The position numbers and the translations under genes were made by a program. From an uncultured Anaeroplasmataceae bacterium (GTDB lineage Bacteria; Bacillota_I; Bacilli_A; Acholeplasmatales; Anaeroplasmataceae), in the NCBI GenBank assembly GCA_949840955.1, contig CATKXV010000001.1, positions 248,001 to 312,000 on the forward strand: a DNA stretch of 64,000 bases, given 5' to 3'. Shown here one piece after another: positions 1 to 64,000 of this stretch (positions are counted from its first letter, which is position 1; each line of letters opens with the position of its first letter). The notes beneath the pieces are model-generated. The model had not been told where the DNA came from, ran no database searches, and saw nothing but the letters and a program-made list of their open reading frames with translations.

Positions 1-1
1 T

Positions 2-559
2 TTAAACATCCTTTTCCCTCACATATAAATCTAGCTTTTGCTGATATAATCTTGGATGGTAGCGTTCAATTTTATCTAAAAAGAAATTTTCTAATTTACG
101 ATTGATTTTGGTAGGTAAAATTTCTGTTTTCTTATCAATTGCCTTTAACAAAATCGTATGAAGCTTTAGACGCTTAGAGGCAAAAACATCTGTCATTAGC
201 TGATCCCCTAATACCACAATTTCCCTTGCTTCATATTTCCTTGAAGCTATTCGTAGTGCCTTTTTCAAGCCAAATAGCAATGGCTTTTTAGCAAATTTCA
301 CAAAAGGAACCTGTAAAAGATTCGCAAAATGCTCTACACGATCCTTTCTTGAGTTGGACACAATAATGATTTCAAAGCCCATAGCCTCTACCTTATGCTT
401 CCATGCATAAAGCGCCTCTGTTGGCTCTGCTTCCTTATAGGAAATGAGTGTATTGTCTAAATCTGTAAGAATAAGTCTAATTCCATTTGCATAAAGTGTA
501 TTGTATGGAATATCTTCAATTTTGTTATAGTATTCATCTGGAATCAGTTTTTTTAGCAT
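2..559 (-). CDS. yqeG: YqeG family HAD phosphatase
   Basis: A 185-residue HAD-superfamily hydrolase of the YqeG type, predicted to be a cytoplasmic phosphomonoesterase with unknown substrate. The catalytic motif DLDNTL sits at residues 33-38, with Asp33 as the expected nucleophile and Asp35 as acid/base. A VLGDQLMTDVFA segment further on supplies the Mg-binding acidic residues. I place the start at the ATG ending at 559, because GAGGT lies about 7 bases upstream. A longer frame open to 661 would overlap the divergent sigma-factor gene and has no ribosome site. Family assignment is good; the physiological substrate is unknown. Confidence 0.85.
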   Translation of the reverse strand: MLKKLIPDEYYNKIEDIPYNTLYANGIRLILTDLDNTLISYKEAEPTEALYAWKHKVEAMGFEIIIVSNSRKDRVEHFANLLQVPFVKFAKKPLLFGLKKALRIASRKYEAREIVVLGDQLMTDVFASKRLKLHTILLKAIDKKTEILPTKINRKLENFFLDKIERYHPRLYQQKLDLYVREKDV

Positions 560-623
560 ACATTTACCTCGTTTTCTTAAAAATCTAATAGTTCCATCAT
601 AATATTCATAAAGGAGTTTTATA

Positions 624-1283
624 ATGTTGTTTTTCATGCTTCCGCTTTTTGGAGCAATCAAGAGTGAATCCTATCCTCAAAAGCTTTCTGATGAGGAGGA
701 ACGAATGTATCTTTTACGATACGCAAACAATAAGGATGAGGTAGCCCGTGCGAAGCTAATTGAGCATAACCTTCGTCTTGTAGCGCATATCGCTAAAAAA
801 TATGAAAATACAAATGAGGATAAGGATGATATCCTATCCATTGGTATTTTAGGCTTAATGAAAGCTGTTGATTCATATCAAATTACAGCAAGCAATAAGC
901 TAGCAACCTATGCAGCCCGCTGTATTGAAAATGAAATCCTTATGCATCTAAGAGCCAATAAAAACAAAAGAAATCTCGTCTATCTACAATCCCCTGTTGC
1001 CATGGATAAGGATGGAAATGAGGTAGAGCTTTTAGATCTTATGGAAGACAAATCCATAGATATTATGGCTTCCTATGAGAAAAAAGCAATGCATAAGGAT
1101 CTAGACGATGCTTTAAAAACCTTAAATAGCCGAGAATATGAAATCATAGCTCGAAGATACGGAATCAATCGTGATTCTCAAACCCAAAAAGAAATTGCAA
1201 AGGATATGAATATCTCTAGAAGCTATGTATCAAGAATAGAAAAGCGAGCATTACTCAAGCTCTACTTTCTACTCAAAAAATAG
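624..1283 (+). CDS. sigK: Sporulation sigma factor, SigK type
   Basis: A 219-residue sigma-70 factor. Region 2 carries LIEHNLRLVAHIAKKYENT and ATYAARCIENEILMHLR, region 4 carries ISRSYVSRIEKRALLKL, all strongly SigK/SigE-like. SigK directs late mother-cell transcription (coat and cortex genes). The start has AAGGAG 7-8 bases upstream. The N-terminus before the conserved YPQ-LS segment is only about 18 residues, with a short hydrophobic run (MLFFMLPLFG). That is shorter than the Bacillus pro-sequence. No skin-type element interrupts the frame. The upstream CATAATATT resembles a sigma-E/K -10, without a convincing -35. SigE is the alternative identity, less likely from region 4 and the short leader. 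Confidence 0.85.
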   Translation: MLFFMLPLFGAIKSESYPQKLSDEEERMYLLRYANNKDEVARAKLIEHNLRLVAHIAKKYENTNEDKDDILSIGILGLMKAVDSYQITASNKLATYAARCIENEILMHLRANKNKRNLVYLQSPVAMDKDGNEVELLDLMEDKSIDIMASYEKKAMHKDLDDALKTLNSREYEIIARRYGINRDSQTQKEIAKDMNISRSYVSRIEKRALLKLYFLLKK

Positions 1284-1301
1284 GACACCTAAAAGTGTCC
1301 T
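1282..1301. terminator. Bidirectional terminator between sigK and greA
   Basis: Perfect 7-bp stem (AGGACAC / GTGTCCT) with a 6-base loop between convergent genes. On the minus strand the stem is followed by ATTTTTTG, a good U-tract for ending greA. The plus-strand tail is weaker. Confidence 0.75.
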
Positions 1302-1305
1302 AATC

Positions 1306-1755
1306 TTACTTTATATCCATCAGTTTAACTTTTAATTCTTTACCATTTTCTGTAGATATATGGAAAACATCTCCCACCTTATGTCCTAATACAGCCTTAC
1401 CTAGTGGAGAATCATTGGATATTTTTCCAGCAAATGGATCAGCCTCGATTGTACCAACAATTTGAAACGTTGAAACACGGTTTAAATCCACATATTTTAC
1501 GGTAACCGTATTCACATCCATTATTTTTGCATGCTTTAAAATATTTTCAATTTCTAAAATACGTGCCTCAATATTGGCCTGTTGCTCTCTTGCAGAGGAA
1601 TAATCAGCATTCTCAGAAAGGTCTCCCTGCTCACGAGCCTCCTTAATTGCTTCACGAATTTGGATTCTATCTACTGTTTTTAATTTTTCTAATTCTTCTT
1701 GAAGGGCATCTGCACCAGCCCTTGATAATTCAAAAACTTCATCTTTGTTCATCAT
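1306..1755 (-). CDS. greA: Transcription elongation factor GreA
   Basis: A 149-residue GreA, slightly shorter than the usual 158. The N-terminal coiled coil includes EAREQGDLSENADYSSAREQQ, the classic GreA segment with acidic residues at the tip. The C-terminal FKBP-like domain ends in SPLGKAVLGHKVGD. GreA stimulates RNA-polymerase cleavage of backtracked transcripts. GGAGG precedes two adjacent ATG codons and either could start. In Bacillus greA lies beside the yrrM-N-O/udk genes; here the U32 pair lies 2 kb upstream, a loosely kept neighbourhood. Confidence 0.95.
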   Translation of the reverse strand: MMNKDEVFELSRAGADALQEELEKLKTVDRIQIREAIKEAREQGDLSENADYSSAREQQANIEARILEIENILKHAKIMDVNTVTVKYVDLNRVSTFQIVGTIEADPFAGKISNDSPLGKAVLGHKVGDVFHISTENGKELKVKLMDIK

Positions 1756-1818
1756 GTTTACCTCCAGTATTCACGCTTATTAATTATACCTAACAATCAA
1801 GAAAAAATCAAGAACTAT

Positions 1819-2475
1819 TTAAGCAAAATACACTTTTGCCTTGGAGCAATTTTCCTTTAATGCATTCAATGCCTTAGAGCAAGGATATCCATCGACTAAA
1901 GCATGAGAAACGGTTAAATTGAAGGGCATCATAAAGCGATCCCCTACCCTTTCAAATTTTCCAAAGCAGATTCTAGGGACAGAAAGGGATTCTCTATCAT
2001 CATTTGGTACCGGATGAGTCATAGCCTCATAGGAAAGCCAAGGTAGACAGGTAATATAATAAACATCATAATGCTTTGCTTCATTATAGGTTTCCTTTAT
2101 GGAGGTTTGTTTTTTTGCTGCTTCTATCACAGAATGACATTCCTCATAAAAGGGTTTATATTCTGAATGCATTTGATTTTTACAATTTTCAAAAACACCC
2201 AATTCTGTCATCACTGTATAGGTAGGATGAATTGTATCATAAAGCCTTACCTCATCTTCAACAATTCGAAGTCGTAATTCCTCAACCTGATTCAAGGATT
2301 TCATCAGAATAAATAAGAAATTGATAAAAAAGGATGTTTGAGTATGCTTAGAATATAAAACAATCTCTGTTACATCTAGCTTTATATCTATCCCATAGCA
2401 GGGATTAGAAAAGCTATTAAACCAATGATATTGTGTACTTCTATTCCAGGCTTTTGTATCTATAATTTTATACAT
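1819..2475 (-). CDS. Chloramphenicol acetyltransferase-like protein
   Basis: A 218-residue type A CAT-like protein, the usual family length. The active-site HALVDG motif (HxxxDG) is intact with catalytic His191 and structural Asp195. The LPWLSYEAM segment matches the region holding the conserved Ser of CAT. DTIHPTYTVM also matches the family. A real CAT transfers acetyl from acetyl-CoA to chloramphenicol. Some chromosomal relatives acetylate other substrates, so resistance is inferred and not shown. The start has AAGGAG at good spacing. It sits among housekeeping genes without flanking mobile elements and with base composition like its neighbours. Confidence 0.8.
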   Translation of the reverse strand: MYKIIDTKAWNRSTQYHWFNSFSNPCYGIDIKLDVTEIVLYSKHTQTSFFINFLFILMKSLNQVEELRLRIVEDEVRLYDTIHPTYTVMTELGVFENCKNQMHSEYKPFYEECHSVIEAAKKQTSIKETYNEAKHYDVYYITCLPWLSYEAMTHPVPNDDRESLSVPRICFGKFERVGDRFMMPFNLTVSHALVDGYPCSKALNALKENCSKAKVYFA

Positions 2476-2487
2476 TTCATTTTCTCC

Positions 2488-3156
2488 TTAATATACATCT
2501 TGATATTTTAATTTTCTAAGCTCTTTTTGAACCTTTTTATAATTGGGATAGCGCTCCTCTAAATAATCATAAAATTCCTTTTGGTGGTTTTGATATTTAA
2601 AATGAGCACATTCATGATAGAGTACAGATAGAATATATTTTACTTCATATTTGGCAAGCTGTGTTGATAAAATAATGATTCTTTTTTTAGGAAAGCATTC
2701 TCCATAATAGCCCTTGACCTTCTTATATTGGAAGAGAATCTCTTGGGGCATATCAAAGCTAGAAATGATATCCTTTGCATAGCTTTCGACAATTTTTATT
2801 AACGTATTCCTGTATAATGCCTCTATGAGCTTTTCTGTATCTAAAGTACCTCTAGAAAATATATGAATGAGGTTGTCCTCTATTAGAAGCCTGCTTTCCT
2901 TACTCGGTTCGATTTTCAATTCATATTTCTTACCTAAATAATGAATTTGGTTGTCTATTTTAGGATCACTCATCATATGCTTTACAATGAAGCTGAAATT
3001 TTTTTCTATCATTTCTTCAATTTTAGATAGGGTAAGCTTTATCGGTGTAGTAATATATACTACTCCATTTTTCACTCTTAGGTATATTTTACGATTGGAT
3101 CTTTTATAGATCACCATAACCGTAAAATTCCTTTGATTCACATTTATATTTATCAT
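2488..3156 (-). CDS. YgjP-type metallopeptidase domain protein (DUF45)
   Basis: A 222-residue protein of the YgjP/DUF45 (M48-like) group. A zinc signature HECAH lies at residues 181-185 and the probable third ligand is His191. The N-terminal half is a beta-rich domain with YLGKKYEL, typical of the family. Proposed roles of the family include zinc peptidase or nucleotide pyrophosphatase activity; neither can be decided here. It lies 12 bp upstream of the CAT-like gene on the same strand, so the two are probably co-transcribed. The start has GGTGGTGAT upstream. Confidence 0.75.
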   Translation of the reverse strand: MININVNQRNFTVMVIYKRSNRKIYLRVKNGVVYITTPIKLTLSKIEEMIEKNFSFIVKHMMSDPKIDNQIHYLGKKYELKIEPSKESRLLIEDNLIHIFSRGTLDTEKLIEALYRNTLIKIVESYAKDIISSFDMPQEILFQYKKVKGYYGECFPKKRIIILSTQLAKYEVKYILSVLYHECAHFKYQNHQKEFYDYLEERYPNYKKVQKELRKLKYQDVY

Positions 3157-3186
3157 TTTATCACCACCAGAAAGGAGTTATACGAT

Positions 3187-3504
3187 ATGCAAACAGCAAC
3201 CACCACAATATCAGAGGTTTTTCTAGAATCCTTAAACAATGCCTATGGTTCTCAAAGAAATTTTGAAAAAGAGCTTGTATATAAGGCATATCAGTGCGGA
3301 AACAAGGGTAGACTTTATTTTGCTATAAATAAGCTATTAAATTTTACCATGTATCCAGCCTGTTTAAAGGAAGAAAATGCCCAGGCAATTCCTCTTTTAG
3401 AATGTAATCTAGATGTATGTGATATCGCTAATTTCATTGAAGATATCGACTACACGAAGCTTTCTAAAGCCTATTTGCAGGTTCGAAGCCTAATAGAGTC
3501 TTAA
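3187..3504 (+). CDS. Small hypothetical protein
   Basis: A 105-residue protein that I do not recognise. It is mixed alpha in character, with four cysteines (Cys41, Cys63, Cys77 and Cys83) and no signal peptide or membrane segment. I start it at the ATG at 3187, because AAAGGAG lies about 9 bases upstream. The longer frame from 3133 would overlap the divergent metallopeptidase gene. Its last 15 bases overlap the end of the convergent U32 gene. The strong ribosome site suggests a real gene. Confidence 0.6.
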   Translation: MQTATTTISEVFLESLNNAYGSQRNFEKELVYKAYQCGNKGRLYFAINKLLNFTMYPACLKEENAQAIPLLECNLDVCDIANFIEDIDYTKLSKAYLQVRSLIES

Positions 3505-4668
3505 TAGATCATTCTTCTCTAAGGGATACTCTGTATAAAAATATACAATTTGTCTTGCATGCCTTGCAGCATCTAGACTTGTATTATCCTTATCATAAAT
3601 CTCTGAAATATGGATCACATCATTGTGATGAGGTCCAAATACCTCAAGGCTACTATGAGGAACAAAATGATTTCTTTGTTCAATAGTAGCTTTTTTTGTT
3701 GTAGGATCATAGTCTAAAACAATGCCAACAAAATCCTTACTTGGAATGGTGGAATCCAAATCATAGAGCTGCTCTTCTATTGTTGGAAGACCAAATAAAA
3801 ATCCAGTTGAGGTTGGTCTATTTTCAGCCCTTTCAATCATTGCCTCATAGATGTGCATATCCTTAAGCTCATTGGCATAGGCATCATCTATAAGCCTACG
3901 ATAGGTCTTAACGATGGTTGCAATATAGTGAAGGCTTTTCATTCTCCCCTCTATTTTAAAGGATTGTATTCCCATCCGAATCAGCTCTGGAATAGCCCTT
4001 ATGGCACATAAATCCTTACTGCTCATCGCAAAAAAATCACCATCTGGATTGATTTTTTCATCTCCATGATATAAATCATAATTCCATCTACAGCTATGAG
4101 CACAGCCTCCTCGATTGGCATCTCGATTGGTCATATTATTGGATAGCATACATCTACCTGAATAGGAAACACACATTCCACCATGAATAAATACCTCTAG
4201 ATCAATGGCTACATTTTTTCGAATATGCTCAATCTCCTTTAGGGTAAGCTCTCTTCCTAAAACAACACGATGAACCCCAAGCTCCTGATAAAAGGCAATT
4301 GCCTCTTCATTGAGGCAGGAGCACTGCGTAGATACATGTGCCTCCATTTTTGTATGTACAAGAACAAGCTTAAGTATCGTAATGGACGAGGCAATCACGG
4401 CATCGACTCCAGCCGCTTCTAAGGCCTTAAGATATTCTACAATGCCATCTGTATCGATTTCATGCATTACAATGTTGCAGGTTACATGAACCTTTGCCTG
4501 ATGCTGATGTGCAAAGCTACAGCCTTCTTTAATATCCTCTAAAGTAAAATTAGAGGCTCTAGAGCGCAAGGAAAACTTCAATCCACCAATAAAAACAGCA
4601 TTGGCTCCATAAAGAATAGCTATTTTTAATTTTTCTAAATCTCCAGCAGGAGCTAATAATTCTACCAT
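3490..4668 (-). CDS. trhP2: U32 family protein, tRNA hydroxylation (TrhP2-like)
   Basis: A 392-residue peptidase-U32 family protein (YrrO/TrhP2 type). It begins with VELLAPAGDLEKLKIA, the family N-terminal signature. It carries the cysteine-rich block GGMCVSYSGRCMLSN followed by RGGCAHSCRWNY, whose four cysteines are conserved in RNA-hydroxylating U32 proteins. Members hydroxylate U34 of wobble tRNAs to 5-hydroxyuridine using a prephenate-linked pathway. The gene directly follows its partner with no gap, and GGAGGAG precedes the start. The U32 'collagenase' label is historical. Assignment to TrhP2 rests on the tandem pair. Confidence 0.85.
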   Translation of the reverse strand: MVELLAPAGDLEKLKIAILYGANAVFIGGLKFSLRSRASNFTLEDIKEGCSFAHQHQAKVHVTCNIVMHEIDTDGIVEYLKALEAAGVDAVIASSITILKLVLVHTKMEAHVSTQCSCLNEEAIAFYQELGVHRVVLGRELTLKEIEHIRKNVAIDLEVFIHGGMCVSYSGRCMLSNNMTNRDANRGGCAHSCRWNYDLYHGDEKINPDGDFFAMSSKDLCAIRAIPELIRMGIQSFKIEGRMKSLHYIATIVKTYRRLIDDAYANELKDMHIYEAMIERAENRPTSTGFLFGLPTIEEQLYDLDSTIPSKDFVGIVLDYDPTTKKATIEQRNHFVPHSSLEVFGPHHNDVIHISEIYDKDNTSLDAARHARQIVYFYTEYPLEKNDLLRLY

Positions 4669-5490
4669 TTAAAACTCCTCCTTCATATAGACACTATCCT
4701 TGTAGGAAAAGCCATCCCCCAAGGGTAGGTCTAAGGCCTCTAGGCTAAAAGAGATGGAACCCTTAGAGCATAAGGCATGATAATACTGAATTACCTGTAA
4801 GAAATCCTCATTTTTCAAGGAAAAGGCGTCAATAAAGGCATATTCTAAAGGCAAATTGAGGAGTTCCTTATCCAAATGAATCATGGTACTCCGGTAAATT
4901 TTAGTTCCCCCATCCTCTTCTACAATGGGAAAGTAATCCTGCCTTGTTGCTTCTCTTAAAAGCAACTGCTCCTTAGGCATTTCCTTCTTTATTTTTTCTC
5001 CATATAGTTGGATCAGCTTTCTTCTCGTATGGAGCATAAGACGATAGCCAAAGACCTGAAGAAATGCCTTACAATTTGATTTTTCTACAATAGCCCTTGT
5101 ATCCTTTAGCGTGATTTCATTACTTAGGCCAATAGAATGAAAGCCATACTCCATATATGCTTTAGCATCAAGGCTATTGGTAATCATTGTGATGGGATCA
5201 TATATAGTTCTTTCAAGCAGTCCCAATTGCTTAAGCATATGGGCAAGACCCAAATCGGTAATATAATAAAGGCATTTTGAATCCTTCGTCAAAAGGATTC
5301 TCTTTTTCATATCCTCTACTTCTAACGGATGCATCATAACATCAAGCTTATATATGGCAATACGCTTCATATTCTCAACATATTGAATATGATTTAAGAT
5401 TTCTTTAGAATCCTCTAGCATAATTCCATCAACATAAGGAGCAATATCCTCTATGATGGAAATAGAAGGAACACTACATACCAGCTTCAT
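4669..5490 (-). CDS. trhP1: U32-like partner protein (TrhP1-like)
   Basis: A 273-residue protein resembling YrrN/TrhP1, the shorter partner of the U32 pair. It has the TIM-barrel-like organisation of the family (for example DGIMLEDSKEIL and IYDPITMITNSLDAKAY) but lacks the four-cysteine block of its neighbour. It ends exactly where trhP2 begins and its start overlaps the upstream kinase gene by 17 bases, so translation is probably coupled. Together the pair points to tRNA wobble-uridine hydroxylation. The order matches Bacillus yrrN-yrrO. Confidence 0.75.
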   Translation of the reverse strand: MKLVCSVPSISIIEDIAPYVDGIMLEDSKEILNHIQYVENMKRIAIYKLDVMMHPLEVEDMKKRILLTKDSKCLYYITDLGLAHMLKQLGLLERTIYDPITMITNSLDAKAYMEYGFHSIGLSNEITLKDTRAIVEKSNCKAFLQVFGYRLMLHTRRKLIQLYGEKIKKEMPKEQLLLREATRQDYFPIVEEDGGTKIYRSTMIHLDKELLNLPLEYAFIDAFSLKNEDFLQVIQYYHALCSKGSISFSLEALDLPLGDGFSYKDSVYMKEEF

Positions 5491-6001
5491 AATTTTCTAC
5501 TCCTAAATTCCTTAAATATTGATGCAAGGCCTTGCGGTTTTTGAACATAAGCCCCTGTGGACAGGCTCTCGTGATGGCCTTCAGCCTTTTTCTTTTCTTT
5601 CTTTTTCTTCCAGCATAGAAAACCTGCCATAAAAAAATGAAATCTAATTTTTCTTGACAGCCTTCTGCCATAGATACTCTTGTTTTATTTTTATTTTCTC
5701 GATATCGCTTGATTACACTTGCTAAGCAAAAAAAACGATGATAGGAAAGATAAAGGATTTGATCGGCTTCTTGAAATCGATGAGGAGCATATTTTAAATA
5801 ATTTCCCTCTATTATCCAGGAATCATGGGTATCCATAAACTGCTGGATGAGCCCTTCAAATTCTTGTTTATTTCTTTCCTCCCAATTGGGCTTAAAAAAG
5901 ATGGTATCTAAATATAAAACATCTATATGATAAAATTGACTCAATTTACTTGCTAAAGTGGATTTTCCTGAGCCACTAAAGCCAATAATAGCTATCTTCA
6001 T
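5474..6001 (-). CDS. P-loop kinase-like protein (FlaR/topology-modulation family)
   Basis: A 175-residue adenylate-kinase-like P-loop NTPase. Walker A GFSGSGKST lies at residues 7-15. LDTIFFKPNW and WIIEGNY match the 'DNA topology modulation protein FlaR' family, whose true substrate is unknown. It is positively charged near the C-terminus (GRKRKKRKRLK). In Bacillus the neighbouring slot beside yrrNO is udk, but this protein is too short and lacks uridine-kinase features. AAGGAGG precedes the ATG. Confidence 0.75.
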   Translation of the reverse strand: MKIAIIGFSGSGKSTLASKLSQFYHIDVLYLDTIFFKPNWEERNKQEFEGLIQQFMDTHDSWIIEGNYLKYAPHRFQEADQILYLSYHRFFCLASVIKRYRENKNKTRVSMAEGCQEKLDFIFLWQVFYAGRKRKKRKRLKAITRACPQGLMFKNRKALHQYLRNLGVENYEAGM

Positions 6002-6021
6002 AGAGACCTCCTTAAAATGTG

Positions 6022-6043
6022 AAAAACCATGATGAACTCATGG
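6022..6043 (-). terminator. Terminator after ffh
   Basis: On the minus strand CCATGA-GTTCA-TCATGG is followed by TTTTTC. It lies just downstream of the ffh stop and upstream of the kinase start, so it should separate the two transcripts. Confidence 0.65.
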
Positions 6044-6052
6044 ATTTTACAT

Positions 6053-7471
6053 TTAATATCTAAAGTTACCTTTTCCTTTACCCTTTCCCTTATAAACCTT
6101 TGGTGAGGCCATGCCAGAATAATTTCCATTTTTCATTTGAGATTGCATTCTCATTGCATCTGATTCTGTCATATGGCTCATTTGCTTCATGGTTTTCTTC
6201 ATTTGGTCTAGGGAAGCCCTAAGCTGATTTACTTCTTGGATGGTTCTTCCTGAGCCCTTAGCAATACGCTCTCTTCTTTTATAATCCTTATCAATCAATT
6301 CTGGATGAGCTCTTTCCTTTTCCGTCATAGAATATATAATACATTCTACCTTATCAAAGGCATTATCATCCACATTCGCCATAGCCTGCTTCATATTCTT
6401 AAAGCCTGGTAGGAAGCCTAGTATTTTAGAGATGGAGCCCATACGCTTAATCATCTTAAATTGCTTTAGCATATCATTATAATTAAATTTATTGCTCATC
6501 ATCTTTTCAGCCATGGATTTCATTTCATCCTCATCAATATTTTCAGTAACTGTATCAATTAAGGATAATACATCTCCCATACCTAAAATACGATCTGCTA
6601 AACGATCTGGATAAAAGATTTCCATAGCATCAAGCTTTTCTCCTGTAGACATGATTTTGATTGGAATTCCAGTCATTTCCTTAATGGAAAGTGCAGCACC
6701 ACCACGGGTATCTCCATCTAGCTTGGTTAAAATGCAGCCTGTAATTTGAAGCTTTTCATGGAAGGCTAAGGCTACATTCACTGCATTTTGTCCCGCCATA
6801 GCATCGACTGTCAATAATATTTCATGAGGATTCGCAATTTTTTCAATATCCTTAAGCTCATTCATTAAGTCTTCATTAATTTCTAGACGACCTGCGGTAT
6901 CAATAAAAACTAAATTATAGCCCTCTTCTTTTGCTTTTTTTAAGCCCTCTGTAACAATTTTTTGTGCAGATACCTTCGTTCCCATTTCAAAAACTGGAAC
7001 ATCAATCTGCTTTCCAAGGGTAACCAGCTGATCGACTGCGGCTGGTCTATAGATGTCAGCAGCAATCAGCATTGGTCTTTTTTTCAGCTTTTTTCTATAG
7101 AATAAAGCCATCTTCCCAACTGCTGTAGTTTTACCAGCACCCTGAAGACCAACAGCCATGACAACTGTCATTCCACTAGAGGCAAAGCTTAATTCCACAG
7201 CCTCATCTCCTAAGGTCTTTTTTAATTCCTCACGTACGATTTTAACAACCTGCTGGCCTGGATTTAATCCCTTTAGAATGTGCTCGCCTAAAGCCTGCTC
7301 CTTAATGCTTGCTAAAAACTTTTTTACAACCTTATAATTCACATCGGCTTCTAGCAAAGAAAGGCGAACCTCTCTAAGCATATCATCTATATCATTTTCA
7401 TTTAATTTTCCTTTACCTGTAATTCTTCTTAATCCCATTTGTAAACGGGAGCTTAAATTATCAAAGGCCAT
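6053..7471 (-). CDS. ffh: Signal recognition particle protein Ffh
   Basis: A 472-residue SRP54 GTPase. The N domain is followed by a G domain with GLQGAGKTTAVGK, DTAGRL and TKLDGDTRGG, then a methionine-rich M domain that binds SRP RNA and signal sequences. The C-terminus ends in a KGKGKGKG tail. Ffh escorts ribosome-nascent chains to the membrane receptor FtsY. AAAGGAG precedes the ATG. It is the third gene of a ftsY-ylxM-ffh operon, with 3-4 base gaps between stops and starts. No SRP RNA gene was found nearby. Confidence 0.97.
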   Translation of the reverse strand: MAFDNLSSRLQMGLRRITGKGKLNENDIDDMLREVRLSLLEADVNYKVVKKFLASIKEQALGEHILKGLNPGQQVVKIVREELKKTLGDEAVELSFASSGMTVVMAVGLQGAGKTTAVGKMALFYRKKLKKRPMLIAADIYRPAAVDQLVTLGKQIDVPVFEMGTKVSAQKIVTEGLKKAKEEGYNLVFIDTAGRLEINEDLMNELKDIEKIANPHEILLTVDAMAGQNAVNVALAFHEKLQITGCILTKLDGDTRGGAALSIKEMTGIPIKIMSTGEKLDAMEIFYPDRLADRILGMGDVLSLIDTVTENIDEDEMKSMAEKMMSNKFNYNDMLKQFKMIKRMGSISKILGFLPGFKNMKQAMANVDDNAFDKVECIIYSMTEKERAHPELIDKDYKRRERIAKGSGRTIQEVNQLRASLDQMKKTMKQMSHMTESDAMRMQSQMKNGNYSGMASPKVYKGKGKGKGNFRY

Positions 7472-7475
7472 AAGA

Positions 7476-7772
7476 TCACTCCTTTAAAATATTTAATAGC
7501 TCTTCCTTGAGCTTAGAAGGCATTTTGATTTGTTCAATTTGATGAATCTTATCAACCATTCTCAGCTTGTTTTCATACTCAATCAAAATCTGATTCACTC
7601 TTTTTAGCTGATCAAATACGGCATTTCTAGAAATCTCATTATTACTAGATATTTCTGTAATGGATAAATCATCATAGTAGTAGGATTCAAAATAAATCCG
7701 TTGCTTTTCTGTAAGCAGGATTCCATAGGTATCATATAAACGAATTAATTCTTCTCGCTTTTCAAAGGTCAT
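7476..7772 (-). CDS. ylxM: YlxM, SRP-associated helix-turn-helix protein
   Basis: A 98-residue YlxM/p13 family protein, almost entirely a sigma-70 region-4-like helix-turn-helix (LTEKQRIYFESYYYDDLSITEIS and NAVFDQLKRVN). In streptococci the homologue activates the SRP GTPases. The position between ftsY and ffh fits that role. It starts three bases after the ftsY stop with GAGGA upstream. The family is clear; the molecular role is from literature on homologues. Confidence 0.9.
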   Translation of the reverse strand: MTFEKREELIRLYDTYGILLTEKQRIYFESYYYDDLSITEISSNNEISRNAVFDQLKRVNQILIEYENKLRMVDKIHQIEQIKMPSKLKEELLNILKE

Positions 7773-7775
7773 AGG

Positions 7776-8744
7776 CTATTCCTCAAAAAAATCAGCAAAT
7801 AGGCCATATAGATATTGTTCAATATCAAAGACCTCTAGGTCTTCCATGGTTTCTCCAAGACCAATATATTTGATAGGGATTCCCATCTCATGACGGATGG
7901 CTAATACAATTCCCCCCTTAGAGGTTCCATCTAGCTTTGTCAAAATGACACCTGTAACATCTGTAGCCTCCTTAAAGGCCTTTGCCTGAGACATTCCATT
8001 TTGCCCTGTAGTTGCATCAATAACCAAAAGAGTTTCATCAGGTGCTCCTGGACAAACATTTTCTATAACTCGTTTCATTTTAGCCAGCTCATTCATCAGA
8101 TTGACCTTATTTTGAAGACGGCCAGCCGTATCACAAAGCAGCAAATCATAGCCCTCATTTTTAGCCTTTTTACAGGCTTCAAAAATAACACTAGAGGGAT
8201 CAGAGCCTGCCTCCTTTGTTACTATATCCACTCCAACTCTCTTAGCCCAAACAGAAAGCTGTTCTATAGCACCAGCTCTAAACGTATCTCCAGCAGCAAG
8301 TAATACCCTTTTTCCTTGCTTTTTATAGGCAGCAGCTATTTTAGCAATGGAGGTAGTTTTTCCTACACCATTGACACCTACAAATAACACAACAGAAAGC
8401 TCATTCTTTCTTAGCTTTAGATTGGCATTGACAATTTCCCCATTCAAATAAATTTCAAACATCTTATCCATAATCATTTCTTGAAGAAGGATAGGATCCT
8501 CTATTTTTTTATGGTAGACCTCTTCCTTAAGCTCATCTATAAAATCGACTACTGTGTCTACACCAATATCAGCCATAATAAAGACTTCCTCTAATTCATC
8601 GAAAAGCTCATCATCAATCTTAGAGCTTTTTGAAAGAATTTGATGCAAGCCAGCTAAGGCTCCCTCTCTTGTCTTATGTAGACCTAATTTGTATTTTTTA
8701 CTTTTTTCTTTATCCTTTTTTTTAAATAAATCAAAGAATCCCAT
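7776..8744 (-). CDS. ftsY: SRP receptor FtsY
   Basis: A 322-residue FtsY consisting of NG domain only, preceded by a short lysine-rich stretch (FKKKDKEKSKKYK) instead of the long acidic A domain of enterobacteria. Motifs are GVNGVGKTTSIAKIA, GDTFRAGA, DTAGRL and TKLDGTSKGG. It docks SRP at the membrane. The first gene of ftsY-ylxM-ffh; a GGAG lies about 10 bases before the ATG. Confidence 0.97.
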   Translation of the reverse strand: MGFFDLFKKKDKEKSKKYKLGLHKTREGALAGLHQILSKSSKIDDELFDELEEVFIMADIGVDTVVDFIDELKEEVYHKKIEDPILLQEMIMDKMFEIYLNGEIVNANLKLRKNELSVVLFVGVNGVGKTTSIAKIAAAYKKQGKRVLLAAGDTFRAGAIEQLSVWAKRVGVDIVTKEAGSDPSSVIFEACKKAKNEGYDLLLCDTAGRLQNKVNLMNELAKMKRVIENVCPGAPDETLLVIDATTGQNGMSQAKAFKEATDVTGVILTKLDGTSKGGIVLAIRHEMGIPIKYIGLGETMEDLEVFDIEQYLYGLFADFFEE

Positions 8745-9017
8745 ATAAAGTCAACTCCATATTCTTTATGAATTATATCATAATTGCATAGGGTATTTCA
8801 AGAAATAGCCATCGTGAAATGAAATAAAAGAGCACCAAGTGCCTGTTCCTAGACCTATATTCCTCTATAGTAATACCCTTCTTTGAAAGAATTGATACCA
8901 AACTGGTGGATTTCATCTTATTTTACAGCAGCTTGATATACTTTTGATTTTGCAAAAGCTTCCCTCTACTTCTATACTGTATTATATCATAGCTTGCATC
9001 TAGAATCTATTAAAAAA
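8745..9017. other. Intergenic region upstream of ftsY, no gene recognised
   Basis: About 270 AT-rich bases between the ftsY start and the topA terminator. It must hold the ftsY promoter, but I could not single out a convincing -35/-10 pair. Short minus-strand coding-like runs are broken by stops, and none resembles a known gene or structured RNA. Confidence 0.4.
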
Positions 9018-9042
9018 CCTATGAGATTTCAATTCTCATAGG
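9012..9042 (-). terminator. topA terminator
   Basis: A perfect 9-bp stem, CCTATGAGA / TCTCATAGG, begins directly after the topA stop codon on the minus strand. It is followed by TTTTTTA, a canonical intrinsic terminator. Confidence 0.9.
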
Positions 9043-11253
9043 CTATAGCTTCTTTATATCCTCTTCATTCATGATGTTTTTGCATCTTGGATAATTGGAG
9101 CATCCATAAAATATATTTCCTTTATTTTTTCCTTTGGTAGCAACACGCCTTACCATATGTCCCTTCTTACATACAGGACATACAATGGTTTCCTCTACCT
9201 CATCTGTCTTATCACATTGCTTAGAGCAATAGAGATTTCCTTTTTTATCCTTGAGCATAATGGAATGGCAGTTTGGACAAAATTCATGGGTTGGAATATC
9301 ACTAAAGGTCACCTTGCATGCTGGATAATTATTGCAGGCATAAAACAAGGTTCCCTTATTTTTTCCGGTTTTCGCTATCCTTTCTACGATATGACCTGTA
9401 CCACATTCTGGGCAAAGAACACCCGTATCTACAGGCTCACCCTCCTCTGAATCCTCCTTTAAAACATAGTGGCAATTCGGATAATTACTACAGGAAATGA
9501 ATTCTCCAAATTTGGATTTTCTTATCACTAATATATTCCCACATTCTGGACAAATCTGATCTGTAGGAATGGGATACATTGCCTCCATATTTTCCATAGC
9601 CTCATCAAATAAAGGTATGAATTCATCATAGAAATTCTTAAGCTCAGAAAGCTTATCCTTCTGTCCCTTAGCAATTTCATCTAGGTTGGTCTCCATATCT
9701 GCCGTATAGGTCACATTAATAATTTCCTTGAAAAACTGATCTAGCTTATGACTGGTTAATACACCCTGCTCTGTTGGCTTTAAGCTCTTTTTTTCTAATT
9801 CAATATAACTTCTTTCCTTGAGCGTTGCAATCGTTCCAGCATAGGTAGAAGGTCGACCAATGCCTAAGCTTTCCATTTCCTTAATAATGGAAGCCTCTGT
9901 ATATCTGGCTTTTGGAGCTGTCATTTTATCCAAGATAAGAATTTCATTGGCATTATAGCTTTCTCCTAAGGAAAAGTTTGGTAAGAGGGTATTTTCATCC
10001 TCCTCTGTTTTTCCATAGGCCTTTAAATATCCATCAAATTCCATCGTTTGGCCTGTAATTGCCCATAAGGAATTGGTATTGGTAAACTCCACACGTAAAG
10101 AATTAAATCTTGCTGGTGCCATAAGGGAAGCAATGGTACGATTATAAATCAGCTGATATAGCTTATATTCCTCCTCAGATAAATACGGCTTAACAGCCTC
10201 AGGAGTACGCTCAACTGAGGTAGGACGGATGGCCTCGTGTGCATCCTGCATATTCTTGCTTGTCTTTATTTTTACTGCACCTAAATATTTATCTCCATAT
10301 GTATTGCGAATATAGGAATGAGCACTATCCACAAATAAATCGGATAGTCGTGTGGAATCGGTTCGCATATAGGTAATTAAACCTACAGTTTCAGCATCGA
10401 TTGTTTTTCCCTCATATAAGCCCTGAGCAATTCGCATCGTACGGTTTGGAGAAAATCCTAATTTATTTGAGGCATCCTGCTGAAGTGTTGAGGTTGTGAA
10501 GGCAGGATAGCTGTTTCTAGAAACGAGCTTATTTGCAATATTGCTGACCTGAAAGCTCATAAGTTTAGGTACAAGCTGTTCTAATAGAGCACGATCCGTT
10601 ATTCGATTCTTTGAATCTACAGCCTGCTCATTTAGCTCTACCAATCGAAGCTTAAAGGTATTAAATACAGCCTCCATCTCATAATAGGCAGTAGGAACAA
10701 AGGCCGTGATTTCCTCTTCTAAATCAACAATCAGCTTTAATACAACACTTTGAACACGCCCTGCACTTTTTGAGCCTATCTTCTTTTGAAGCAATTTGGA
10801 TAGCTTAAATCCTAAGATGCGATCAATCATTCTTCGGCATTCCTGAGAGTCCACCATTCTTAAATTGATATGATGGGGATTCTCTAATGCATGTCGAACA
10901 GCAGGCTTTGTAATTTCATGGAATTCTATACGATTTAAATCATTAAAATCAAGCTCTAGCGCCTTAGCAAGATGATAGGCTATAGCCTCTCCTTCACGGT
11001 CAGGGTCGGTAGCAAGATACACCTTTTTCCCCTTACATGTATTTTTTAAATAGGCGACTAAATCCTCTTTATCCTTCATGATTTTGTAATTGGGCTTAAA
11101 ATCATGCTCAATATCGATGCCTAAGCCCTCCTTACCACTTGTAGCAAGATCACAAATATGACCTTTAGAGGACAACACAAGATAGCCCTTACCAAGGTAG
11201 GAGGCTATTGTTTTTGATTTACTTGGGGATTCTACTATAATAACATTTTGCAT
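9043..11253 (-). CDS. topA: DNA topoisomerase I
   Basis: A type IA topoisomerase of about 736 residues that relaxes negative supercoils. The Toprim domain opens with NVIIVESPSKSKTIASYLG and contains DPDREGEAIAYH. The catalytic tyrosine is in GLITYMRTDSTRLS. Four C-terminal zinc-ribbon units follow; the third is abbreviated (CPNC then CSKQC). I prefer the ATG at 11253, preceded by AAGGATG, over an ATG six codons earlier that lacks a ribosome site. The gene is slightly longer than Bacillus TopA because of the extra ribbons. Confidence 0.95.
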   Translation of the reverse strand: MQNVIIVESPSKSKTIASYLGKGYLVLSSKGHICDLATSGKEGLGIDIEHDFKPNYKIMKDKEDLVAYLKNTCKGKKVYLATDPDREGEAIAYHLAKALELDFNDLNRIEFHEITKPAVRHALENPHHINLRMVDSQECRRMIDRILGFKLSKLLQKKIGSKSAGRVQSVVLKLIVDLEEEITAFVPTAYYEMEAVFNTFKLRLVELNEQAVDSKNRITDRALLEQLVPKLMSFQVSNIANKLVSRNSYPAFTTSTLQQDASNKLGFSPNRTMRIAQGLYEGKTIDAETVGLITYMRTDSTRLSDLFVDSAHSYIRNTYGDKYLGAVKIKTSKNMQDAHEAIRPTSVERTPEAVKPYLSEEEYKLYQLIYNRTIASLMAPARFNSLRVEFTNTNSLWAITGQTMEFDGYLKAYGKTEEDENTLLPNFSLGESYNANEILILDKMTAPKARYTEASIIKEMESLGIGRPSTYAGTIATLKERSYIELEKKSLKPTEQGVLTSHKLDQFFKEIINVTYTADMETNLDEIAKGQKDKLSELKNFYDEFIPLFDEAMENMEAMYPIPTDQICPECGNILVIRKSKFGEFISCSNYPNCHYVLKEDSEEGEPVDTGVLCPECGTGHIVERIAKTGKNKGTLFYACNNYPACKVTFSDIPTHEFCPNCHSIMLKDKKGNLYCSKQCDKTDEVEETIVCPVCKKGHMVRRVATKGKNKGNIFYGCSNYPRCKNIMNEEDIKKL

Positions 11254-11364
11254 GCTAGTCACATCCTTCATCTTTTAAAGTTTAGTTCAAAAAGGAAAGA
11301 TTGTCAATAGGTTTTTTCTTTTTGATATAAGAAATGGTTTTCTCTTTTAGAATAAAAGAAATTC

Positions 11365-11390
11365 CCCAATTTTTTCTAAAAAAATTGAGG
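11365..11390 (-). terminator. Probable terminator after rnhB
   Basis: An AT-rich inverted repeat (CCTCAATTTTTT / AAAAAATTGGGG on the minus strand) follows the rnhB stop within two bases. The following T content is modest, so strength is uncertain. Confidence 0.5.
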
Positions 11391-11391
11391 T

Positions 11392-12042
11392 TTACTCTTC
11401 ATCAAAGGAAAAAGATAGCTGTTTTGAATAGAATTTAGATACTGGAGCAAAGGTCTTTCTATGGATTGGACAAGGTCCATATTTTTCTAAAGCCTCCATA
11501 TGAGCCTTTGTTCCATAGCCCTTATGCTTCTTAAATCCATAATTGGGATATTTGATATCCATCTTTTCCATATATTCGTCTCGAGTTACTTTGGCCAATA
11601 TACTTGCTGCTGCAACACTTGCACATCTTGCATCTCCATGGATTATAGAGTTATGAGGTATTTTCAATTCATTTAATGGCATAGCATCAATTAAAGCATA
11701 ATCTGGCTTTTCCTTTAGCCCCGCAATGGCTAGCAGCATTCCCTTTTTTGTTGCCTGATAGATATTTAAATCATCTACATCCTTTTCACTTATAAAAACA
11801 ATTTTATAGGCTAAAGCATTTTTTATGATGATTTTATATAGAGCCTTTCGCTTCTTTTCTGATAATTGCTTAGAATCATTGATTCCATCGATTCGTAAGA
11901 AGGGTGGCAATATACATGCAGCAACCACCAATGGACCTGCTAAGGGACCTCTTCCTGCTTCATCCACCCCACAAATCAAATGAAAGCCATCATCATACAG
12001 TTTTTCTTCAAATTCATATAAGTTTATCTTCTGGTCGCTCAT
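11392..12042 (-). CDS. rnhB: Ribonuclease HII
   Basis: A 216-residue RNase HII that cleaves the RNA strand of RNA-DNA hybrids, including single ribonucleotides. CGVDEAGRGPLAGP carries the first catalytic acid pair (Asp-Glu); ALIDAMPL and SILAKVTRDEYM carry later conserved acids. Its start lies inside the 3' end of rbgA (29-base overlap) with AGGAGC about 8 bases upstream. The rbgA-rnhB pairing is standard for Firmicutes. Confidence 0.95.
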   Translation of the reverse strand: MSDQKINLYEFEEKLYDDGFHLICGVDEAGRGPLAGPLVVAACILPPFLRIDGINDSKQLSEKKRKALYKIIIKNALAYKIVFISEKDVDDLNIYQATKKGMLLAIAGLKEKPDYALIDAMPLNELKIPHNSIIHGDARCASVAAASILAKVTRDEYMEKMDIKYPNYGFKKHKGYGTKAHMEALEKYGPCPIHRKTFAPVSKFYSKQLSFSFDEE

Positions 12043-12871
12043 AGCTCATTGCTCCTATCTTCATTCCTCTAAGCTCATTTAGAAACATTCGGTTTGTACG
12101 CTCTAAGTCAACCCTTCCACCCTTAGACAAAAAGCCTCTGTTTTTGCCTATTTGTGATTGCATTTGCTCTAAATCCTCACTAAGCTCAATTTTATATCGA
12201 CTCTTTAGTAGCTCTGGATACATCTTAGCAACATATCCAATACTAAAAAGTACAAGCCCATTCAAATCCAATATTTCATCCTTAATCGACCCACACATCG
12301 CTAGCTTAATTCCAACCTCTGGATCCTCAAACTTAGGCCAAAGAATCCCAGGAGTATCCAATAGATAAAGATCATTGGTGATTTTTATCCAGGTTTGACT
12401 TTTAGTAACTCCAGGCTTATCTCCAACTGTTGTTGCTTTTCGTTTTGCTAGTGCATTGATTAGAGTGGATTTACCAACATTTGGAATTCCAAGAATGACA
12501 GCCTTAATTGTTTGTGATGCAATTTGCCTATTTTTTCTTCTCTGAAATTCATCCTTTAAGGCAAGCTTTGCATAAGGAACAATTTCCTTCATATGATATC
12601 CTTGGATAGAATCAATATCTAGGGCTAAAATTCCATTTTTTTTATAGGAATCAATCCATTTTTGCGTGATTACTGGATCTGCTAAGCTACTCTTGCATAA
12701 TAAAATCAAACGAGGCTTATTTCCTACAATCTCTTGAATCATTGGATTGGTTGAGGCATAAGGAATCCGAGCATCCTTTAGCTCAATTACCAAATCCACT
12801 AGCTTTATTTTTTCTGATATTTCTCGCTTTGCCTTGGCCATATGACCAGGAAACCATTGTACTGTCTGCAT
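12014..12871 (-). CDS. rbgA: Ribosome biogenesis GTPase RbgA/YlqF
   Basis: A 285-residue circularly permuted GTPase needed for late 50S assembly. It begins QWFPGHMAKAKREI. In permuted order come the G4 region (residues 54-64), then G1 GIPNVGKSTLIN and G3 LLDTPGILWPKFEDP. The normal G4 motif NKxD is replaced by C59-K60-S61-S62 (LLCKSSLAD where Bacillus has LLNKADKAD), so the guanine-specificity Asp is missing. The DNA reads cleanly, with no frameshift there. AGGAG precedes the ATG. Confidence 0.93.
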   Translation of the reverse strand: MQTVQWFPGHMAKAKREISEKIKLVDLVIELKDARIPYASTNPMIQEIVGNKPRLILLCKSSLADPVITQKWIDSYKKNGILALDIDSIQGYHMKEIVPYAKLALKDEFQRRKNRQIASQTIKAVILGIPNVGKSTLINALAKRKATTVGDKPGVTKSQTWIKITNDLYLLDTPGILWPKFEDPEVGIKLAMCGSIKDEILDLNGLVLFSIGYVAKMYPELLKSRYKIELSEDLEQMQSQIGKNRGFLSKGGRVDLERTNRMFLNELRGMKIGAMSYERPEDKLI

Positions 12872-12879
12872 AAGTGCTC

Positions 12880-13800
12880 CTATCTGTAATCCGGCTGAGG
12901 ATTACCAATTTTGGAAAAAGGATAAAAGCGGAATAAAACCTTGCCAATGACCTCTTCTTCATCAATAAAGCCAAAGGCTCTTGAATCATGGCTTCCACCT
13001 GGAGTACGATTATCCCCTAGAACTAAAATTTTATTTTTGGGAACCGTAAATTTTAATGTATAGGAATACTCTGGATCTAAGGAATGAAGCATCGTATTGT
13101 ACTGCGATCTTTGAATGGTTTCTATAAAGGTATTGTTTACAAACAAATGACCTCTAGAAATGTCTAATGGAACATACGTGATGATATCCTTTTCTTTTGC
13201 AGCAATTCGCTTAATATAGAACCGAGATTCTCTTGTATAGGTGTTGGTATATTTTGCTGAATCAAACACAATAACATCACCATCTTTTGGCTGATAGCCT
13301 ATATTCCACAAAAGCACTCGGTCTCCATCCTGATATGTATTTTCCATAGATGAACCTGATATGTTACAAGGCGTAATCAAAATCATAATAACGAAAAATA
13401 AGCATAAAAAGGTAGAAAAGATGAAAACAACAAAATCATATATTGAATAAATTTGATATGCTTTTCTTAAAACAACAATATCCTTTAAATCAGCTACAGA
13501 TTTAAATATACAGGAGCCTAAGGATACAATAATACAAATACCAATGGTTACACCCAAAAGACTATAATAGGTTACATGCCCTAAAATTTTCTCAGAGGAA
13601 AATATTGCATTGGAGGTTAACGCTGCTAATTTGGTAATTCTATGATTATTTACCAAGGAAAAAATGAGTAAAATGAGCATCCCAGAAATTCGCAATAAGG
13701 GATTAAATATTAATTTTTTGAATATAAACTCATTATTCTCCTCTATATAGATTTCATGGGTCATATCTGATTTTAATTTACTCTTTTGACGTTTATTCAT
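12880..13800 (-). CDS. lepB: Signal peptidase I with extended multi-span N-terminus
   Basis: A 306-residue type I signal peptidase. The catalytic region includes SGSSMENT (Ser151) and FYIKRIAA (Lys197), followed by LGDNRTPGGSHDSRAFG, so the Ser-Lys dyad and box E are intact. About 125 residues precede the usual anchor and contain two additional hydrophobic spans (about 34-50 and 78-97) before the final one (about 121-143). Gram-positive SPases normally have a single N-terminal anchor. It lies 8 bp upstream of rbgA and is probably co-transcribed. Confidence 0.9.
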   Translation of the reverse strand: MNKRQKSKLKSDMTHEIYIEENNEFIFKKLIFNPLLRISGMLILLIFSLVNNHRITKLAALTSNAIFSSEKILGHVTYYSLLGVTIGICIIVSLGSCIFKSVADLKDIVVLRKAYQIYSIYDFVVFIFSTFLCLFFVIMILITPCNISGSSMENTYQDGDRVLLWNIGYQPKDGDVIVFDSAKYTNTYTRESRFYIKRIAAKEKDIITYVPLDISRGHLFVNNTFIETIQRSQYNTMLHSLDPEYSYTLKFTVPKNKILVLGDNRTPGGSHDSRAFGFIDEEEVIGKVLFRFYPFSKIGNPQPDYR

Positions 13801-13815
13801 CTAAATCCTATCCTT

Positions 13816-16089
13816 TTATATTACAGTATCAAACATTTCCTTTAAACGGTAGGAATCTACTAAAATTTCTCTTCCCTTTGTACCGTTCTTAGGAGAAACT
13901 ATACCTCTTTCTTCTAGAATTGAAACAATTCTTGATGCACGATTAAAGCCTAAGCTAAAACTATTTTGAATTGAGTTAATGGAACACATTCCAGATTCAA
14001 TACAATATAAGGCAATTTGATACAATAGATCATCGGATTCCTGGAAGGAATCTCTTCCATTTCCACCGATCCCTCCTGAACCAGAGGCCTTCTTTCGTAG
14101 TTCCTCATGAGTAAATAAGAAATCTGGTTCATAATGCTCACAGATATAATCACATATATTTCCAATTTCATCATCAGAAATATATGCCCCTTGAACACGT
14201 TCAGGCAATCCATTATTTTTAATTAGCATATCTCCTCGTCCAAGTAGGCTTTCTGCTCCCTGCTCGTCTAGGATGATTCTTGAATCGGCATCCGTAGCAA
14301 CTCTAAAGGCAATTCTACAGGTAATGTTGGCCTTGATTGTACCACTAACAACGTTTACCGTTGGACGCTGTGTTGCAAGGATAATATGGAGACCTGCGGC
14401 TCTTGCCTTTTGAGCTAGTCTTACAATGGCATCATTGGCCTCTACTCCACATTGCATAATCAAATCATTGAACTCATCTACAACGATAACAACAAAAGGA
14501 AGATTTTCCATTTCTGGCTTCATTTCTCGTTTTCGATTATAATCCTCAATGTTTCTCACTCTAGATAAAGCCAAAAGCTCATATCTTCTTTCCATTTCAG
14601 CAACAGCCCATTTTAATGCTTCTGTTGCAATCACTGGATCATCTATAACTGGAGTAGCCAAATGTGGTAAATTGTTATAGAAGGATAGCTCTACCTTTTT
14701 TGGGTCAACCAAAATCAGCTTTAGCTGAGCAGGAGAATTCTTTATGAGCAAGGATACCAAAAGAGTATTAATACATACGGATTTACCAGACTTTGTCGCA
14801 CCAGCGATAAGAGCATGAGGCATATCAATAATATTTTGGAATACTGGGGTACCATCAATATCCTTTCCCATAGCAATCAGTAAATTTTTATTGCTTGAAA
14901 TATAATCATCCGTAAGAATATCTCCAAAGGCTACCATATCCGCTTGTTCATTTGGCACTTCAATACCAACTGTATTTTTCCCAGGAATTGGCGCTTGAAT
15001 ACGCATAGATTTTGCTTTTAATGCCATTTGTATATTATCATAAATACTATTTATTTTTTTAACATTCACATTTTGGGCTAGCATGATCTCATAGCGAGTA
15101 AAGGCTGGTCCCTTTGTATAGGTGATAACCTCTCCATCAATACCAAAAGCCATCAGCTGCTGATTGATGATTTCCTTTTTCTCCTCTAACCAGGCAGGCA
15201 TTTCTTCCAAAGAGGAATCTCCTTTAGGAAAAAGCTTTTGATAAGGAATCTTATAATTTTTGTATTTTAACGTGTCATCCTTCTTCACTGGAGCTTCAGG
15301 CGCAGGCTGAGCAGGTGCTGGCTTTGGAGCAGGCTCTTCTTCCTTTATTGGAAGAATTGGTTCTTCTTCAATCGGAAGATCTGAGGTGATAAACTCAGGC
15401 TCCTTCCCTAAATGAAGCTCTTCTATTTTTTCTTCCTCAAAGACCGGCTTAGGATTACTTGGCTTCACAATTTCCTCTTCCTCATATTGATATCTAGGAA
15501 CAGGTGTTGGCTTTGGCTTTGGAAGATGCTCATCATAGGAATTGTAGGTAAAGGGCTCCTCTTCCTCATCATGAACAGAAATATGAAGATTAAATTCTGT
15601 ATCCTCATCTAAATAATCTGGCTCTTCCTCCCTTAAATCTGGAATTTGGAAATGAGTTTCCTCCTCCTCTTCCTTTTTTAGCTCCTCATTGGTTGTAAAA
15701 AAGGTACTCAGCGTTGTATTTTCCTTGACTGGAATGGGCTCCGCCTTTACTTCCTTTTTTGAATAATCTGTACCTTTTTTTTCATCCTCTGTAAGTTGCT
15801 GATTCACATAGGAAAATTCATAATATTTTGTTCCATGACGAGCAATAAGCTCTTCATCAGATATATGCTTTTCATCTCGGATATAATCATATCCATAATC
15901 GATATCCAATTTCCCACTATTATCCAAATAATGCATTCTATCCACAACATGGGTTCCGTGCATTGGAGAAACAATTTGGCTTCTTTGGAATTTTTGCTTT
16001 CCCTTAATCAAACCATCTAGGGTATAACTGATTTGAGGGATACTAAATTTCTCTTCCAATTCAATTGTAGGTAATTTTTTCTTTTTCAT
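13816..16089 (-). CDS. FtsK/SftA-type DNA translocase
   Basis: A 757-residue RecA-fold DNA pump. The motor has Walker A GATKSGKS (about residue 430), Walker B FVVIVVDEFNDLI and ILATQRPTVNVVSG. The C-terminal gamma winged helix (LYCIESGMCSINSIQNSFSLGFNRASRIV) normally reads KOPS/SRS sequences. There are no transmembrane helices; the first 290 residues are acidic and Pro-rich linker. An FQRSQIVSPMHG motif near the start resembles the N-terminal signature of Bacillus SftA. It probably clears DNA from the division septum. Its start overlaps the upstream membrane-protein gene by 29 bases. Confidence 0.9.
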   Translation of the reverse strand: MKKKKLPTIELEEKFSIPQISYTLDGLIKGKQKFQRSQIVSPMHGTHVVDRMHYLDNSGKLDIDYGYDYIRDEKHISDEELIARHGTKYYEFSYVNQQLTEDEKKGTDYSKKEVKAEPIPVKENTTLSTFFTTNEELKKEEEEETHFQIPDLREEEPDYLDEDTEFNLHISVHDEEEEPFTYNSYDEHLPKPKPTPVPRYQYEEEEIVKPSNPKPVFEEEKIEELHLGKEPEFITSDLPIEEEPILPIKEEEPAPKPAPAQPAPEAPVKKDDTLKYKNYKIPYQKLFPKGDSSLEEMPAWLEEKKEIINQQLMAFGIDGEVITYTKGPAFTRYEIMLAQNVNVKKINSIYDNIQMALKAKSMRIQAPIPGKNTVGIEVPNEQADMVAFGDILTDDYISSNKNLLIAMGKDIDGTPVFQNIIDMPHALIAGATKSGKSVCINTLLVSLLIKNSPAQLKLILVDPKKVELSFYNNLPHLATPVIDDPVIATEALKWAVAEMERRYELLALSRVRNIEDYNRKREMKPEMENLPFVVIVVDEFNDLIMQCGVEANDAIVRLAQKARAAGLHIILATQRPTVNVVSGTIKANITCRIAFRVATDADSRIILDEQGAESLLGRGDMLIKNNGLPERVQGAYISDDEIGNICDYICEHYEPDFLFTHEELRKKASGSGGIGGNGRDSFQESDDLLYQIALYCIESGMCSINSIQNSFSLGFNRASRIVSILEERGIVSPKNGTKGREILVDSYRLKEMFDTVI

Positions 16090-17002
16090 CGTTTATAACC
16101 TCCATTTTTTTTCTTAAAGCAAATTGCATATCCGCTGTATGACATGCTTCAAAGGATACTTCTCTTGTATATACCCGTGTTTTATATTTTTTCTCCTTCT
16201 TTGGATAAACAGGAGCTTCCTCCTCCATCTCTAAGGCAGCGGATTTTATGGAATCCTCCATAGCATCCATAATTTCTTCTGTTCCCATATCAACTTCAAT
16301 TTCCTTATGGAATACCTTTTTTGAATATATTTTATAGGTTTCTTCTCCAACCACAGCTATTATGGCTAAACATATTTGGTCCACGATAAGGTTGATAATT
16401 CGATCTACAACAAGCTTTCTTCCCCATTTCAAAGGATTAATGATATCTAATACATATTTTGCTTTACTCAAGCTTTGACTAATGGTTTTTGTCGTTTGGA
16501 AGGCCTTAGATTCCTCTATATCCTTCGTCCTTGTGGACAAATTGACAATGGTGGATATCTTAAGCTTTCTTAGCATTCGAACACCTCTATGGTTTAAAAT
16601 CTCATCAACACGAGAGGTAATATATCCCGTCAATAGCGTTAGCTCATTAATAGACAATTCTAAGAAGGGGTGATTACTTTCAGGATAAAATCTTACAGCA
16701 ATCCCATAAGCTAAATCCTTACTTAAGCTATAACAAAAGCCTACTCTAGATAAATCCTTTCTCAGTGTCTTATCCTTAAAGGCCTTTTGGGTGGATAAGA
16801 CCATATCCTTTACTTCCTGAGTTGTTAAATCATCTGCTTCTGTTTTAGCATAGAAATTCTTTGATTTTAGGCTAGATACAACGGCTAAAGCATAAACCAG
16901 CAATAAGATAATAAACCCCAGTACAACACCAAGTAAAAAACTGATGATGGTTGAAAAATCAATTGTGATGATACCTATTTTCATTAAAATTTGTAGAAAC
17001 AT
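16061..17002 (-). CDS. Single-pass membrane protein overlapping the DNA translocase gene
   Basis: A 313-residue protein that I do not recognise. One strong transmembrane helix lies near residues 18-45. The rest is a charged, probably cytoplasmic domain with another hydrophobic patch around 206-225 (IINLIVDQICLAIIAVVG) and an acidic tail. Its last 29 bases contain the ribosome site and start of the translocase gene, so the two are translationally coupled. Because the translocase lacks its own membrane domain, this protein may act with it at the septum. That is inference. Confidence 0.7.
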   Translation of the reverse strand: MFLQILMKIGIITIDFSTIISFLLGVVLGFIILLLVYALAVVSSLKSKNFYAKTEADDLTTQEVKDMVLSTQKAFKDKTLRKDLSRVGFCYSLSKDLAYGIAVRFYPESNHPFLELSINELTLLTGYITSRVDEILNHRGVRMLRKLKISTIVNLSTRTKDIEESKAFQTTKTISQSLSKAKYVLDIINPLKWGRKLVVDRIINLIVDQICLAIIAVVGEETYKIYSKKVFHKEIEVDMGTEEIMDAMEDSIKSAALEMEEEAPVYPKKEKKYKTRVYTREVSFEACHTADMQFALRKKMEVINDEKEKITYN

Positions 17003-17111
17003 TTTATAAGTTCACCACGCTTTCTTTATTATTATATAATAAACTCATTATTTTTTAAAGTTTTTCTTTACAAAATATTTGCCAAATGCGATAATTAAGT
17101 AGGTGATATCA

Positions 17112-17831
17112 ATGGATATTTTTTTAGATTTGGAAAAAACACTTCTAAATGATGAAAATCATATAAGCCCGTTCGATCAGTTGCAGTTATCTAAGCTGGC
17201 TTTGGAGCATAGAATTTTTATTCTTACTACAGCACTTCTTGCTGAGGCAAGAGCTCTTATCCCTGATCCAAGGATAACAATTGTATCCACAATAGAAAAT
17301 CAAATGGATCCTCCAAAAATACTTCCTGTTTTTTCTATGCCAGTCCTAAGAAGCTTAACTTTATGCAAGGATGTTTTATCCATGTATGCAATACAAGACC
17401 ATACTTGTCATATTTTTAAATACCAAGAGCGCTTAAATCTCTTTTATCCAACCCAACAACTGAAGCTTACTTCTTATATAGAAGTCTCTTCCTTAATTAT
17501 AGCCTGCCTAAAGTCAGGGTTTGAAGAGCTTAAGGAAACAATGAAGGCCTACTCTATTCAAATACTTGCAGAGGATCAAAGAAAGGTTCTTTTTCAGCTT
17601 TCTACAACTCAGGCCTCAAAAGAGGATTTCTTGATTCAATTCAAAGAATCCCCTGCCATAGGTATAGGGGATTCCATAGAGGATTATTCGTTTATAAAGC
17701 ATTGTGAGATTCAAGTAGCTATGCTAAATGGGGATAACGAGTTAAAAAAGCTTTGTCCCTACACAACCTCTAAAACCAATCAAGAGGGTGGGGCAATTGC
17801 TTTTATAATGAACTATTTTAATGAAAATTAA
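17112..17831 (+). CDS. HAD superfamily hydrolase, Cof-like
   Basis: A 239-residue Cof/HAD-IIB-like protein. Motif I is DLEKT at residues 6-10, so Asp6 is present but the usual second Asp is Glu8. Motif IV is GIGDSIEDYSFIK, and it ends with the Cof-type segment NQEGGAIAFI. The substitution may alter phosphatase efficiency or mark a different reaction. The ATG at 17112 with AGGTGAT upstream is preferred to a GTG three codons earlier. It is one of few plus-strand genes and faces the MutS-like gene across a shared terminator. Confidence 0.75.
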   Translation: MDIFLDLEKTLLNDENHISPFDQLQLSKLALEHRIFILTTALLAEARALIPDPRITIVSTIENQMDPPKILPVFSMPVLRSLTLCKDVLSMYAIQDHTCHIFKYQERLNLFYPTQQLKLTSYIEVSSLIIACLKSGFEELKETMKAYSIQILAEDQRKVLFQLSTTQASKEDFLIQFKESPAIGIGDSIEDYSFIKHCEIQVAMLNGDNELKKLCPYTTSKTNQEGGAIAFIMNYFNEN

Positions 17832-17870
17832 GGGATGTATTTCTTTATTTGAATCCAATCATTTTTATAA

Positions 17871-17897
17871 AAAAAAACTGAAAAAATCAGTTTTTTT
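17871..17897. terminator. Bidirectional terminator
   Basis: AAAAAAACTGA / TCAGTTTTTTT stem between two convergent genes gives U-tracts on both strands. Confidence 0.85.
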
Positions 17898-19615
17898 TAT
17901 TTATCCAGCACTCCAGAAAGCTTAAGTAAATAGATGGCATTCGTCTTATTACATTTTCCTTCCTTTATTTTGTAATCGAAGGAAATTTTTTCCTCAATAT
18001 ATTCCTCATCAAAATGGTAATTCAAAATTCCATCTGCTTCACAAAGCTCAAAATCATGTGTTGTAATTAAAAAATATACACCATAGGAGCTTAATTTTCT
18101 TATAATTTCTTTGGCAGCATAGATACGATCCTTAGCATTGGTTCCCTTGAATATTTCATCAATTAAGACTAGGGTTTTTTTATTTTTGCTTTCCTCCATA
18201 ATCTTTTTCATACGATTGATTTCCGCATAAAAGGTGGAAATTCCTTCCTGGAGCATATCATTCGCCCTAAGTGAGGTAAGTACATCATAAGAGGATGTAG
18301 AAAAGCTTTTGGCACAAACAATTCCCCCTGCATTCGCAAGAATTTGATTCAAACCCAGCATTCTCATAAAGGTTGTCTTTCCTGACATATTGCTTCCTGT
18401 TAGAATAATGCCTTGGCTAAGGGATAGGGAATTGGGAACACAATTTTTGATTAATGGATGATATCCGTCAACGATCTCAAAGGTATCTTCCTCCTTAGGA
18501 ATAGTGTAAACCTCATTATCCATACCAATAATAGCTAGGGATAGCATCAATTCTATCTCGGAAAAGGCATCAAGGCAGGCCTCAATTGAGCTGATATGAC
18601 GTATAAAGGAGTTATATCGTAGACTTAAAATATAATCCAAATAAAATATACCATTTCCTACAATAGACAGTAAAAGATTTTTACGATAGGATAGCATCTC
18701 AAACATATGAGAAAAGCGAACTAAGGCACTATATTCATTTTGAATAATTGCCTGCAATTCTTTAAAATAGGGATCATCTAATTCAAGGGCTAGAATATCC
18801 TTCGCAAGTCTTTTATAGGCGGTAAGTAAATTCGCATATTTTGTTGCAGGAAAGGAAAACACCTCACTACGGATACATTTTTTCGTAATAATAAAATTAA
18901 GAGGAATGAAAAATATAAGATAGTAAGGAGTAATATTCAATTTTAAAAAGAATACCAAAAGAAGGATAAGCAAAGTATAGGATAGTCCCATAAGCGCATA
19001 TCCATACCAAGGGATAATGATTTTCTTTTTGGCAATCGAAAGCATTTCGGTTTGATCGCAATCCTTTGCATCTGCATCCATCAGCTGTAAAGAGGCCTCT
19101 AATTGTAAGGCATTTTCCTCCAAAGCCAAGGCAGAAACACATCTTCTAAAGGAGCTATCCTTCTTCACAGGATTAGAAAGCTGTCTTGCAAGCTTTGCAC
19201 GTCCCTCCTTGGATTTTGCAACACAAAGATACTGAAATAGAGATCTTGAGCCTAATATATCCAAATCTAGGGACTTATAATCAATATAATTGATATGCTC
19301 TCTTCCATCAGGAGTAAAGCTTTGATAGCTTAAGTTTCTTCGGTTTTCATGCTTTTTATAGATGTATTCTAAATTCTTTTTCAATTTCAATTCATGATAA
19401 TAGGGATTGGTAAAAAGAATAAAAAGGATAAATAAAAGAATGAAAACAAGGCTTAAGGTTAGATCAAGTGCAAAGCGATCTAAACAGATAAAGCATAGTA
19501 CAAAAACAACAATACAGGCAAAAAGACAAAAGCGAACAAGAGAAAAAAGCTTAATTTTTTTAGTAATGCGAAGTATATCCTCTTCTATTTCTTTCCGTTT
19601 TTTTAATTCAATCAT
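17897..19615 (-). CDS. Membrane-anchored MutS-family ATPase
   Basis: A 572-residue protein with the MutS core and ABC ATPase (TGSNMSGKTTFMR Walker A, TLVLIDEIFKGTNAKDR Walker B/signature, LITTHDFELC switch). It lacks the N-terminal mismatch-recognition domain. Two pairs of hydrophobic helices are visible, about residues 27-70 and 205-245. Such membrane MutS-like proteins are annotated as mismatch repair in many Firmicutes but their substrate is unknown. AAAGGA precedes the start. It follows glgP after a terminator, so it probably has its own promoter. Confidence 0.85.
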   Translation of the reverse strand: MIELKKRKEIEEDILRITKKIKLFSLVRFCLFACIVVFVLCFICLDRFALDLTLSLVFILLFILFILFTNPYYHELKLKKNLEYIYKKHENRRNLSYQSFTPDGREHINYIDYKSLDLDILGSRSLFQYLCVAKSKEGRAKLARQLSNPVKKDSSFRRCVSALALEENALQLEASLQLMDADAKDCDQTEMLSIAKKKIIIPWYGYALMGLSYTLLILLLVFFLKLNITPYYLIFFIPLNFIITKKCIRSEVFSFPATKYANLLTAYKRLAKDILALELDDPYFKELQAIIQNEYSALVRFSHMFEMLSYRKNLLLSIVGNGIFYLDYILSLRYNSFIRHISSIEACLDAFSEIELMLSLAIIGMDNEVYTIPKEEDTFEIVDGYHPLIKNCVPNSLSLSQGIILTGSNMSGKTTFMRMLGLNQILANAGGIVCAKSFSTSSYDVLTSLRANDMLQEGISTFYAEINRMKKIMEESKNKKTLVLIDEIFKGTNAKDRIYAAKEIIRKLSSYGVYFLITTHDFELCEADGILNYHFDEEYIEEKISFDYKIKEGKCNKTNAIYLLKLSGVLDK

Positions 19616-19631
19616 AGGAAAATCCTTTCTA

Positions 19632-19657
19632 GAAAAAAGGGGGATTTTTCATCCCTC
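19632..19657 (-). terminator. Terminator after glgP
   Basis: GAGGGAT / ATCCCCC stem directly after the glgP stop on the minus strand, followed by TTTTTT. Confidence 0.75.
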
Positions 19658-22081
19658 TTATTCCTCTTCTACTACAATAGGGTCAACCTTCCAGATATCC
19701 TCATTGTACTGACGCATTGTACGATCGGTTGTAAAGAAGCCTGACTTAGCAATATTGACAATGGACATATGTACCCATTTCTTTGTATCCTTATAAAGCT
19801 CATTGATTTTTTCCTGAGCCAAGGCATAGGCATCAAAATCCTTTAATACCAAATATGGATCACGATATAATAGATTTTCTCTAATATCTCTAAACTCCTC
19901 AGGAGATACATTCTCAAAAAATCCATTCGTCAATTGATCAATAACCTCATGTATGATTGGATTGGATTCATAGATTTCCATAGGGTTATAGCTTCCAGAT
20001 TGATATAGCTCTGTAACCTCTTTCGCATTCATACCAAAGATAACAATATTGTCTTCTCCTACTAACTCTCCAATTTCAACATTTGCTCCATCTAGGGTAC
20101 CACAGGTAACAGCTCCATTCATCATAAACTTCATATTTCCTGTACCAGAGGCTTCCTTTGAGGCAGTTGATATTTGCTCTGAAACGTTTGCTGCTGGCAT
20201 GATGGTTTCTGCATAAGTAACATTGTAGTTAACAACAAAAACCACCTTTAAATAACGATTCGTTTCATAATCATTATTCACCTTATCTGCAATGGTATTA
20301 ATTAATTTAATTATTTTCTTTGCAAAGGCATAGCCTGGTGCACTTTTTGCACCAAAAATAAAGCTATGTGGATGATAATTTTTTCTAAACTCAGGATCTC
20401 TCTTCAAGCGATTATAAATTGCCATTACATGTAAGGCATTCATCAATTGGCGCTTATACTCGTGAAGACGCTTTACCTGAATATCAAAAATAGAATTGGT
20501 ATCTAAGCTTACTCCCTGTGATTTGTAAATCATATTAGCTAGAGCTTGCTTACGAGCACGCTTCATTTGAATGAACTTCTCCTGTAGCTTTGGATCGTCC
20601 GCATAAGGAAGAAGCTTTTCAAATGAATCAGGATTTTTTACCCATTCTGGTCCACAATACTCATCCAAAATCTTCACTAGCTCAGGATTGATATGCAAGC
20701 ACCAACGACGATGCGTAATTCCATTCGTCTTGTTGTTGAATTTCTTAGGATAGTAATCACTAAATACCTTCATTTCGATATTCTTCAAAATTTCCGTATG
20801 TAATTCTGCAACACCATTAACACTAAAGGAGCCTGCAATAGCCATATTTGCCATATGGACTGTATTATCCTTTACGATAGCCATTTGATAAATTTCAGGG
20901 GCATCCTCTCCATATTTGCTTGCAATTTCAATAAGTAAGCGACGATTGATCTCTTCTGTTATTGTAAATATTCTTGGTAATAGACGCTTAAATAAATGTA
21001 CAGGCCATTTCTCTAATGCCTCAGCTAATATGGTATGATTGGTATATGCACAGCAATTCTTTGTAATTCTCCATGCATCATCCCATGGTATTTGCTCCTC
21101 ATCGACTAGAATACGCATTAATTCAGGTACAATTAAAGCAGGATGCGTATCATTAATATGGAAACAAAGCTTTTTATCTAAATTTTTACAGCTTCTAAAA
21201 ATTTCCTTATGGCGACGAATCGCAGATTTAACTCCTGCTGAAACAAAGAAATATTGTTGCTTTAAACGCAAAATCTTTCCATCCTCTGTATCATCATTTG
21301 GATAAAGCATAGAAGAAATTTCTCTTAGATTTCTATGATATTCAAAGGCATTATCTGGGTATACAGAGGCAGGCTCAGCACTCCAAAGCCGTAAGGTATT
21401 TACAATTTTGTTTCCATCTCCAATAATTGGAACATCATAAGGCACTGCCTTTACATATTCTGCATTTCTATGCTTAACCACAAGTCTTCCATTTTCACTA
21501 GAGATTTCAATGTATCCGTAAAAAGGAATTTCAACAGATTCATCATCCTTACGAACCTCCCATACATTGACATCCTTCAGCCAACGATCTGGATGCTCTA
21601 CCTGATACCCATTTCGAATTCCTTGCTCAAAGAAGCCATAGCGATATCGAATACAATTTCCATGAACAGGGAGTCCTAAAGAGGCTACTGAATCCATGAA
21701 GCAGGCTGCCAAGCGACCTAATCCACCATTTCCTAAGCCTGCATCTGTTTCCTGATGCTCTACCTCATTTAAATCAATCCCTAGCTCATCAAAGGCTTTT
21801 TTTACAATAGGATAAACGCCCGTATTCATTAGGTTATTGGTTATCATTCTTCCCATTAAAAATTCCATTGAAAAATAATAAACCTGACGTGCCTTGGTTG
21901 CTTTTGTTTTTTGAATTGTATTATGCCAATCCTTAGCAATATACATTCTAAGCATTTCTCCTAAAACAACGTACTGCTGATAGCTTGTAGAATCAGCAAA
22001 ATCAACTGCATATTTGTTTTCAACATTCTGAATAAATGCATTTTTAAAAGTTTTAACATCCTTAAAATTAGGATAATTCAT
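19658..22081 (-). CDS. glgP: Glycogen phosphorylase
   Basis: An 807-residue GT35 phosphorylase that releases glucose 1-phosphate from glycogen. N-terminal YYFSMEFLMGR and DAGLGNGGLGRLAACF are diagnostic. The PLP-lysine region is EASGTGNMKFMMNGA. GFFTTDRTMRQYNEDIW is the usual C-terminus. GGAGGAATAAATT precedes the ATG. With glgB 86 bp upstream on the same strand it makes a small glycogen-turnover operon. No glgA, glgC or glgD lies in the window, so synthesis genes must be elsewhere or absent. Confidence 0.97.
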   Translation of the reverse strand: MNYPNFKDVKTFKNAFIQNVENKYAVDFADSTSYQQYVVLGEMLRMYIAKDWHNTIQKTKATKARQVYYFSMEFLMGRMITNNLMNTGVYPIVKKAFDELGIDLNEVEHQETDAGLGNGGLGRLAACFMDSVASLGLPVHGNCIRYRYGFFEQGIRNGYQVEHPDRWLKDVNVWEVRKDDESVEIPFYGYIEISSENGRLVVKHRNAEYVKAVPYDVPIIGDGNKIVNTLRLWSAEPASVYPDNAFEYHRNLREISSMLYPNDDTEDGKILRLKQQYFFVSAGVKSAIRRHKEIFRSCKNLDKKLCFHINDTHPALIVPELMRILVDEEQIPWDDAWRITKNCCAYTNHTILAEALEKWPVHLFKRLLPRIFTITEEINRRLLIEIASKYGEDAPEIYQMAIVKDNTVHMANMAIAGSFSVNGVAELHTEILKNIEMKVFSDYYPKKFNNKTNGITHRRWCLHINPELVKILDEYCGPEWVKNPDSFEKLLPYADDPKLQEKFIQMKRARKQALANMIYKSQGVSLDTNSIFDIQVKRLHEYKRQLMNALHVMAIYNRLKRDPEFRKNYHPHSFIFGAKSAPGYAFAKKIIKLINTIADKVNNDYETNRYLKVVFVVNYNVTYAETIMPAANVSEQISTASKEASGTGNMKFMMNGAVTCGTLDGANVEIGELVGEDNIVIFGMNAKEVTELYQSGSYNPMEIYESNPIIHEVIDQLTNGFFENVSPEEFRDIRENLLYRDPYLVLKDFDAYALAQEKINELYKDTKKWVHMSIVNIAKSGFFTTDRTMRQYNEDIWKVDPIVVEEE

Positions 22082-22167
22082 AATTTATTCCTCCAAAGTT
22101 AGATTCCTTAAGTATTATATCATAAGTAAAAAAGCTGTTTCAATAAATAGAAAAAGAAAGCGTTTCA

Positions 22168-24087
22168 TTATTTTAAAATAGGTGAAATTTTTGGTAATTT
22201 AGTTCTTGGCTTAACCTTCTTTTTCGGTTTTAATATCGTAATTCCAAGAGGAGGAATGTTTAAAAAGATGACATTTTTCTCATTTTTCCAATTCTCCTCT
22301 TGACTTACAAGCCGTTTTTCATTGATACAATTGGATCCCCCATAAATGTCCTTATCACTATTTAAAACCTCGATATAATCCATAGCGGATGGTACACCAA
22401 TCTTATAGCCATAATAGGTATTTGGGGTACAATTCATAACAATAAGAAGATGATCCTCCTTGTTTTTCGCAAATCTTGCATATAGATAAAGAGACTGATC
22501 TGCATTGTCAGCATCAATATAACGGAAGCCCTCATAGGAATAATCCAGTTCAAATAAGGGTTTAGAATTCTTATATAGGTTAGTTAAATCCTGCATATAA
22601 TGATACGCAGAATCATGACTAGGATACTGTAGAAGATTCCAGTCTAGGCCCTTATTGAATGCCCATTCACTATAAGGGGCCAGCTCATTTCCCATAAACA
22701 ATAGCTTCTTCCCTGGATGCGTCATCATATATCCCATCAATAAACGATAATTTGCAAATTGCTGCCAATAATCTCCAGGCATTTTATTTAATATAGACCC
22801 CTTCATATGAACAACCTCATCATGAGAAAAGGGTAAAACAAATTGCTCATTATAATAATACATCATACTAAAGGTTAATTGATGATGATGATATTTTCTA
22901 TAAATCGGATCAAGCTTAAAATATTTTAAGGTATCATTCATCCAGCCCATATCCCATTTGTAATTAAATCCAATTCCACCGATAGAGGTTGGCTTGGTAA
23001 CATTAGGATAGCTAGAGGAATCCTCAGCCATAAGTAAGATTCGATCATCTATTCCAAAAAGAATGTTGGATAATTCTCTTAAAAAGCTACAGGCTCCCTC
23101 ATTAACGCCTCGTTCAGGATTCCCCATATGATATAAAAGATTGCTTACTGCATCTACTCTAAAGCCATCTACATGAAAATATTTATAATAAAATAAAGCA
23201 TTAGAGAATAGAAAGGAACGAGTAATTCCTTTTCCTAAATCTAGATTTGCTGTTCCCCATTCTACATTTTCTCTTATGGATGGATCTCCATAATCATAAA
23301 GTGGCGTTCCATCAAACAAATATAGACCATGAGCGTCCTTACAAATATGACCTGGCACCCAATCCATAATTACCCCTATTCCATTTTGATGAAGCTGATC
23401 AACAAACCACATAAAATCCTTTGGAACTCCATATCTTGCTGAAACTGAATAATAGGAAACCCCCTGATAACCCCAGGAAGCATCCAGTGGATGTTCATAA
23501 ATCGGCATAACCTCTACATGAGTATAGCCAAATTGCTTTAAATAAGGAATGAGCATAGGGGCAATTTCATTTGCACTATAAAAATCATTTTCCCCTTCTC
23601 CCTTTCTTTTCCAAGAGCCTAAATGAAGCTCATAAATTAACACAGGCTCCTCATATGTTTTTGGATGAGTATACATCCAGTCCTGGTCATTCCATTGATA
23701 GCCCTCTATATCATATATTTTAGAATCTGTTGAAGGACGAAGCTCAGAATAAAAGGCATATGGATCAGCCTTATATTTTATCTCACCATACTTGGTTTCT
23801 ATATAGTACTTATATCTTTGCCATTCAAAAAAATCTCCCTGTAAATATAAATACCACACACCACTATCATCTATTTTGGTCATCTGATCCTGATTTTTAT
23901 TAAAAAAGTTCCATTCTCCAACTACGGATACATATCTTGCATTTGGAGCATATAAGCAAAATTCTACTCCAATGATATTCCCTTGCTCATTCTTATGCAA
24001 GTGTGCTCCAAACAGCTTATAGGCCTCATGAGATTTTCCTTGATCAAAATAATACATAAAAGTGGAATCCAAAATATCCTTAATCAT
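22168..24087 (-). CDS. glgB: 1,4-alpha-glucan branching enzyme
   Basis: A GH13 branching enzyme of about 639 residues, with an N-terminal CBM48 (EFCLYAPNARYVSVVGEWNFF). The catalytic barrel has DWVPGHI, GFRVDAV (nucleophile Asp), LLMAEDSSSYP (acid Glu) and FSHDEVVHMKGS. It makes alpha-1,6 branches in glycogen. I start it at the ATG at 24087, because GAAGGTG lies just upstream; the GTG two codons earlier is part of that ribosome site. The C-terminus ends in a basic tail (KPKKKVKPRTK). Confidence 0.95.
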   Translation of the reverse strand: MIKDILDSTFMYYFDQGKSHEAYKLFGAHLHKNEQGNIIGVEFCLYAPNARYVSVVGEWNFFNKNQDQMTKIDDSGVWYLYLQGDFFEWQRYKYYIETKYGEIKYKADPYAFYSELRPSTDSKIYDIEGYQWNDQDWMYTHPKTYEEPVLIYELHLGSWKRKGEGENDFYSANEIAPMLIPYLKQFGYTHVEVMPIYEHPLDASWGYQGVSYYSVSARYGVPKDFMWFVDQLHQNGIGVIMDWVPGHICKDAHGLYLFDGTPLYDYGDPSIRENVEWGTANLDLGKGITRSFLFSNALFYYKYFHVDGFRVDAVSNLLYHMGNPERGVNEGACSFLRELSNILFGIDDRILLMAEDSSSYPNVTKPTSIGGIGFNYKWDMGWMNDTLKYFKLDPIYRKYHHHQLTFSMMYYYNEQFVLPFSHDEVVHMKGSILNKMPGDYWQQFANYRLLMGYMMTHPGKKLLFMGNELAPYSEWAFNKGLDWNLLQYPSHDSAYHYMQDLTNLYKNSKPLFELDYSYEGFRYIDADNADQSLYLYARFAKNKEDHLLIVMNCTPNTYYGYKIGVPSAMDYIEVLNSDKDIYGGSNCINEKRLVSQEENWKNEKNVIFLNIPPLGITILKPKKKVKPRTKLPKISPILK

Positions 24088-24167
24088 TCTCACACCTTCT
24101 TTTCTTCATTTTTTCTTAAAAGAACCTTATACCTCTATTATACAAAATAACAATTCAAATTTCAAGG

Positions 24168-24743
24168 CTAAAAGCAATCATATCCATGACGATAAAAATA
24201 TTCTTTCGTCTTCCTATTTTTTTCAAAATCATTTAAATTTTCTAATTTTTTTTCTAGTTTCTTATACAATTTCTTTTTCCCTTCCTCGATATCCTCTTCA
24301 CTTAAAGCCTCTAGGGCTAAGTTGATGGTCGCCTCATCAAAATGTCGATTCTTTAGTTTATAGCGTATTTGATAAACACCATTGGAGGAACGAGCAAGAC
24401 TTGATGCAAAGCCTTTGGCTAATGTCAAATCATCGATGGAGCCTTCCTTCCTTAAATCCTCTACAATAGCCTTTGCTGTAGAAAAGGGAATCTCCCGTTC
24501 TGTTAAATACTTTAGTGTTTCATAGCTGTTTTTTACATACTTTAGGCTATACAGATAGGCTCTTCTTTTAATCTTTACCAAATCATCACTTGCTATACAT
24601 GAGGCTAACTCCTTTTCAGAAATTTCATAGCCCTTGAAAAGACGATATTTTAAAACACTTTCCTCTGTCACCTCATAGGAGGATTGATCAATATAAACCG
24701 TATATAAGCCAGATTTACTTTTTTTTAAATCGGATATTATCAA
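24168..24743 (-). CDS. recX: Regulatory protein RecX
   Basis: A 191-residue RecX with tandem three-helix repeats (LKYLTEREIPFSTAKAIVEDL, SSNGVYQIRYKLKNRHFDEATI). RecX modulates RecA filaments. It starts with TTG, whose bases overlap the TGA stop of the YitT gene (TTGA), and AGGTGA lies upstream, indicating translational coupling. No recA is in the window. Confidence 0.88.
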   Translation of the reverse strand: MIISDLKKSKSGLYTVYIDQSSYEVTEESVLKYRLFKGYEISEKELASCIASDDLVKIKRRAYLYSLKYVKNSYETLKYLTEREIPFSTAKAIVEDLRKEGSIDDLTLAKGFASSLARSSNGVYQIRYKLKNRHFDEATINLALEALSEEDIEEGKKKLYKKLEKKLENLNDFEKNRKTKEYFYRHGYDCF

Positions 24744-25636
24744 TCATAATCACCTACAATTTCTTTTGTAGTACTAATGTAGCAAAAGGCCTTAGGGTCC
24801 ACCTCACTTAAGCTTTCCCGTACCTTATAGGCCTCATTTTTTTCCATAGTACAGATAACCATAGTTTTTTTATCTCCTGTATAGCCACCATATGCATCCA
24901 CAAAGGTCACACCTCGATCTGTTTTTTCATAGATTAAATCTCTTATCTCCTTTGGATGCTCTGTAATGATATAGGCTGTTCTCCTTATTTTAGCTCGTAA
25001 AACAATGGAATCAATAATTAAAGAAACACCATATACACCTACAATCCCATAAAGTACCATTTCTATATCAAAGGAAAAGCTTGGTATAAATACAAAGCCA
25101 GAAATAAGCACAATAACCCAATCCGTAAAATACATCGTCTTAGAATAAGGAATATGCAAGTATTTGCTTAATATTTTTTGAATAATATCTAGTCCACCTG
25201 TACTCCCATTATGCTTGAGGGCAATTCCTAATCCAACTCCAGAAAATAAAATACTTAGAACTAAGGCAACAATATAATAACCACTTTGAGAAACATCCTT
25301 TAAGAAAAAATTAGGATCTGCAACTCTTTCAAAAACAAAAATAATCAAAGGTGAAAAAACTGTTGCAAAGATTGTCTTTAAAAAGAAATCCTTTCCCAAA
25401 AGAATGCCTCCAATAACAAGAGCGATACCATTAGCTATAAAAAGAAAAATCGAGCTTGTAAACCAGCTACCCAGCTGTGTATAATATGGCTCTAATATCG
25501 TAGACAAGCCCATCATTCCACCTAATACAATTTTAGCTGGATTTGTAAAAAAATAAAATCCAAAATCCAATAATAAAACACCTAAAGCTATATAGCCATA
25601 TTGGATTACCCTTTTTTTTATCATTTCCTTATTCAT
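24740..25636 (-). CDS. YitT family membrane protein (DUF161/DUF2179)
   Basis: A 298-residue inner-membrane protein with five or six hydrophobic helices in the first two thirds, including HNGSTGGLDIIQKIL and FYFFTNPAKIVLGGMMGLST, typical of YitT proteins. The C-terminal DUF2179 domain includes DRGVTFVDAYGGYTGDKKTMVICTM. The function of the family is not established. It overlaps the 3' end of prfB by 8 bases and the start of recX by 4. Confidence 0.88.
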   Translation of the reverse strand: MNKEMIKKRVIQYGYIALGVLLLDFGFYFFTNPAKIVLGGMMGLSTILEPYYTQLGSWFTSSIFLFIANGIALVIGGILLGKDFFLKTIFATVFSPLIIFVFERVADPNFFLKDVSQSGYYIVALVLSILFSGVGLGIALKHNGSTGGLDIIQKILSKYLHIPYSKTMYFTDWVIVLISGFVFIPSFSFDIEMVLYGIVGVYGVSLIIDSIVLRAKIRRTAYIITEHPKEIRDLIYEKTDRGVTFVDAYGGYTGDKKTMVICTMEKNEAYKVRESLSEVDPKAFCYISTTKEIVGDYD

Positions 25637-26735
25637 TGTTCTTTCCTGCCAATATTCTTAAATAAGATAACATAAAGCCTTCAATATCTCCATCCATTAC
25701 AGCTTGAATATTTCCAACCTCATACCCAGAACGATGATCCTTAACCAGGGTATAAGGACAAAAAACATAGCTTCTAATTTGACTACCAAAATTGATTTCC
25801 ATTTGGCTCCCCTTCAAAGTTTTCATTTCCTCTTCTTGCTTTTTGATTTCTAGCTCTAAAAGCTTTGATTTTAATACACGCATAGCCACCTCACGATTTT
25901 GAAGCTGGCTTCGTTCATTTTGACAGGTAACAACAATACCTGTTGGCTTATGGGTTAGACGTACTGCTGAATCTGTTGTATTGACAGATTGTCCTCCAGC
26001 ACCTGAGGAATGAAATACATCAATTTTAATATCCTCATCCCTTACCTCAACTTCCTCTGTAGAGGCAATTTGAGGAGAAACATCACAGGATACAAAGGAG
26101 GTATGCCTCCTAGAATTAGAATCAAAGGGAGAAATCCGAACCAATCGATGAACCCCTCGTTCTGCCTTAAATAGCCCATAAGCAAAGGGTCCTTGAACGG
26201 ATAAGGTAACCGATTTAATTCCTGCCTCATCCCCTGGTAAAAAATCTAAAACCGTTACCTTAAAGCCTTTTTTGGCACAAAACCGGGTGTACATTCTATA
26301 TAGCATATCTGCCCAATCCATAGATTCCGTTCCACCTGCCCCTGGATGGAGCTCAACAATGCAATCCAAGGAATCATATTTTCCAGATAATAAAGCTTCC
26401 TCAGACAATTTTGCTTCAGCAACCTTAAACTCTGCAATCCATTCCTCTAATAGGCTCATTGCCTCCTCATCATTTAAGGCCATGTCAGATAAATCCAAAA
26501 TATCCTTAAATTTCACCTGAAGTGCATCAAAGTCAGTTAAGGTTGATTTAAGCATGTTTAATTTACTTAAGGTTTCCTGAGCTTTTTTTTGATCCTCCCA
26601 AAAATTAGAAAGAGTAACCTCTTCTTCCAGAGCTTTTACCATAGGACGCTTATTCTCTATACCTAATGCTATATTTAATTCTTCAATTTTTATTTTGTAC
26701 TCATGAATAAATTTATTCAATTCATATTTTTCCAA
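25629..26735 (-). CDS. prfB: Peptide chain release factor 2
   Basis: A class I release factor of about 368 residues for UGA/UAA. GGQ is in SGAGGQSVNTTDSAVRL, and the RF2-specific SPF tripeptide is in VRISPFDSNSRRHTSF. Unlike most bacterial prfB genes, the frame is continuous. Where Bacillus and E. coli have CTT TGA and a +1 programmed frameshift (near codon 25) this gene reads GCATTAGGTATAGAG. I favour the TTG at 26735, because GGGGTG lies 7 bases upstream. An ATG at 26750 overlaps that site and has none of its own. TGA therefore acts as a stop here. Confidence 0.93.
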   Translation of the reverse strand: MEKYELNKFIHEYKIKIEELNIALGIENKRPMVKALEEEVTLSNFWEDQKKAQETLSKLNMLKSTLTDFDALQVKFKDILDLSDMALNDEEAMSLLEEWIAEFKVAEAKLSEEALLSGKYDSLDCIVELHPGAGGTESMDWADMLYRMYTRFCAKKGFKVTVLDFLPGDEAGIKSVTLSVQGPFAYGLFKAERGVHRLVRISPFDSNSRRHTSFVSCDVSPQIASTEEVEVRDEDIKIDVFHSSGAGGQSVNTTDSAVRLTHKPTGIVVTCQNERSQLQNREVAMRVLKSKLLELEIKKQEEEMKTLKGSQMEINFGSQIRSYVFCPYTLVKDHRSGYEVGNIQAVMDGDIEGFMLSYLRILAGKNNE

Positions 26736-26764
26736 AAGAAAACACCCCATTATAAATGAAATAA

Positions 26765-26788
26765 AAGACTCATGTCCTTCTGAGTCTT
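26765..26788 (-). terminator. Hairpin in the prfB leader
   Basis: AAGACTCA / TGAGTCTT 8-bp stem followed on the minus strand by TTATTTCATTTATAAT. It could end the upstream small gene's transcript or act as an attenuator before prfB. A TATAAT at 26825-26830 (minus) upstream of the hairpin suggests a promoter whose transcript would include it. Confidence 0.5.
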
Positions 26789-26897
26789 ATGATTTAGCCA
26801 TATTTAGCTAGCTTTACTATACTAATTATAATGCAAAATAAAAGAAAATACTAGTTAAAAATAAAAAGCATAGCAATTTTATACTATACCTTTGTTC

Positions 26898-27095
26898 TTA
26901 TTTTGTTTTCCTTATATATGAGGTTTCATTTTTTGCCTTAGCAATAGCATCAACAGCTCGAGCACATGGATTTTCTAAGGTTTTATCACAAAATTTACAA
27001 AAATCATATGATCCACACATATCCTTATGCTTCTTTTCACTTTCAATCCATTTATCATATTCTATTTTCTTTTGAATACTATTAATTTCAGACAT
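26898..27095 (-). CDS. Small cysteine-containing protein
   Basis: A 65-residue protein that I do not recognise. A C-x5-C-x2-C-x7-C pattern in the middle (MCGSYDFCKFCDK...PC) suggests a small zinc site. The ends are lysine- and glutamate-rich helices. It has no signal peptide. It stands alone upstream of prfB. The ribosome site is weak (GAGTGATTGAG). Confidence 0.5.
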   Translation of the reverse strand: MSEINSIQKKIEYDKWIESEKKHKDMCGSYDFCKFCDKTLENPCARAVDAIAKAKNETSYIRKTK

Positions 27096-27198
27096 ATCTC
27101 AATCACTCTTTCCTTCGAATAAATTATACTACCAAGAATAAAATATGTCTATATGAAAGCGTTTAACTATTCCAATAGAGCCTATATTCAACCTTTAT

Positions 27199-27227
27199 TT
27201 TACTTTTTATGGAAACTATTGTATAAT
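27199..27227 (+). promoter_or_regulatory. Sigma-A-like promoter for the frameshifted gene
   Basis: TTTACT, a 17-base spacer and a perfect TATAAT. The predicted start lies only about 10 bases before the ATG at 27243. Confidence 0.55.
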
Positions 27228-27242
27228 AAAAATGGTGATATT

Positions 27243-27793
27243 ATGGAAATCAAATTAGCCTATGAGGATTCCTATTTTGATGAAAAATCTAGGATACTTG
27301 GCCATTGCTTTACAATTACAGAAAACAATAGAACCTTTCATTATGAATTTATTCCTTTAAAGAAGGTTGCTAAAATACAAAGTGATACTACAGCCTATTT
27401 AGAGGAGGTTGTTCAATTTTTTTATAAAACTCATCCTACCATTACAACCTACTATGGGAATGATTTTTATATGGAAATGGAAAAAAGCTTCTAGATGAGG
27501 CTTATTTATCGAATCTAAGAAAATATGCTACTGTAGAAAATATCTTGATTCCTGTACAAATTATTGAGGATGAATACGTTGTATTAGATAACCATCATCT
27601 TCTATGTATTGCGAAGGAGCTGGGTATAAAGCTAGTTGATGTCTATTTGGATAAATTGAATCCCTATACATTAGATTTTTTATATCTTGCGAAGGAGCAA
27701 AATATTAAAACAGTTTCTGATATGAAATGTCTAAAGCATGAGGAATATACCAAAATAACTACAGATTTAATGACATTATTTAATAATATTTAA
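27243..27793 (+). pseudogene. Hypothetical gene broken at an A6 tract
   Basis: Two adjacent plus-strand frames form one gene. The first (ATG at 27243, GGTGAT upstream) ends at a TAG at 27492-27494. The second frame continues from about 27487 to 27793. Adding one A to the A6 run at 27481-27486 joins them as ...MEMEKKLLDEAYLSNLRKY..., giving about 183 residues. The protein is not recognised; a degenerate regulator is only one possibility. It may be a real mutation, a homopolymer sequencing error, or a site of slippage that makes the full product. Confidence 0.65.
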
Positions 27794-27794
27794 A

Positions 27795-27816
27795 GGTGCT
27801 AGAAAGCTCTAGCACC
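27795..27816. terminator. Inverted repeat between convergent genes
   Basis: 9-bp stem GGTGCTAGA / TCTAGCACC with a 4-base loop. The T-tract is weak on both strands, so it is a probable but not strong terminator. Confidence 0.55.
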
Positions 27817-27841
27817 GAATATGGATAATCAAAGGATTGTC

Positions 27842-29092
27842 CTATTTTTTTTCATCTGTTCTGCCCAAATAGGAATCCAATTCCTTCTTCATTTCCTCTG
27901 GTATACTTTTTTCTACAGGAAAATATACACTTCCTATCATGCGTTCAGCAAAGGAAATTAAAAATTCACAGGTCCTATAATAATTTTCAGAATCTAAAAA
28001 GTCCATAACATCCTTGCGACTATGGATTTCTGCTCCTCCTCTAGGAGCTAGCCTTGCAAAGGATACCGCTGGAATGCCTTGATCTGCAAATGGAGTTGAA
28101 TCAGAAGAATAAACACCCTGTCTAGCCTGAATAGAAAATCCGCACTCCCGTCCCATATAATTGATATAATGAACTAAGGATTTTTCAGATGTACAGCATG
28201 CAATGTCATGCCCAATAACAACACCTGTCATATCGACATTTATACAAAGCTTATACTGTTCTAGCTCTTCCTTATGAGCCTCAGTATAGGCCTTTGATCC
28301 CAATAATCCCATTTCCTCTGAGCCACACCAGATAAATTTAAGAGTTCTAATCGGACGATTTTTAGAAAAATATGCCAAAGCCTCTAAAATGGTTGTGGTC
28401 CCCGTTCCATTGTCATATGCTCCAGTAGAGAAAGGTACAGAGTCATAATGTGCTGTAAAGCAAATGATTTCATCCTTTTTTGAGCTACCATTGATTGTGG
28501 CAACAACATTATGTGAGGAAAGCTTAAATTCATCCTGCTGAAGATTTATTTTTACATCCTTTGGCTTAGATAATAAAAGCTTTTGTGCATCCTTCATGCG
28601 AATACAAACTCCAGGAATTTTACCATGCTCATAATGACGCTGTCTTAGGGTCATTTTTTCTAAATCTGTATTTTCTACCTCATCATATAAGGATCCACTC
28701 GTACATATAAACCCACTAGCCTTCTTTTCACATAAAAGCTTATAGGTTTTTACCATCATTCTTGTACTGATGTAGACAATTTTTCCCTCAAGAGAATTCA
28801 TATTTTGAAGCTCATCATCTGATTCAATGAGGATTAACTCACCTACAAGTCCATCTACACCAGTAGATCCACTCATACCAACACCAGTTACCTCATAATT
28901 TCCATCAATCGTTTCTAGGGTGGCATTTTTGATTTCATAGCCATCCACTAAAAATTCCTCTAAATGGGCTTCTACATGATACTTATGGCATTCTGTTATA
29001 ATTAAATTTGCAGTTTTAAGCTCGGCTTCACTTCCACCTGTGCGTTCATACGCTATTTTTTTCAAAAAATCAAAGCTGTTATTGTTTTCCAT
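27842..29092 (-). CDS. M28 family zinc aminopeptidase
   Basis: A 416-residue M28 peptidase with a PA-like insertion (about residues 85-165). The co-catalytic metal ligands are visible: His in TAHYDSV, Asp in AYDNGTGTT, Glu-Glu in CGSEEMGLLG, Asp in NVDMTG, and His in EIHSRKD. It has no signal peptide, so it is predicted cytoplasmic, unlike many secreted M28 enzymes. GAGGTATGATAGT precedes the ATG. Confidence 0.88.
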   Translation of the reverse strand: MENNNSFDFLKKIAYERTGGSEAELKTANLIITECHKYHVEAHLEEFLVDGYEIKNATLETIDGNYEVTGVGMSGSTGVDGLVGELILIESDDELQNMNSLEGKIVYISTRMMVKTYKLLCEKKASGFICTSGSLYDEVENTDLEKMTLRQRHYEHGKIPGVCIRMKDAQKLLLSKPKDVKINLQQDEFKLSSHNVVATINGSSKKDEIICFTAHYDSVPFSTGAYDNGTGTTTILEALAYFSKNRPIRTLKFIWCGSEEMGLLGSKAYTEAHKEELEQYKLCINVDMTGVVIGHDIACCTSEKSLVHYINYMGRECGFSIQARQGVYSSDSTPFADQGIPAVSFARLAPRGGAEIHSRKDVMDFLDSENYYRTCEFLISFAERMIGSVYFPVEKSIPEEMKKELDSYLGRTDEKK

Positions 29093-29164
29093 ACTATCAT
29101 ACCTCGTATTCTTTAATTATACCAAAAAAAATTCATATTCCAATACATAATCACATAAAAATTT

Positions 29165-29893
29165 TCATTTCAATAATTTTTTTGACTGTATTAGCTCTTC
29201 TTCGGTAACTTTTTTATTTCCTATGAGGAGATTTACCTGATGATATTTATAAAAGCTGTTGTCTATATTTTTTGGAAATTGGATTTCTTTTAAAGGATAG
29301 CTATAAGGATACAACGTTTTTTTCAATAGAAAGCTTTGAAAAATAACATTGGATTTACCATAGTATTCTAGACTTAAAAAAAACAAATAACAAGCATTGA
29401 AAATCAAAAATAAATCCATTTTAAAAAGAATAAGGAAAACAAAAACCAAAGTACTTCCAGCTAAGCTTAGAATTGCTGTTCCCTTTAATACCAATCGATA
29501 GGGCATAAAATATGCCATACTACTTCTTATAACTTGAAATCCATCTAAAGGATAAATCGGTAGTAAATTAAAAATCAGCAAAAGGAGATTTATTTTTTGA
29601 AACACAGGATCTGGAACACATAAAAAACAAATCAGATTCATTAGAATTCCTCCACTATATATGAGGAGGTCCTCAACCCATTCTTCCTTTGTGTGCTCAA
29701 GCTTAAGAAAAAATCCAAAAATGGATAATCGCAAATGCTCTATCTTATATCGAAAGAGTAAAATCCATAGAATATGACCAAGCTCATGTAGGAATAAAGC
29801 TAAAATGAGCTTTAAAAGGATATCCTGCTTGGGAGATAATCCGATGATTCCTAAAAGGATTAGAAAGCTGAAATCAATACTAAACTTTTTCAT
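29165..29893 (-). CDS. spoIVFB: SpoIVFB-like site-2 protease
   Basis: An intramembrane metalloprotease of about 242 residues (family M50). HELGH is in helix 2 (about residues 36-40) and LLPIYPLDGFQV supplies the third ligand region. Several hydrophobic helices and a short C-terminal domain follow. In Bacillus SpoIVFB cleaves pro-sigma-K in the forespore membrane. This identity is supported by the upstream SpoIVFA-like gene, by radC before it (as in Bacillus radC...spoIVFA-spoIVFB), and by the SigK gene at 0.6 kb. The start ATG at 29893 has only a weak ribosome site and overlaps the upstream gene. Confidence 0.85.
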   Translation of the reverse strand: MKKFSIDFSFLILLGIIGLSPKQDILLKLILALFLHELGHILWILLFRYKIEHLRLSIFGFFLKLEHTKEEWVEDLLIYSGGILMNLICFLCVPDPVFQKINLLLLIFNLLPIYPLDGFQVIRSSMAYFMPYRLVLKGTAILSLAGSTLVFVFLILFKMDLFLIFNACYLFFLSLEYYGKSNVIFQSFLLKKTLYPYSYPLKEIQFPKNIDNSFYKYHQVNLLIGNKKVTEEELIQSKKLLK

Positions 29894-30341
29894 ATTCAAT
29901 CTTTAATCGTAGGTATATCATAGATAAATCCTCTCCCTCAACAATAAAAAAATCATCTGTATAGCCCAAAGGATTAAGTCCATGAACATACTGATATAAA
30001 TTTTTCGTTCGCTTGCTGATGTGTCGGATGGAAAAGCGTGTATCTGAGTTTACCACCTCTATTCCGTCCTCCTTTACGGATACAATCATGACATCTATGG
30101 GCAAACAAATTTCCTGATTTAGTGGAAATATATATAATAAATTATCTTCTATGATATAATCCTTGACTGCCATATCTATGCTAGCAACGCTCTTATCATC
30201 CTTATATAAATTTTCAGCTAAAAAATTCGTTATAGCCATTGTATTAATTTCTATATTTAAAAATTTCTTTATTGGATCAAAAAACAAATAGCTTAAGACG
30301 ATAAGAAATAGGAGTCCCATTTTACAAAGTAATTTTTTCAT
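29880..30341 (-). CDS. SpoIVFA-like membrane protein
   Basis: A 153-residue protein with one N-terminal membrane helix (about residues 4-22) and an extracytoplasmic domain. The only trace of family similarity is its spacing and a VHGLNPLGYTDDFFIVEGEDL segment where SpoIVFA has its degenerate LytM fold. The assignment rests on position: it overlaps radC upstream (20 bases) and spoIVFB downstream (14 bases). SpoIVFA anchors and regulates SpoIVFB. The ATG at 30341 follows AGGTGA; a GTG three codons earlier is the alternative. Confidence 0.6.
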   Translation of the reverse strand: MKKLLCKMGLLFLIVLSYLFFDPIKKFLNIEINTMAITNFLAENLYKDDKSVASIDMAVKDYIIEDNLLYIFPLNQEICLPIDVMIVSVKEDGIEVVNSDTRFSIRHISKRTKNLYQYVHGLNPLGYTDDFFIVEGEDLSMIYLRLKIEYEKV

Positions 30342-31044
30342 TTGCTTCACCTAGTATACTATATTCATCAAAGGAGGAGAGTAGACCATGCTCATTCATA
30401 GAATAATATTCACTTGGTGATGCTACTAGATGATCTAATAAAATGATGTCTAGCGGAATTAGGATATGCTGAAATTCCAATGTTGTCATAATATCAGCCT
30501 TGGAGGGTGTAACCTCTCCTGACGGATGATTATGTACCAAAATGATGGCATATGCCTCAAATTCTAACGCCTTCGTAAGGATTTTCTTAGCTGGAAAGCC
30601 TACCTGATGAGTTGAATCACTCCGCTCAATTAGCATTTTTATCGGATGTAGCTTACAATCACAAAGAATCGCAATAAGAATTTCATGAGATTCTAAATAA
30701 ATCTGATTATAGACATAATCATAAATATCCTTAGGACTTTCTAAAGAAGCCTTTGCAATCGTTCTTTTACTACTTCTTCTAGCAATCTCAAAGCAAGTTA
30801 ATAGCTGACAGGCCTTTGCCTGCTTAATGCCCCTGATTTTTATTAATTTTTCATAGCTTAACTCCTTAAGCTGAGTCAAAGTATATGTATGTAGTATCGC
30901 ATGAGCAATATCAAAAACATGACTATCCCTTGTACCACTTCCAATCAGTATCGCAAGCAATTCTGCATCACTTAAAACCCTAGGACCGTGCTTTAACAGA
31001 CGCTCTCTTGGACGATCCTCTACATTTAAATCCTTTACATTCAT
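30322..31044 (-). CDS. radC: RadC family protein (JAB domain)
   Basis: A 240-residue RadC. N-terminal helix-hairpin-helix (LSDAELLAILIGSG, IRGIKQAKACQLLTCFEIARR) and C-terminal JAB metallopeptidase-like motif HNHPSGEVTPSKADI. The function is unsettled despite the old DNA-repair name. The ATG at 31044 has GAGGTG upstream. It is the head of the spoIVFA-like/spoIVFB operon, the Bacillus order minus mreBCD and minCD. Confidence 0.93.
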   Translation of the reverse strand: MNVKDLNVEDRPRERLLKHGPRVLSDAELLAILIGSGTRDSHVFDIAHAILHTYTLTQLKELSYEKLIKIRGIKQAKACQLLTCFEIARRSSKRTIAKASLESPKDIYDYVYNQIYLESHEILIAILCDCKLHPIKMLIERSDSTHQVGFPAKKILTKALEFEAYAIILVHNHPSGEVTPSKADIMTTLEFQHILIPLDIILLDHLVASPSEYYSMNEHGLLSSFDEYSILGEANEKITL

Positions 31045-31133
31045 TTTCACACCTCATTAGAAGTATTCCCCTACGCTTTAAGCTTTTGATTGTCATTTAT
31101 CATATTTTCTAAAACTATTGCTTCTAGGACAAT

Positions 31134-31172
31134 AAAAAAACTCTAAAGGAGATGCTTAAGTCTCCTTTAGAG
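31134..31172 (-). terminator. mrp terminator
   Basis: A strong 12-bp stem CTCTAAAGGAGA / TCTCCTTTAGAG followed on the minus strand by TTTTTTTATTG, just past the Mrp stop codon. Confidence 0.9.
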
Positions 31173-31185
31173 CGTTTTACTATGA

Positions 31186-32007
31186 TTATTTCAATAACTC
31201 CTCTAAGGCCAAAGAGGTCTTTAAAACGACACTAGAGTCTGCCTCTTCTATGCAGCCCTGATCCACCAATTTTGCGGTTTCAGGTACAATAGGAAGCTGA
31301 TCGAAGGACTTTAATTCATACAGCTTAGAAACCTCTTCTAGCTTTGAGCTACCAAAGGGATAAAGCTTCTCCTTACAGCATGGACATTCCATATAGCTCA
31401 TATTCTCTACTAGGCCTAAGATTGGAATATTCATCATCTTACACATATTCACAGCCTTACCAACAATCATTGAAACCAAATCCTGAGGGGTTGTTACAAT
31501 AACCACATCATCTACTGGAATGGATTGAAAAACAGTTAAGGCTACATCTCCAGTTCCAGGTGGCATATCAATGAATAGAAAATCCAAATCCTCCCATAGC
31601 ACATCCGTATAAAATTGCTTTACAGCTCCTCCTATAACTGGTCCTCTCCATAGAACAGGCTTCGTTGGCTCATCAATCAATAGATTGACTGAAATAAGCT
31701 TGATTCCTTTTTTTGATACCTGAGGAAACATAAGCTCTCCATTTCCAACAATCTGATTTTTTACACCAAAGGCTTTCGGAATGGATGGTCCTGTAATATC
31801 AGCATCCATGATACCTACCTTATATCCCTTTTTTGCCATTTGGATAGCTAAAAGAGAGGTTACAGTAGATTTTCCTACACCACCCTTTCCTGAAACGACT
31901 CCAATAATTTTTTTAATATGATTTTCCTTTGCCGTTTCAACCTTTAAGGATGTACGCTCTGCACAGTCCTTAGAGGAACAGCTTGAACAATTATGATTAC
32001 ATTCCAT
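31186..32007 (-). CDS. Mrp/NBP35 family iron-sulfur carrier ATPase
   Basis: A P-loop ATPase of about 273 residues (ApbC/Mrp). Deviant Walker A GKGGVGKST, switch FIDMPPGTGD, and C-terminal MECPCCKEK with the CxxC used for a bridging Fe-S cluster. An extra N-terminal cysteine-rich start (CNHNCSSCSSKDC) resembles the NBP35-type ferredoxin-like motif. It probably delivers Fe-S clusters to apoproteins. I use the ATG at 32007, which has GGAG about 9 bases upstream. Confidence 0.9.
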   Translation of the reverse strand: MECNHNCSSCSSKDCAERTSLKVETAKENHIKKIIGVVSGKGGVGKSTVTSLLAIQMAKKGYKVGIMDADITGPSIPKAFGVKNQIVGNGELMFPQVSKKGIKLISVNLLIDEPTKPVLWRGPVIGGAVKQFYTDVLWEDLDFLFIDMPPGTGDVALTVFQSIPVDDVVIVTTPQDLVSMIVGKAVNMCKMMNIPILGLVENMSYMECPCCKEKLYPFGSSKLEEVSKLYELKSFDQLPIVPETAKLVDQGCIEEADSSVVLKTSLALEELLK

Positions 32008-32024
32008 AGTTAATAACTCCATTC

Positions 32025-32051
32025 ACAATTTTTTTTCATCGACATATAGTA
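32025..32051 (+). promoter_or_regulatory. Sigma-K-like promoter
   Basis: AC, a 16-base spacer and CATATAGTA, matching the Bacillus sigma-K form AC-N16/17-CATAnnnTA. The transcript would begin just before the AAGGAGG of the coat-like gene. Confidence 0.55.
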
Positions 32052-32069
32052 ATAGTAAGGAGGTAAGTT

Positions 32070-32297
32070 ATGCAATACTATCCACAAACATACTACTATC
32101 GTGGAGAAGATAGCAGAGGGCTTCTACTCCCTCTACTCGTAGGTGCAGCTGTTGGATTTCCATTTGGATATATAGCAAGTAATACAAACAAAAACAATTA
32201 TACCTATAATCCGATGCCTTATCCAATACAGCAATATCCAAGCTATCCTGTACAGCCAATGCCGTACTATCCACCATATCCCTATATGCCTTATTAG
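32070..32297 (+). CDS. Tyr/Pro-rich small protein, probable spore coat component
   Basis: A 75-residue protein with 17 tyrosines and 14 prolines. A glycine-containing hydrophobic patch (LLLPLLVGAAVGFPFGYIA) is followed by a Tyr/Pro/Met-rich tail built on PY/YP steps. Such tails are typical of cross-linked spore coat proteins. It has a perfect AAGGAGG ribosome site, a sigma-K-like promoter and its own terminator. It is isolated on the plus strand between two minus operons. Coat function is inferred from composition and promoter, not homology. Confidence 0.7.
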   Translation: MQYYPQTYYYRGEDSRGLLLPLLVGAAVGFPFGYIASNTNKNNYTYNPMPYPIQQYPSYPVQPMPYYPPYPYMPY

Positions 32298-32321
32298 AAT
32301 ACCTTGCTGTATTCTTTTTTT
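32296..32321 (+). terminator. Terminator of the coat-like gene
   Basis: AGAATAC / GTATTCT stem starting in the stop codon, followed by seven Ts. Confidence 0.85.
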
Positions 32322-32670
32322 ATTCTTCTGTTTCCTTTTTTATATCCAGCTTAGATAAAATTTCGTTAATATGATTTCCATACTCCAATGCTTCATCATG
32401 AACAAAAATCAAATCTGGCATCTTTCTAGCCTTAAGCTTTTTTGCAAGCTCACTTCTTAAATAGCCCTTACAATCCTCTAAAGCCTTTTGATAATTTTCT
32501 ACCTTGCCTTGATAAAAGGTATAATATATTTTCATATAGGATAAATCTTTAGTAATTCGAACCTCTGTTACCGTAATATTAGCCAAATAATTGTTTTTGG
32601 CATCCTGACGAAGAATCAAGGATAATTCTCTTAAGGCTAAGGATTCCAAGCGCTGTATTGAAATACTCAT
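32320..32670 (-). CDS. rbfA: Ribosome-binding factor A
   Basis: A 116-residue KH-type RbfA needed for 16S 5'-end processing and 30S maturation. ISIQRLESLALRELSLILR at the start and the LRSELAKKLKARKMPDLIFVHD block are typical. Its ATG shares a base with the infB stop (TAATG), giving translational coupling. Last gene of the rimP-nusA-ylxR-ylxQ-infB-rbfA operon. Confidence 0.93.
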   Translation of the reverse strand: MSISIQRLESLALRELSLILRQDAKNNYLANITVTEVRITKDLSYMKIYYTFYQGKVENYQKALEDCKGYLRSELAKKLKARKMPDLIFVHDEALEYGNHINEILSKLDIKKETEE

Positions 32671-34505
32671 TACCGCTTCAGCTCCTTCATTATAGATGCT
32701 TCTATAACATCCTGTTCCTTAATATCGTTAAAATTTTCAATAGTAAGACCACATTCATATCCCTGCTTCACTTCTTTAACATCATCCTTAAATCGCTTCA
32801 AGGAAGCAAGCTTTCCTTCAAATATAACAATACCCTCACGTAATACTCGAACCAAGGAATTTCGCTCTATAGCTCCATCTGTAACATAGCATCCAGCAAT
32901 GGTACCAACCTTAGAAAGCTTAAATATGCTTCGAACCTCAGCCTGACCAATAACTACCTCTTCATAAATTGGATCAAGCATGCCCTTTAAGGAGGCTTCT
33001 ATATCATTTAAAACATTATAAATAATATTATAAAGACGAATTTCAACCTTTTTAGTTGCAGCTTCATTTCGTACAGAGGCCATAGGTCTTACATTGAATC
33101 CAATGATAATTGCATTAGAAGCCTCAGCTAAGGAAACATCCGTTTCTGTTATCGTTCCAACAGTAGAACGAATGATATTTACCTTTAGGTCTTCTATATT
33201 CAGCTTTTCTAAGGAAGCTCTTAGAGCCTCTACTGAGCCCTGAACATCTCCCTTAATGATTAAATTTAGCTCCTTGGTTTGATCCGCATCTGTCTTTTTA
33301 AATAAATCCTCTAGGGAGGTAGCCTTTCTAGCCGCAGCATCTGCATTCTTTTTCCGATTGGCTCTAGCCTCAGCTGTATCCCTTGCAAGTTTTTCATCAT
33401 TAAAAACCATAAATTTGTCTCCAGCTAAAGGTACAGAATTGAGTCCTGTAATAGCCACAGCCTTAGATGGAGTTACAGAGGTATATCGCGTATGGCGATC
33501 ATCCTCCATCGTTCTGATTCTTCCCCATGTTTCTCCACATACGACAATGTCTCCAAGCTTTAGAGTTCCATTTTGTACAAGCAGGGTTGCTAAAGGTCCA
33601 CGGCCTTTATCTAGCTGAGCCTCTATAACACTTCCCATAGCAAGACGCTTTGGATTGGCCTTTAAATCCTTCATCTCAGCTACCAACTGAATCATCTCTA
33701 ATAGCTGATCTACCCCTGTTCCCTGTAATGCTGAGATAGGTACATAGATTGTATCTCCTCCCCAAGCCTCAGGAACAAGATTAAATTTCGTTAATTCCTC
33801 CATGACACGCTCTGGATTTGCAGCAGGCTTATCCATCTTATTTATGGCAACAATAATTGGACAATTCGCCGCCTGTGCATGGGCTATAGCTTCCTCTGTT
33901 TGAGGCTTAACCCCATCATCTGCGGCAACAACCAAAACAACAATATCTGTAATTTGAGCTCCACGAGCACGCATTTGAGTAAAGGCAGCATGTCCTGGTG
34001 TATCAATAAATGTTATTGGAAAGCCCTTATGTGTAACCTGATATGCACCAATATGCTGTGTAATTCCTCCAGCCTCTCCTCGTGCTATTCTTGAGGAACG
34101 AATCGTATCAAGCAAGGTCGTCTTTCCGTGATCGACATGCCCCATTATCGTTACAACTGGTGGTCTTGAGACAAGAGATGCTTCATCATCCTCAACCACA
34201 ATTTCATCAAAACGAGTTACATCTGTGATAACCTCATCCTTTAGCTCATATCCAAACTCTAAGGCAATCAGCTCAATTGTCTCTCGATCAATGCTTTGAT
34301 TTTGGTTTGCAACAATTCCCGCCTGCATGAGCTTCATAATGATTTGAGCATTCGTCTTTCCCATACCATTTGCAACATCAGCGACAGTCATTCCAGCCTT
34401 AAAAATTAAAATATTATCTTCCTTTTGCTTTTCTGCCTTTTTGCCTTTTGCTTGGGGAATATTTGCAGTTCTCTTATCCTGCTTATTATTTAGCTTTTTC
34501 GCCAC
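32670..34505 (-). CDS. infB: Translation initiation factor IF-2
   Basis: A 611-residue IF2, short because the N-terminal extension is minimal: one IF2-N subdomain ([22 protein letters not shown]) precedes the GTPase. G motifs are [20 protein letters not shown] and NKMDKP. Domains II-IV complete it. It places fMet-tRNA on the 30S. The start is GTG with AGGGTGAT upstream. The reduced size matches Mollicute/Erysipelotrichia-type IF2. Confidence 0.97.
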
Positions 34506-34515
34506 TTAAATCACC

Positions 34516-34803
34516 CTATTTCTTTAATATTTTCAAAAATCCCTGATTTAATACCCCTATAACCATTCGATTTTCTTTTCCTATCGCATGAGATAAAGCC
34601 TCTGAGGTGTAATCCTCATTCAAATCAATGTGATAGAAATTTGCTTTGTCTTTTATTCTTTTTTTAGTAGCTTCACTAGCATCCTTTGCTAAAAATATAT
34701 AGTGAATATTACCCTTTGGTAGCTCTATAAAAAGATTTTCTTCTCCACTAACTAAGCCTCTAGCTCTCATACAAAGGCCTAGGTTATTTAATATTTTGTC
34801 CAT
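34516..34803 (-). CDS. ylxQ: L7Ae-like protein YlxQ
   Basis: A 95-residue L7Ae/L30e-fold RNA-binding protein (LGLCMRARGLVSGEENL, IHYIFLAKDASEATKKRI). Homologues bind K-turn RNAs. Its place between ylxR and infB is the conserved Firmicute position. Gaps of 2 and 10 bases separate it from its neighbours. Confidence 0.88.
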   Translation of the reverse strand: MDKILNNLGLCMRARGLVSGEENLFIELPKGNIHYIFLAKDASEATKKRIKDKANFYHIDLNEDYTSEALSHAIGKENRMVIGVLNQGFLKILKK

Positions 34804-34805
34804 AT

Positions 34806-35066
34806 TTATTCCACGTATCCCAAAAGTTCCTCATAAATTGAATCTGGAACTGTAACCTCTAGCTTACGATCCAAAGCCTTGGACTTTTTTGCTAGCAATA
34901 TGATATCCTTATTCTTTTTAAGATAAGCACCTCTACCATTGGCTTTTCCCTTTAGATCTATAATGACTGTATGCTCTGGAGTTCGAACAATTCGAATTAA
35001 GTCCTTTTTCTCACAGACCTCCTTAGATACCACACATGTTCTTAGAATCTGTTTTCTTTCCTTCAT
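34806..35066 (-). CDS. ylxR: YlxR (RnpM) RNA-binding protein
   Basis: An 86-residue YlxR/DUF448 protein. The family core RTCVVSKEV and ANGRGAYLKKNKDIILLAKKSKALDRKL are present. Bacillus YlxR (RnpM) has been reported to bind and modulate RNase P. Between nusA and ylxQ with nearly no spacing, and AGGGTTATAAT before the ATG. Confidence 0.92.
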   Translation of the reverse strand: MKERKQILRTCVVSKEVCEKKDLIRIVRTPEHTVIIDLKGKANGRGAYLKKNKDIILLAKKSKALDRKLEVTVPDSIYEELLGYVE

Positions 35067-35067
35067 A

Positions 35068-36195
35068 TTATAACCCTAAAATTTGAATTAAGCCTTTTTC
35101 ATAAGCCTCTGAGGTAGGCATAATATCAATCTTCCAGCCACAGGATTGAACAGCCAAACGTACATTTTGGCCTGATTTACCAATTGCTAAGGAAAGATGA
35201 TCATCTGGTACAACTACTTGAGAAGTTTTAAGCTTAGGATCAACGTTTAAAACCTTGGTTACAGACGCAGGCTGTAGGGAGTTTGCAATAAGCTCCTCTG
35301 GATCACTACTCCATTTATATAAATCAACTTTTTCTCCACCTAAGGCATTGACAATTTCACGAATACGGCTTCCACCTTCTCCTACACAGGATCCTATCGC
35401 ATCAACATGCTCATCATTGGAAAAAATAGCAATTTTTGTACGATCTCCTGGATCTCTAGCAATCCCTTTGATTTCAATGATTCCATTTTTAATTTCTGGA
35501 ATATAGTTTTCTAATAGACGCGTAACCAAATTTCTTTCCGTACGAGATACAACCACCTTTGGCTCCTTTGTCGTTTGCTCTACCTTCTTTACATAAACCT
35601 TAATAAAATCTCCAATGGCTACCTTATCATTAGGTAAAAGATCAGTTAAAGGTAAGATGGATGTAACATTAAAGCCAAGGCTTAAGGTTATAAATTTATC
35701 TCCTACATTAGAAACCTGTGCATTAATCATTTCGTTCTCATAGGACTTAAAATACGTATACGCCTTTTCTCTTTCTAGTGTACGAACCCCTTGCTTATAC
35801 ATATTTCCAGCAGCAAGAATTGTCATACGGCTATATGTTTTCAGGTTTTCTTGCTGTAAAACCAAATCTCCTACTTTATAAGAGTTCTTTATCTTCTTGG
35901 CATCTGCTAGTAGCATTTCCGCATATTGTGGTTCCTTTGGTTCCTCCTTAGGAGCCTCCTCTACAGCTTCCTCTTCCTTCACATAGACTGTATACTCCTC
36001 AACAACCTTATGAATGGAATAAAGTAATATTTCATTTTTGTCCTTTTTAAATTCCACCTTGCAGGAAGTATGTCCATGCTCCTTTTTAAAGGCCATTACT
36101 AAAGCCCGCTCCATACAAGCTAATACCTCATCAACTTCAAAGCCTCTGTTTAAGGCATCTTCTTCTGCTAGCTTGTAAAAATCCTTATTAATCAT
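35068..36195 (-). CDS. nusA: Transcription termination/antitermination protein NusA
   Basis: A 375-residue NusA with N-terminal RNAP-binding domain, S1 and two KH domains (GSCVGEGGSRIREIVNALGGEKVDL, LAIGKSGQNVRLAVQ). The N-terminal domain has a low-complexity acidic insertion (EEEAVEEAPKEEPKEPQ, about residues 75-91) that Bacillus NusA lacks. No C-terminal acidic repeats. It modulates pausing and termination. AGGAGGACAAGCAA precedes the ATG. Confidence 0.96.
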   Translation of the reverse strand: MINKDFYKLAEEDALNRGFEVDEVLACMERALVMAFKKEHGHTSCKVEFKKDKNEILLYSIHKVVEEYTVYVKEEEAVEEAPKEEPKEPQYAEMLLADAKKIKNSYKVGDLVLQQENLKTYSRMTILAAGNMYKQGVRTLEREKAYTYFKSYENEMINAQVSNVGDKFITLSLGFNVTSILPLTDLLPNDKVAIGDFIKVYVKKVEQTTKEPKVVVSRTERNLVTRLLENYIPEIKNGIIEIKGIARDPGDRTKIAIFSNDEHVDAIGSCVGEGGSRIREIVNALGGEKVDLYKWSSDPEELIANSLQPASVTKVLNVDPKLKTSQVVVPDDHLSLAIGKSGQNVRLAVQSCGWKIDIMPTSEAYEKGLIQILGL

Positions 36196-36207
36196 TTGCT
36201 TGTCCTC

Positions 36208-36654
36208 CTATAATTTTACTGCTAATCTTATAAATTTTATTTCAGAATAAGGGATTTGGATTGTTTTAAATCTTCCCTTCGCATTATAGCGAAGCTGTAT
36301 AACATCCTCTATAACATCTAAAAGAGTTCCTTCATAAATCATATTAGGCACCTCAAGATGAATATAAGAGCCCTGATGCAGCTTCACTTCCTCTAAACTC
36401 CTCAATTCCTTTTCTGCTCCTGGAGAGGATACCTCTAAAAAGTACTCCTGCATATCTTGATCTATTTTATCTAAGGCATCAGATAAATACTCATTGCATG
36501 AGGCTAAGGCATCTAAATCAATACCACCCTGCTTATCAATACAAACTCTTAAAATTAAGGCTCCTGCCTCCTTTACCAGTTCTAAAGAATATAAGGTAAG
36601 ATTTTCTTGATTTAGGTAGGGAAGTAAAAGTGCTTCAACCTTTTTTAAATCCAA
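36208..36654 (-). CDS. rimP: Ribosome maturation factor RimP
   Basis: A RimP of about 148 residues, with VCIDKQGGIDLDALASCNEYLSDALD and EYFLEVSSPGAEKEL, the conserved family segment. It assists 30S maturation. There is no suitable ATG. AGGAG is best spaced from the TTG at 36654, about 9 bases away; a TTG three codons earlier touches the ribosome site and is less likely. First gene of the nusA-infB operon. Confidence 0.9.
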   Translation of the reverse strand: MDLKKVEALLLPYLNQENLTLYSLELVKEAGALILRVCIDKQGGIDLDALASCNEYLSDALDKIDQDMQEYFLEVSSPGAEKELRSLEEVKLHQGSYIHLEVPNMIYEGTLLDVIEDVIQLRYNAKGRFKTIQIPYSEIKFIRLAVKL

Positions 36655-36679
36655 TCGAATCAACTCCTATCAAATAAAT

Positions 36680-36701
36680 AAGAGAGGTTTTTGCCTCTCT
36701 T
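36680..36701 (-). terminator. Hairpin ahead of rimP
   Basis: AAGAGAGG / CCTCTCTT 8-bp stem, then ATTTATTTG on the minus strand. It probably ends the macrodomain transcript but sits in the rimP leader, so attenuation is possible. Confidence 0.55.
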
Positions 36702-36760
36702 GTTACTACTATTAGTATAACACTAAACCATGCAGGTTGCAAGGTATTTTTATAAAATCC

Positions 36761-37450
36761 TTAAAAAAGTGATTCCTGATGAAAGGGATCTAGCTTTTTA
36801 TATTCCCCATTATAATAATAGGAATAGATTAAGCGGTACAGCCTTGGAGTAATTCCGGGTAAATGATAAATCTCTTCAAATCGTGCAATATAGTATTTGT
36901 TTGCCTCTAGGGTTGCAAATTGAATATCATCCAGCTTTGCATATTTTTTTAAATGCTGTAAATCAAAATCCTGAAAAGCACTAATCATTTGTAATTCTAA
37001 ATTAGAAGGGCCTTCAATATCAAAGCATATATAGCATTCAATAGGAAGAGGCTTTAAATATTTTTCCATAATAGGAAGAACACTAACCATACGAAGCCCA
37101 TCCTCATCACAGCCTAAAAGAGGAAAAGCAATTTCCGTAAGATTATATTCCTTATAATGCTTCACAAAATATTTTAAGGAATTTTCTATCGTTTCAAGAT
37201 TTGTAGGAAAAGCAAAAGACTCATAACAAAGCATATTGATAATTTTCATCGAATTTTCTTCAAAAAAATAAGACTCATGAAGCTTTAGCTTCTTCTCTTT
37301 AAACCGATTTAAGTAATCCGCATACATATTCGGAAATCGTGTTGAAAACTCTAATCCCTCTTTTGAATCCATATTTCCAGATAAATTCACTTGATTTACA
37401 ATTGCACTGCATTTTGAATTTATGCAATCACAATTTAAGTATTTCACCAT
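36761..37450 (-). CDS. Macrodomain protein (DarG-like N-terminal domain)
   Basis: A 229-residue protein whose first 140 residues look like a DarG/ALC1-type macrodomain: AIVNQVNLSGNMDSKEGLEFSTRFPNM matches the ligand-loop region (usually NTVNCVGVMGKGIALQF), followed by FPTN and IAFPLLGCDEDGL. The MGKG loop is degenerate (NMDSKEG). Macrodomains bind or remove ADP-ribose. No DarT-like toxin is adjacent, so it is not a complete DarTG module. The remaining 90 residues are helical and not recognised. GGAGGTGAT precedes the start. Confidence 0.7.
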   Translation of the reverse strand: MVKYLNCDCINSKCSAIVNQVNLSGNMDSKEGLEFSTRFPNMYADYLNRFKEKKLKLHESYFFEENSMKIINMLCYESFAFPTNLETIENSLKYFVKHYKEYNLTEIAFPLLGCDEDGLRMVSVLPIMEKYLKPLPIECYICFDIEGPSNLELQMISAFQDFDLQHLKKYAKLDDIQFATLEANKYYIARFEEIYHLPGITPRLYRLIYSYYYNGEYKKLDPFHQESLF

Positions 37451-37492
37451 TTGAAATCACCTCCAATGATACAGGAGCAAAAAAAGAAGCTC

Positions 37493-37744
37493 TTATCCCT
37501 TTAAGCCTTGTGTTTGACGTTCCATATTTTCAACTACAATATCGTGGATTTCACCAAGACTTGCACAGTACTCAAGCACCTTCCATGGTGTATTGGTATG
37601 AAAATGAATCTTGATTAATTCATCATCACCAACAGCAAGCAAACAATCTCCTTGAATATTTTCTGTAATATAATCTGAAATTACATCCTCATTTAAATCG
37701 TGTCCAGCAATTAAAAGCTGAGTATCAAATTTGTATTCTAGCAT
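37493..37744 (-). CDS. Stand-alone mini-protein like the FakA/YloV middle domain
   Basis: An 83-residue protein. GDCLLAVGDDELIKIHFHTNTPWKVLEYCASLGEI is very close to the domain of FakA/YloV that follows the DAK2 kinase domain (GDSLVVVGDDDLIKVHVHTN type). Here there is no kinase domain, so it cannot phosphorylate fatty acids by itself. It might bind a FakB-like partner or be a remnant; a good ribosome site (AAAGGA before the ATG at 37744) argues that it is expressed. It is 42 bp upstream of the macrodomain gene. Confidence 0.65.
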   Translation of the reverse strand: MLEYKFDTQLLIAGHDLNEDVISDYITENIQGDCLLAVGDDELIKIHFHTNTPWKVLEYCASLGEIHDIVVENMERQTQGLKG

Positions 37745-37800
37745 AATATACATCCTTTCTTCTTACTTTTGATTATAAATCAAAACGATTCTTTCTTCAA

Positions 37801-37832
37801 GAAAAAAATGCTAGAAGCCATCCTCTAGCATT
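37801..37832. terminator. Terminator between the histidine kinase and the DAK-like gene
   Basis: 9-bp stem AATGCTAGA / TCTAGCATT followed on the minus strand by TTTTTTCTTG, about 80 bases past the kinase stop. Confidence 0.75.
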
Positions 37833-37912
37833 ATTTTTCAGGGATTTTCTTTCCTTTTCTTCAATTCCTTGAGCTTTTCTTCCATATTCTTAGATTGCAA
37901 ATAGCACAATAC

Positions 37913-40021
37913 TTACGCTTGAAAGATTTCTTCTAGCTTAATCATAAGCTTATCAATTTCTAATGGTTTACTTAAATGCCCATTCATTCCTGCACCAAGA
38001 GATTGCTCCTGGTCCTCATAAAAGGCATTGGCTGTCATCGCAAGGATGGGGACAGTAGCTAGAATCGGATTTTTTAATTTTCGAATTTCTCTTGTTGCCT
38101 CATAGCCATCCATATTCGGCATTTGGATATCCATAAGAATCAAATCATAGGGATGATCAAGAGATGATTTTACTTTGTTCAATGCTAACAAGCCATCCTC
38201 TGCTGAGTCAACTGTAAATCCTGCCTCCTCTAAAATTGTAACTGCTATTTCTCTATTTAAAGCATTGTCCTCAACAAGTAGAATACTTTTGTTTGAAAAT
38301 TGCTCCTGATTCCTTTTCCATATCGGTGTATCCAGAGTCTGTTTTTCCTTTATGCCAGGTAATACAGATATTTGAAATGGAATGGAAATGGAAAACACTG
38401 TTCCCTTTCCAATTTCACTTTCAACCTGAATTTCTCCTTGCATTAAATCGATAATATTCTTTGCAATGGCCATCCCAAGCCCAGTTCCTTGAATTCCACT
38501 AACTGTAGAGGTTCTTTCTCGTTCAAAGGGTTCAAAAATTCTTTTTAAGAATGCCTTACTCATACCAATTCCAGTATCAGATATTTTGAATACAAGGGTG
38601 GCTCTTTCTAAATCCTCTGTAGGAAGCTCTTCGACCTTCACCTGAATTGTACCCTTGGCTGGTGTAAATTTTATAGCATTGCTTATAATGTTTAATAAAA
38701 TTTGGTTGAGCTTCAGTCGGTCACATAGAATGCTCCTATGGATTATTTTAGATATATCCATACAAAAATTGAATTGCTTCGCAGAAATATCTGCTTGAAC
38801 AATCGTTTTCAAGCCTTCCATAATTTCTATAATGTCATTCGGCTGTTCCTCTAATCGAATTTTCCCACTTTCAATACGACTCATATCGAGTACATCATTG
38901 ATTAAAGAAAGTAAATGATTGGAGGAGGAATGAATTTTAGATAAATAATCCTTTACCAAATCTGGATTTTCCATATGAGAGGCTGCTAAAGCAGTATATC
39001 CAATGATAGCATTCATAGGTGTACGGATATCATGACTCATATTGTTTAAAAAGGCACTTTTAGCTAAATTCGAACGCTCTGCCTTTTTCAATGCTGCCTC
39101 TAAAAGCTTTCGTTGCTTCTTTAATTCTATATCCTTTTTGATACGTTCTGTAATATCCACAAACATACCAACCAGCATAATAGGACTTCCATCCTCTTTT
39201 CTTGAAAGCTTTCCGGTTGTTCTAAACCAACGATATCCATGCTTTCTAGTTAACATTCTGTATTTAACGTCAAATATTTTTTTGCCTGTAAAGTCATTTA
39301 TTGTTTCATAAAAGGATGTAAGTACAAAATCCTTATCCTTTGGGTGAATTAGGCTTGACCAGGATTCAAGCACATTAGGAAAATCAGCTTCATCCTTATA
39401 TCCGAGCATATTCCTAAAGTTTTCACTCCAAAATACGCTTTGTATCTTGGATTTGTCATTAAATTCCATTGTCCACATCCCAGATTTCAAAATCTCATGA
39501 ACCAAACGTAAGGATGTTGTTTCATATTCCAATTTCTTTAAAGCCAAGAGATTTTCCTCTAACAGCTTCTTACGCTTTTCCTCTTCAATTTCCTTTAAAT
39601 GCTTTTCTGTAGAATCCTTTAAATATACATAATACACAGCACCATATAGCTTAGTATGCACATAATGCCCATAATCCTCTATCCACCGGATGGAGCCATC
39701 CTTACAAATGATTCTATATTCAACAAAATCAAAATCCTTCTTTTTGGATTTAATCTGAGTTTCAATGCTTTTAGATACCTCAGGATAATCTAAAGGATGA
39801 ACGAGCCCTGGAAAGGTGTAGCCTGTATACCGCTTAAAATCCTCTAAATCCTTACAGCCATACATTTGAATTAATGCTGCATTTGCATAAATCAGCTTTT
39901 CTTCTTCATCTGCATAATAAATGAAAAAGCCTCCTGGCATGCCAGCAGTAATTTGTTCGATAATAGGAAAAGTTTCTTCACTAAGCACTAACATTTTATT
40001 TTCTTTCTTATCCTGTTCCAT
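37913..40021 (-). CDS. Hybrid histidine kinase (PAS-PAS-HisKA-HATPase-REC)
   Basis: A 702-residue soluble hybrid sensor kinase. Two PAS domains (about 15-145 and 170-300), a HisKA box [17 protein letters not shown] with the phospho-His, HATPase motifs [18 protein letters not shown] and GTGLGMAI, and a C-terminal receiver ([35 protein letters not shown] with phospho-Asp, [10 protein letters not shown]). There is no membrane segment and no output domain. No response regulator or Hpt gene lies nearby, so partners are unknown. AGGTGAACAGG precedes the ATG. Confidence 0.93.
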
Positions 40022-40129
40022 TTCCTGTTCACCTTTCCCTTATCTATTCAATTTCAAACGACAAAATCCTACATATTTATAATCATTGTATCATTTCATT
40101 TGGAGCCTGTCAAGAATTCTGCGATTCTC

Positions 40130-40167
40130 AGGATAAAAACAAAGGCTAAAGATTGGTTTCCTTTAGC
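40130..40167 (-). terminator. Terminator after the DUF1848 gene
   Basis: 8-bp stem GGCTAAAG / CTTTAGCC followed by TTTGTTTTTATCC on the minus strand. Confidence 0.75.
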
Positions 40168-40196
40168 CATTTACATTGTATAGTCAGCCTCTGCGT

Positions 40197-41138
40197 CTAT
40201 TCATAGAGGTCAAAAAGGGAGATTGTTTCATCCTTCCATGATTCCTGTTCAGCATCCTTGATTTGATCTGTCGGATTGAATTCCCCTAATAAAAAGGGAG
40301 ATAGCACATGATGGGTTTGCATATTTTTTTGCACATAGGATGGCTTCCCATTTGCATAACAATAGGTACAAAAATGCATACATGAATTATAAGCACCTAT
40401 ATCATTGGATAAATAGCAAGCACAATATTCTCCTCTAGCCTGCATTTTTTTCTTAGGGTTAAGCCTATGACCTATGGCACGCTCATAGTCCTCTAATCTC
40501 ATGCATCCCTCAACATCTACTCCATATTCCTTTAACCATTTCTCCTTAGAGCATAGCCTTATTTCCATTTTATACTGATGAGCAATTTTTACTAATTCTT
40601 TTGTGATATAGATTTTGGTCTCATTATCGCAATCCTTAAGCTCGGGATGATTTTTTTTCAATTTGTCGTAAACATCTAGGAAACCAAAGGTCACTACCTC
40701 TGTATAGCCATACAAAGCTTGTGCAATATGCTTAAAGGTATCAATATGCCTTTGTATCGTATATTTCTCATTGACTATGATTGGAGTATATCGCCAGGAC
40801 ACTGCCTGCTTCCCCACCTGACTAGATAAATATCTAAAGCTTTGAATAGATTCTTCAATGGAGGGTACATTGGGCTCTAAATCTCTTTCAAAGCCTGTAA
40901 TACTTACATACCAAAATTGTCCATAGGCCTTTAAATCATTTAGATAAGGAAACATAGGCTTAGGATTTTTTGTACAAAATCCAATCACATCAACAACCTT
41001 GGGATCTAAGGAATACCGAGTAACCAGTGTTGGATAATATGGATTTCTTACAAGAACATACCCCTCCTTAATTCGATTCATCAACCATTTAGAATAAAAT
41101 GCTGGAATGTCTGTTCTTTGACCCGTATTGATTATCAT
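40197..41138 (-). CDS. DUF1848 domain protein, cysteine-rich C-terminus
   Basis: A 313-residue DUF1848 protein. The N-terminus (INTGQRTDIPAFYSKWLMNRIKEGYVLVRNP) is the family hallmark. The C-terminal region has a cluster CACYLSNDIGAYNSCMHFCTYCYAN that could ligate an Fe-S cluster, as in radical-SAM-like proteins of the spore-photoproduct-lyase neighbourhood. The biochemical role is unknown. It is headed by AAAGGGG and lies near a group of small redox genes. Confidence 0.82.
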   Translation of the reverse strand: MIINTGQRTDIPAFYSKWLMNRIKEGYVLVRNPYYPTLVTRYSLDPKVVDVIGFCTKNPKPMFPYLNDLKAYGQFWYVSITGFERDLEPNVPSIEESIQSFRYLSSQVGKQAVSWRYTPIIVNEKYTIQRHIDTFKHIAQALYGYTEVVTFGFLDVYDKLKKNHPELKDCDNETKIYITKELVKIAHQYKMEIRLCSKEKWLKEYGVDVEGCMRLEDYERAIGHRLNPKKKMQARGEYCACYLSNDIGAYNSCMHFCTYCYANGKPSYVQKNMQTHHVLSPFLLGEFNPTDQIKDAEQESWKDETISLFDLYE

Positions 41139-41182
41139 TTCTATTCCCCTTTCATTTTCCTTTACCCTTTAAGAAAGCTTTT

Positions 41183-41545
41183 TTAGCTTACGATTTCTAT
41201 GCACTTAGAAATTTTATAATCATCCATTGGCCATGGAAAGGGTAATGGATCTAAAAAAATATTATTTTGCTTGTCATAAACGATATAATGCCAAAATCCT
41301 TGACTTCTACTTCTACATTGGCATAGCATATTGAAAATAGGTTGCTTAGGAAAAGCTTTTAAAATATTTGTTTTTAAGCCTAACATGTTTAGTGCTTTAT
41401 CCATTTCAACAAAACTCATTGAAAGTCTTTTCGGCTTGGTTTTTCCAAAAATAATCTCCATAACCTGTTCAAAGGAAAGGTCTGCTAGCATAGCTAAACA
41501 ACAAATAGAGCATGATTTTTTTTGAGGCATTTTTATTATATTCAA
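41183..41545 (-). CDS. Small C39-like cysteine peptidase-fold protein
   Basis: A 120-residue protein with a papain/C39-like layout: a Cys cluster near the N-terminus (SCSICCLAML, Cys12-Cys16), LGLKTNILKAF in the middle, and HYIVYDKQNNIFLDPL near the end, matching the Cys...His...Asp order of bacteriocin-processing C39 peptidases. The start is TTG at 41545, placed 5 bases after GGAGGAG; upstream in-frame codons overlap the flavodoxin gene. Catalytic activity is unproven and the usual Gln is not clear. Confidence 0.6.
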   Translation of the reverse strand: MNIIKMPQKKSCSICCLAMLADLSFEQVMEIIFGKTKPKRLSMSFVEMDKALNMLGLKTNILKAFPKQPIFNMLCQCRSRSQGFWHYIVYDKQNNIFLDPLPFPWPMDDYKISKCIEIVS

Positions 41546-41583
41546 AGAATCTCCTCCTATAATACCTTTTTGAAATGACAATA

Positions 41584-42303
41584 TCATCGCTTCCAAGGGC
41601 GCTTATGTGCTAACCACCCCTGATCCATCCAATATTGATAATCCAGTGTTTCTTTCTGATGCTTATGAATTGATTTTTGTATCATACGGCACATATAAAA
41701 TTTGAATTTTGTTTTAAATTTTGTATGTGCTGGCTTCTCATAGTTTCTTTTTGCAACCTGATTCGAGAACCTCCTTATTTTCTTAGCAATATTCCTTTGC
41801 TTCTTTTGCATCAATTTATCCCAATGAATATCGCTCATAAGTCTTATTGTGAAAGCTTCAATAGTAGAAATCCCCCACCAGGAAAGACTATCCTTGATAT
41901 CCTTCATTGCAGATTTGGCTCCTGCACCTAGGCACTGTGTAATTATAACTGCTCTTTTTGAAAACATTGCTGGATGTGGTCTATGAGGCATCCAACGAAA
42001 AGCCATATGATCTAGAAAGGATTTCATTGCGCCTGTTGTGTGCATCACATATGCAGGCGAAGTGAATACAAGTAAATCTGCTTGTTCTATCGCCTCTCGA
42101 ATTGGCTGAGTATACTGAGTATTTTTGCAATAGTCCTCTCCCTTCATAAAGCATGTAGTACAGCCCTCACAAAAGACATTACAATCCTTTGGAAGATAAA
42201 ATTCGATAATTTCTGCACGTTCACGAAATTTCTCCAAAAACATCTCTTTTAGTTGAAATGTAACACCCTTTTTTTCTGTACCATTGATAACTGCAATCCT
42301 CAT
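41584..42303 (-). CDS. Flavodoxin-like NAD(P)H oxidoreductase
   Basis: A 239-residue FMN-binding oxidoreductase of the NADPH-dependent FMN reductase family. INGTEKKGVTFQL is the FMN phosphate loop, and CEGCTTCFMKGEDYCKN is a Cys cluster typical of iron-sulfur flavoproteins of this group. VFTSPAYVMHTTGAMKSFLDH follows. GGGGG lies before the ATG. It is 10 bp from the PNPOx-like gene, so the two are likely co-transcribed. Confidence 0.85.
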   Translation of the reverse strand: MRIAVINGTEKKGVTFQLKEMFLEKFRERAEIIEFYLPKDCNVFCEGCTTCFMKGEDYCKNTQYTQPIREAIEQADLLVFTSPAYVMHTTGAMKSFLDHMAFRWMPHRPHPAMFSKRAVIITQCLGAGAKSAMKDIKDSLSWWGISTIEAFTIRLMSDIHWDKLMQKKQRNIAKKIRRFSNQVAKRNYEKPAHTKFKTKFKFYMCRMIQKSIHKHQKETLDYQYWMDQGWLAHKRPWKR

Positions 42304-42312
42304 AATGTCCCC

Positions 42313-42726
42313 CTAAAATTTAATTGTTTCGACCTTGAAATCACAATAATATTCAGCTTCCTCTGCTATAAATTGTAGCACACAGTAGTCTGGATCAGTT
42401 ACACCCTGCTTATAAAATAATTTATCACCCATTCTCCAAATTTTTTCTTTTGTCTGCTGGTCAGTACAAACCTTCATTGTTCCTTGAAGTGTTACGCCTT
42501 GATATTTAACTCTTCCACGCTTATAAAAATAAAGGCAGGCCTTGTTGTTCTCTTGATATTGTTTGACCTTTTTGCTGGAAGTATTTGTTGTAAAATAAAT
42601 CTTGTTGTCATCCATTTCCCTTGGTGCAAGCATAGCCCTTGTTACTGGATAGCCTTGCTCATCAACTGATGAGATGAATGCTGTTTTTTGCTTCTTTATA
42701 AACGCAAACAATTTTTCTTTTGTCAT
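42313..42726 (-). CDS. Pyridoxamine 5'-phosphate oxidase-like FMN protein
   Basis: A 137-residue split-barrel FMN-binding protein (PNPOx-like/general stress 26 group). TAFISSVDEQGYPVTRAML and KIYFTTNTSSKKVKQYQENNKACLYFY are typical. The substrate is unknown. Next to the flavodoxin gene it makes a small flavin-redox operon. Confidence 0.85.
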   Translation of the reverse strand: MTKEKLFAFIKKQKTAFISSVDEQGYPVTRAMLAPREMDDNKIYFTTNTSSKKVKQYQENNKACLYFYKRGRVKYQGVTLQGTMKVCTDQQTKEKIWRMGDKLFYKQGVTDPDYCVLQFIAEEAEYYCDFKVETIKF

Positions 42727-42859
42727 TTGATATTTTCCCTATTTCTTTCTATAAATTCTTTTGTATAAATTTTAAAATTTATTATACCATAGTAGCTTGC
42801 AATCTGTATCCTTTTCATATTTTATCAATACCCAATGTATCCCTATACATCCGAAGGAA

Positions 42860-43816
42860 TCATTTCATAGAAGCTAATGCTTCATCAACAACATTTTTAA
42901 CATTATCATAAGGACACAGAGATAAGAATTCCTCTATATTCATCCACTCCACAGATATCATTCTTTCTTCTTTGGGTAGTGGATTACCAAAATCAGATAC
43001 TTCAAATACATAGGGGAGTAACGTTTTTCTAATTAATTTATTTGCAGGAGTTAAAAACTCATACTGATATGGAGTCAATTTTTTCACCAAATGAGATTCG
43101 TTAATTTCTATATTCGTTTCTTCATAGCATTCTCTAATAGAAGCCTCTAATGCAGTTTCATTTGCCTCTGTATGTCCCTTGGGTAATGAAATGGTTGCTT
43201 TTCCGTATATGATTTCATTTGTTGCAAGAATTTTACCCTTACACATAACAACAGCCATTGCACTTTCTTCTAATTTTGCATGAGTAGGATAGATAAATTC
43301 ACTTATTGATTTTTTAATTTCATCCACACCTAAAATAGAATCCTTGTACTGTAAATTATATTTATGCCTTTCAATCCCCAATACATGATTTGAATACTTA
43401 GAACAAGCAAACCATTTTTCTAAACACGGAATGAACTCTAAGGATTGCTCTTGGTTTCCATATATTCCTATAATAAATAATCTTTTTATAAAGCTTTCAT
43501 ATTCATCTTCATTATGCATGAAATACTCTTGACATCGTTCATTAAAAATAAAGTACAAAGAACTTGGATTACTACAATACATAGGAACAATGAAAACAAT
43601 TTTTTTATAATTCTTCATTTCATCATATAAGTGATAACTATCATCCTCATGGTATTTACAATAGCCTGAAAAACATTCGTAATCACAATTGCTACAATTA
43701 TGGACATTCATCTTCCTAAAATAAATAATTTCATCCTCTTCTTTAGCTAAAAATTTAGCAATTTCATCACAATTACCATTTTCTCTAGCAGAAAAACTAA
43801 TGAACAGCTTTTTCAT
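42860..43816 (-). CDS. Flavodoxin-NUDIX fusion protein
   Basis: A 318-residue two-domain protein. Residues 1-175 are a flavodoxin-like NAD(P)H oxidoreductase (FISFSARENGNCDEIAKFL and a CSNCDYECFSGYC cysteine cluster). Residues 185-318 are a NUDIX hydrolase with the box at 214-236 (G-x5-E-x7-RECYEETNI), where only the last Gly is replaced by Asn. The frame is unbroken. NUDIX enzymes cleave nucleoside diphosphates linked to X; fusion to a flavoprotein suggests a substrate such as a reduced or damaged flavin or NAD(P)H, which is speculation. GGTGGGATGAG precedes the ATG. Confidence 0.8.
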   Translation of the reverse strand: MKKLFISFSARENGNCDEIAKFLAKEEDEIIYFRKMNVHNCSNCDYECFSGYCKYHEDDSYHLYDEMKNYKKIVFIVPMYCSNPSSLYFIFNERCQEYFMHNEDEYESFIKRLFIIGIYGNQEQSLEFIPCLEKWFACSKYSNHVLGIERHKYNLQYKDSILGVDEIKKSISEFIYPTHAKLEESAMAVVMCKGKILATNEIIYGKATISLPKGHTEANETALEASIRECYEETNIEINESHLVKKLTPYQYEFLTPANKLIRKTLLPYVFEVSDFGNPLPKEERMISVEWMNIEEFLSLCPYDNVKNVVDEALASMK

Positions 43817-43867
43817 ATCTCATCCCACCTATACTTTTTATCTTTCTATTTATTTTAACATGTGCCC

Positions 43868-44102
43868 CTATATTTTTCCACCAATTCTGTTGAATCTTAG
43901 AAAAGAAAAATGGTTCAGCTCCTTCGTATTGAACCATTTTTTAGCTCGTTCTAATTGTTCTTCAAAATACTTATCAGTTAAATATGTCCCTCTAACCAAT
44001 TGTAAGAATCATATGTAGATTATAATGCTTTATTTCATAAGATTTTCCATCACTGGCAATTATTCGAAAATTTCGAGTAACTGAATCTTCTATTGTTTTA
44101 CT
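43868..44102 (-). pseudogene. RhuM-like gene remnant
   Basis: Between the AAA-ATPase stop and the flavodoxin-NUDIX gene the minus strand reads, in one frame, KTIEDSVTRNFRIIASDG then KSYEIKHYNLHMILTIG. This resembles the RhuM family (virulence/Fic-associated proteins, ...NLDMIIAVGYRVNS...). A stop interrupts it. A second frame continues LVRGTYLTDKYFEEQLERAK to a stop at 43868. The gene is short, frameshifted and missing its ends, so it is decayed. Confidence 0.5.
43906..43941. terminator. Inverted repeat inside the RhuM-like remnant
   Basis: 11-bp stem AAAAATGGTTC / GAACCATTTTT with T-rich sides on both strands. It overlaps the remnant, so it may be a coding relic that now acts as a terminator. 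Confidence 0.5.
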
Positions 44103-44109
44103 CTATAAA

Positions 44110-45381
44110 CTAAAATAATTCAATTTTATTTAAAAGAAAATCAATTAATCTACAATGCAATATTCCCTCATCATCATAGAAACTTGTAGGAATATCATTT
44201 CTTATAACTATTTTTTTGAAAAAATCAGCTGTAAGTTTCAATGAATCAAGTTCTGTTTCCTTCTTTTCTTGTTCGTCCATTCTCAATGCTGATTGAATAT
44301 AGATTTTTTTATCAAAATCATTAACTACAAAATCTATCTCTTTCAGTTTTTGGTTTCCTCTTCTTCTATCTTCAACTACACCCACATCAACGGAGTATCC
44401 ACGCCTTATAAGTTCATTATATATGATATTTTCCATTATATGGCCCATATCAATCTGCCTATAATTTAATCTAACATTTCTAAGCCCTATATCAGAATAA
44501 TAATATTTGTTTGGATAATCAAAATATCTTTTTCCTTTTACATCATACCTTCTAGCCTCAGAAATAAGAAATGCATCAATCATGTGTTTAAGATATTTTG
44601 ATATAGTGTCATCAGATATTTTTATAGATGCCTTTGTGTTAATCGCACCTGTGATTTTATTTGCATTTGTTAAAGATCCTATAGACGAAGCTAAATAATC
44701 TAATAGTTCTTCTAAGACATCTTGCCTTTGAACTCTCGCATGTTCAACCAAATCTTTGATATATATTTCATAAAACAAATTTTTTAGATATGCTCTTTTT
44801 CGCTCTTCTGTTGGTTCAACGATAAGTCCAGGCATTCCTCCATAAAGCATATATTCATCTAATGCTTCTCTTTCTACACCACTTCTATATGAATAAAATT
44901 CACAAAAAGACAACGGATATACTTTTATTTGGCTTGACCTTCCACGGAATTCTGTAGCGATATCACTTGAAAGCATTTTTGAATTACTTCCGGTAACATA
45001 GCAGTCAAGATTAGAATATGACTTTAGTTCATTTAGCATATCATATATACTTACTTCAATTTCACTTTCCAGATCTTTAACTTTCATAGTAAACTGTACT
45101 TCATCAATAAAAAGATAATATTTTTCATCTTTGCTTTTTTTTAAGATGTTTTCTACAAAATCGCAAAGATAAATCGGATCTCTGAATTTGTAATACTTCC
45201 GCTTGTCTAATTCAATTTCAATAATATGATTTTCATTTACACCTGTAGAAAGTAAATACTCCTTGAATAAGGTAAAAAGTAGTGTCGATTTACCTCCACG
45301 TCTAATACCTGTAATGACTTTGATATTTCCATCCCACATTCTTTCAATAATTTGATTTAAATAAAAATCTCTTTTAATCAT
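44110..45381 (-). CDS. AAA-family ATPase with DUF4143
   Basis: A 423-residue ATPase of the AAA_14/DUF4143 group. Walker A GIRRGGKSTLL, Walker B YYLFIDEVQF, sensor-like YVTGSNSKMLSSD, then C-terminal DUF4143 (EIDFVVNDFDKKIYIQSAL, nuclease-like fold). These proteins are common in accessory regions and phage-defence or mobile contexts; the role is unknown. AGGAGGATGCT before the ATG and a sigma-A-like promoter at 45433-45461. It begins the accessory island. Confidence 0.9.
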   Translation of the reverse strand: MIKRDFYLNQIIERMWDGNIKVITGIRRGGKSTLLFTLFKEYLLSTGVNENHIIEIELDKRKYYKFRDPIYLCDFVENILKKSKDEKYYLFIDEVQFTMKVKDLESEIEVSIYDMLNELKSYSNLDCYVTGSNSKMLSSDIATEFRGRSSQIKVYPLSFCEFYSYRSGVEREALDEYMLYGGMPGLIVEPTEERKRAYLKNLFYEIYIKDLVEHARVQRQDVLEELLDYLASSIGSLTNANKITGAINTKASIKISDDTISKYLKHMIDAFLISEARRYDVKGKRYFDYPNKYYYSDIGLRNVRLNYRQIDMGHIMENIIYNELIRRGYSVDVGVVEDRRRGNQKLKEIDFVVNDFDKKIYIQSALRMDEQEKKETELDSLKLTADFFKKIVIRNDIPTSFYDDEGILHCRLIDFLLNKIELF

Positions 45382-45432
45382 AGCATCCTCCTATTAGAAA
45401 GTTAAAACAGTTATGCCTTAAGTTTCGAGTAT

Positions 45433-45461
45433 ATTATAGCACTAATCAATATCAAACACAA
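45433..45461 (-). promoter_or_regulatory. Promoter of the AAA ATPase gene
   Basis: TTGTGT, 17-base spacer and TATAAT on the minus strand, about 50 bases before the start codon. Confidence 0.5.
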
Positions 45462-45545
45462 GTAAACTACAAAACATTTTTAGAAAGTTTTTACATCTGT
45501 GTAGTAAGTTTCGACTATTATTGCTAAATTCCATAAGGAATATAA

Positions 45546-45737
45546 TTAATCTTTAATTATAAAACGCGCAATATCTATTTCACCACTGCTTAATGCGGTT
45601 TCACGATTGGCATGTTTAGTTTTCAGGGTACATTTTTCATAAACTGCTTTGCATTTATCTGGTGATTTTTTTAAATAAATTATTCCATTTTTGCCCATTT
45701 TGGTATAAAAATAAGAGCCTATCGTTGAGGGAATCAA
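45546..45737 (-). CDS. Short open frame of unknown nature
   Basis: A 63-residue frame that starts at TTG and lacks a ribosome site. Lysine-rich, with two cysteines in DKCKAVYEKCTLKTK, vaguely like the Cys region of some transposases. It may be a fragment of a larger lost gene. I do not recognise it and coding is doubtful. Confidence 0.25.
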   Translation of the reverse strand: MIPSTIGSYFYTKMGKNGIIYLKKSPDKCKAVYEKCTLKTKHANRETALSSGEIDIARFIIKD

Positions 45738-45844
45738 TACCTATGTTTACTTATAGCAAGGATAATAAATTTTGATACAAATGCACACCCTATAAATTAG
45801 CTAATTTTTGTTGTCTAGTGCAGATTAATTTAATCATAGGGCAT

Positions 45845-46372
45845 CTATGCTACTTTAATTGCGTAGCCTTTGTAAATACTTGAAGCGATATTTGAGATGT
45901 CGCTCTCATCGTACATCGAATTTGCAGGCAGAAGTTCTAAGGTAAACGTATCTGCATGCTTAGAATCGCAGTGGGCTAGTAAATAAAAAGCTAGCGTAGT
46001 ACCATGATTTTCTATCGTCGCCTCAGGAAATTTGATTACGTGTATATAAACCTTCCAATGCGTCGTAATCCCCCACGATGTTGATTCATATTTTTCTATA
46101 TGGCACCCAAAATACTCCATTTGTGTACCCTCGACACTATAATCTTTTAACTCGTCATACATACCACTCTGGTCGGAGATATTTAATGAATACGAAAGAT
46201 CATCATTAACGTTAAATTTCACTGTATACTTTCCACCATTGTAACTCGGATTTCCTACAAAGTTTTGTTGCATTTTCAAATATTTAAATACTTTTGTATT
46301 GTTCCCTTTGCAACCCGTAAGTACAAGCAATGTGCATAAAAGAACAACTATCATACCAAAAATTTTTTTCAT
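45845..46372 (-). CDS. Putative lipoprotein
   Basis: A 175-residue protein with an N-terminal signal peptide and lipobox LTGC, so Cys21 would be lipid-anchored outside the membrane. The mature domain (about 150 residues) is beta-rich, with no family I recognise. AAGGGGG lies before the ATG. It lies in the accessory island between the AAA ATPase and the IS remnant, and is probably strain-variable. Confidence 0.75.
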   Translation of the reverse strand: MKKIFGMIVVLLCTLLVLTGCKGNNTKVFKYLKMQQNFVGNPSYNGGKYTVKFNVNDDLSYSLNISDQSGMYDELKDYSVEGTQMEYFGCHIEKYESTSWGITTHWKVYIHVIKFPEATIENHGTTLAFYLLAHCDSKHADTFTLELLPANSMYDESDISNIASSIYKGYAIKVA

Positions 46373-46479
46373 AATAACCCCCTTAAATTACTATTTTTTT
46401 AACTGCAAATAACTACTTCACAATTATTATACTACAAAACTTACTAAAACACAAAAAAAGAAATCCTATTAAAGATCAT

Positions 46480-46800
46480 CTATTTTGATATTAATTCTGT
46501 TATTGAAATAAAATGTTATATTTTTGTCATTCTTATTCTTCTAATGAAAAAGGAGATTGTGAAAAAAATCATGAGTATATTCGATATGTCTTACCTAAAG
46601 GTACTGTCTTTGACTTCTTAACTCAAGACAAGGTATATTTTATGATGTCTCATATTAACTCTACTAAAAGACCTTCTGTCATTGGTACTCCCTATGATTT
46701 TATGGCTTTAACCTATGGTACAGATTTACTCAATTTATTACAAATAAAAAAGATTGAATCTAAAGATATTTGCCTATCACCAAATTTGTTAAATATCTAG
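46480..46800 (+). pseudogene. IS30-family transposase remnant (C-terminal part)
   Basis: The frame from 46513 gives YFCHSYSSNEKGDCEKNHEYIR, then YVLPKGTVFDFLTQDKV and MMSHINSTKR, the C-terminal part of clostridial-type IS30 transposases. The preceding bases in another frame read FDINSVIEIK, where the transposase normally continues, so a deletion removed the joining segment. The N-terminal HTH and the rest of the catalytic domain are absent. Confidence 0.65.
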
Positions 46801-47021
46801 TTCAATCATTTTAAAAAATTTATAAGCCAAAACAAGGAAAGATAATTTAATAAATCTCGGTGGAATTAAGTCATGCAAAATTGACTATTCGCTATCATTA
46901 GACCAACTATCCCTATTTTTTTTTGCCTTTTTTAGGCATCTCTATTATACATTTTTTCTTTTAAAAAGTAAAAAAGAATGTTAAAAGTTTTATGATTTTC
47001 TTGTTTACTTTTTGCTCATTA
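46801..47021. other. Intergenic region downstream of the IS30 remnant
   Basis: About 220 AT-rich bases. It may include the right end of the former IS (GGTGGAATTAAGTCATGCAA), but no inverted-repeat partner was found. TGCC-TTTTTT-GGCA at 46921-46936 is a short hairpin. Nothing else is recognised. Confidence 0.35.
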
Positions 47022-47897
47022 TTAAATATTTTCAGGAACTTTCCCAATAATATTTTTCGCAAGTGCAAATGGATATGCAAAAATACTTAATACCAAAGCT
47101 AATACTGTTGCAAAAATAACACTAAGTAGAGCTAATATAATTCCCAATATGAAGAATAATATTTTTGCCAAAATCAAAAATATAATACCATCAAAGCTTA
47201 AGCTAAAAATAATTCCAGGCATTTTAACAAATCCCCATGAGGCTATTTCTAACCACATATCAGTCAAAAATGTATTTTTCAAAACAATGCAAGATGCAAA
47301 AGCAAACCCCATTAGAGCAACACCAATATAAAATATTCCAGATTCTGTATCCTTATTTACAAACATTAAAACTGAAATCAAAATAAAGATTAAAGCAACA
47401 ATACCACCTATAATAAAAGATAGTATTCTTTTCTTTTTTAGATCCTTCTTATAGTTTTTAATTTTTAATTCCTTTTTACGCTTTTCTTCTTCTAAACGCT
47501 TATTGTTACATTCCTTACAAAACAGATGCTTGTTTTCAACACTTTTATGTACCCTACCCTGTCTGACTGAATCAAATGTTGAAAACCGGCAAATATCATT
47601 TGATACAAAAATTGGTTTATTACAATTCTCACATACACCTAAAACTGGTTTATAGTCCTCATACACCACTTTTTCAACCACCTCTGGTTTTGGTGGAACT
47701 GTTTGATTTCCAAATAAATCATCTAATGAACACTCCAAAACCTCTGTTAAGCTTTTAAGCATATCTATTGATGGTTCTACACTGTCATTTTCCCATCTAG
47801 AGACAGCTTGAAAGGTCACATTTAAATGCTCTGCTAAATCCTTTTGTGTCATTCCTTTTTTCATTCTAAAATTTTTAATATTATTTCCAATAGCCAT
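47022..47897 (-). CDS. XRE-family regulator with zinc ribbon and membrane helices
   Basis: A 291-residue protein. Residues 1-65 form an XRE helix-turn-helix (GMTQKDLAEHLNVTFQAVSRWENDSVEPSI). A zinc-ribbon-like part follows (CENCNKPI ... CKECNNK), then a Lys/Glu-rich linker and four hydrophobic helices (about 158-290). It could be a membrane-tethered regulator that senses a membrane or metal signal. AAGGAGG before the ATG. It has its own sigma-A-like promoter. Confidence 0.8.
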   Translation of the reverse strand: MAIGNNIKNFRMKKGMTQKDLAEHLNVTFQAVSRWENDSVEPSIDMLKSLTEVLECSLDDLFGNQTVPPKPEVVEKVVYEDYKPVLGVCENCNKPIFVSNDICRFSTFDSVRQGRVHKSVENKHLFCKECNNKRLEEEKRKKELKIKNYKKDLKKKRILSFIIGGIVALIFILISVLMFVNKDTESGIFYIGVALMGFAFASCIVLKNTFLTDMWLEIASWGFVKMPGIIFSLSFDGIIFLILAKILFFILGIILALLSVIFATVLALVLSIFAYPFALAKNIIGKVPENI

Positions 47898-47926
47898 ATA
47901 CCATTAACCTCCTTGCTATTAAATTC

Positions 47927-47955
47927 ACTATAACATAGGTCAACAAAAATGTGAA
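47927..47955 (-). promoter_or_regulatory. Promoter of the XRE gene
   Basis: TTCACA, 17-base spacer and TATAGT on the minus strand, about 30 bases before the start codon. Confidence 0.55.
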
Positions 47956-48176
47956 TAAACAAATTTTTGAATTTACTAAACATTTTGTTGAATTTTAAAT
48001 CTCATATCAAATCAGCTTAAGCTTATATTATACTCATGATAAAGCATATAAAACTTTTCATTAATGATAGCCACTTTTATAATAATTTTAGCAATTATTA
48101 TTCTACATGTCAAGTTAGCATCCTTTAAATAATAAAAAAGGCATGACACCTAAAAAAAGTTAGATATCATGCTTTT
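47956..48176. other. Intergenic region upstream of the XRE gene
   Basis: About 220 AT-rich bases. The end next to the decayed gene holds a hairpin GCATGATATCTAA / TTAGGTGTCATGC (minus, about 48141-48172) followed by TTTTTT, likely the terminator of that former gene. Nothing else is recognised. Confidence 0.4.
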
Positions 48177-48385
48177 TTAGTCTAATAAAATGACATCAAT
48201 TACAAGATCATCAGCATAACCAATATATTCTACATTAGAGAAGTCAAGATTGCATTTAAATAACAAGAAGGGTACATTTAAATTATTTGTAGGCCTATCT
48301 TGTATATATCAGCTTCACAACCTATTCCTTCTTCATAGAACTATAATAAATTACATTGTTCATCTCTAACAACGTGATAATTGAC
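48177..48385 (-). pseudogene. Decayed gene of unknown family
   Basis: The minus strand gives coding-like runs YHVVRDEQCNLL, then FYEEGIGCEADIYK, then, one frame over, DRPTNNLNVPFLLFK and SNVEYIGYADDLVIDVILLD before a TAA at 48177. A stop and a frameshift interrupt it, and a hairpin with U-tract follows. It looks like the 3' part of a gene that has lost its start. I do not recognise the family. Confidence 0.45.
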
Positions 48386-48424
48386 TTCTCTTTAATTAGT
48401 ATACCATAAAACTTGCAAAAACGC

Positions 48425-48465
48425 AAAAAAGGTATTGATGACACTTTTTTTAGTGTATCAATACC
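48425..48465 (-). terminator. tmRNA terminator
   Basis: Long stem GGTATTGATxACAC / GTGTxTCAATACC just past the tmRNA 3' end, followed on the minus strand by TTTTTTGCG. Confidence 0.9.
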
Positions 48466-48478
48466 TATCATATTCTAA

Positions 48479-48862
48479 TGGTGGAGCCGGGGGGAATCGA
48501 ACCCCCGTACGCAGCAACGCCACTATACTTTCTACACGTTTAGTTTATTTATAAGTTTCATTTGCCCTAAGCAAACAAACAAGCCAAAGACAAACTACGC
48601 TCTATTAGCTTCATTTCATAGGTTAGAGTAGCACCTATAAAATATATCCTATATGAATTGAACCCTTGCTAGAATGCTATAGGAGACAAGCCTAGTCAAA
48701 GTCGCTTGAATTAAATTAGCAAGCGCATGCAGCGCTCATATTGTTAGCGCGTGCAAATAAATGTGTATTTTTTGCGGTTATTTAACCTCGACGTTGGTTA
48801 AGCAGACTACTGCTACGTGCTTATATAGCTTAAATCACCACGGCGAATCCAAAAACGACCCC
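48479..48862 (-). ncRNA. ssrA: Transfer-messenger RNA
   Basis: A 384-base tmRNA that rescues stalled ribosomes. The 3' end carries a T arm with TTCGATT loop, a CGGCTCC acceptor strand and an encoded CCA. The 5' end GGGGTCG pairs with it (one G-U). The tag frame begins at GCA (48775) and reads AKNTHLFARANNMSAACAC, stop at 48716. This 19-residue tag ends CAC where most tags end ALAA-like. In the other two frames stops come sooner. It follows smpB, as in other Firmicutes. Confidence 0.92.
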
Positions 48863-48891
48863 ATGGATTTCTATAGTCAAAAAACTATAGA

Positions 48892-49344
48892 TTATTGTCT
48901 TGTTGCATCCTTTAATGCCTTTTCGATTCTTCTTTTACTATCCTTTTCCTTTAAGGATTCTCTTTTATCTGTAAGCTTCTTTCCCTTACATAGAGCAATT
49001 TCAATTTTAAGAAGAGAACCAACAAAATAAGCCTTTAGAGCTACAATAGCTAAGCCCTCCAGCTTCACTTTTGTAGCAAGCTTTATCGCCTCATGCTCAT
49101 GAAGCAGGAGCTCTCTAGAACGGAATTCTTCATGATTGAAGATATTTCCTTGTTCATATTTTGCAATATTCATATTGATGATATACGGCTTATTATTTTT
49201 AATAAGCACATAAGCATCATTTATATTACATTTTCCAGCTCTTACGGATTTGATTTCTGTACCAGTAAGCTTAATTCCAGCTTCAAATCGATCGAGGATA
49301 AAATATTCAAAGGAAGCCTTTTTATTTGTGCATACGATTTTCAT
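48892..49344 (-). CDS. smpB: SsrA-binding protein SmpB
   Basis: A 150-residue SmpB, the tmRNA partner. EYFILDRFEAGIKLTGTEIKSVRAGKCNI at the start and the C-terminal lysine-rich tail (GKKLTDKRESLKEKDSKRRIEKALKDA) are typical. It starts 4 bases after the rnr stop with GAGGTATAGG upstream; ssrA lies 30 bases downstream, so protein and RNA partner are neighbours. Confidence 0.96.
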   Translation of the reverse strand: MKIVCTNKKASFEYFILDRFEAGIKLTGTEIKSVRAGKCNINDAYVLIKNNKPYIINMNIAKYEQGNIFNHEEFRSRELLLHEHEAIKLATKVKLEGLAIVALKAYFVGSLLKIEIALCKGKKLTDKRESLKEKDSKRRIEKALKDATRQ

Positions 49345-49347
49345 AAC

Positions 49348-51432
49348 CTATACCTCACTTCCATTATAATCGTTTAGGAAGATAAAATCAACCCTTTGTG
49401 TCTTTCGATCTGCTGCAAGTACAATTACCTCTACCTCATCTCCAAGCTTGTAAGTAAGATTTCCATCTGTATAGCAATGCTCTTCCTCTATATAATCGAA
49501 ATAGCCCTGTAGTGTATCTATAGAAACCATACCCTCCACACCATTATCTAAGGAGACAAAGATACCAAAGGAGGTCAAGGAGGTTATTACACCAGTAAAA
49601 GAGGATAAAAGATGCTTTTCCATATACCAAGCATATAGCATATCCATAACCTTTCGCTCACAATCAATTGCATTTCGCTCACTCAAGGAATTCCTTGAGG
49701 CTATCCCTGGTAGAATCAATTGGTAATGATGAATTGCTTCTTCTAGCACCTTAGGATGAAGTAAGGTTTCTTTTAGCATTCGATGAACCATCAAATCTGG
49801 GTATCGACGGATAGGGGAGGTAAAATGGCAATAATATTCCATAGCTAGTCCAAAATGGCCTAAGCAGCTTTCTAGGTATTTGGCTTTCATCATGCTTCTT
49901 AAAAGAAGCTGATGATAAATTTCCTTATGAGAAACATCCTCCATATTTCGTAAGGCCTTTTGTATATCTGTTGAAAAAATTTTTCTTTTTACCTCTGGAA
50001 TATGAATTCCGATATTCTGCAATTCTTGAAAGGTTTCTAAAAGCTTTTCCTGATCTGGCTTCTCATGAACCCGATACATACAAGGTAAATTCATAATACT
50101 CATATGATAGGCAATGGTTTCATTCGCAGCAAGCATAAAATCCTCAATCAGCTTTTCTGCTGCATCTCGCTGGATGGGTTGAACCTGGATGGGTTCTCCT
50201 TGTTCATTCAGCTTAAATTGATATTCCTTTATATCAAAGTCTAGGGCACCCTTTTTATTCCGTTTATTTCGTAAAAGCTTAGATAATTCTAAGCCTACGC
50301 TTATAGGCTCTATTAAATCTGGATAAGAGGCCATAGCCTCTGGATTTCCCTTTAAGATTTCATTTACCCTATGATAGGTCATTCTATGCTTAGAGCAAAT
50401 TACTCCCTCTGTAATATCATAGGTAAGTAGCTTTCCACGATCAGAGAATTTCATAAGACAGGCTAAAACAAGTCGATCCTCTGCTTCATTTAAGGAACAA
50501 ATTCCATTGGATAGCTTATGAGGAAGCATCGGAATTACACGATCTGCTAAATAAACTGAGGTACCTCTTTTTAAAGCCTCTTGATCTAATGGAGAGCCCT
50601 CTTGAACATAATGAGCAACATCTGCAATATAAACCCCTAATAGAAAGCTTCCATCGGCTAGTTTTTTTACTGAAATCGCATCATCAAAATCCTTTGAATC
50701 CTCTCCATCAATCGTAAATATGAGTTCATTTCTAAAATCTCTTCTTCCCTTTAGCTCTAAGATAGAAACCTCCTCTGGGATTGTATGAATCTCATCATAT
50801 ACCTCCTTAGGAAACTCCAGCTGAAAGCCAAATTCAAGAGCAATCTGACTGATCTCAATTCCAGGGTCATCCTTGTGGCCCACAATCTCTACAATCTCAG
50901 CCTCTATCGCTGTCCCTGTATAGGTTAATTTCCCATAAACAATCATATCATTTTCTACATTTGGAAGCTCCTTTTTTACAATTGCCTTTACAGGAAATTT
51001 AGGGTTCGTTGAATATATATATGCCTTTGGCTTGCCTTTTTTTTGCCTTCTTATAAAACTACCAATGATAAAATCATGACCTCTTTTTATGACCTTGATT
51101 ATCTTACCATTACACAAGCGATGTCCATTGTCATAAGGATAAAATAAAACCGTATCTCCTGTATATATATTTTGTAAATCATCTTCCTTTACAAAATAAT
51201 CTACCTCTGTTCCATCGACCTCAATAAAGCCATAGCCCTGTGGCTTAACAATCACAGTTCCCTGCATGATAAAGCCATATATTCTTTTCCCTTTTGGGTG
51301 ATAAAGTATATTTTCTAAAGTCAGCTCATCTAAAAGCAGATTCAATTTTTTCTTGGATATTTTTATTATGGATTGGATTTCATCAAATCCAATGATTCCA
51401 TGTTGAATTATTTGGATAAGCTTCTCCTTCAT
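49348..51432 (-). CDS. rnr: Ribonuclease R
   Basis: A 694-residue RNase R/VacB 3'-5' exonuclease. N-terminal winged-helix, cold-shock domains, RNB catalytic domain (ELIFTIDGEDSKDFDDAISVKKL with its four Asp, YADRVIPMLPHKLSNGICSLNEAEDRL), and C-terminal S1 (SFTGVITSLTSFGIFVSLDNGVEGM). It degrades structured RNA and works with tmRNA/SmpB in trans-translation quality control. AAAGGAGG before the ATG. Confidence 0.96.
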   Translation of the reverse strand: MKEKLIQIIQHGIIGFDEIQSIIKISKKKLNLLLDELTLENILYHPKGKRIYGFIMQGTVIVKPQGYGFIEVDGTEVDYFVKEDDLQNIYTGDTVLFYPYDNGHRLCNGKIIKVIKRGHDFIIGSFIRRQKKGKPKAYIYSTNPKFPVKAIVKKELPNVENDMIVYGKLTYTGTAIEAEIVEIVGHKDDPGIEISQIALEFGFQLEFPKEVYDEIHTIPEEVSILELKGRRDFRNELIFTIDGEDSKDFDDAISVKKLADGSFLLGVYIADVAHYVQEGSPLDQEALKRGTSVYLADRVIPMLPHKLSNGICSLNEAEDRLVLACLMKFSDRGKLLTYDITEGVICSKHRMTYHRVNEILKGNPEAMASYPDLIEPISVGLELSKLLRNKRNKKGALDFDIKEYQFKLNEQGEPIQVQPIQRDAAEKLIEDFMLAANETIAYHMSIMNLPCMYRVHEKPDQEKLLETFQELQNIGIHIPEVKRKIFSTDIQKALRNMEDVSHKEIYHQLLLRSMMKAKYLESCLGHFGLAMEYYCHFTSPIRRYPDLMVHRMLKETLLHPKVLEEAIHHYQLILPGIASRNSLSERNAIDCERKVMDMLYAWYMEKHLLSSFTGVITSLTSFGIFVSLDNGVEGMVSIDTLQGYFDYIEEEHCYTDGNLTYKLGDEVEVIVLAADRKTQRVDFIFLNDYNGSEV

Positions 51433-51451
51433 ACTTTTTCACCTCCTTTGG

Positions 51452-51480
51452 AAAAAAAAGAGATTTCTTTCGAAATCTCA
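51452..51480 (-). terminator. Terminator between secG and rnr
   Basis: GAGATTTC-TTTC-GAAATCTC stem followed on the minus strand by TTTTTTTT, directly past the secG stop. It would limit read-through into rnr. Confidence 0.85.
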
Positions 51481-51482
51481 AG

Positions 51483-51713
51483 CTAGTGTAAGGCCACAGA
51501 TGTAATTACAGATGCAATGAACAATACACCCAATGCGATAGTAAGTCTTTGAAGTAATAGCTCTACTCCTCTAGTCTTTTGATTTTTAAACAATTCTGAT
51601 TTACTACCATTAAAGGCATCATTAATATCATCTTTGGAATTTTGCATCATAACAATTGCAATTAAAGCAACTGATAAAACCAAAACGATGTAATCTATCC
51701 ACAACATAGGCAT
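51483..51713 (-). CDS. secG: Protein translocase subunit SecG
   Basis: A SecG of about 76 residues with two transmembrane helices (about 8-23 and 50-72) flanking a polar loop. IDYIVLVLSVALIAIVMMQNSKDDI is the usual N-terminal half. It is part of SecYEG. I start it at the ATG at 51713, because AAGGAG lies 4-5 bases upstream; an ATG two codons later is equally placed. The ATG at 51728 precedes the ribosome site and is rejected. First in the secG-rnr-smpB-ssrA order. Confidence 0.9.
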   Translation of the reverse strand: MPMLWIDYIVLVLSVALIAIVMMQNSKDDINDAFNGSKSELFKNQKTRGVELLLQRLTIALGVLFIASVITSVALH

Positions 51714-51782
51714 GAATCTCCTTATCATATTTCTTAAAACTTCTTTACAATTATATCATTAAGTATTATAGTTTTCAACAAT

Positions 51783-53081
51783 TTATTTAACAATTTTTAA
51801 AATCAACTTAGATTCTACAGGATTTTTTGCTACAGCAAAGGCGTCCAAAACAAGTTTTATTGAATCTGAGACATTTTCAAAATTAGAATAAATCTTAGCT
51901 AAAACATCTCCTTTACCTATTTTATCATTTACCTTTTTCTCTAAAACTATACCTACACTATGATCAATTGTATCTCCTATTTTACTACGACCAGCACCTA
52001 ATATCATAGCAGCATTTCCTATAGCAAGTGCATCAATATGGCTGATGTAGCCTGCTTTATCAGAAAGAACGTCAAGGACATATTTGGCATTAGGAAATTG
52101 ATCTGGGTTATAAATATAGGAAGCATCTCCTCCTTGAGCAGCAACAAGCTTAGCAAGATAATTCAATCCCTCTTTGTTATCGATTTGCTGCTTTAAGCGC
52201 TTCTTTGCAGCTTCAATATTCTGTTCTAATCCTGCGGCAAGAACTAGATGTGCGGCAACCTCTAAGCAAAGCTCCTCAAAATCCTTAGGACCCTTTCCAT
52301 TTAAGGTTTGAATTGCTTCAATAACCTCTAAGGAATTTCCTACAGCTAGCCCCAATGGCTCATCCATATTGGTCAATATTGCTGTCATTTTTCTTCCACA
52401 ATTCTTTCCAATATTTACCATTAAGGTAGCCAGCTTCGTTGCATCCTCTACATTCTTCATAAATGCTCCACTACCCACCTTCACATCTAAGCAAATCGCA
52501 TCAGCACCACTGGCAAGCTTTTTACTCATAATAGAGGAGGCAATTAATGGAATGGATTCAACAGTTCCCGTAACATCTCTTAAAGCATAAAGCTTTTTAT
52601 CTGCTGGAGCTAGCTCTCCTGTTTGACCAACCAAGGCAATTCCTATTTCATTTACCTGTTCAATAAACTTCTGCTCCTCCATACTGATATTATAGCCTGG
52701 AATCGCCTCTAGCTTATCCAAAGTACCTCCTGTATGTCCAAGACCTCTACCACTCATTTTAGCAAATTTAATGCCCAAAGACGCAACTAGGGGTCCAACA
52801 ACCAAGGAGGTCTTATCCCCTACTCCACCTGTAGAATGCTTATCTACCTTTATTCCGTGGATAGCACTTAAATCCAAAATATCACCACTATGTAGAATAC
52901 TTTCTGTTAAATAGGTGGCTTCCTTGTCTGTCATACCTCTAAAATAAATTGCCATAGTTAAGGCTGAGGCCTGATAGGTCTCTATGGTTCCCTCTGTAAA
53001 GCCTTGAATGAAGAAATCAATTTCTTCCTTTGTTAGCTCTAAACCATCTCTTTTTTTAATAATAATATCAACTGCACGCAT
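51783..53081 (-). CDS. pdp: Pyrimidine-nucleoside phosphorylase
   Basis: A 432-residue pyrimidine/thymidine phosphorylase, which cleaves uridine or (deoxy)thymidine with phosphate. The N-terminal MRAVDIIIKKRDGLELTKEEIDFFI and signature KMSGRGLGHTGGTLDKLEAI are diagnostic, as is KHSTGGVGDKTSLVVGPLVASLG. It is a salvage enzyme that could feed deoxyribose 1-phosphate into central metabolism. AAAGGAG before the ATG. It lies 17 bases downstream of the fusion gene; the two may share a transcript. Confidence 0.95.
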   Translation of the reverse strand: MRAVDIIIKKRDGLELTKEEIDFFIQGFTEGTIETYQASALTMAIYFRGMTDKEATYLTESILHSGDILDLSAIHGIKVDKHSTGGVGDKTSLVVGPLVASLGIKFAKMSGRGLGHTGGTLDKLEAIPGYNISMEEQKFIEQVNEIGIALVGQTGELAPADKKLYALRDVTGTVESIPLIASSIMSKKLASGADAICLDVKVGSGAFMKNVEDATKLATLMVNIGKNCGRKMTAILTNMDEPLGLAVGNSLEVIEAIQTLNGKGPKDFEELCLEVAAHLVLAAGLEQNIEAAKKRLKQQIDNKEGLNYLAKLVAAQGGDASYIYNPDQFPNAKYVLDVLSDKAGYISHIDALAIGNAAMILGAGRSKIGDTIDHSVGIVLEKKVNDKIGKGDVLAKIYSNFENVSDSIKLVLDAFAVAKNPVESKLILKIVK

Positions 53082-53098
53082 AATTTAAACTCCTTTTT

Positions 53099-54589
53099 TT
53101 ATGATTCATAGGCATTATAAATACCTAAAATATTAAATGTAGAGCACTCCAACTGCTCTATTTCCTCTTTCACTTGATAAAGCTTTGAGATATCTTTTTG
53201 ATGAAGATCCAATTCAAGGTAAAAGATATAATTCCCAATTACATCTCTTCTAGGTCTAGATAGGATGGACTTTAGATTAAACCCATAGTGATGAAATCTT
53301 TGTAATAAAGAAAACAATTGTCCAGCCCTATCCCTTTTGGGAGTAATCGTTATGGAGCAGGAATAGTTCTTTTCCACCATTTCCTCCTCCATTGTCTTAG
53401 AAATCAAAACAAATCTTGTTTCATTCTTTAAATTGGTTAAAATATCTTTTTCTACAAAAGAAAATTCATCTGCTTTTATATGACTTGGAATAATAGCCCC
53501 AACCCTCTGATCCTTATTTTCCTTTAAAAGGAGGAGGCTTTCCATATTGGATTGAGTAAAAATTGGGGTTAGCCTATGCCGAATCAAATAATCTTGGCAT
53601 TGTCCATAGCTTTTAAACTGCACATAAACTGAATCCATATCAGAAAAGCTTTTTTGATAGCTGACAAAATGGAACTGAATTGGTAGCTTTATCTGTTGTT
53701 TGATTTTTAAATCATATTTCATTATAGAATCTAGACTTTCCATAACATATCCATCTAATGTATTTTCAAAAGGCACAAGAGCATCCATACTATCCTTTAC
53801 CCTATGGCATACCTCTACTATGCTAGGAAAATAACAAATGGAATATTTCCCTAAAAAGCTTTGACTGGCCTTATCAGAATAGGTTCCCTTTGGTCCTAAA
53901 ACTGCAAGTTCTCTTTTTTTCTTCTCATAAAGAGGAATCATCATAAAGCTCTTTGCTGAATCAAAAAAGTAAACACTTTTTCTAGAATCCTGCTTCAATA
54001 CCAAAGGCTCAGCTGTAAATAATAGGGCTGTGTCATCCTCTAAGGCATAGCCATCATAGCCTGCCTGTTTTACCTCATCATTATAGCAATCTAGACCATC
54101 ATGATCATAATGTGGACATACCGTGATTGGTAGAATACCTAAGCCCTCCACCATTTTATAATTGTGGATATGGTTGGCATTTTTATAGGTATATTGGTCT
54201 CCCATACCATACTTGGAAAAAAGAATGGCTCCAGCAGATATTCCCATAAAAAGAATATCCTTATCCTGATACTCTTGCAGCAAAGACTCTAAAGAGCTAT
54301 GCTTTACAAAATGAAGCAGCCTTTCAATGGAGCCTCCTCCAAAATAAATTACATCAGCCTTAGCAAATTCCTCTGTGGCAGCATCTACATTTTTTAGATA
54401 AGAAACCGCATAGGCATGATCTACTAGATTTTCAAATTTTTCTATTGCGGATAAAATATCCTCACTTGCAAAGGGAATAAATAAAATTCTTTTTGGAATA
54501 AGACCTAAAGCTTGAAAGATTTTTTCCTCTAAGGTAAAATTCTTTAAATTGGGAATACTTCTACCTCCAAGTAAAGCATAATACGCCAT
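53099..54589 (-). CDS. Peptidase S51 (PepE-like) fused to prephenate dehydratase
   Basis: A 496-residue fusion in one unbroken frame. Residues 1-220 are a peptidase-S51/PepE-like domain with YFGGGSIERL, nucleophile Ser118 in GISAGAI and His160 in VCPHYD. Residues 227-398 are prephenate dehydratase: LGPKGTYSDKASQSF, PFENTLDGYVMESLD, and the active-site TRF motif at 391-393. Residues about 409-490 are an ACT domain with RDRAGQLFSLLQ and SRPR, the usual phenylalanine-binding region. It would make phenylpyruvate from prephenate under Phe control. I know of no standard enzyme with this pairing. It starts just after the trmB stop. Confidence 0.88.
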   Translation of the reverse strand: MAYYALLGGRSIPNLKNFTLEEKIFQALGLIPKRILFIPFASEDILSAIEKFENLVDHAYAVSYLKNVDAATEEFAKADVIYFGGGSIERLLHFVKHSSLESLLQEYQDKDILFMGISAGAILFSKYGMGDQYTYKNANHIHNYKMVEGLGILPITVCPHYDHDGLDCYNDEVKQAGYDGYALEDDTALLFTAEPLVLKQDSRKSVYFFDSAKSFMMIPLYEKKKRELAVLGPKGTYSDKASQSFLGKYSICYFPSIVEVCHRVKDSMDALVPFENTLDGYVMESLDSIMKYDLKIKQQIKLPIQFHFVSYQKSFSDMDSVYVQFKSYGQCQDYLIRHRLTPIFTQSNMESLLLLKENKDQRVGAIIPSHIKADEFSFVEKDILTNLKNETRFVLISKTMEEEMVEKNYSCSITITPKRDRAGQLFSLLQRFHHYGFNLKSILSRPRRDVIGNYIFYLELDLHQKDISKLYQVKEEIEQLECSTFNILGIYNAYES

Positions 54590-54593
54590 GATA

Positions 54594-55232
54594 TCACGCT
54601 TCCTTTCTAGCCTCTAATCGATAAATTGGGCCAAGCTTAGACCACTTTTCTTCAAATTCTGTTTCAATATTATCCTCCACAGGATCCTCATGAAGATTTA
54701 GGGATATGTTGGACAAATACCAATGATTCCTACTAAAGGATTCTAAAGAGAACTCAAACAGCTTACGATTATCTGTTTTTTGAAAAATCTCTCCCTGATC
54801 TGTTAATATATCTCTGTAGCTGTCAAGAAACGTTTTATAGGTCAGCCTTCTTTTCTGATGAGCAGCCTTAGGCCATGGATCAGAAAAATTGATATAGATT
54901 CTTGCAATCTCACCTGTAGAAAAATACTCCTGAATCTCCTTGGCATCCATTAAAATCAGTCGAAGGTTTTCTATTTTTTCTGCCTCTATTTTTTCTAAGG
55001 CACGAAGAAGAACCGAATCATATTTTTCTATGGCGATAAAGTTGACATCTGGTGTTCTTCTTGCGAGCTCTGAAATAAATTGTCCTTTACCGCACCCAAT
55101 TTCAATATGAATGGGATGATTATTAGAAAATAGGGTATTCCAGCTTCCCTTATATTGCTTAGGCTCAGCTATAAAATAGAAGGTATTCTGTTTTAGTTTA
55201 TCCAAAGCATTTTTTACTTTTCTTAAGCGCAT
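54594..55232 (-). CDS. trmB: tRNA (guanine-N7)-methyltransferase
   Basis: A 212-residue TrmB that forms m7G46 in tRNA with SAM. IEIGCGKGQFISELARRTPDVNFIAIEKYD holds the SAM-binding region; INFSDPWPKAAHQKRRLTYKTFL is the family's hallmark. It starts 3 bases after the pepV stop without a clear ribosome site, suggesting coupling to pepV. In Bacillus trmB also lies in this neighbourhood. Confidence 0.95.
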   Translation of the reverse strand: MRLRKVKNALDKLKQNTFYFIAEPKQYKGSWNTLFSNNHPIHIEIGCGKGQFISELARRTPDVNFIAIEKYDSVLLRALEKIEAEKIENLRLILMDAKEIQEYFSTGEIARIYINFSDPWPKAAHQKRRLTYKTFLDSYRDILTDQGEIFQKTDNRKLFEFSLESFSRNHWYLSNISLNLHEDPVEDNIETEFEEKWSKLGPIYRLEARKEA

Positions 55233-55234
55233 AC

Positions 55235-56581
55235 TTATTTCGTAAGCTCATATATTGCCTTGGCATAGATGAGGATTGCTTGCTTAAAATCCTCTAAAAC
55301 CATGTATTCATCAGCAATATGGCATACATCCTCTCTTCCTGGAAGCATTGGACCATAGGCAACAGCACTATCTACAAATTTAGCATAGGTACCTCCACCA
55401 ATTGTAATTGGCTTTGCCTTTGTATCCTTTGTAACCTCTTGATACACCTTCATTAGCGTAGTAACTAAAAAGCTGTTTGGATCTACATAATGAAATCCAC
55501 CAAAACTTAAAAACTCTGGCTTCAGCTGATATTCCTCTGTTGCCTTGCAAATTTGCTCCTTAATCCTCTTTTCTAAGGATGAACGAGGTACACGACAATC
55601 CACACCAATTTTAAGCAGACCATTTTTAACTTCAACAACTCCTACATTGCTCGTTAATTCCTTCATTTCCTCATCATAAAAATCAATACCTAATTTTTTT
55701 CCAAAGGGATCAAAGGTTAAATATTTTGTAAAAAATTGAGATAGCCTTGTAGAATGAATTTCTTCTAAAAATTCAAATAGAATAAAGCTAGCATTCATTC
55801 CCTTGTTCGGAACCATTGCATGAGAGCCAACACCATAGGCAATATAGCTATCCTCCAAAACCTTTCCTTGATAGCCTTTTTTCTGTAAGAATGCCTCATA
55901 TTCTTTTCTATAATCCACCTTCAATTTCATTGTGGCGAGGGCAGGAACAACATTATACCGATTTCCACAGGAAAACTCTGTGATAATTTCCTCTTCTCCC
56001 AGGCTTCCTTTAATATCATATGTCATATGAGCCTTTTCCCCATAGATAAGAGGAAAGTCTGCATCTGGAGAAAATCCAAGATGAGGTAACTCAAAGCTCT
56101 TAAAATAGTGCTGTAAGCATCTAGAGCCTGATTCCTCATCACAGCCCATAATCAAACGAACTCTTTTCTTAGGAAGAAAGCCCTGATCCTTAAGGAGCTT
56201 CATTGCAAGATAGGATGCTACCAGTGGTCCTTTGTCATCCATAGTTCCTCGACCATATAATTTCCCATCCTGAATATGCAAAACAAAGGGATTTGTTTTC
56301 CATTGCTGTCCTTCTACAGGAACAACATCCAAATGCGCAAGAATACCCAAAAGCTCTTTTCCTTCGCCAAACTCAATATGTCCTGCATAATTCTTATCAT
56401 TGGCGACAACAAAGCCATCCTTACTAGCATATTCTAATATAAATTTAAGGGCATGCTTATTTTCTTCTCCAAAGGGAGCATCCTTTTTTGGGTCAAAGGT
56501 ATCTAAAACCGTCTTATAGGAAACAAGCTTTGAAAGTAACAGCAAGCCCTCCTCTATATAATTTTCTACTTTAAATTCCAT
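55235..56581 (-). CDS. pepV: M20 dipeptidase PepV
   Basis: An M20-family metallo-dipeptidase of about 448 residues. Metal ligands are visible: His in LAHLDVVPVEGQQW, Asp in MDDKGPLVASYLA, Glu-Glu in GCDEESGSRC, Asp in SPDADFP and late His in EDVCHIADEY. It hydrolyses dipeptides in the cytosol. I use the ATG at 56581, about 9 bases after AAGGAG; the first in-frame ATG touches that site. Followed directly by trmB. Confidence 0.93.
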   Translation of the reverse strand: MEFKVENYIEEGLLLLSKLVSYKTVLDTFDPKKDAPFGEENKHALKFILEYASKDGFVVANDKNYAGHIEFGEGKELLGILAHLDVVPVEGQQWKTNPFVLHIQDGKLYGRGTMDDKGPLVASYLAMKLLKDQGFLPKKRVRLIMGCDEESGSRCLQHYFKSFELPHLGFSPDADFPLIYGEKAHMTYDIKGSLGEEEIITEFSCGNRYNVVPALATMKLKVDYRKEYEAFLQKKGYQGKVLEDSYIAYGVGSHAMVPNKGMNASFILFEFLEEIHSTRLSQFFTKYLTFDPFGKKLGIDFYDEEMKELTSNVGVVEVKNGLLKIGVDCRVPRSSLEKRIKEQICKATEEYQLKPEFLSFGGFHYVDPNSFLVTTLMKVYQEVTKDTKAKPITIGGGTYAKFVDSAVAYGPMLPGREDVCHIADEYMVLEDFKQAILIYAKAIYELTK

Positions 56582-56602
56582 AATTTCCATCTCCTTGAAA
56601 TG

Positions 56603-56630
56603 AAAAGGATTATTATCTATGATAATAACC
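56603..56630 (-). terminator. Terminator after the EIIB-like gene
   Basis: GGTTATTATC / GATAATAATCC stem then TTTTC on the minus strand, between the EIIB-like gene and pepV. Confidence 0.65.
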
Positions 56631-56641
56631 TAATTTTCTTT

Positions 56642-57013
56642 TTATTTTTCTTTTATTATCTCTGATAAAGCTGTACAAATCAATTTTGAATCATAAGCAA
56701 AAAGCATTTTGATAGAATGATTTGTAACAAAAACTCCAGCTGAGGATAGCTTTTTTAATTCTTCAAAACTAACCTGATCTACATCCTCTACCTCAAGGAT
56801 GACTCTACCATTGACATTCTTTGCATCAAGCATATTCTCCTTCGTTCCTAAGGCATGAAGCAGCTGCTGAATAAAGTCTTGATTGACCTTGATTTTGGGC
56901 TTCTTTTTTCTTTTTAGAAAAAACAGAATATTGATAACGATAAGAATGACAACAAGAACGGCAGCACATATAATGGCTATGATGGGTGCCATATTCAATT
57001 GCTCTAATACCAT
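56642..57013 (-). CDS. Membrane-anchored EIIB-like domain protein lacking the phosphocysteine
   Basis: A 123-residue protein with one N-terminal membrane helix (about 9-33), a basic patch, then a glucose-PTS EIIB-like fold (LLHALGTKENMLDAKNVNGRVILEVED, SAGVFVTNHSIKMLFAYDSKLICTAL). In true EIIB the Cys lies in a DACATRLR segment. Here the aligned part is DAKNVNGRV, with no cysteine, so phosphotransfer is not expected. It may be a regulatory or structural derivative. The ATG at 57013 follows AAGGAAG. Confidence 0.7.
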   Translation of the reverse strand: MVLEQLNMAPIIAIICAAVLVVILIVINILFFLKRKKKPKIKVNQDFIQQLLHALGTKENMLDAKNVNGRVILEVEDVDQVSFEELKKLSSAGVFVTNHSIKMLFAYDSKLICTALSEIIKEK

Positions 57014-57143
57014 CAAAAACACTTCCTTTTCATCATTATAATAATTTATTTCAAATATTTCAATCTTTTTTAATAGATTTTTGGTTTTTGTCTAAGCAAT
57101 TTTTAGCATAATATCATACCTTATGATAGGAGGTGAAATCAAA

Positions 57144-59183
<2,040 letters not shown>

Positions 59184-59207
59184 AATACATCTTCCTTTAC
59201 TCTTATT

Positions 59208-60230
59208 TTATTCTATGAGCATTGCATCTCCAAAAGAAAAAAAGCGATACTTTTCTTCTACAGCCTTATGGTAAGCCTCTAATATAAATTCTCTTCCTGC
59301 TAGGGCACTAACTAGCATAATTAATGTTGACTTTGGTAAATGAAAATTTGTAATTTGTGCATCAACAACCTGAAATGTATATCCAGGATATATAAAAATT
59401 TTAGTTGAAGCACAAACGGGCCGAAAGCCATGATCATAGGCAGACTCCAAAGTCCTTGTTGAGGTTGTTCCAACAGCAATAATTCTTTTCTTCTGCTTCA
59501 TTGCCAAATTCAAGGCATCCGCAGCCTCTTTGGATATTTCATAATATTCCTCATGCATGATATGATGAGTTACATCCTCCTCATCCACTGGTCGAAAGGT
59601 TCCTAGTCCAACATGCAAGGTGATAAAAATAAGACCAACGCCCTTTTTCTTTAAGCTATCTAAAATCTCCTCTGTAAAATGTAGCCCCGCGGTAGGAGCT
59701 GCGGCAGAGCCTGGATGCTTCGCATAAATGGTTTGATATCGATTTTTATCCTCTAGCTTCTCATGAATATATGGGGGAAGTGGCATTTGTCCTAATGCAT
59801 CAAGAATTTCAACAAGTATGCCTTCATATAAAAGCTCAAATTTGCATATCCCCATATCCTCTTTTGATATACAGCGTGCCCTAAGCCTACCTTCCCCAAA
59901 GGACACAATTGTGCCAAGCTTAATTCTTCTTTGAGGCTTTACTAGGGTTTCCCAAACATTTTCACCTAAATCCTTTAAAAGCAAAATCTCAATCACAGCA
60001 TTCGTTTCTTCCTTTACTCCAATTAGGCGAGCAGGAATCACCTTGGTATCATTGAATACCAATACGTCATTTTCTCCTAGAAGCTCTACAATATCCGAAA
60101 ATTTCTTATGCTCTATGGACTTGGTTTTTCGATTTAGCACCATGAGCCTAGACTCTGAACGATTTTTAAGTGGTGTTTGAGCTATGAGCTCTAAAGGTAG
60201 CTCATAATCATAATCTATTGTTTTTATCAT
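59208..60230 (-). CDS. queA: SAM:tRNA ribosyltransferase-isomerase QueA
   Basis: A 340-residue QueA, which adds the epoxycyclopentane unit to preQ1-t[52 protein letters not shown] and [10 protein letters not shown] are the family blocks. Its ATG overlaps the ruvB stop (ATGA) with GGGGTTATT before it. Confidence 0.97.
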
Positions 60231-61234
60231 GCAAATAACCCCTTTAAGAATGGTATTCCAAGCTCTTGATATGCTTTTTCAGTAGCAATTCGTCCACGAC
60301 TAGATCGTTTGATATAGCCCTCCTGTAAAAGATAGGGCTCATACACATCCTCTATGGTAGAAACCTCCTCTGATATTGTTGCAGCAATAGACTCAACTCC
60401 AACAGGACCACCCTTAAAGGTTTGAATGATAGCCCTTAAATATCTATGATCTGTATAATCTAATCCATTCTTATCTATCCCTAATTTTTTTAATGCCTCC
60501 ACACAAATTGGAAGTGTGATTGCACCTTCATTTTTCACATCAGCAAAATCTCGAACTCGTCGGAAAAGTCGATTGGCTATACGAGGAGTTCCTCTACTCC
60601 TACTCGCGAGCTCCACTAATGCCTCTTCATCCATTGTTGCATTGTATACCATAGCGGTACGACTTACAATTTGCTTTAATTCCTCTACGGAATAGTATTC
60701 TAGCCGTAAAACCACACCAAAGCGGTCTCTTAAGGGAGCAGATAAATCCCCAAACCGAGTTGTAGCTCCTACGAGTGTAAAGGGTGGCAAATCAACACGG
60801 ATACTCTTGGTATTCGCATCCTTTCCTACCATAATATCTAATACATAATCCTCCATGGCACTATATAAAACCTCCTCAACAAAGCGAGGCAGTCTATGAA
60901 TTTCATCTATAAAAAGTACATCTCCCTCATTCAGGGTAGATAAAACAGCTGCTAAATCTCCACTACGCTCAATAGAAGGTCCTGATATAACCTTTAGACT
61001 TGTCCCAAGCTCATTGGCTATAATTTGAGCAAGAGTGGTTTTCCCAAGCCCTGGAGGACCATATAATAAAACATGATCTAAGGATTCATTTCTCTTTAAA
61101 GCAGCCTGTATATATACATCAAGCATTTCTTTTGCTGAGGGCTGTCCAATATATTCCTTTAAATATTGTGGTCGTAAGGATAGGGTATCCTCTTCTTCTA
61201 CAACCCTCGGACTTACAATTCTTTCATCTTCCAT
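60227..61234 (-). CDS. ruvB: Holliday junction helicase RuvB
   Basis: A 335-residue AAA+ motor of branch migration. [19 protein letters not shown] Walker [10 protein letters not shown] Walker [19 protein letters not shown] sensor, and [17 protein letters not shown] in the C-terminal winged helix. Eight bases from ruvA. Confidence 0.97.
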
Positions 61235-61242
61235 ATGAATAC

Positions 61243-61800
61243 CTACTTCACTAATATTTTTAAAGCCTGCTTAACCAATGCTCCCTCATCTAGGCTTTGA
61301 TCTAATTTAGGTAAAACCTTCGTTATTTCTTTTTTATTGTATCCTAAGGCCAACAATGCCTGTTCTACATCCTCAAGCTTTGTATTTTTTATAGCAAGCT
61401 CCTCACCTAAATTCAATTTCCCCTGCAAATCCAAAATAATCTGCTGACTTGCCTTAGCCCCAATTCCAGGAAATTTTCTTAAATAGCCATCATTTCTTGA
61501 TTCAATTGCTTTAACAATTTCAGAAACCGTTCCAGTAGCTAAAATGGATAAGGCACTTTTAGGTCCAATACCACTAACAGAAATGAGCTTCAAAAATAAA
61601 TCCTTCTCTTCCTCCGTAAGAAAGCCGTATAGATCTAATATATCTTCACGGACATATTGATAAACAAATACCTTATATTCCTTATTTAAAGAAAAGATAT
61701 AGGGATTACTTACAATTAATAAATACCCAATCCCCTGATTTTCTATTATTATATTTTTAGGAGTAACTTTTGTAACCCTTCCTATTATGTAACCATACAT
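61243..61800 (-). CDS. ruvA: Holliday junction protein RuvA
   Basis: A 185-residue RuvA. N-terminal OB fold ([28 protein letters not shown]), tandem helix-hairpin-helix ([33 protein letters not shown]), and a C-terminal RuvB-binding domain ([21 protein letters not shown]). AAGGTGATTCAGG before the ATG. It lies about 100 bp after the LysM gene, with a terminator between. Confidence 0.96.
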
Positions 61801-61861
61801 CCTGAATCACCTTTTATTATCATACCATAAATCAGTCCAAAATGAAAGATGAAACAAGGTA

Positions 61862-61896
61862 AAAAAAAAGAAAAAGGTAGCTGAATTACCCTTTTC
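61862..61896 (-). terminator. Terminator after the LysM gene
   Basis: AAAAGGGTA / TACCTTTTT stem and then CTTTTTTTTT on the minus strand, just past the stop of the LysM gene. Confidence 0.75.
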
Positions 61897-61901
61897 TGTT
61901 C

Positions 61902-62297
61902 CTACATAAATCTTCGTGTTCCCCTTGGAGGAAGAATGCCAGGATAAGGCTTTCCCTTAGGAGAGTTTATAATTGGTGCTTCTTTTATAGATTCTTGCTT
62001 CATCTCACTGCTTCGCTCTTCTACCTTTGGCCTTTCTTCATGGATTTCATGAACCATTGGTTTTTCTTCATACAATTCATTTACCTTAGGATAATATTTT
62101 TGTACAAAGCTTTCTGTATTCTCTAAAATTTGTTCAATCTCATTATTAATTAAAGGAATTTTTATCTTCATCCCTGTTTGAATGTTATAAAAATCAGTTA
62201 TATGAAGATTTACTCCTTTAATTTCATCTAGTTCTAAATGATACATATTTAATATATCATGAATGGACTCTCCGTTTTTTACAATATGCTCAAGCAT
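61902..62297 (-). CDS. LysM-domain protein, SafA-like spore morphogenesis candidate
   Basis: A 131-residue protein. Residues 1-50 form a LysM domain (HIVKNGESIHDILNMYHLELDEIKG...GMKIKIP). There is no signal peptide, unlike cell-wall LysM enzymes. The rest is a Glu/Pro/Lys linker and a PKGKPYPGILPPRG tail. This layout matches SafA/SpoVID, mother-cell proteins that attach coat to cortex. In Bacillus safA also lies near ruvAB. A sigma-E-like promoter is present (62311-62338). SafA identity is inferred from architecture and position. Confidence 0.7.
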   Translation of the reverse strand: MLEHIVKNGESIHDILNMYHLELDEIKGVNLHITDFYNIQTGMKIKIPLINNEIEQILENTESFVQKYYPKVNELYEEKPMVHEIHEERPKVEERSSEMKQESIKEAPIINSPKGKPYPGILPPRGTRRFM

Positions 62298-62310
62298 GCT
62301 ATCACCATTA

Positions 62311-62338
62311 TAATATATGCAGCTGCTAAAAAAAATAT
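62311..62338 (-). promoter_or_regulatory. Sigma-E-like promoter of the LysM gene
   Basis: On the minus strand ATATT, 14-base spacer, CATATATTA. This matches the sigma-E form KMATATT-N13-15-CATACAnT apart from one position. The GGTGAT ribosome site is a few bases downstream. Confidence 0.5.
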
Positions 62339-62369
62339 TTTTTAAAGAAAGATTTCTACTCCTTTTTCT

Positions 62370-62398
62370 TTGACTATTTTATAAAATAATTATATAAT
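62370..62398 (+). promoter_or_regulatory. Sigma-A promoter of the coiled-coil gene
   Basis: TTGACT, exactly 17 bases, then TATAAT, about 40 bases before the ATG at 62440. Confidence 0.75.
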
Positions 62399-62439
62399 AT
62401 ATTGCAGATAAAAGTGTAAGAAAGGAAGGTATAAATCAG

Positions 62440-64000
62440 ATGAGTGTATTTGAAGCTATACAGGATTTTAAAAGCAATTATGATAAAATCATGCAAGACT
62501 TTTCTATAATTGATGATGACGATCCATTAACACCTGAAAAGCTTTCCTCCTTAATTCATGCGATAGACAAATGGATAGCCTCCATTGAAGATACCTTTTC
62601 AAAAAAGGAGAAACACCTTCTTGAGCATGAAAAGAAAAATCAAACGCTTCTTTCTAAATATCAACAAAAAATAAAGGCCCTAACGGATTCTTTGAATAAA
62701 AACATGAAAAATATTACAAAGGATCATATTGATGCTTGCCAAAAATTAAAGCAAAAAATAGAAATTGCAAAAAAGGATACAAACTATCGCATTGAGCAAT
62801 TGGATGTTGAGTTAGACTATTTTCTTGCTACCTCTGATCAAAATAAAATCATTTTAACAAATGACTATTATGAAGCTAAAAAACGCTTTGATTATCACAA
62901 GGATGAATCTAAGGATTCTTACCTTGAAATTGTTGAAAAAAACAATGAAATATTAAAAAATATTAAGGAAGAGATTACTCTTCAATATGAAAAGGAACGC
63001 TCTGCTTTATTAAAGAATCAGGAAGAGGAGCTAGATCGATTAAGAAAAAATTTAGAGCTCCAGGAGGCAGAGCTTGCTTCTATTACTGGAATACTTGAAT
63101 CAGAAAAAAGCAATATGAAGGAAAAATATCGTCATGAAAGTGCCAACTTAAATGATAATATAAAGCACATTGCTGAAGAAAAAAATAAGCTGATTGATAA
63201 GGCTAGAGGCCAATATAATAAATCCATTAATGATGCAAATATAGAAAAAGAAAATAAAAAGGCTCTGTATCAAAATCAATCTCAGGCTCTATTAAAGGAA
63301 TTTGTTACAAAGATTAATATCATTGATGAAAATACCTCCATTATTAAAAAGGAATTTGATAAAAAAACAAATGATATTAAACGGGATTATTATACAGATA
63401 TTTTTAATAAGACAAAGGACTTTCATCAGCAGTTAGAGCAAATTATAGCGAAGCAAGAGGCATTAGATAAATTCACAAATCGAATGATTAAATATAAAAA
63501 TAAGCAGCATTTGTTTAATATGAATGTCACAAAAAAGGAAAAGGAGCTTATTCTATTAGAATTATCCAAGGATAATACTATAAAAGTTTTAAACAATCGA
63601 TATGATAAAAATTTTTTAGAAATTGATAAGAATTTTGCGATTAAAAAATTAACAGACCAAGAGCAATTTGATAATAAATTCTATCAGGAAAATGATAACA
63701 TTTACGAAAATGATTTCAATTATGCGGTCAAATCTGCAAACTATCGATTTTCTCAGCAGGCTAATATATTGCGATGCCAATCTCAAATTAGAACAAAGCT
63801 ATTGGAGCGTAATTTTGATGGAATTAGTGCCAATTATTATAAAAAAATAGAGGCGATTCAAAGCAAAATATCTGCAAGTAAAATAACCATAGAAATTACA
63901 GAACGCTTAAATAAAAGCCTACTTCATTTTCTTGAGGAAAGCTATAATGCTCATCTTCATTTAGAGGAAACAAGAAGTTTACTTGAAATTGAAAAAAATA
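62440..64000 (+). CDS. Long coiled-coil protein, partial at window end
   Basis: An open frame of at least 520 codons from an ATG at 62440 (AAAGGAAGG upstream, strong promoter) to the window end with no stop. The composition is almost all Lys, Glu, Asp, Asn, Ile, Leu and Gln, with very few Gly, Pro or Trp. The heptad-like spacing, for example KERSALLKNQEEELDRLRKN, predicts very long coiled coils. There is no signal peptide or membrane segment in the visible part. Candidates are an SMC-like or cytoskeletal filament protein, but no ATPase motif is visible. I do not recognise it. Confidence 0.8.
   Translation, partial: MSVFEAIQDFKSNYDKIMQDFSIIDDDDPLTPEKLSSLIHAIDKWIASIEDTFSKKEKHLLEHEKKNQTLLSKYQQKIKALTDSLNKNMKNITKDHIDACQKLKQKIEIAKKDTNYRIEQLDVELDYFLATSDQNKIILTNDYYEAKKRFDYHKDESKDSYLEIVEKNNEILKNIKEEITLQYEKERSALLKNQEEELDRLRKNLELQEAELASITGILESEKSNMKEKYRHESANLNDNIKHIAEEKNKLIDKARGQYNKSINDANIEKENKKALYQNQSQALLKEFVTKINIIDENTSIIKKEFDKKTNDIKRDYYTDIFNKTKDFHQQLEQIIAKQEALDKFTNRMIKYKNKQHLFNMNVTKKEKELILLELSKDNTIKVLNNRYDKNFLEIDKNFAIKKLTDQEQFDNKFYQENDNIYENDFNYAVKSANYRFSQQANILRCQSQIRTKLLERNFDGISANYYKKIEAIQSKISASKITIEITERLNKSLLHFLEESYNAHLHLEETRSLLEIEKN

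Follow-up and report, generated by a model that had tools for sequence, protein, structure and literature searches.

The window analysed here, a 64,000-nucleotide stretch of the genome of an uncultured gut Anaeroplasmataceae bacterium, contains a gene whose peptidase S51 domain runs straight into a complete prephenate dehydratase (PDT) that includes an ACT domain. The gene reads as one uninterrupted frame on the reverse strand (Table 1). We consider it likely that the product is a bifunctional protein created by the fusion of two neighboring, probably translationally coupled operon genes, and that its halves work as separate enzymes. The domain pairing is real and apparently unreported, a new combination of two known families; our search of the open-access literature found no report of an S51-PDT fusion. 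The initial annotation had already described a single frame, with no strand given, and had named both domains, identities that are borne out by Pfam, by profiles built on PDB entries and by fold matches.

Table 1. Coordinates of the fused gene, its parts and its conserved operon neighbors in the window.
Feature	Position	Strand	Details	Evidence
Fused S51-PDT-ACT gene	53099..54589	-	496 aa	
S51 (PepE/YgaJ/MccG-like serine hydrolase) domain	53924..54589	-	Residues 1-222	Pfam PF03575; PDB profile matches to Lmo0363, cyanophycinase and PepE; residue conservation
Linker	53912..53923	-	K223-K224-K225-R226; A7 run at 53914-53920	Comparison with split relatives
PDT catalytic domain	53393..53911	-	Residues 227-399; Glu275-Asn276; TRF 391-393	Pfam PF00800; motif invariance; PDB 2qmw
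ACT regulatory domain	53102..53377	-	Residues 405-496; SRP motif 444-446	Weak Pfam match; PDB profile and fold matches
trmB-like tRNA methyltransferase	54594..55232	-	Conserved upstream neighbor, 4-nt gap	Pfam PF02390; synteny
pepV-like M20 dipeptidase	55235..56590	-	Conserved upstream neighbor	Pfam PF01546; synteny
Pyrimidine nucleoside phosphorylase (deoA/pdp)	51783..53081	-	Conserved downstream neighbor	Pfam PF00591/PF07831; synteny

Pfam places Peptidase_S51 at residues 16-193 (E 2e-24; 86.8 bits, cut-off 23.9) and PDT at residues 229-399 (E 4.4e-31; 108.5 bits, cut-off 25.2). The ACT match at residues 419-480 reaches 21.1 bits, under the 27-bit cut-off. Despite this sub-threshold score, the PDB profile and fold matches extend across the ACT domains of 2qmw and 6vh5, identifying it as an ACT domain. 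The best NCBIfam match of the whole protein is prephenate dehydratase, at 162 bits and below the cut-off of 219. An AlphaFold2 model, computed from an alignment of the window and locus sequences, has a mean pLDDT of 94.6 and a pTM of 0.85, from which the relative placement of the domains should not be over-read. Searched with Foldseek, the model matches PDTs (2qmw, 6vh5, 3mwb) over one half and cyanophycinase and PepE structures over the other.

The frame is not a chance product, because the same fused frame occupies the same operon position in six other genomes from three other genera. The fusion is thus found in seven genomes of four genera (the window's own, g2, g3 and g5), all within a family that its named relatives identify as Anaeroplasmataceae, mostly gut and rumen MAGs. 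Absence of the architecture from all close relatives had been named as a finding that should count against it; the fusion is indeed absent from the ten other genomes of the window's genus, all unfused, but present in those three other genera of the family. The architecture as such is independent of the window's assembly, whereas the junction in the window is known from a single assembly.

Across the family, S51 is nearly universal (54 of 55 genomes) and PDT is present, always as a single copy, in 46 of the 55. In 38 of these 46, PDT is either fused to S51 or directly behind it. The eight genomes of genus g4 keep S51 in the operon and carry a far less similar PDT elsewhere. This divergent PDT (SHEQ motif in L068) lies, for example, at G028:C3:188854-189651, and because g4 carries it at another site, the PDT of the family has been replaced or transferred at some point. 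Four genomes, each more than 90% complete (G005, G006, G008 and G016), retain S51 with no PDT found, so S51 does not need PDT. These four contain chorismate synthase and chorismate mutase and are possible phenylalanine auxotrophs. In G006, a match over 1-289 interrupted by stops looked like a decayed PDT but was a spuriously extended alignment; the gap of 87 nt from S51 to deoA contains no PDT. In the wider phylum, 35 of 392 genomes have an S51 relative at 1e-12. At the loci checked outside the family, these have no PDT within about 1.5 kb, and their neighbors share no common theme. When genome contigs were scanned, a single-protein query gave no matches and an alignment query did; its matches outside Anaeroplasmataceae are PDTs without S51.

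In split relatives, the stretch corresponding to the linker carries the S51 stop, the PDT start or both. The two genes overlap by 4 nt (ATGA) or by about 8-41 nt, and in most of these relatives GAGG/GAAGGAG-like motifs lie in the codons that end S51. The split genomes of the window's genus have the ATGA overlap, except for one with a 2-nt gap, mostly preceded by GAGG within the final S51 codons; genus g6 has a longer overlap in another phase. Short overlaps of this type couple translation (PMC10666635), so the split pairs are probably coupled. In the window, the junction reads TATGAGAAGAAAAAAAGAGAACTTGCAG: the siblings' ATG and GAGG have both been lost, and a single frame passes through the A7 run.

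This run raises the question of whether the window truly contains two overlapping genes, like its siblings, joined by an A7/A8 miscall or an error of assembly. A single base gained or lost in the run would break the frame in two, with a stop after 230 or 238 codons. With A8 the S51 frame would be 238 codons long, similar to that of the siblings, and all ten other genomes of the genus are unfused. Loss of both the ATGA and the GAGG, however, means that more than one base separates the window from the split state, and among the six other fused frames several have no homopolymer run at the junction. We regard such an error as a small probability.

To place the fusion in time, we consider the trees. 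In the tree of pepV, trmB and deoA, the fused genera g2, g3 and g5 fall outside a clade of g1 and g6, within which fusion is seen in the window alone. Grouping all fused forms as a single clade is rejected, with p-AU of 2.6e-105 on the neighbor genes and 4.6e-10 on PDT. Because it is nested in a genus whose ten other genomes are unfused, the fusion in the window is a separate event. Two histories are simplest: a pair of separate fusions, or an early fusion followed by at least one fission and then by renewed fusion in the lineage leading to the window. The second fits somewhat better because g1 and g6 differ in the phase of their overlaps; the data do not decide between the two.

The order pepV-trmB-S51-(PDT)-deoA is conserved across Anaeroplasmataceae, and in many cases secG-rnr-smpB come next (we took the gene names from the sequences). 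In the window, smpB (48892-49344) is followed immediately by a tmRNA gene at 48479-48862 (-); a tmRNA near smpB is also seen in L050 and L057. An OmpR-type response regulator lies directly upstream of S51 in g3, g5 and G004 (L053:6453-7112, L055:6964-7617, L051:6221-6934), and in g3 a class IV aminotransferase (L055:5800-6867) lies upstream of the regulator. The same operon contains a second fusion of neighbors, between a VCA0040-like gene and pepV, in G014 and as a homologue in G024. In genus g5 (L064:3864-6215, L063:2430-4697), PepV is fused to this VCA0040-like membrane protein, which resembles undecaprenyl phosphate translocases; G020 (L053) has them as adjacent, unfused genes. Because of this second case, the pepV-trmB-S51-deoA operon seems prone to fusion between neighbors.

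The initial annotation saw no obvious link between the halves in the phenylalanine pathway, and we agree. No such link is needed, because the two genes are operon neighbors that overlap in most relatives. One might instead view S51 and PDT as a single regulated machine, a heteromeric complex in the split relatives, in which phenylalanine bound to ACT tunes S51 or S51 acts on an amide related to phenylalanine or prephenate. Fusion on at least two separate occasions, the proximity of the genes in 38 of 46 PDT-bearing genomes and the pTM of the two-domain model are in keeping with this view. We retain a functional tie in the discussion mainly because gene pairs with short overlaps often encode subunits of a complex (PMC10666635). 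Repeated fusion, together with adjacency wherever the family's type of PDT occurs, could likewise mean selection for a physical tie, something that a plain fusion of neighbors would not require. Several good genomes, however, keep S51 without any PDT, g4 has its PDT elsewhere, and no S51 locus checked outside the family has PDT alongside. Moreover, the entire operon is syntenic, so it is no more remarkable for S51 to lie next to PDT than next to trmB. Overall, coupling of the two functions appears unlikely. Its fullest form, a true functional unit in Anaeroplasmataceae that is a complex in most species and was fixed covalently at least twice, with ACT-bound phenylalanine controlling a peptidase or amidase and so tying peptide scavenging to phenylalanine synthesis, strikes us as distinctly improbable.

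The fusion of operon neighbors that we favor leaves each half to be judged as an enzyme. In the S51 half, Ser118 (GISAG; 54236-54238), Asp131 and His160 (54110-54112) are each invariant in 44 of 44 S51 sequences from the family, so the serine and histidine picked out by the initial annotation hold in relatives too. Position 184 (54038-54040), assigned as the third catalytic residue by alignment only, is Glu in 41 of the 44 and Asp in three. This is the pattern of the S51 family: a serine nucleophile, a histidine and Glu or Asp as the third residue. PepE itself uses Ser120-His157-Glu192, and clade V enzymes use Ser-His-Asp (PMC9239234). Streptomyces Orf2 requires an additional aspartate, Asp147, 13 residues after Ser134 (PMC11078827); Asp131 of the window protein has the same spacing from Ser118. 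With these residues conserved, the S51 half has the look of an active enzyme, and its motifs are nearer to those of clade V than to those of Salmonella PepE. It is probably a serine hydrolase of the PepE/YgaJ/MccG type that cuts a small peptide or an aspartyl or isoaspartyl amide.

More specific roles for this half fare less well. It was proposed to recycle phenylalanine-containing or cyanophycin-like dipeptides, and we found no support for this idea. The protein falls far short of the equivalog cut-offs for both PepE (NF003642; 38.3 versus 156 bits) and cyanophycinase (TIGR02069; 32.8 versus 126.6 bits), and the window's genome has no cyanophycin synthetase above cut-off, with only partial matches of at best 116 versus 850 bits. 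The persistence of S51 without PDT, and the separate PDT of g4, also speak against it. Alternatively, the S51 half could be a mainly protective hydrolase like MccG that destroys aspartyl-nucleotide antibiotics and became fused to PDT by happenstance. Clade V, which includes B. subtilis PepE and MccG, does contain such hydrolases, mostly as standalone genes, although two members tested conferred no protection (PMC9239234). The closest annotated plasmid matches, 'peptidase E' proteins of Priestia and Streptomyces, have similar motifs but only about 28% identity, and the operon is one of housekeeping genes and not an antibiotic cluster. We consider a protective role very improbable. We also rejected origins on a plasmid, all plasmid S51 matches being distant, and in a phage, since none of the phages searched gave a fused match.

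In the PDT half, Thr391-Arg392-Phe393 (the TRF motif noted at the outset) and Glu275-Asn276 are invariant in 36 PDT sequences. The SRP of the ACT domain is conserved among relatives; the ESRP motif reads LSRP in the window protein. Val323 aligns with Ser208 of the E. coli P-protein, the serine of an SHPQ motif that is common in PDTs but not defining. We dropped Val323 as an oddity of this lineage after outgroups revealed a subfamily trait and no loss peculiar to the window protein: VQFK replaces SHPQ throughout a large PDT subfamily that includes Lachnospiraceae, Clostridium and Mollicutes-type PDTs. Given Val323 and LSRP, sensitivity of this PDT to phenylalanine is only putative. We searched the window, the aro locus and three relatives for Rfam elements that could mediate phenylalanine control, T-boxes among them, and obtained only tmRNA.

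The fused gene is both the sole PDT and the sole S51 of its genome. This genome has chorismate synthase and a chorismate mutase, the latter a separate gene on another contig (G000:C4:28550-28783). Its aro cluster, read by eye, also includes DAHP synthase, a TyrA-like gene, AroB, AroA and AroE, whose N-terminal domain is recognized by Pfam. That AroE shikimate dehydrogenase N-terminal domain is followed in the same protein by an APH-type phosphotransferase domain at the C-terminus (L067:10127-11539, G000 contig 4), a further unusual fusion in this genome's aromatic pathway. As the only PDT alongside these genes, the PDT half is most likely the working enzyme of phenylalanine synthesis in its host.

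Taken together, these observations suggest the following course of events. The order pepV-trmB-S51-deoA is the common frame, in which PDT came to sit directly behind S51; in split species its ribosome-binding site lies within the final codons of S51. The two genes would then have been joined, at least twice, once the stop/start overlap was lost and a length change restored the frame. The C-terminal half would turn prephenate into phenylpyruvate on the way to phenylalanine, with ACT feedback predicted from family membership, and the N-terminal half would work independently of it. Fusion would hold both enzymes at 1:1 and drop the separate translation start; it would neither channel a substrate between the halves nor bring about crosstalk.

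Fusions of unrelated domains are often read as a functional link, and the S51-PDT case warns against inferring function from architecture alone. It is a clean illustration of how a fusion can arise from an overlapping operon junction, with the stages coexisting in one family: S51 alone, S51 overlapped by a PDT gene, and fusions that originated at least twice. These natural fused and split versions, one of them in a cultured species, offer material for testing a real link.

Several known systems resemble parts of this protein. The stand-alone PDT of S. aureus (2qmw) shares the fold, the PDT and ACT domains and TRF (profile E 4.7e-52, Foldseek rank 1), whereas the window protein adds an N-terminal S51 domain and falls within the 'VQFK..GQC / SRPTK' PDT subfamily, which is common among Clostridia and relatives of Mollicutes. 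AroQ-PheA P-proteins also have a second enzyme fused N-terminally to PDT, and such chorismate mutase-PDT fusions are old and arose several times (PMC1173090). In the window protein, however, the N-terminus is an S51 hydrolase and not the preceding pathway enzyme, and there is no N-terminal chorismate mutase domain. Placed by motif and not by tree, the S51 half resembles clade V (B. subtilis PepE/YgaJ, MccG, Streptomyces Orf2) in its CPHY...(E/D) Ser-His-acid pattern and in Asp131, the counterpart of Orf2 Asp147, but differs in its low identity to annotated 'peptidase E' proteins and its fusion to PDT. Cyanophycinase (CphB) shares the S51 fold, with Foldseek and profile matches, but the window protein is far under its equivalog cut-off in a genome lacking above-cut-off cyanophycin synthetase. 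The closest parallel in a cultured organism is Anaeroplasma bactoclasticum ATCC 27112 (L094), which has the same S51 and PDT genes at the same operon position but, unlike the window, keeps them as two overlapping, unfused open reading frames in different frames.
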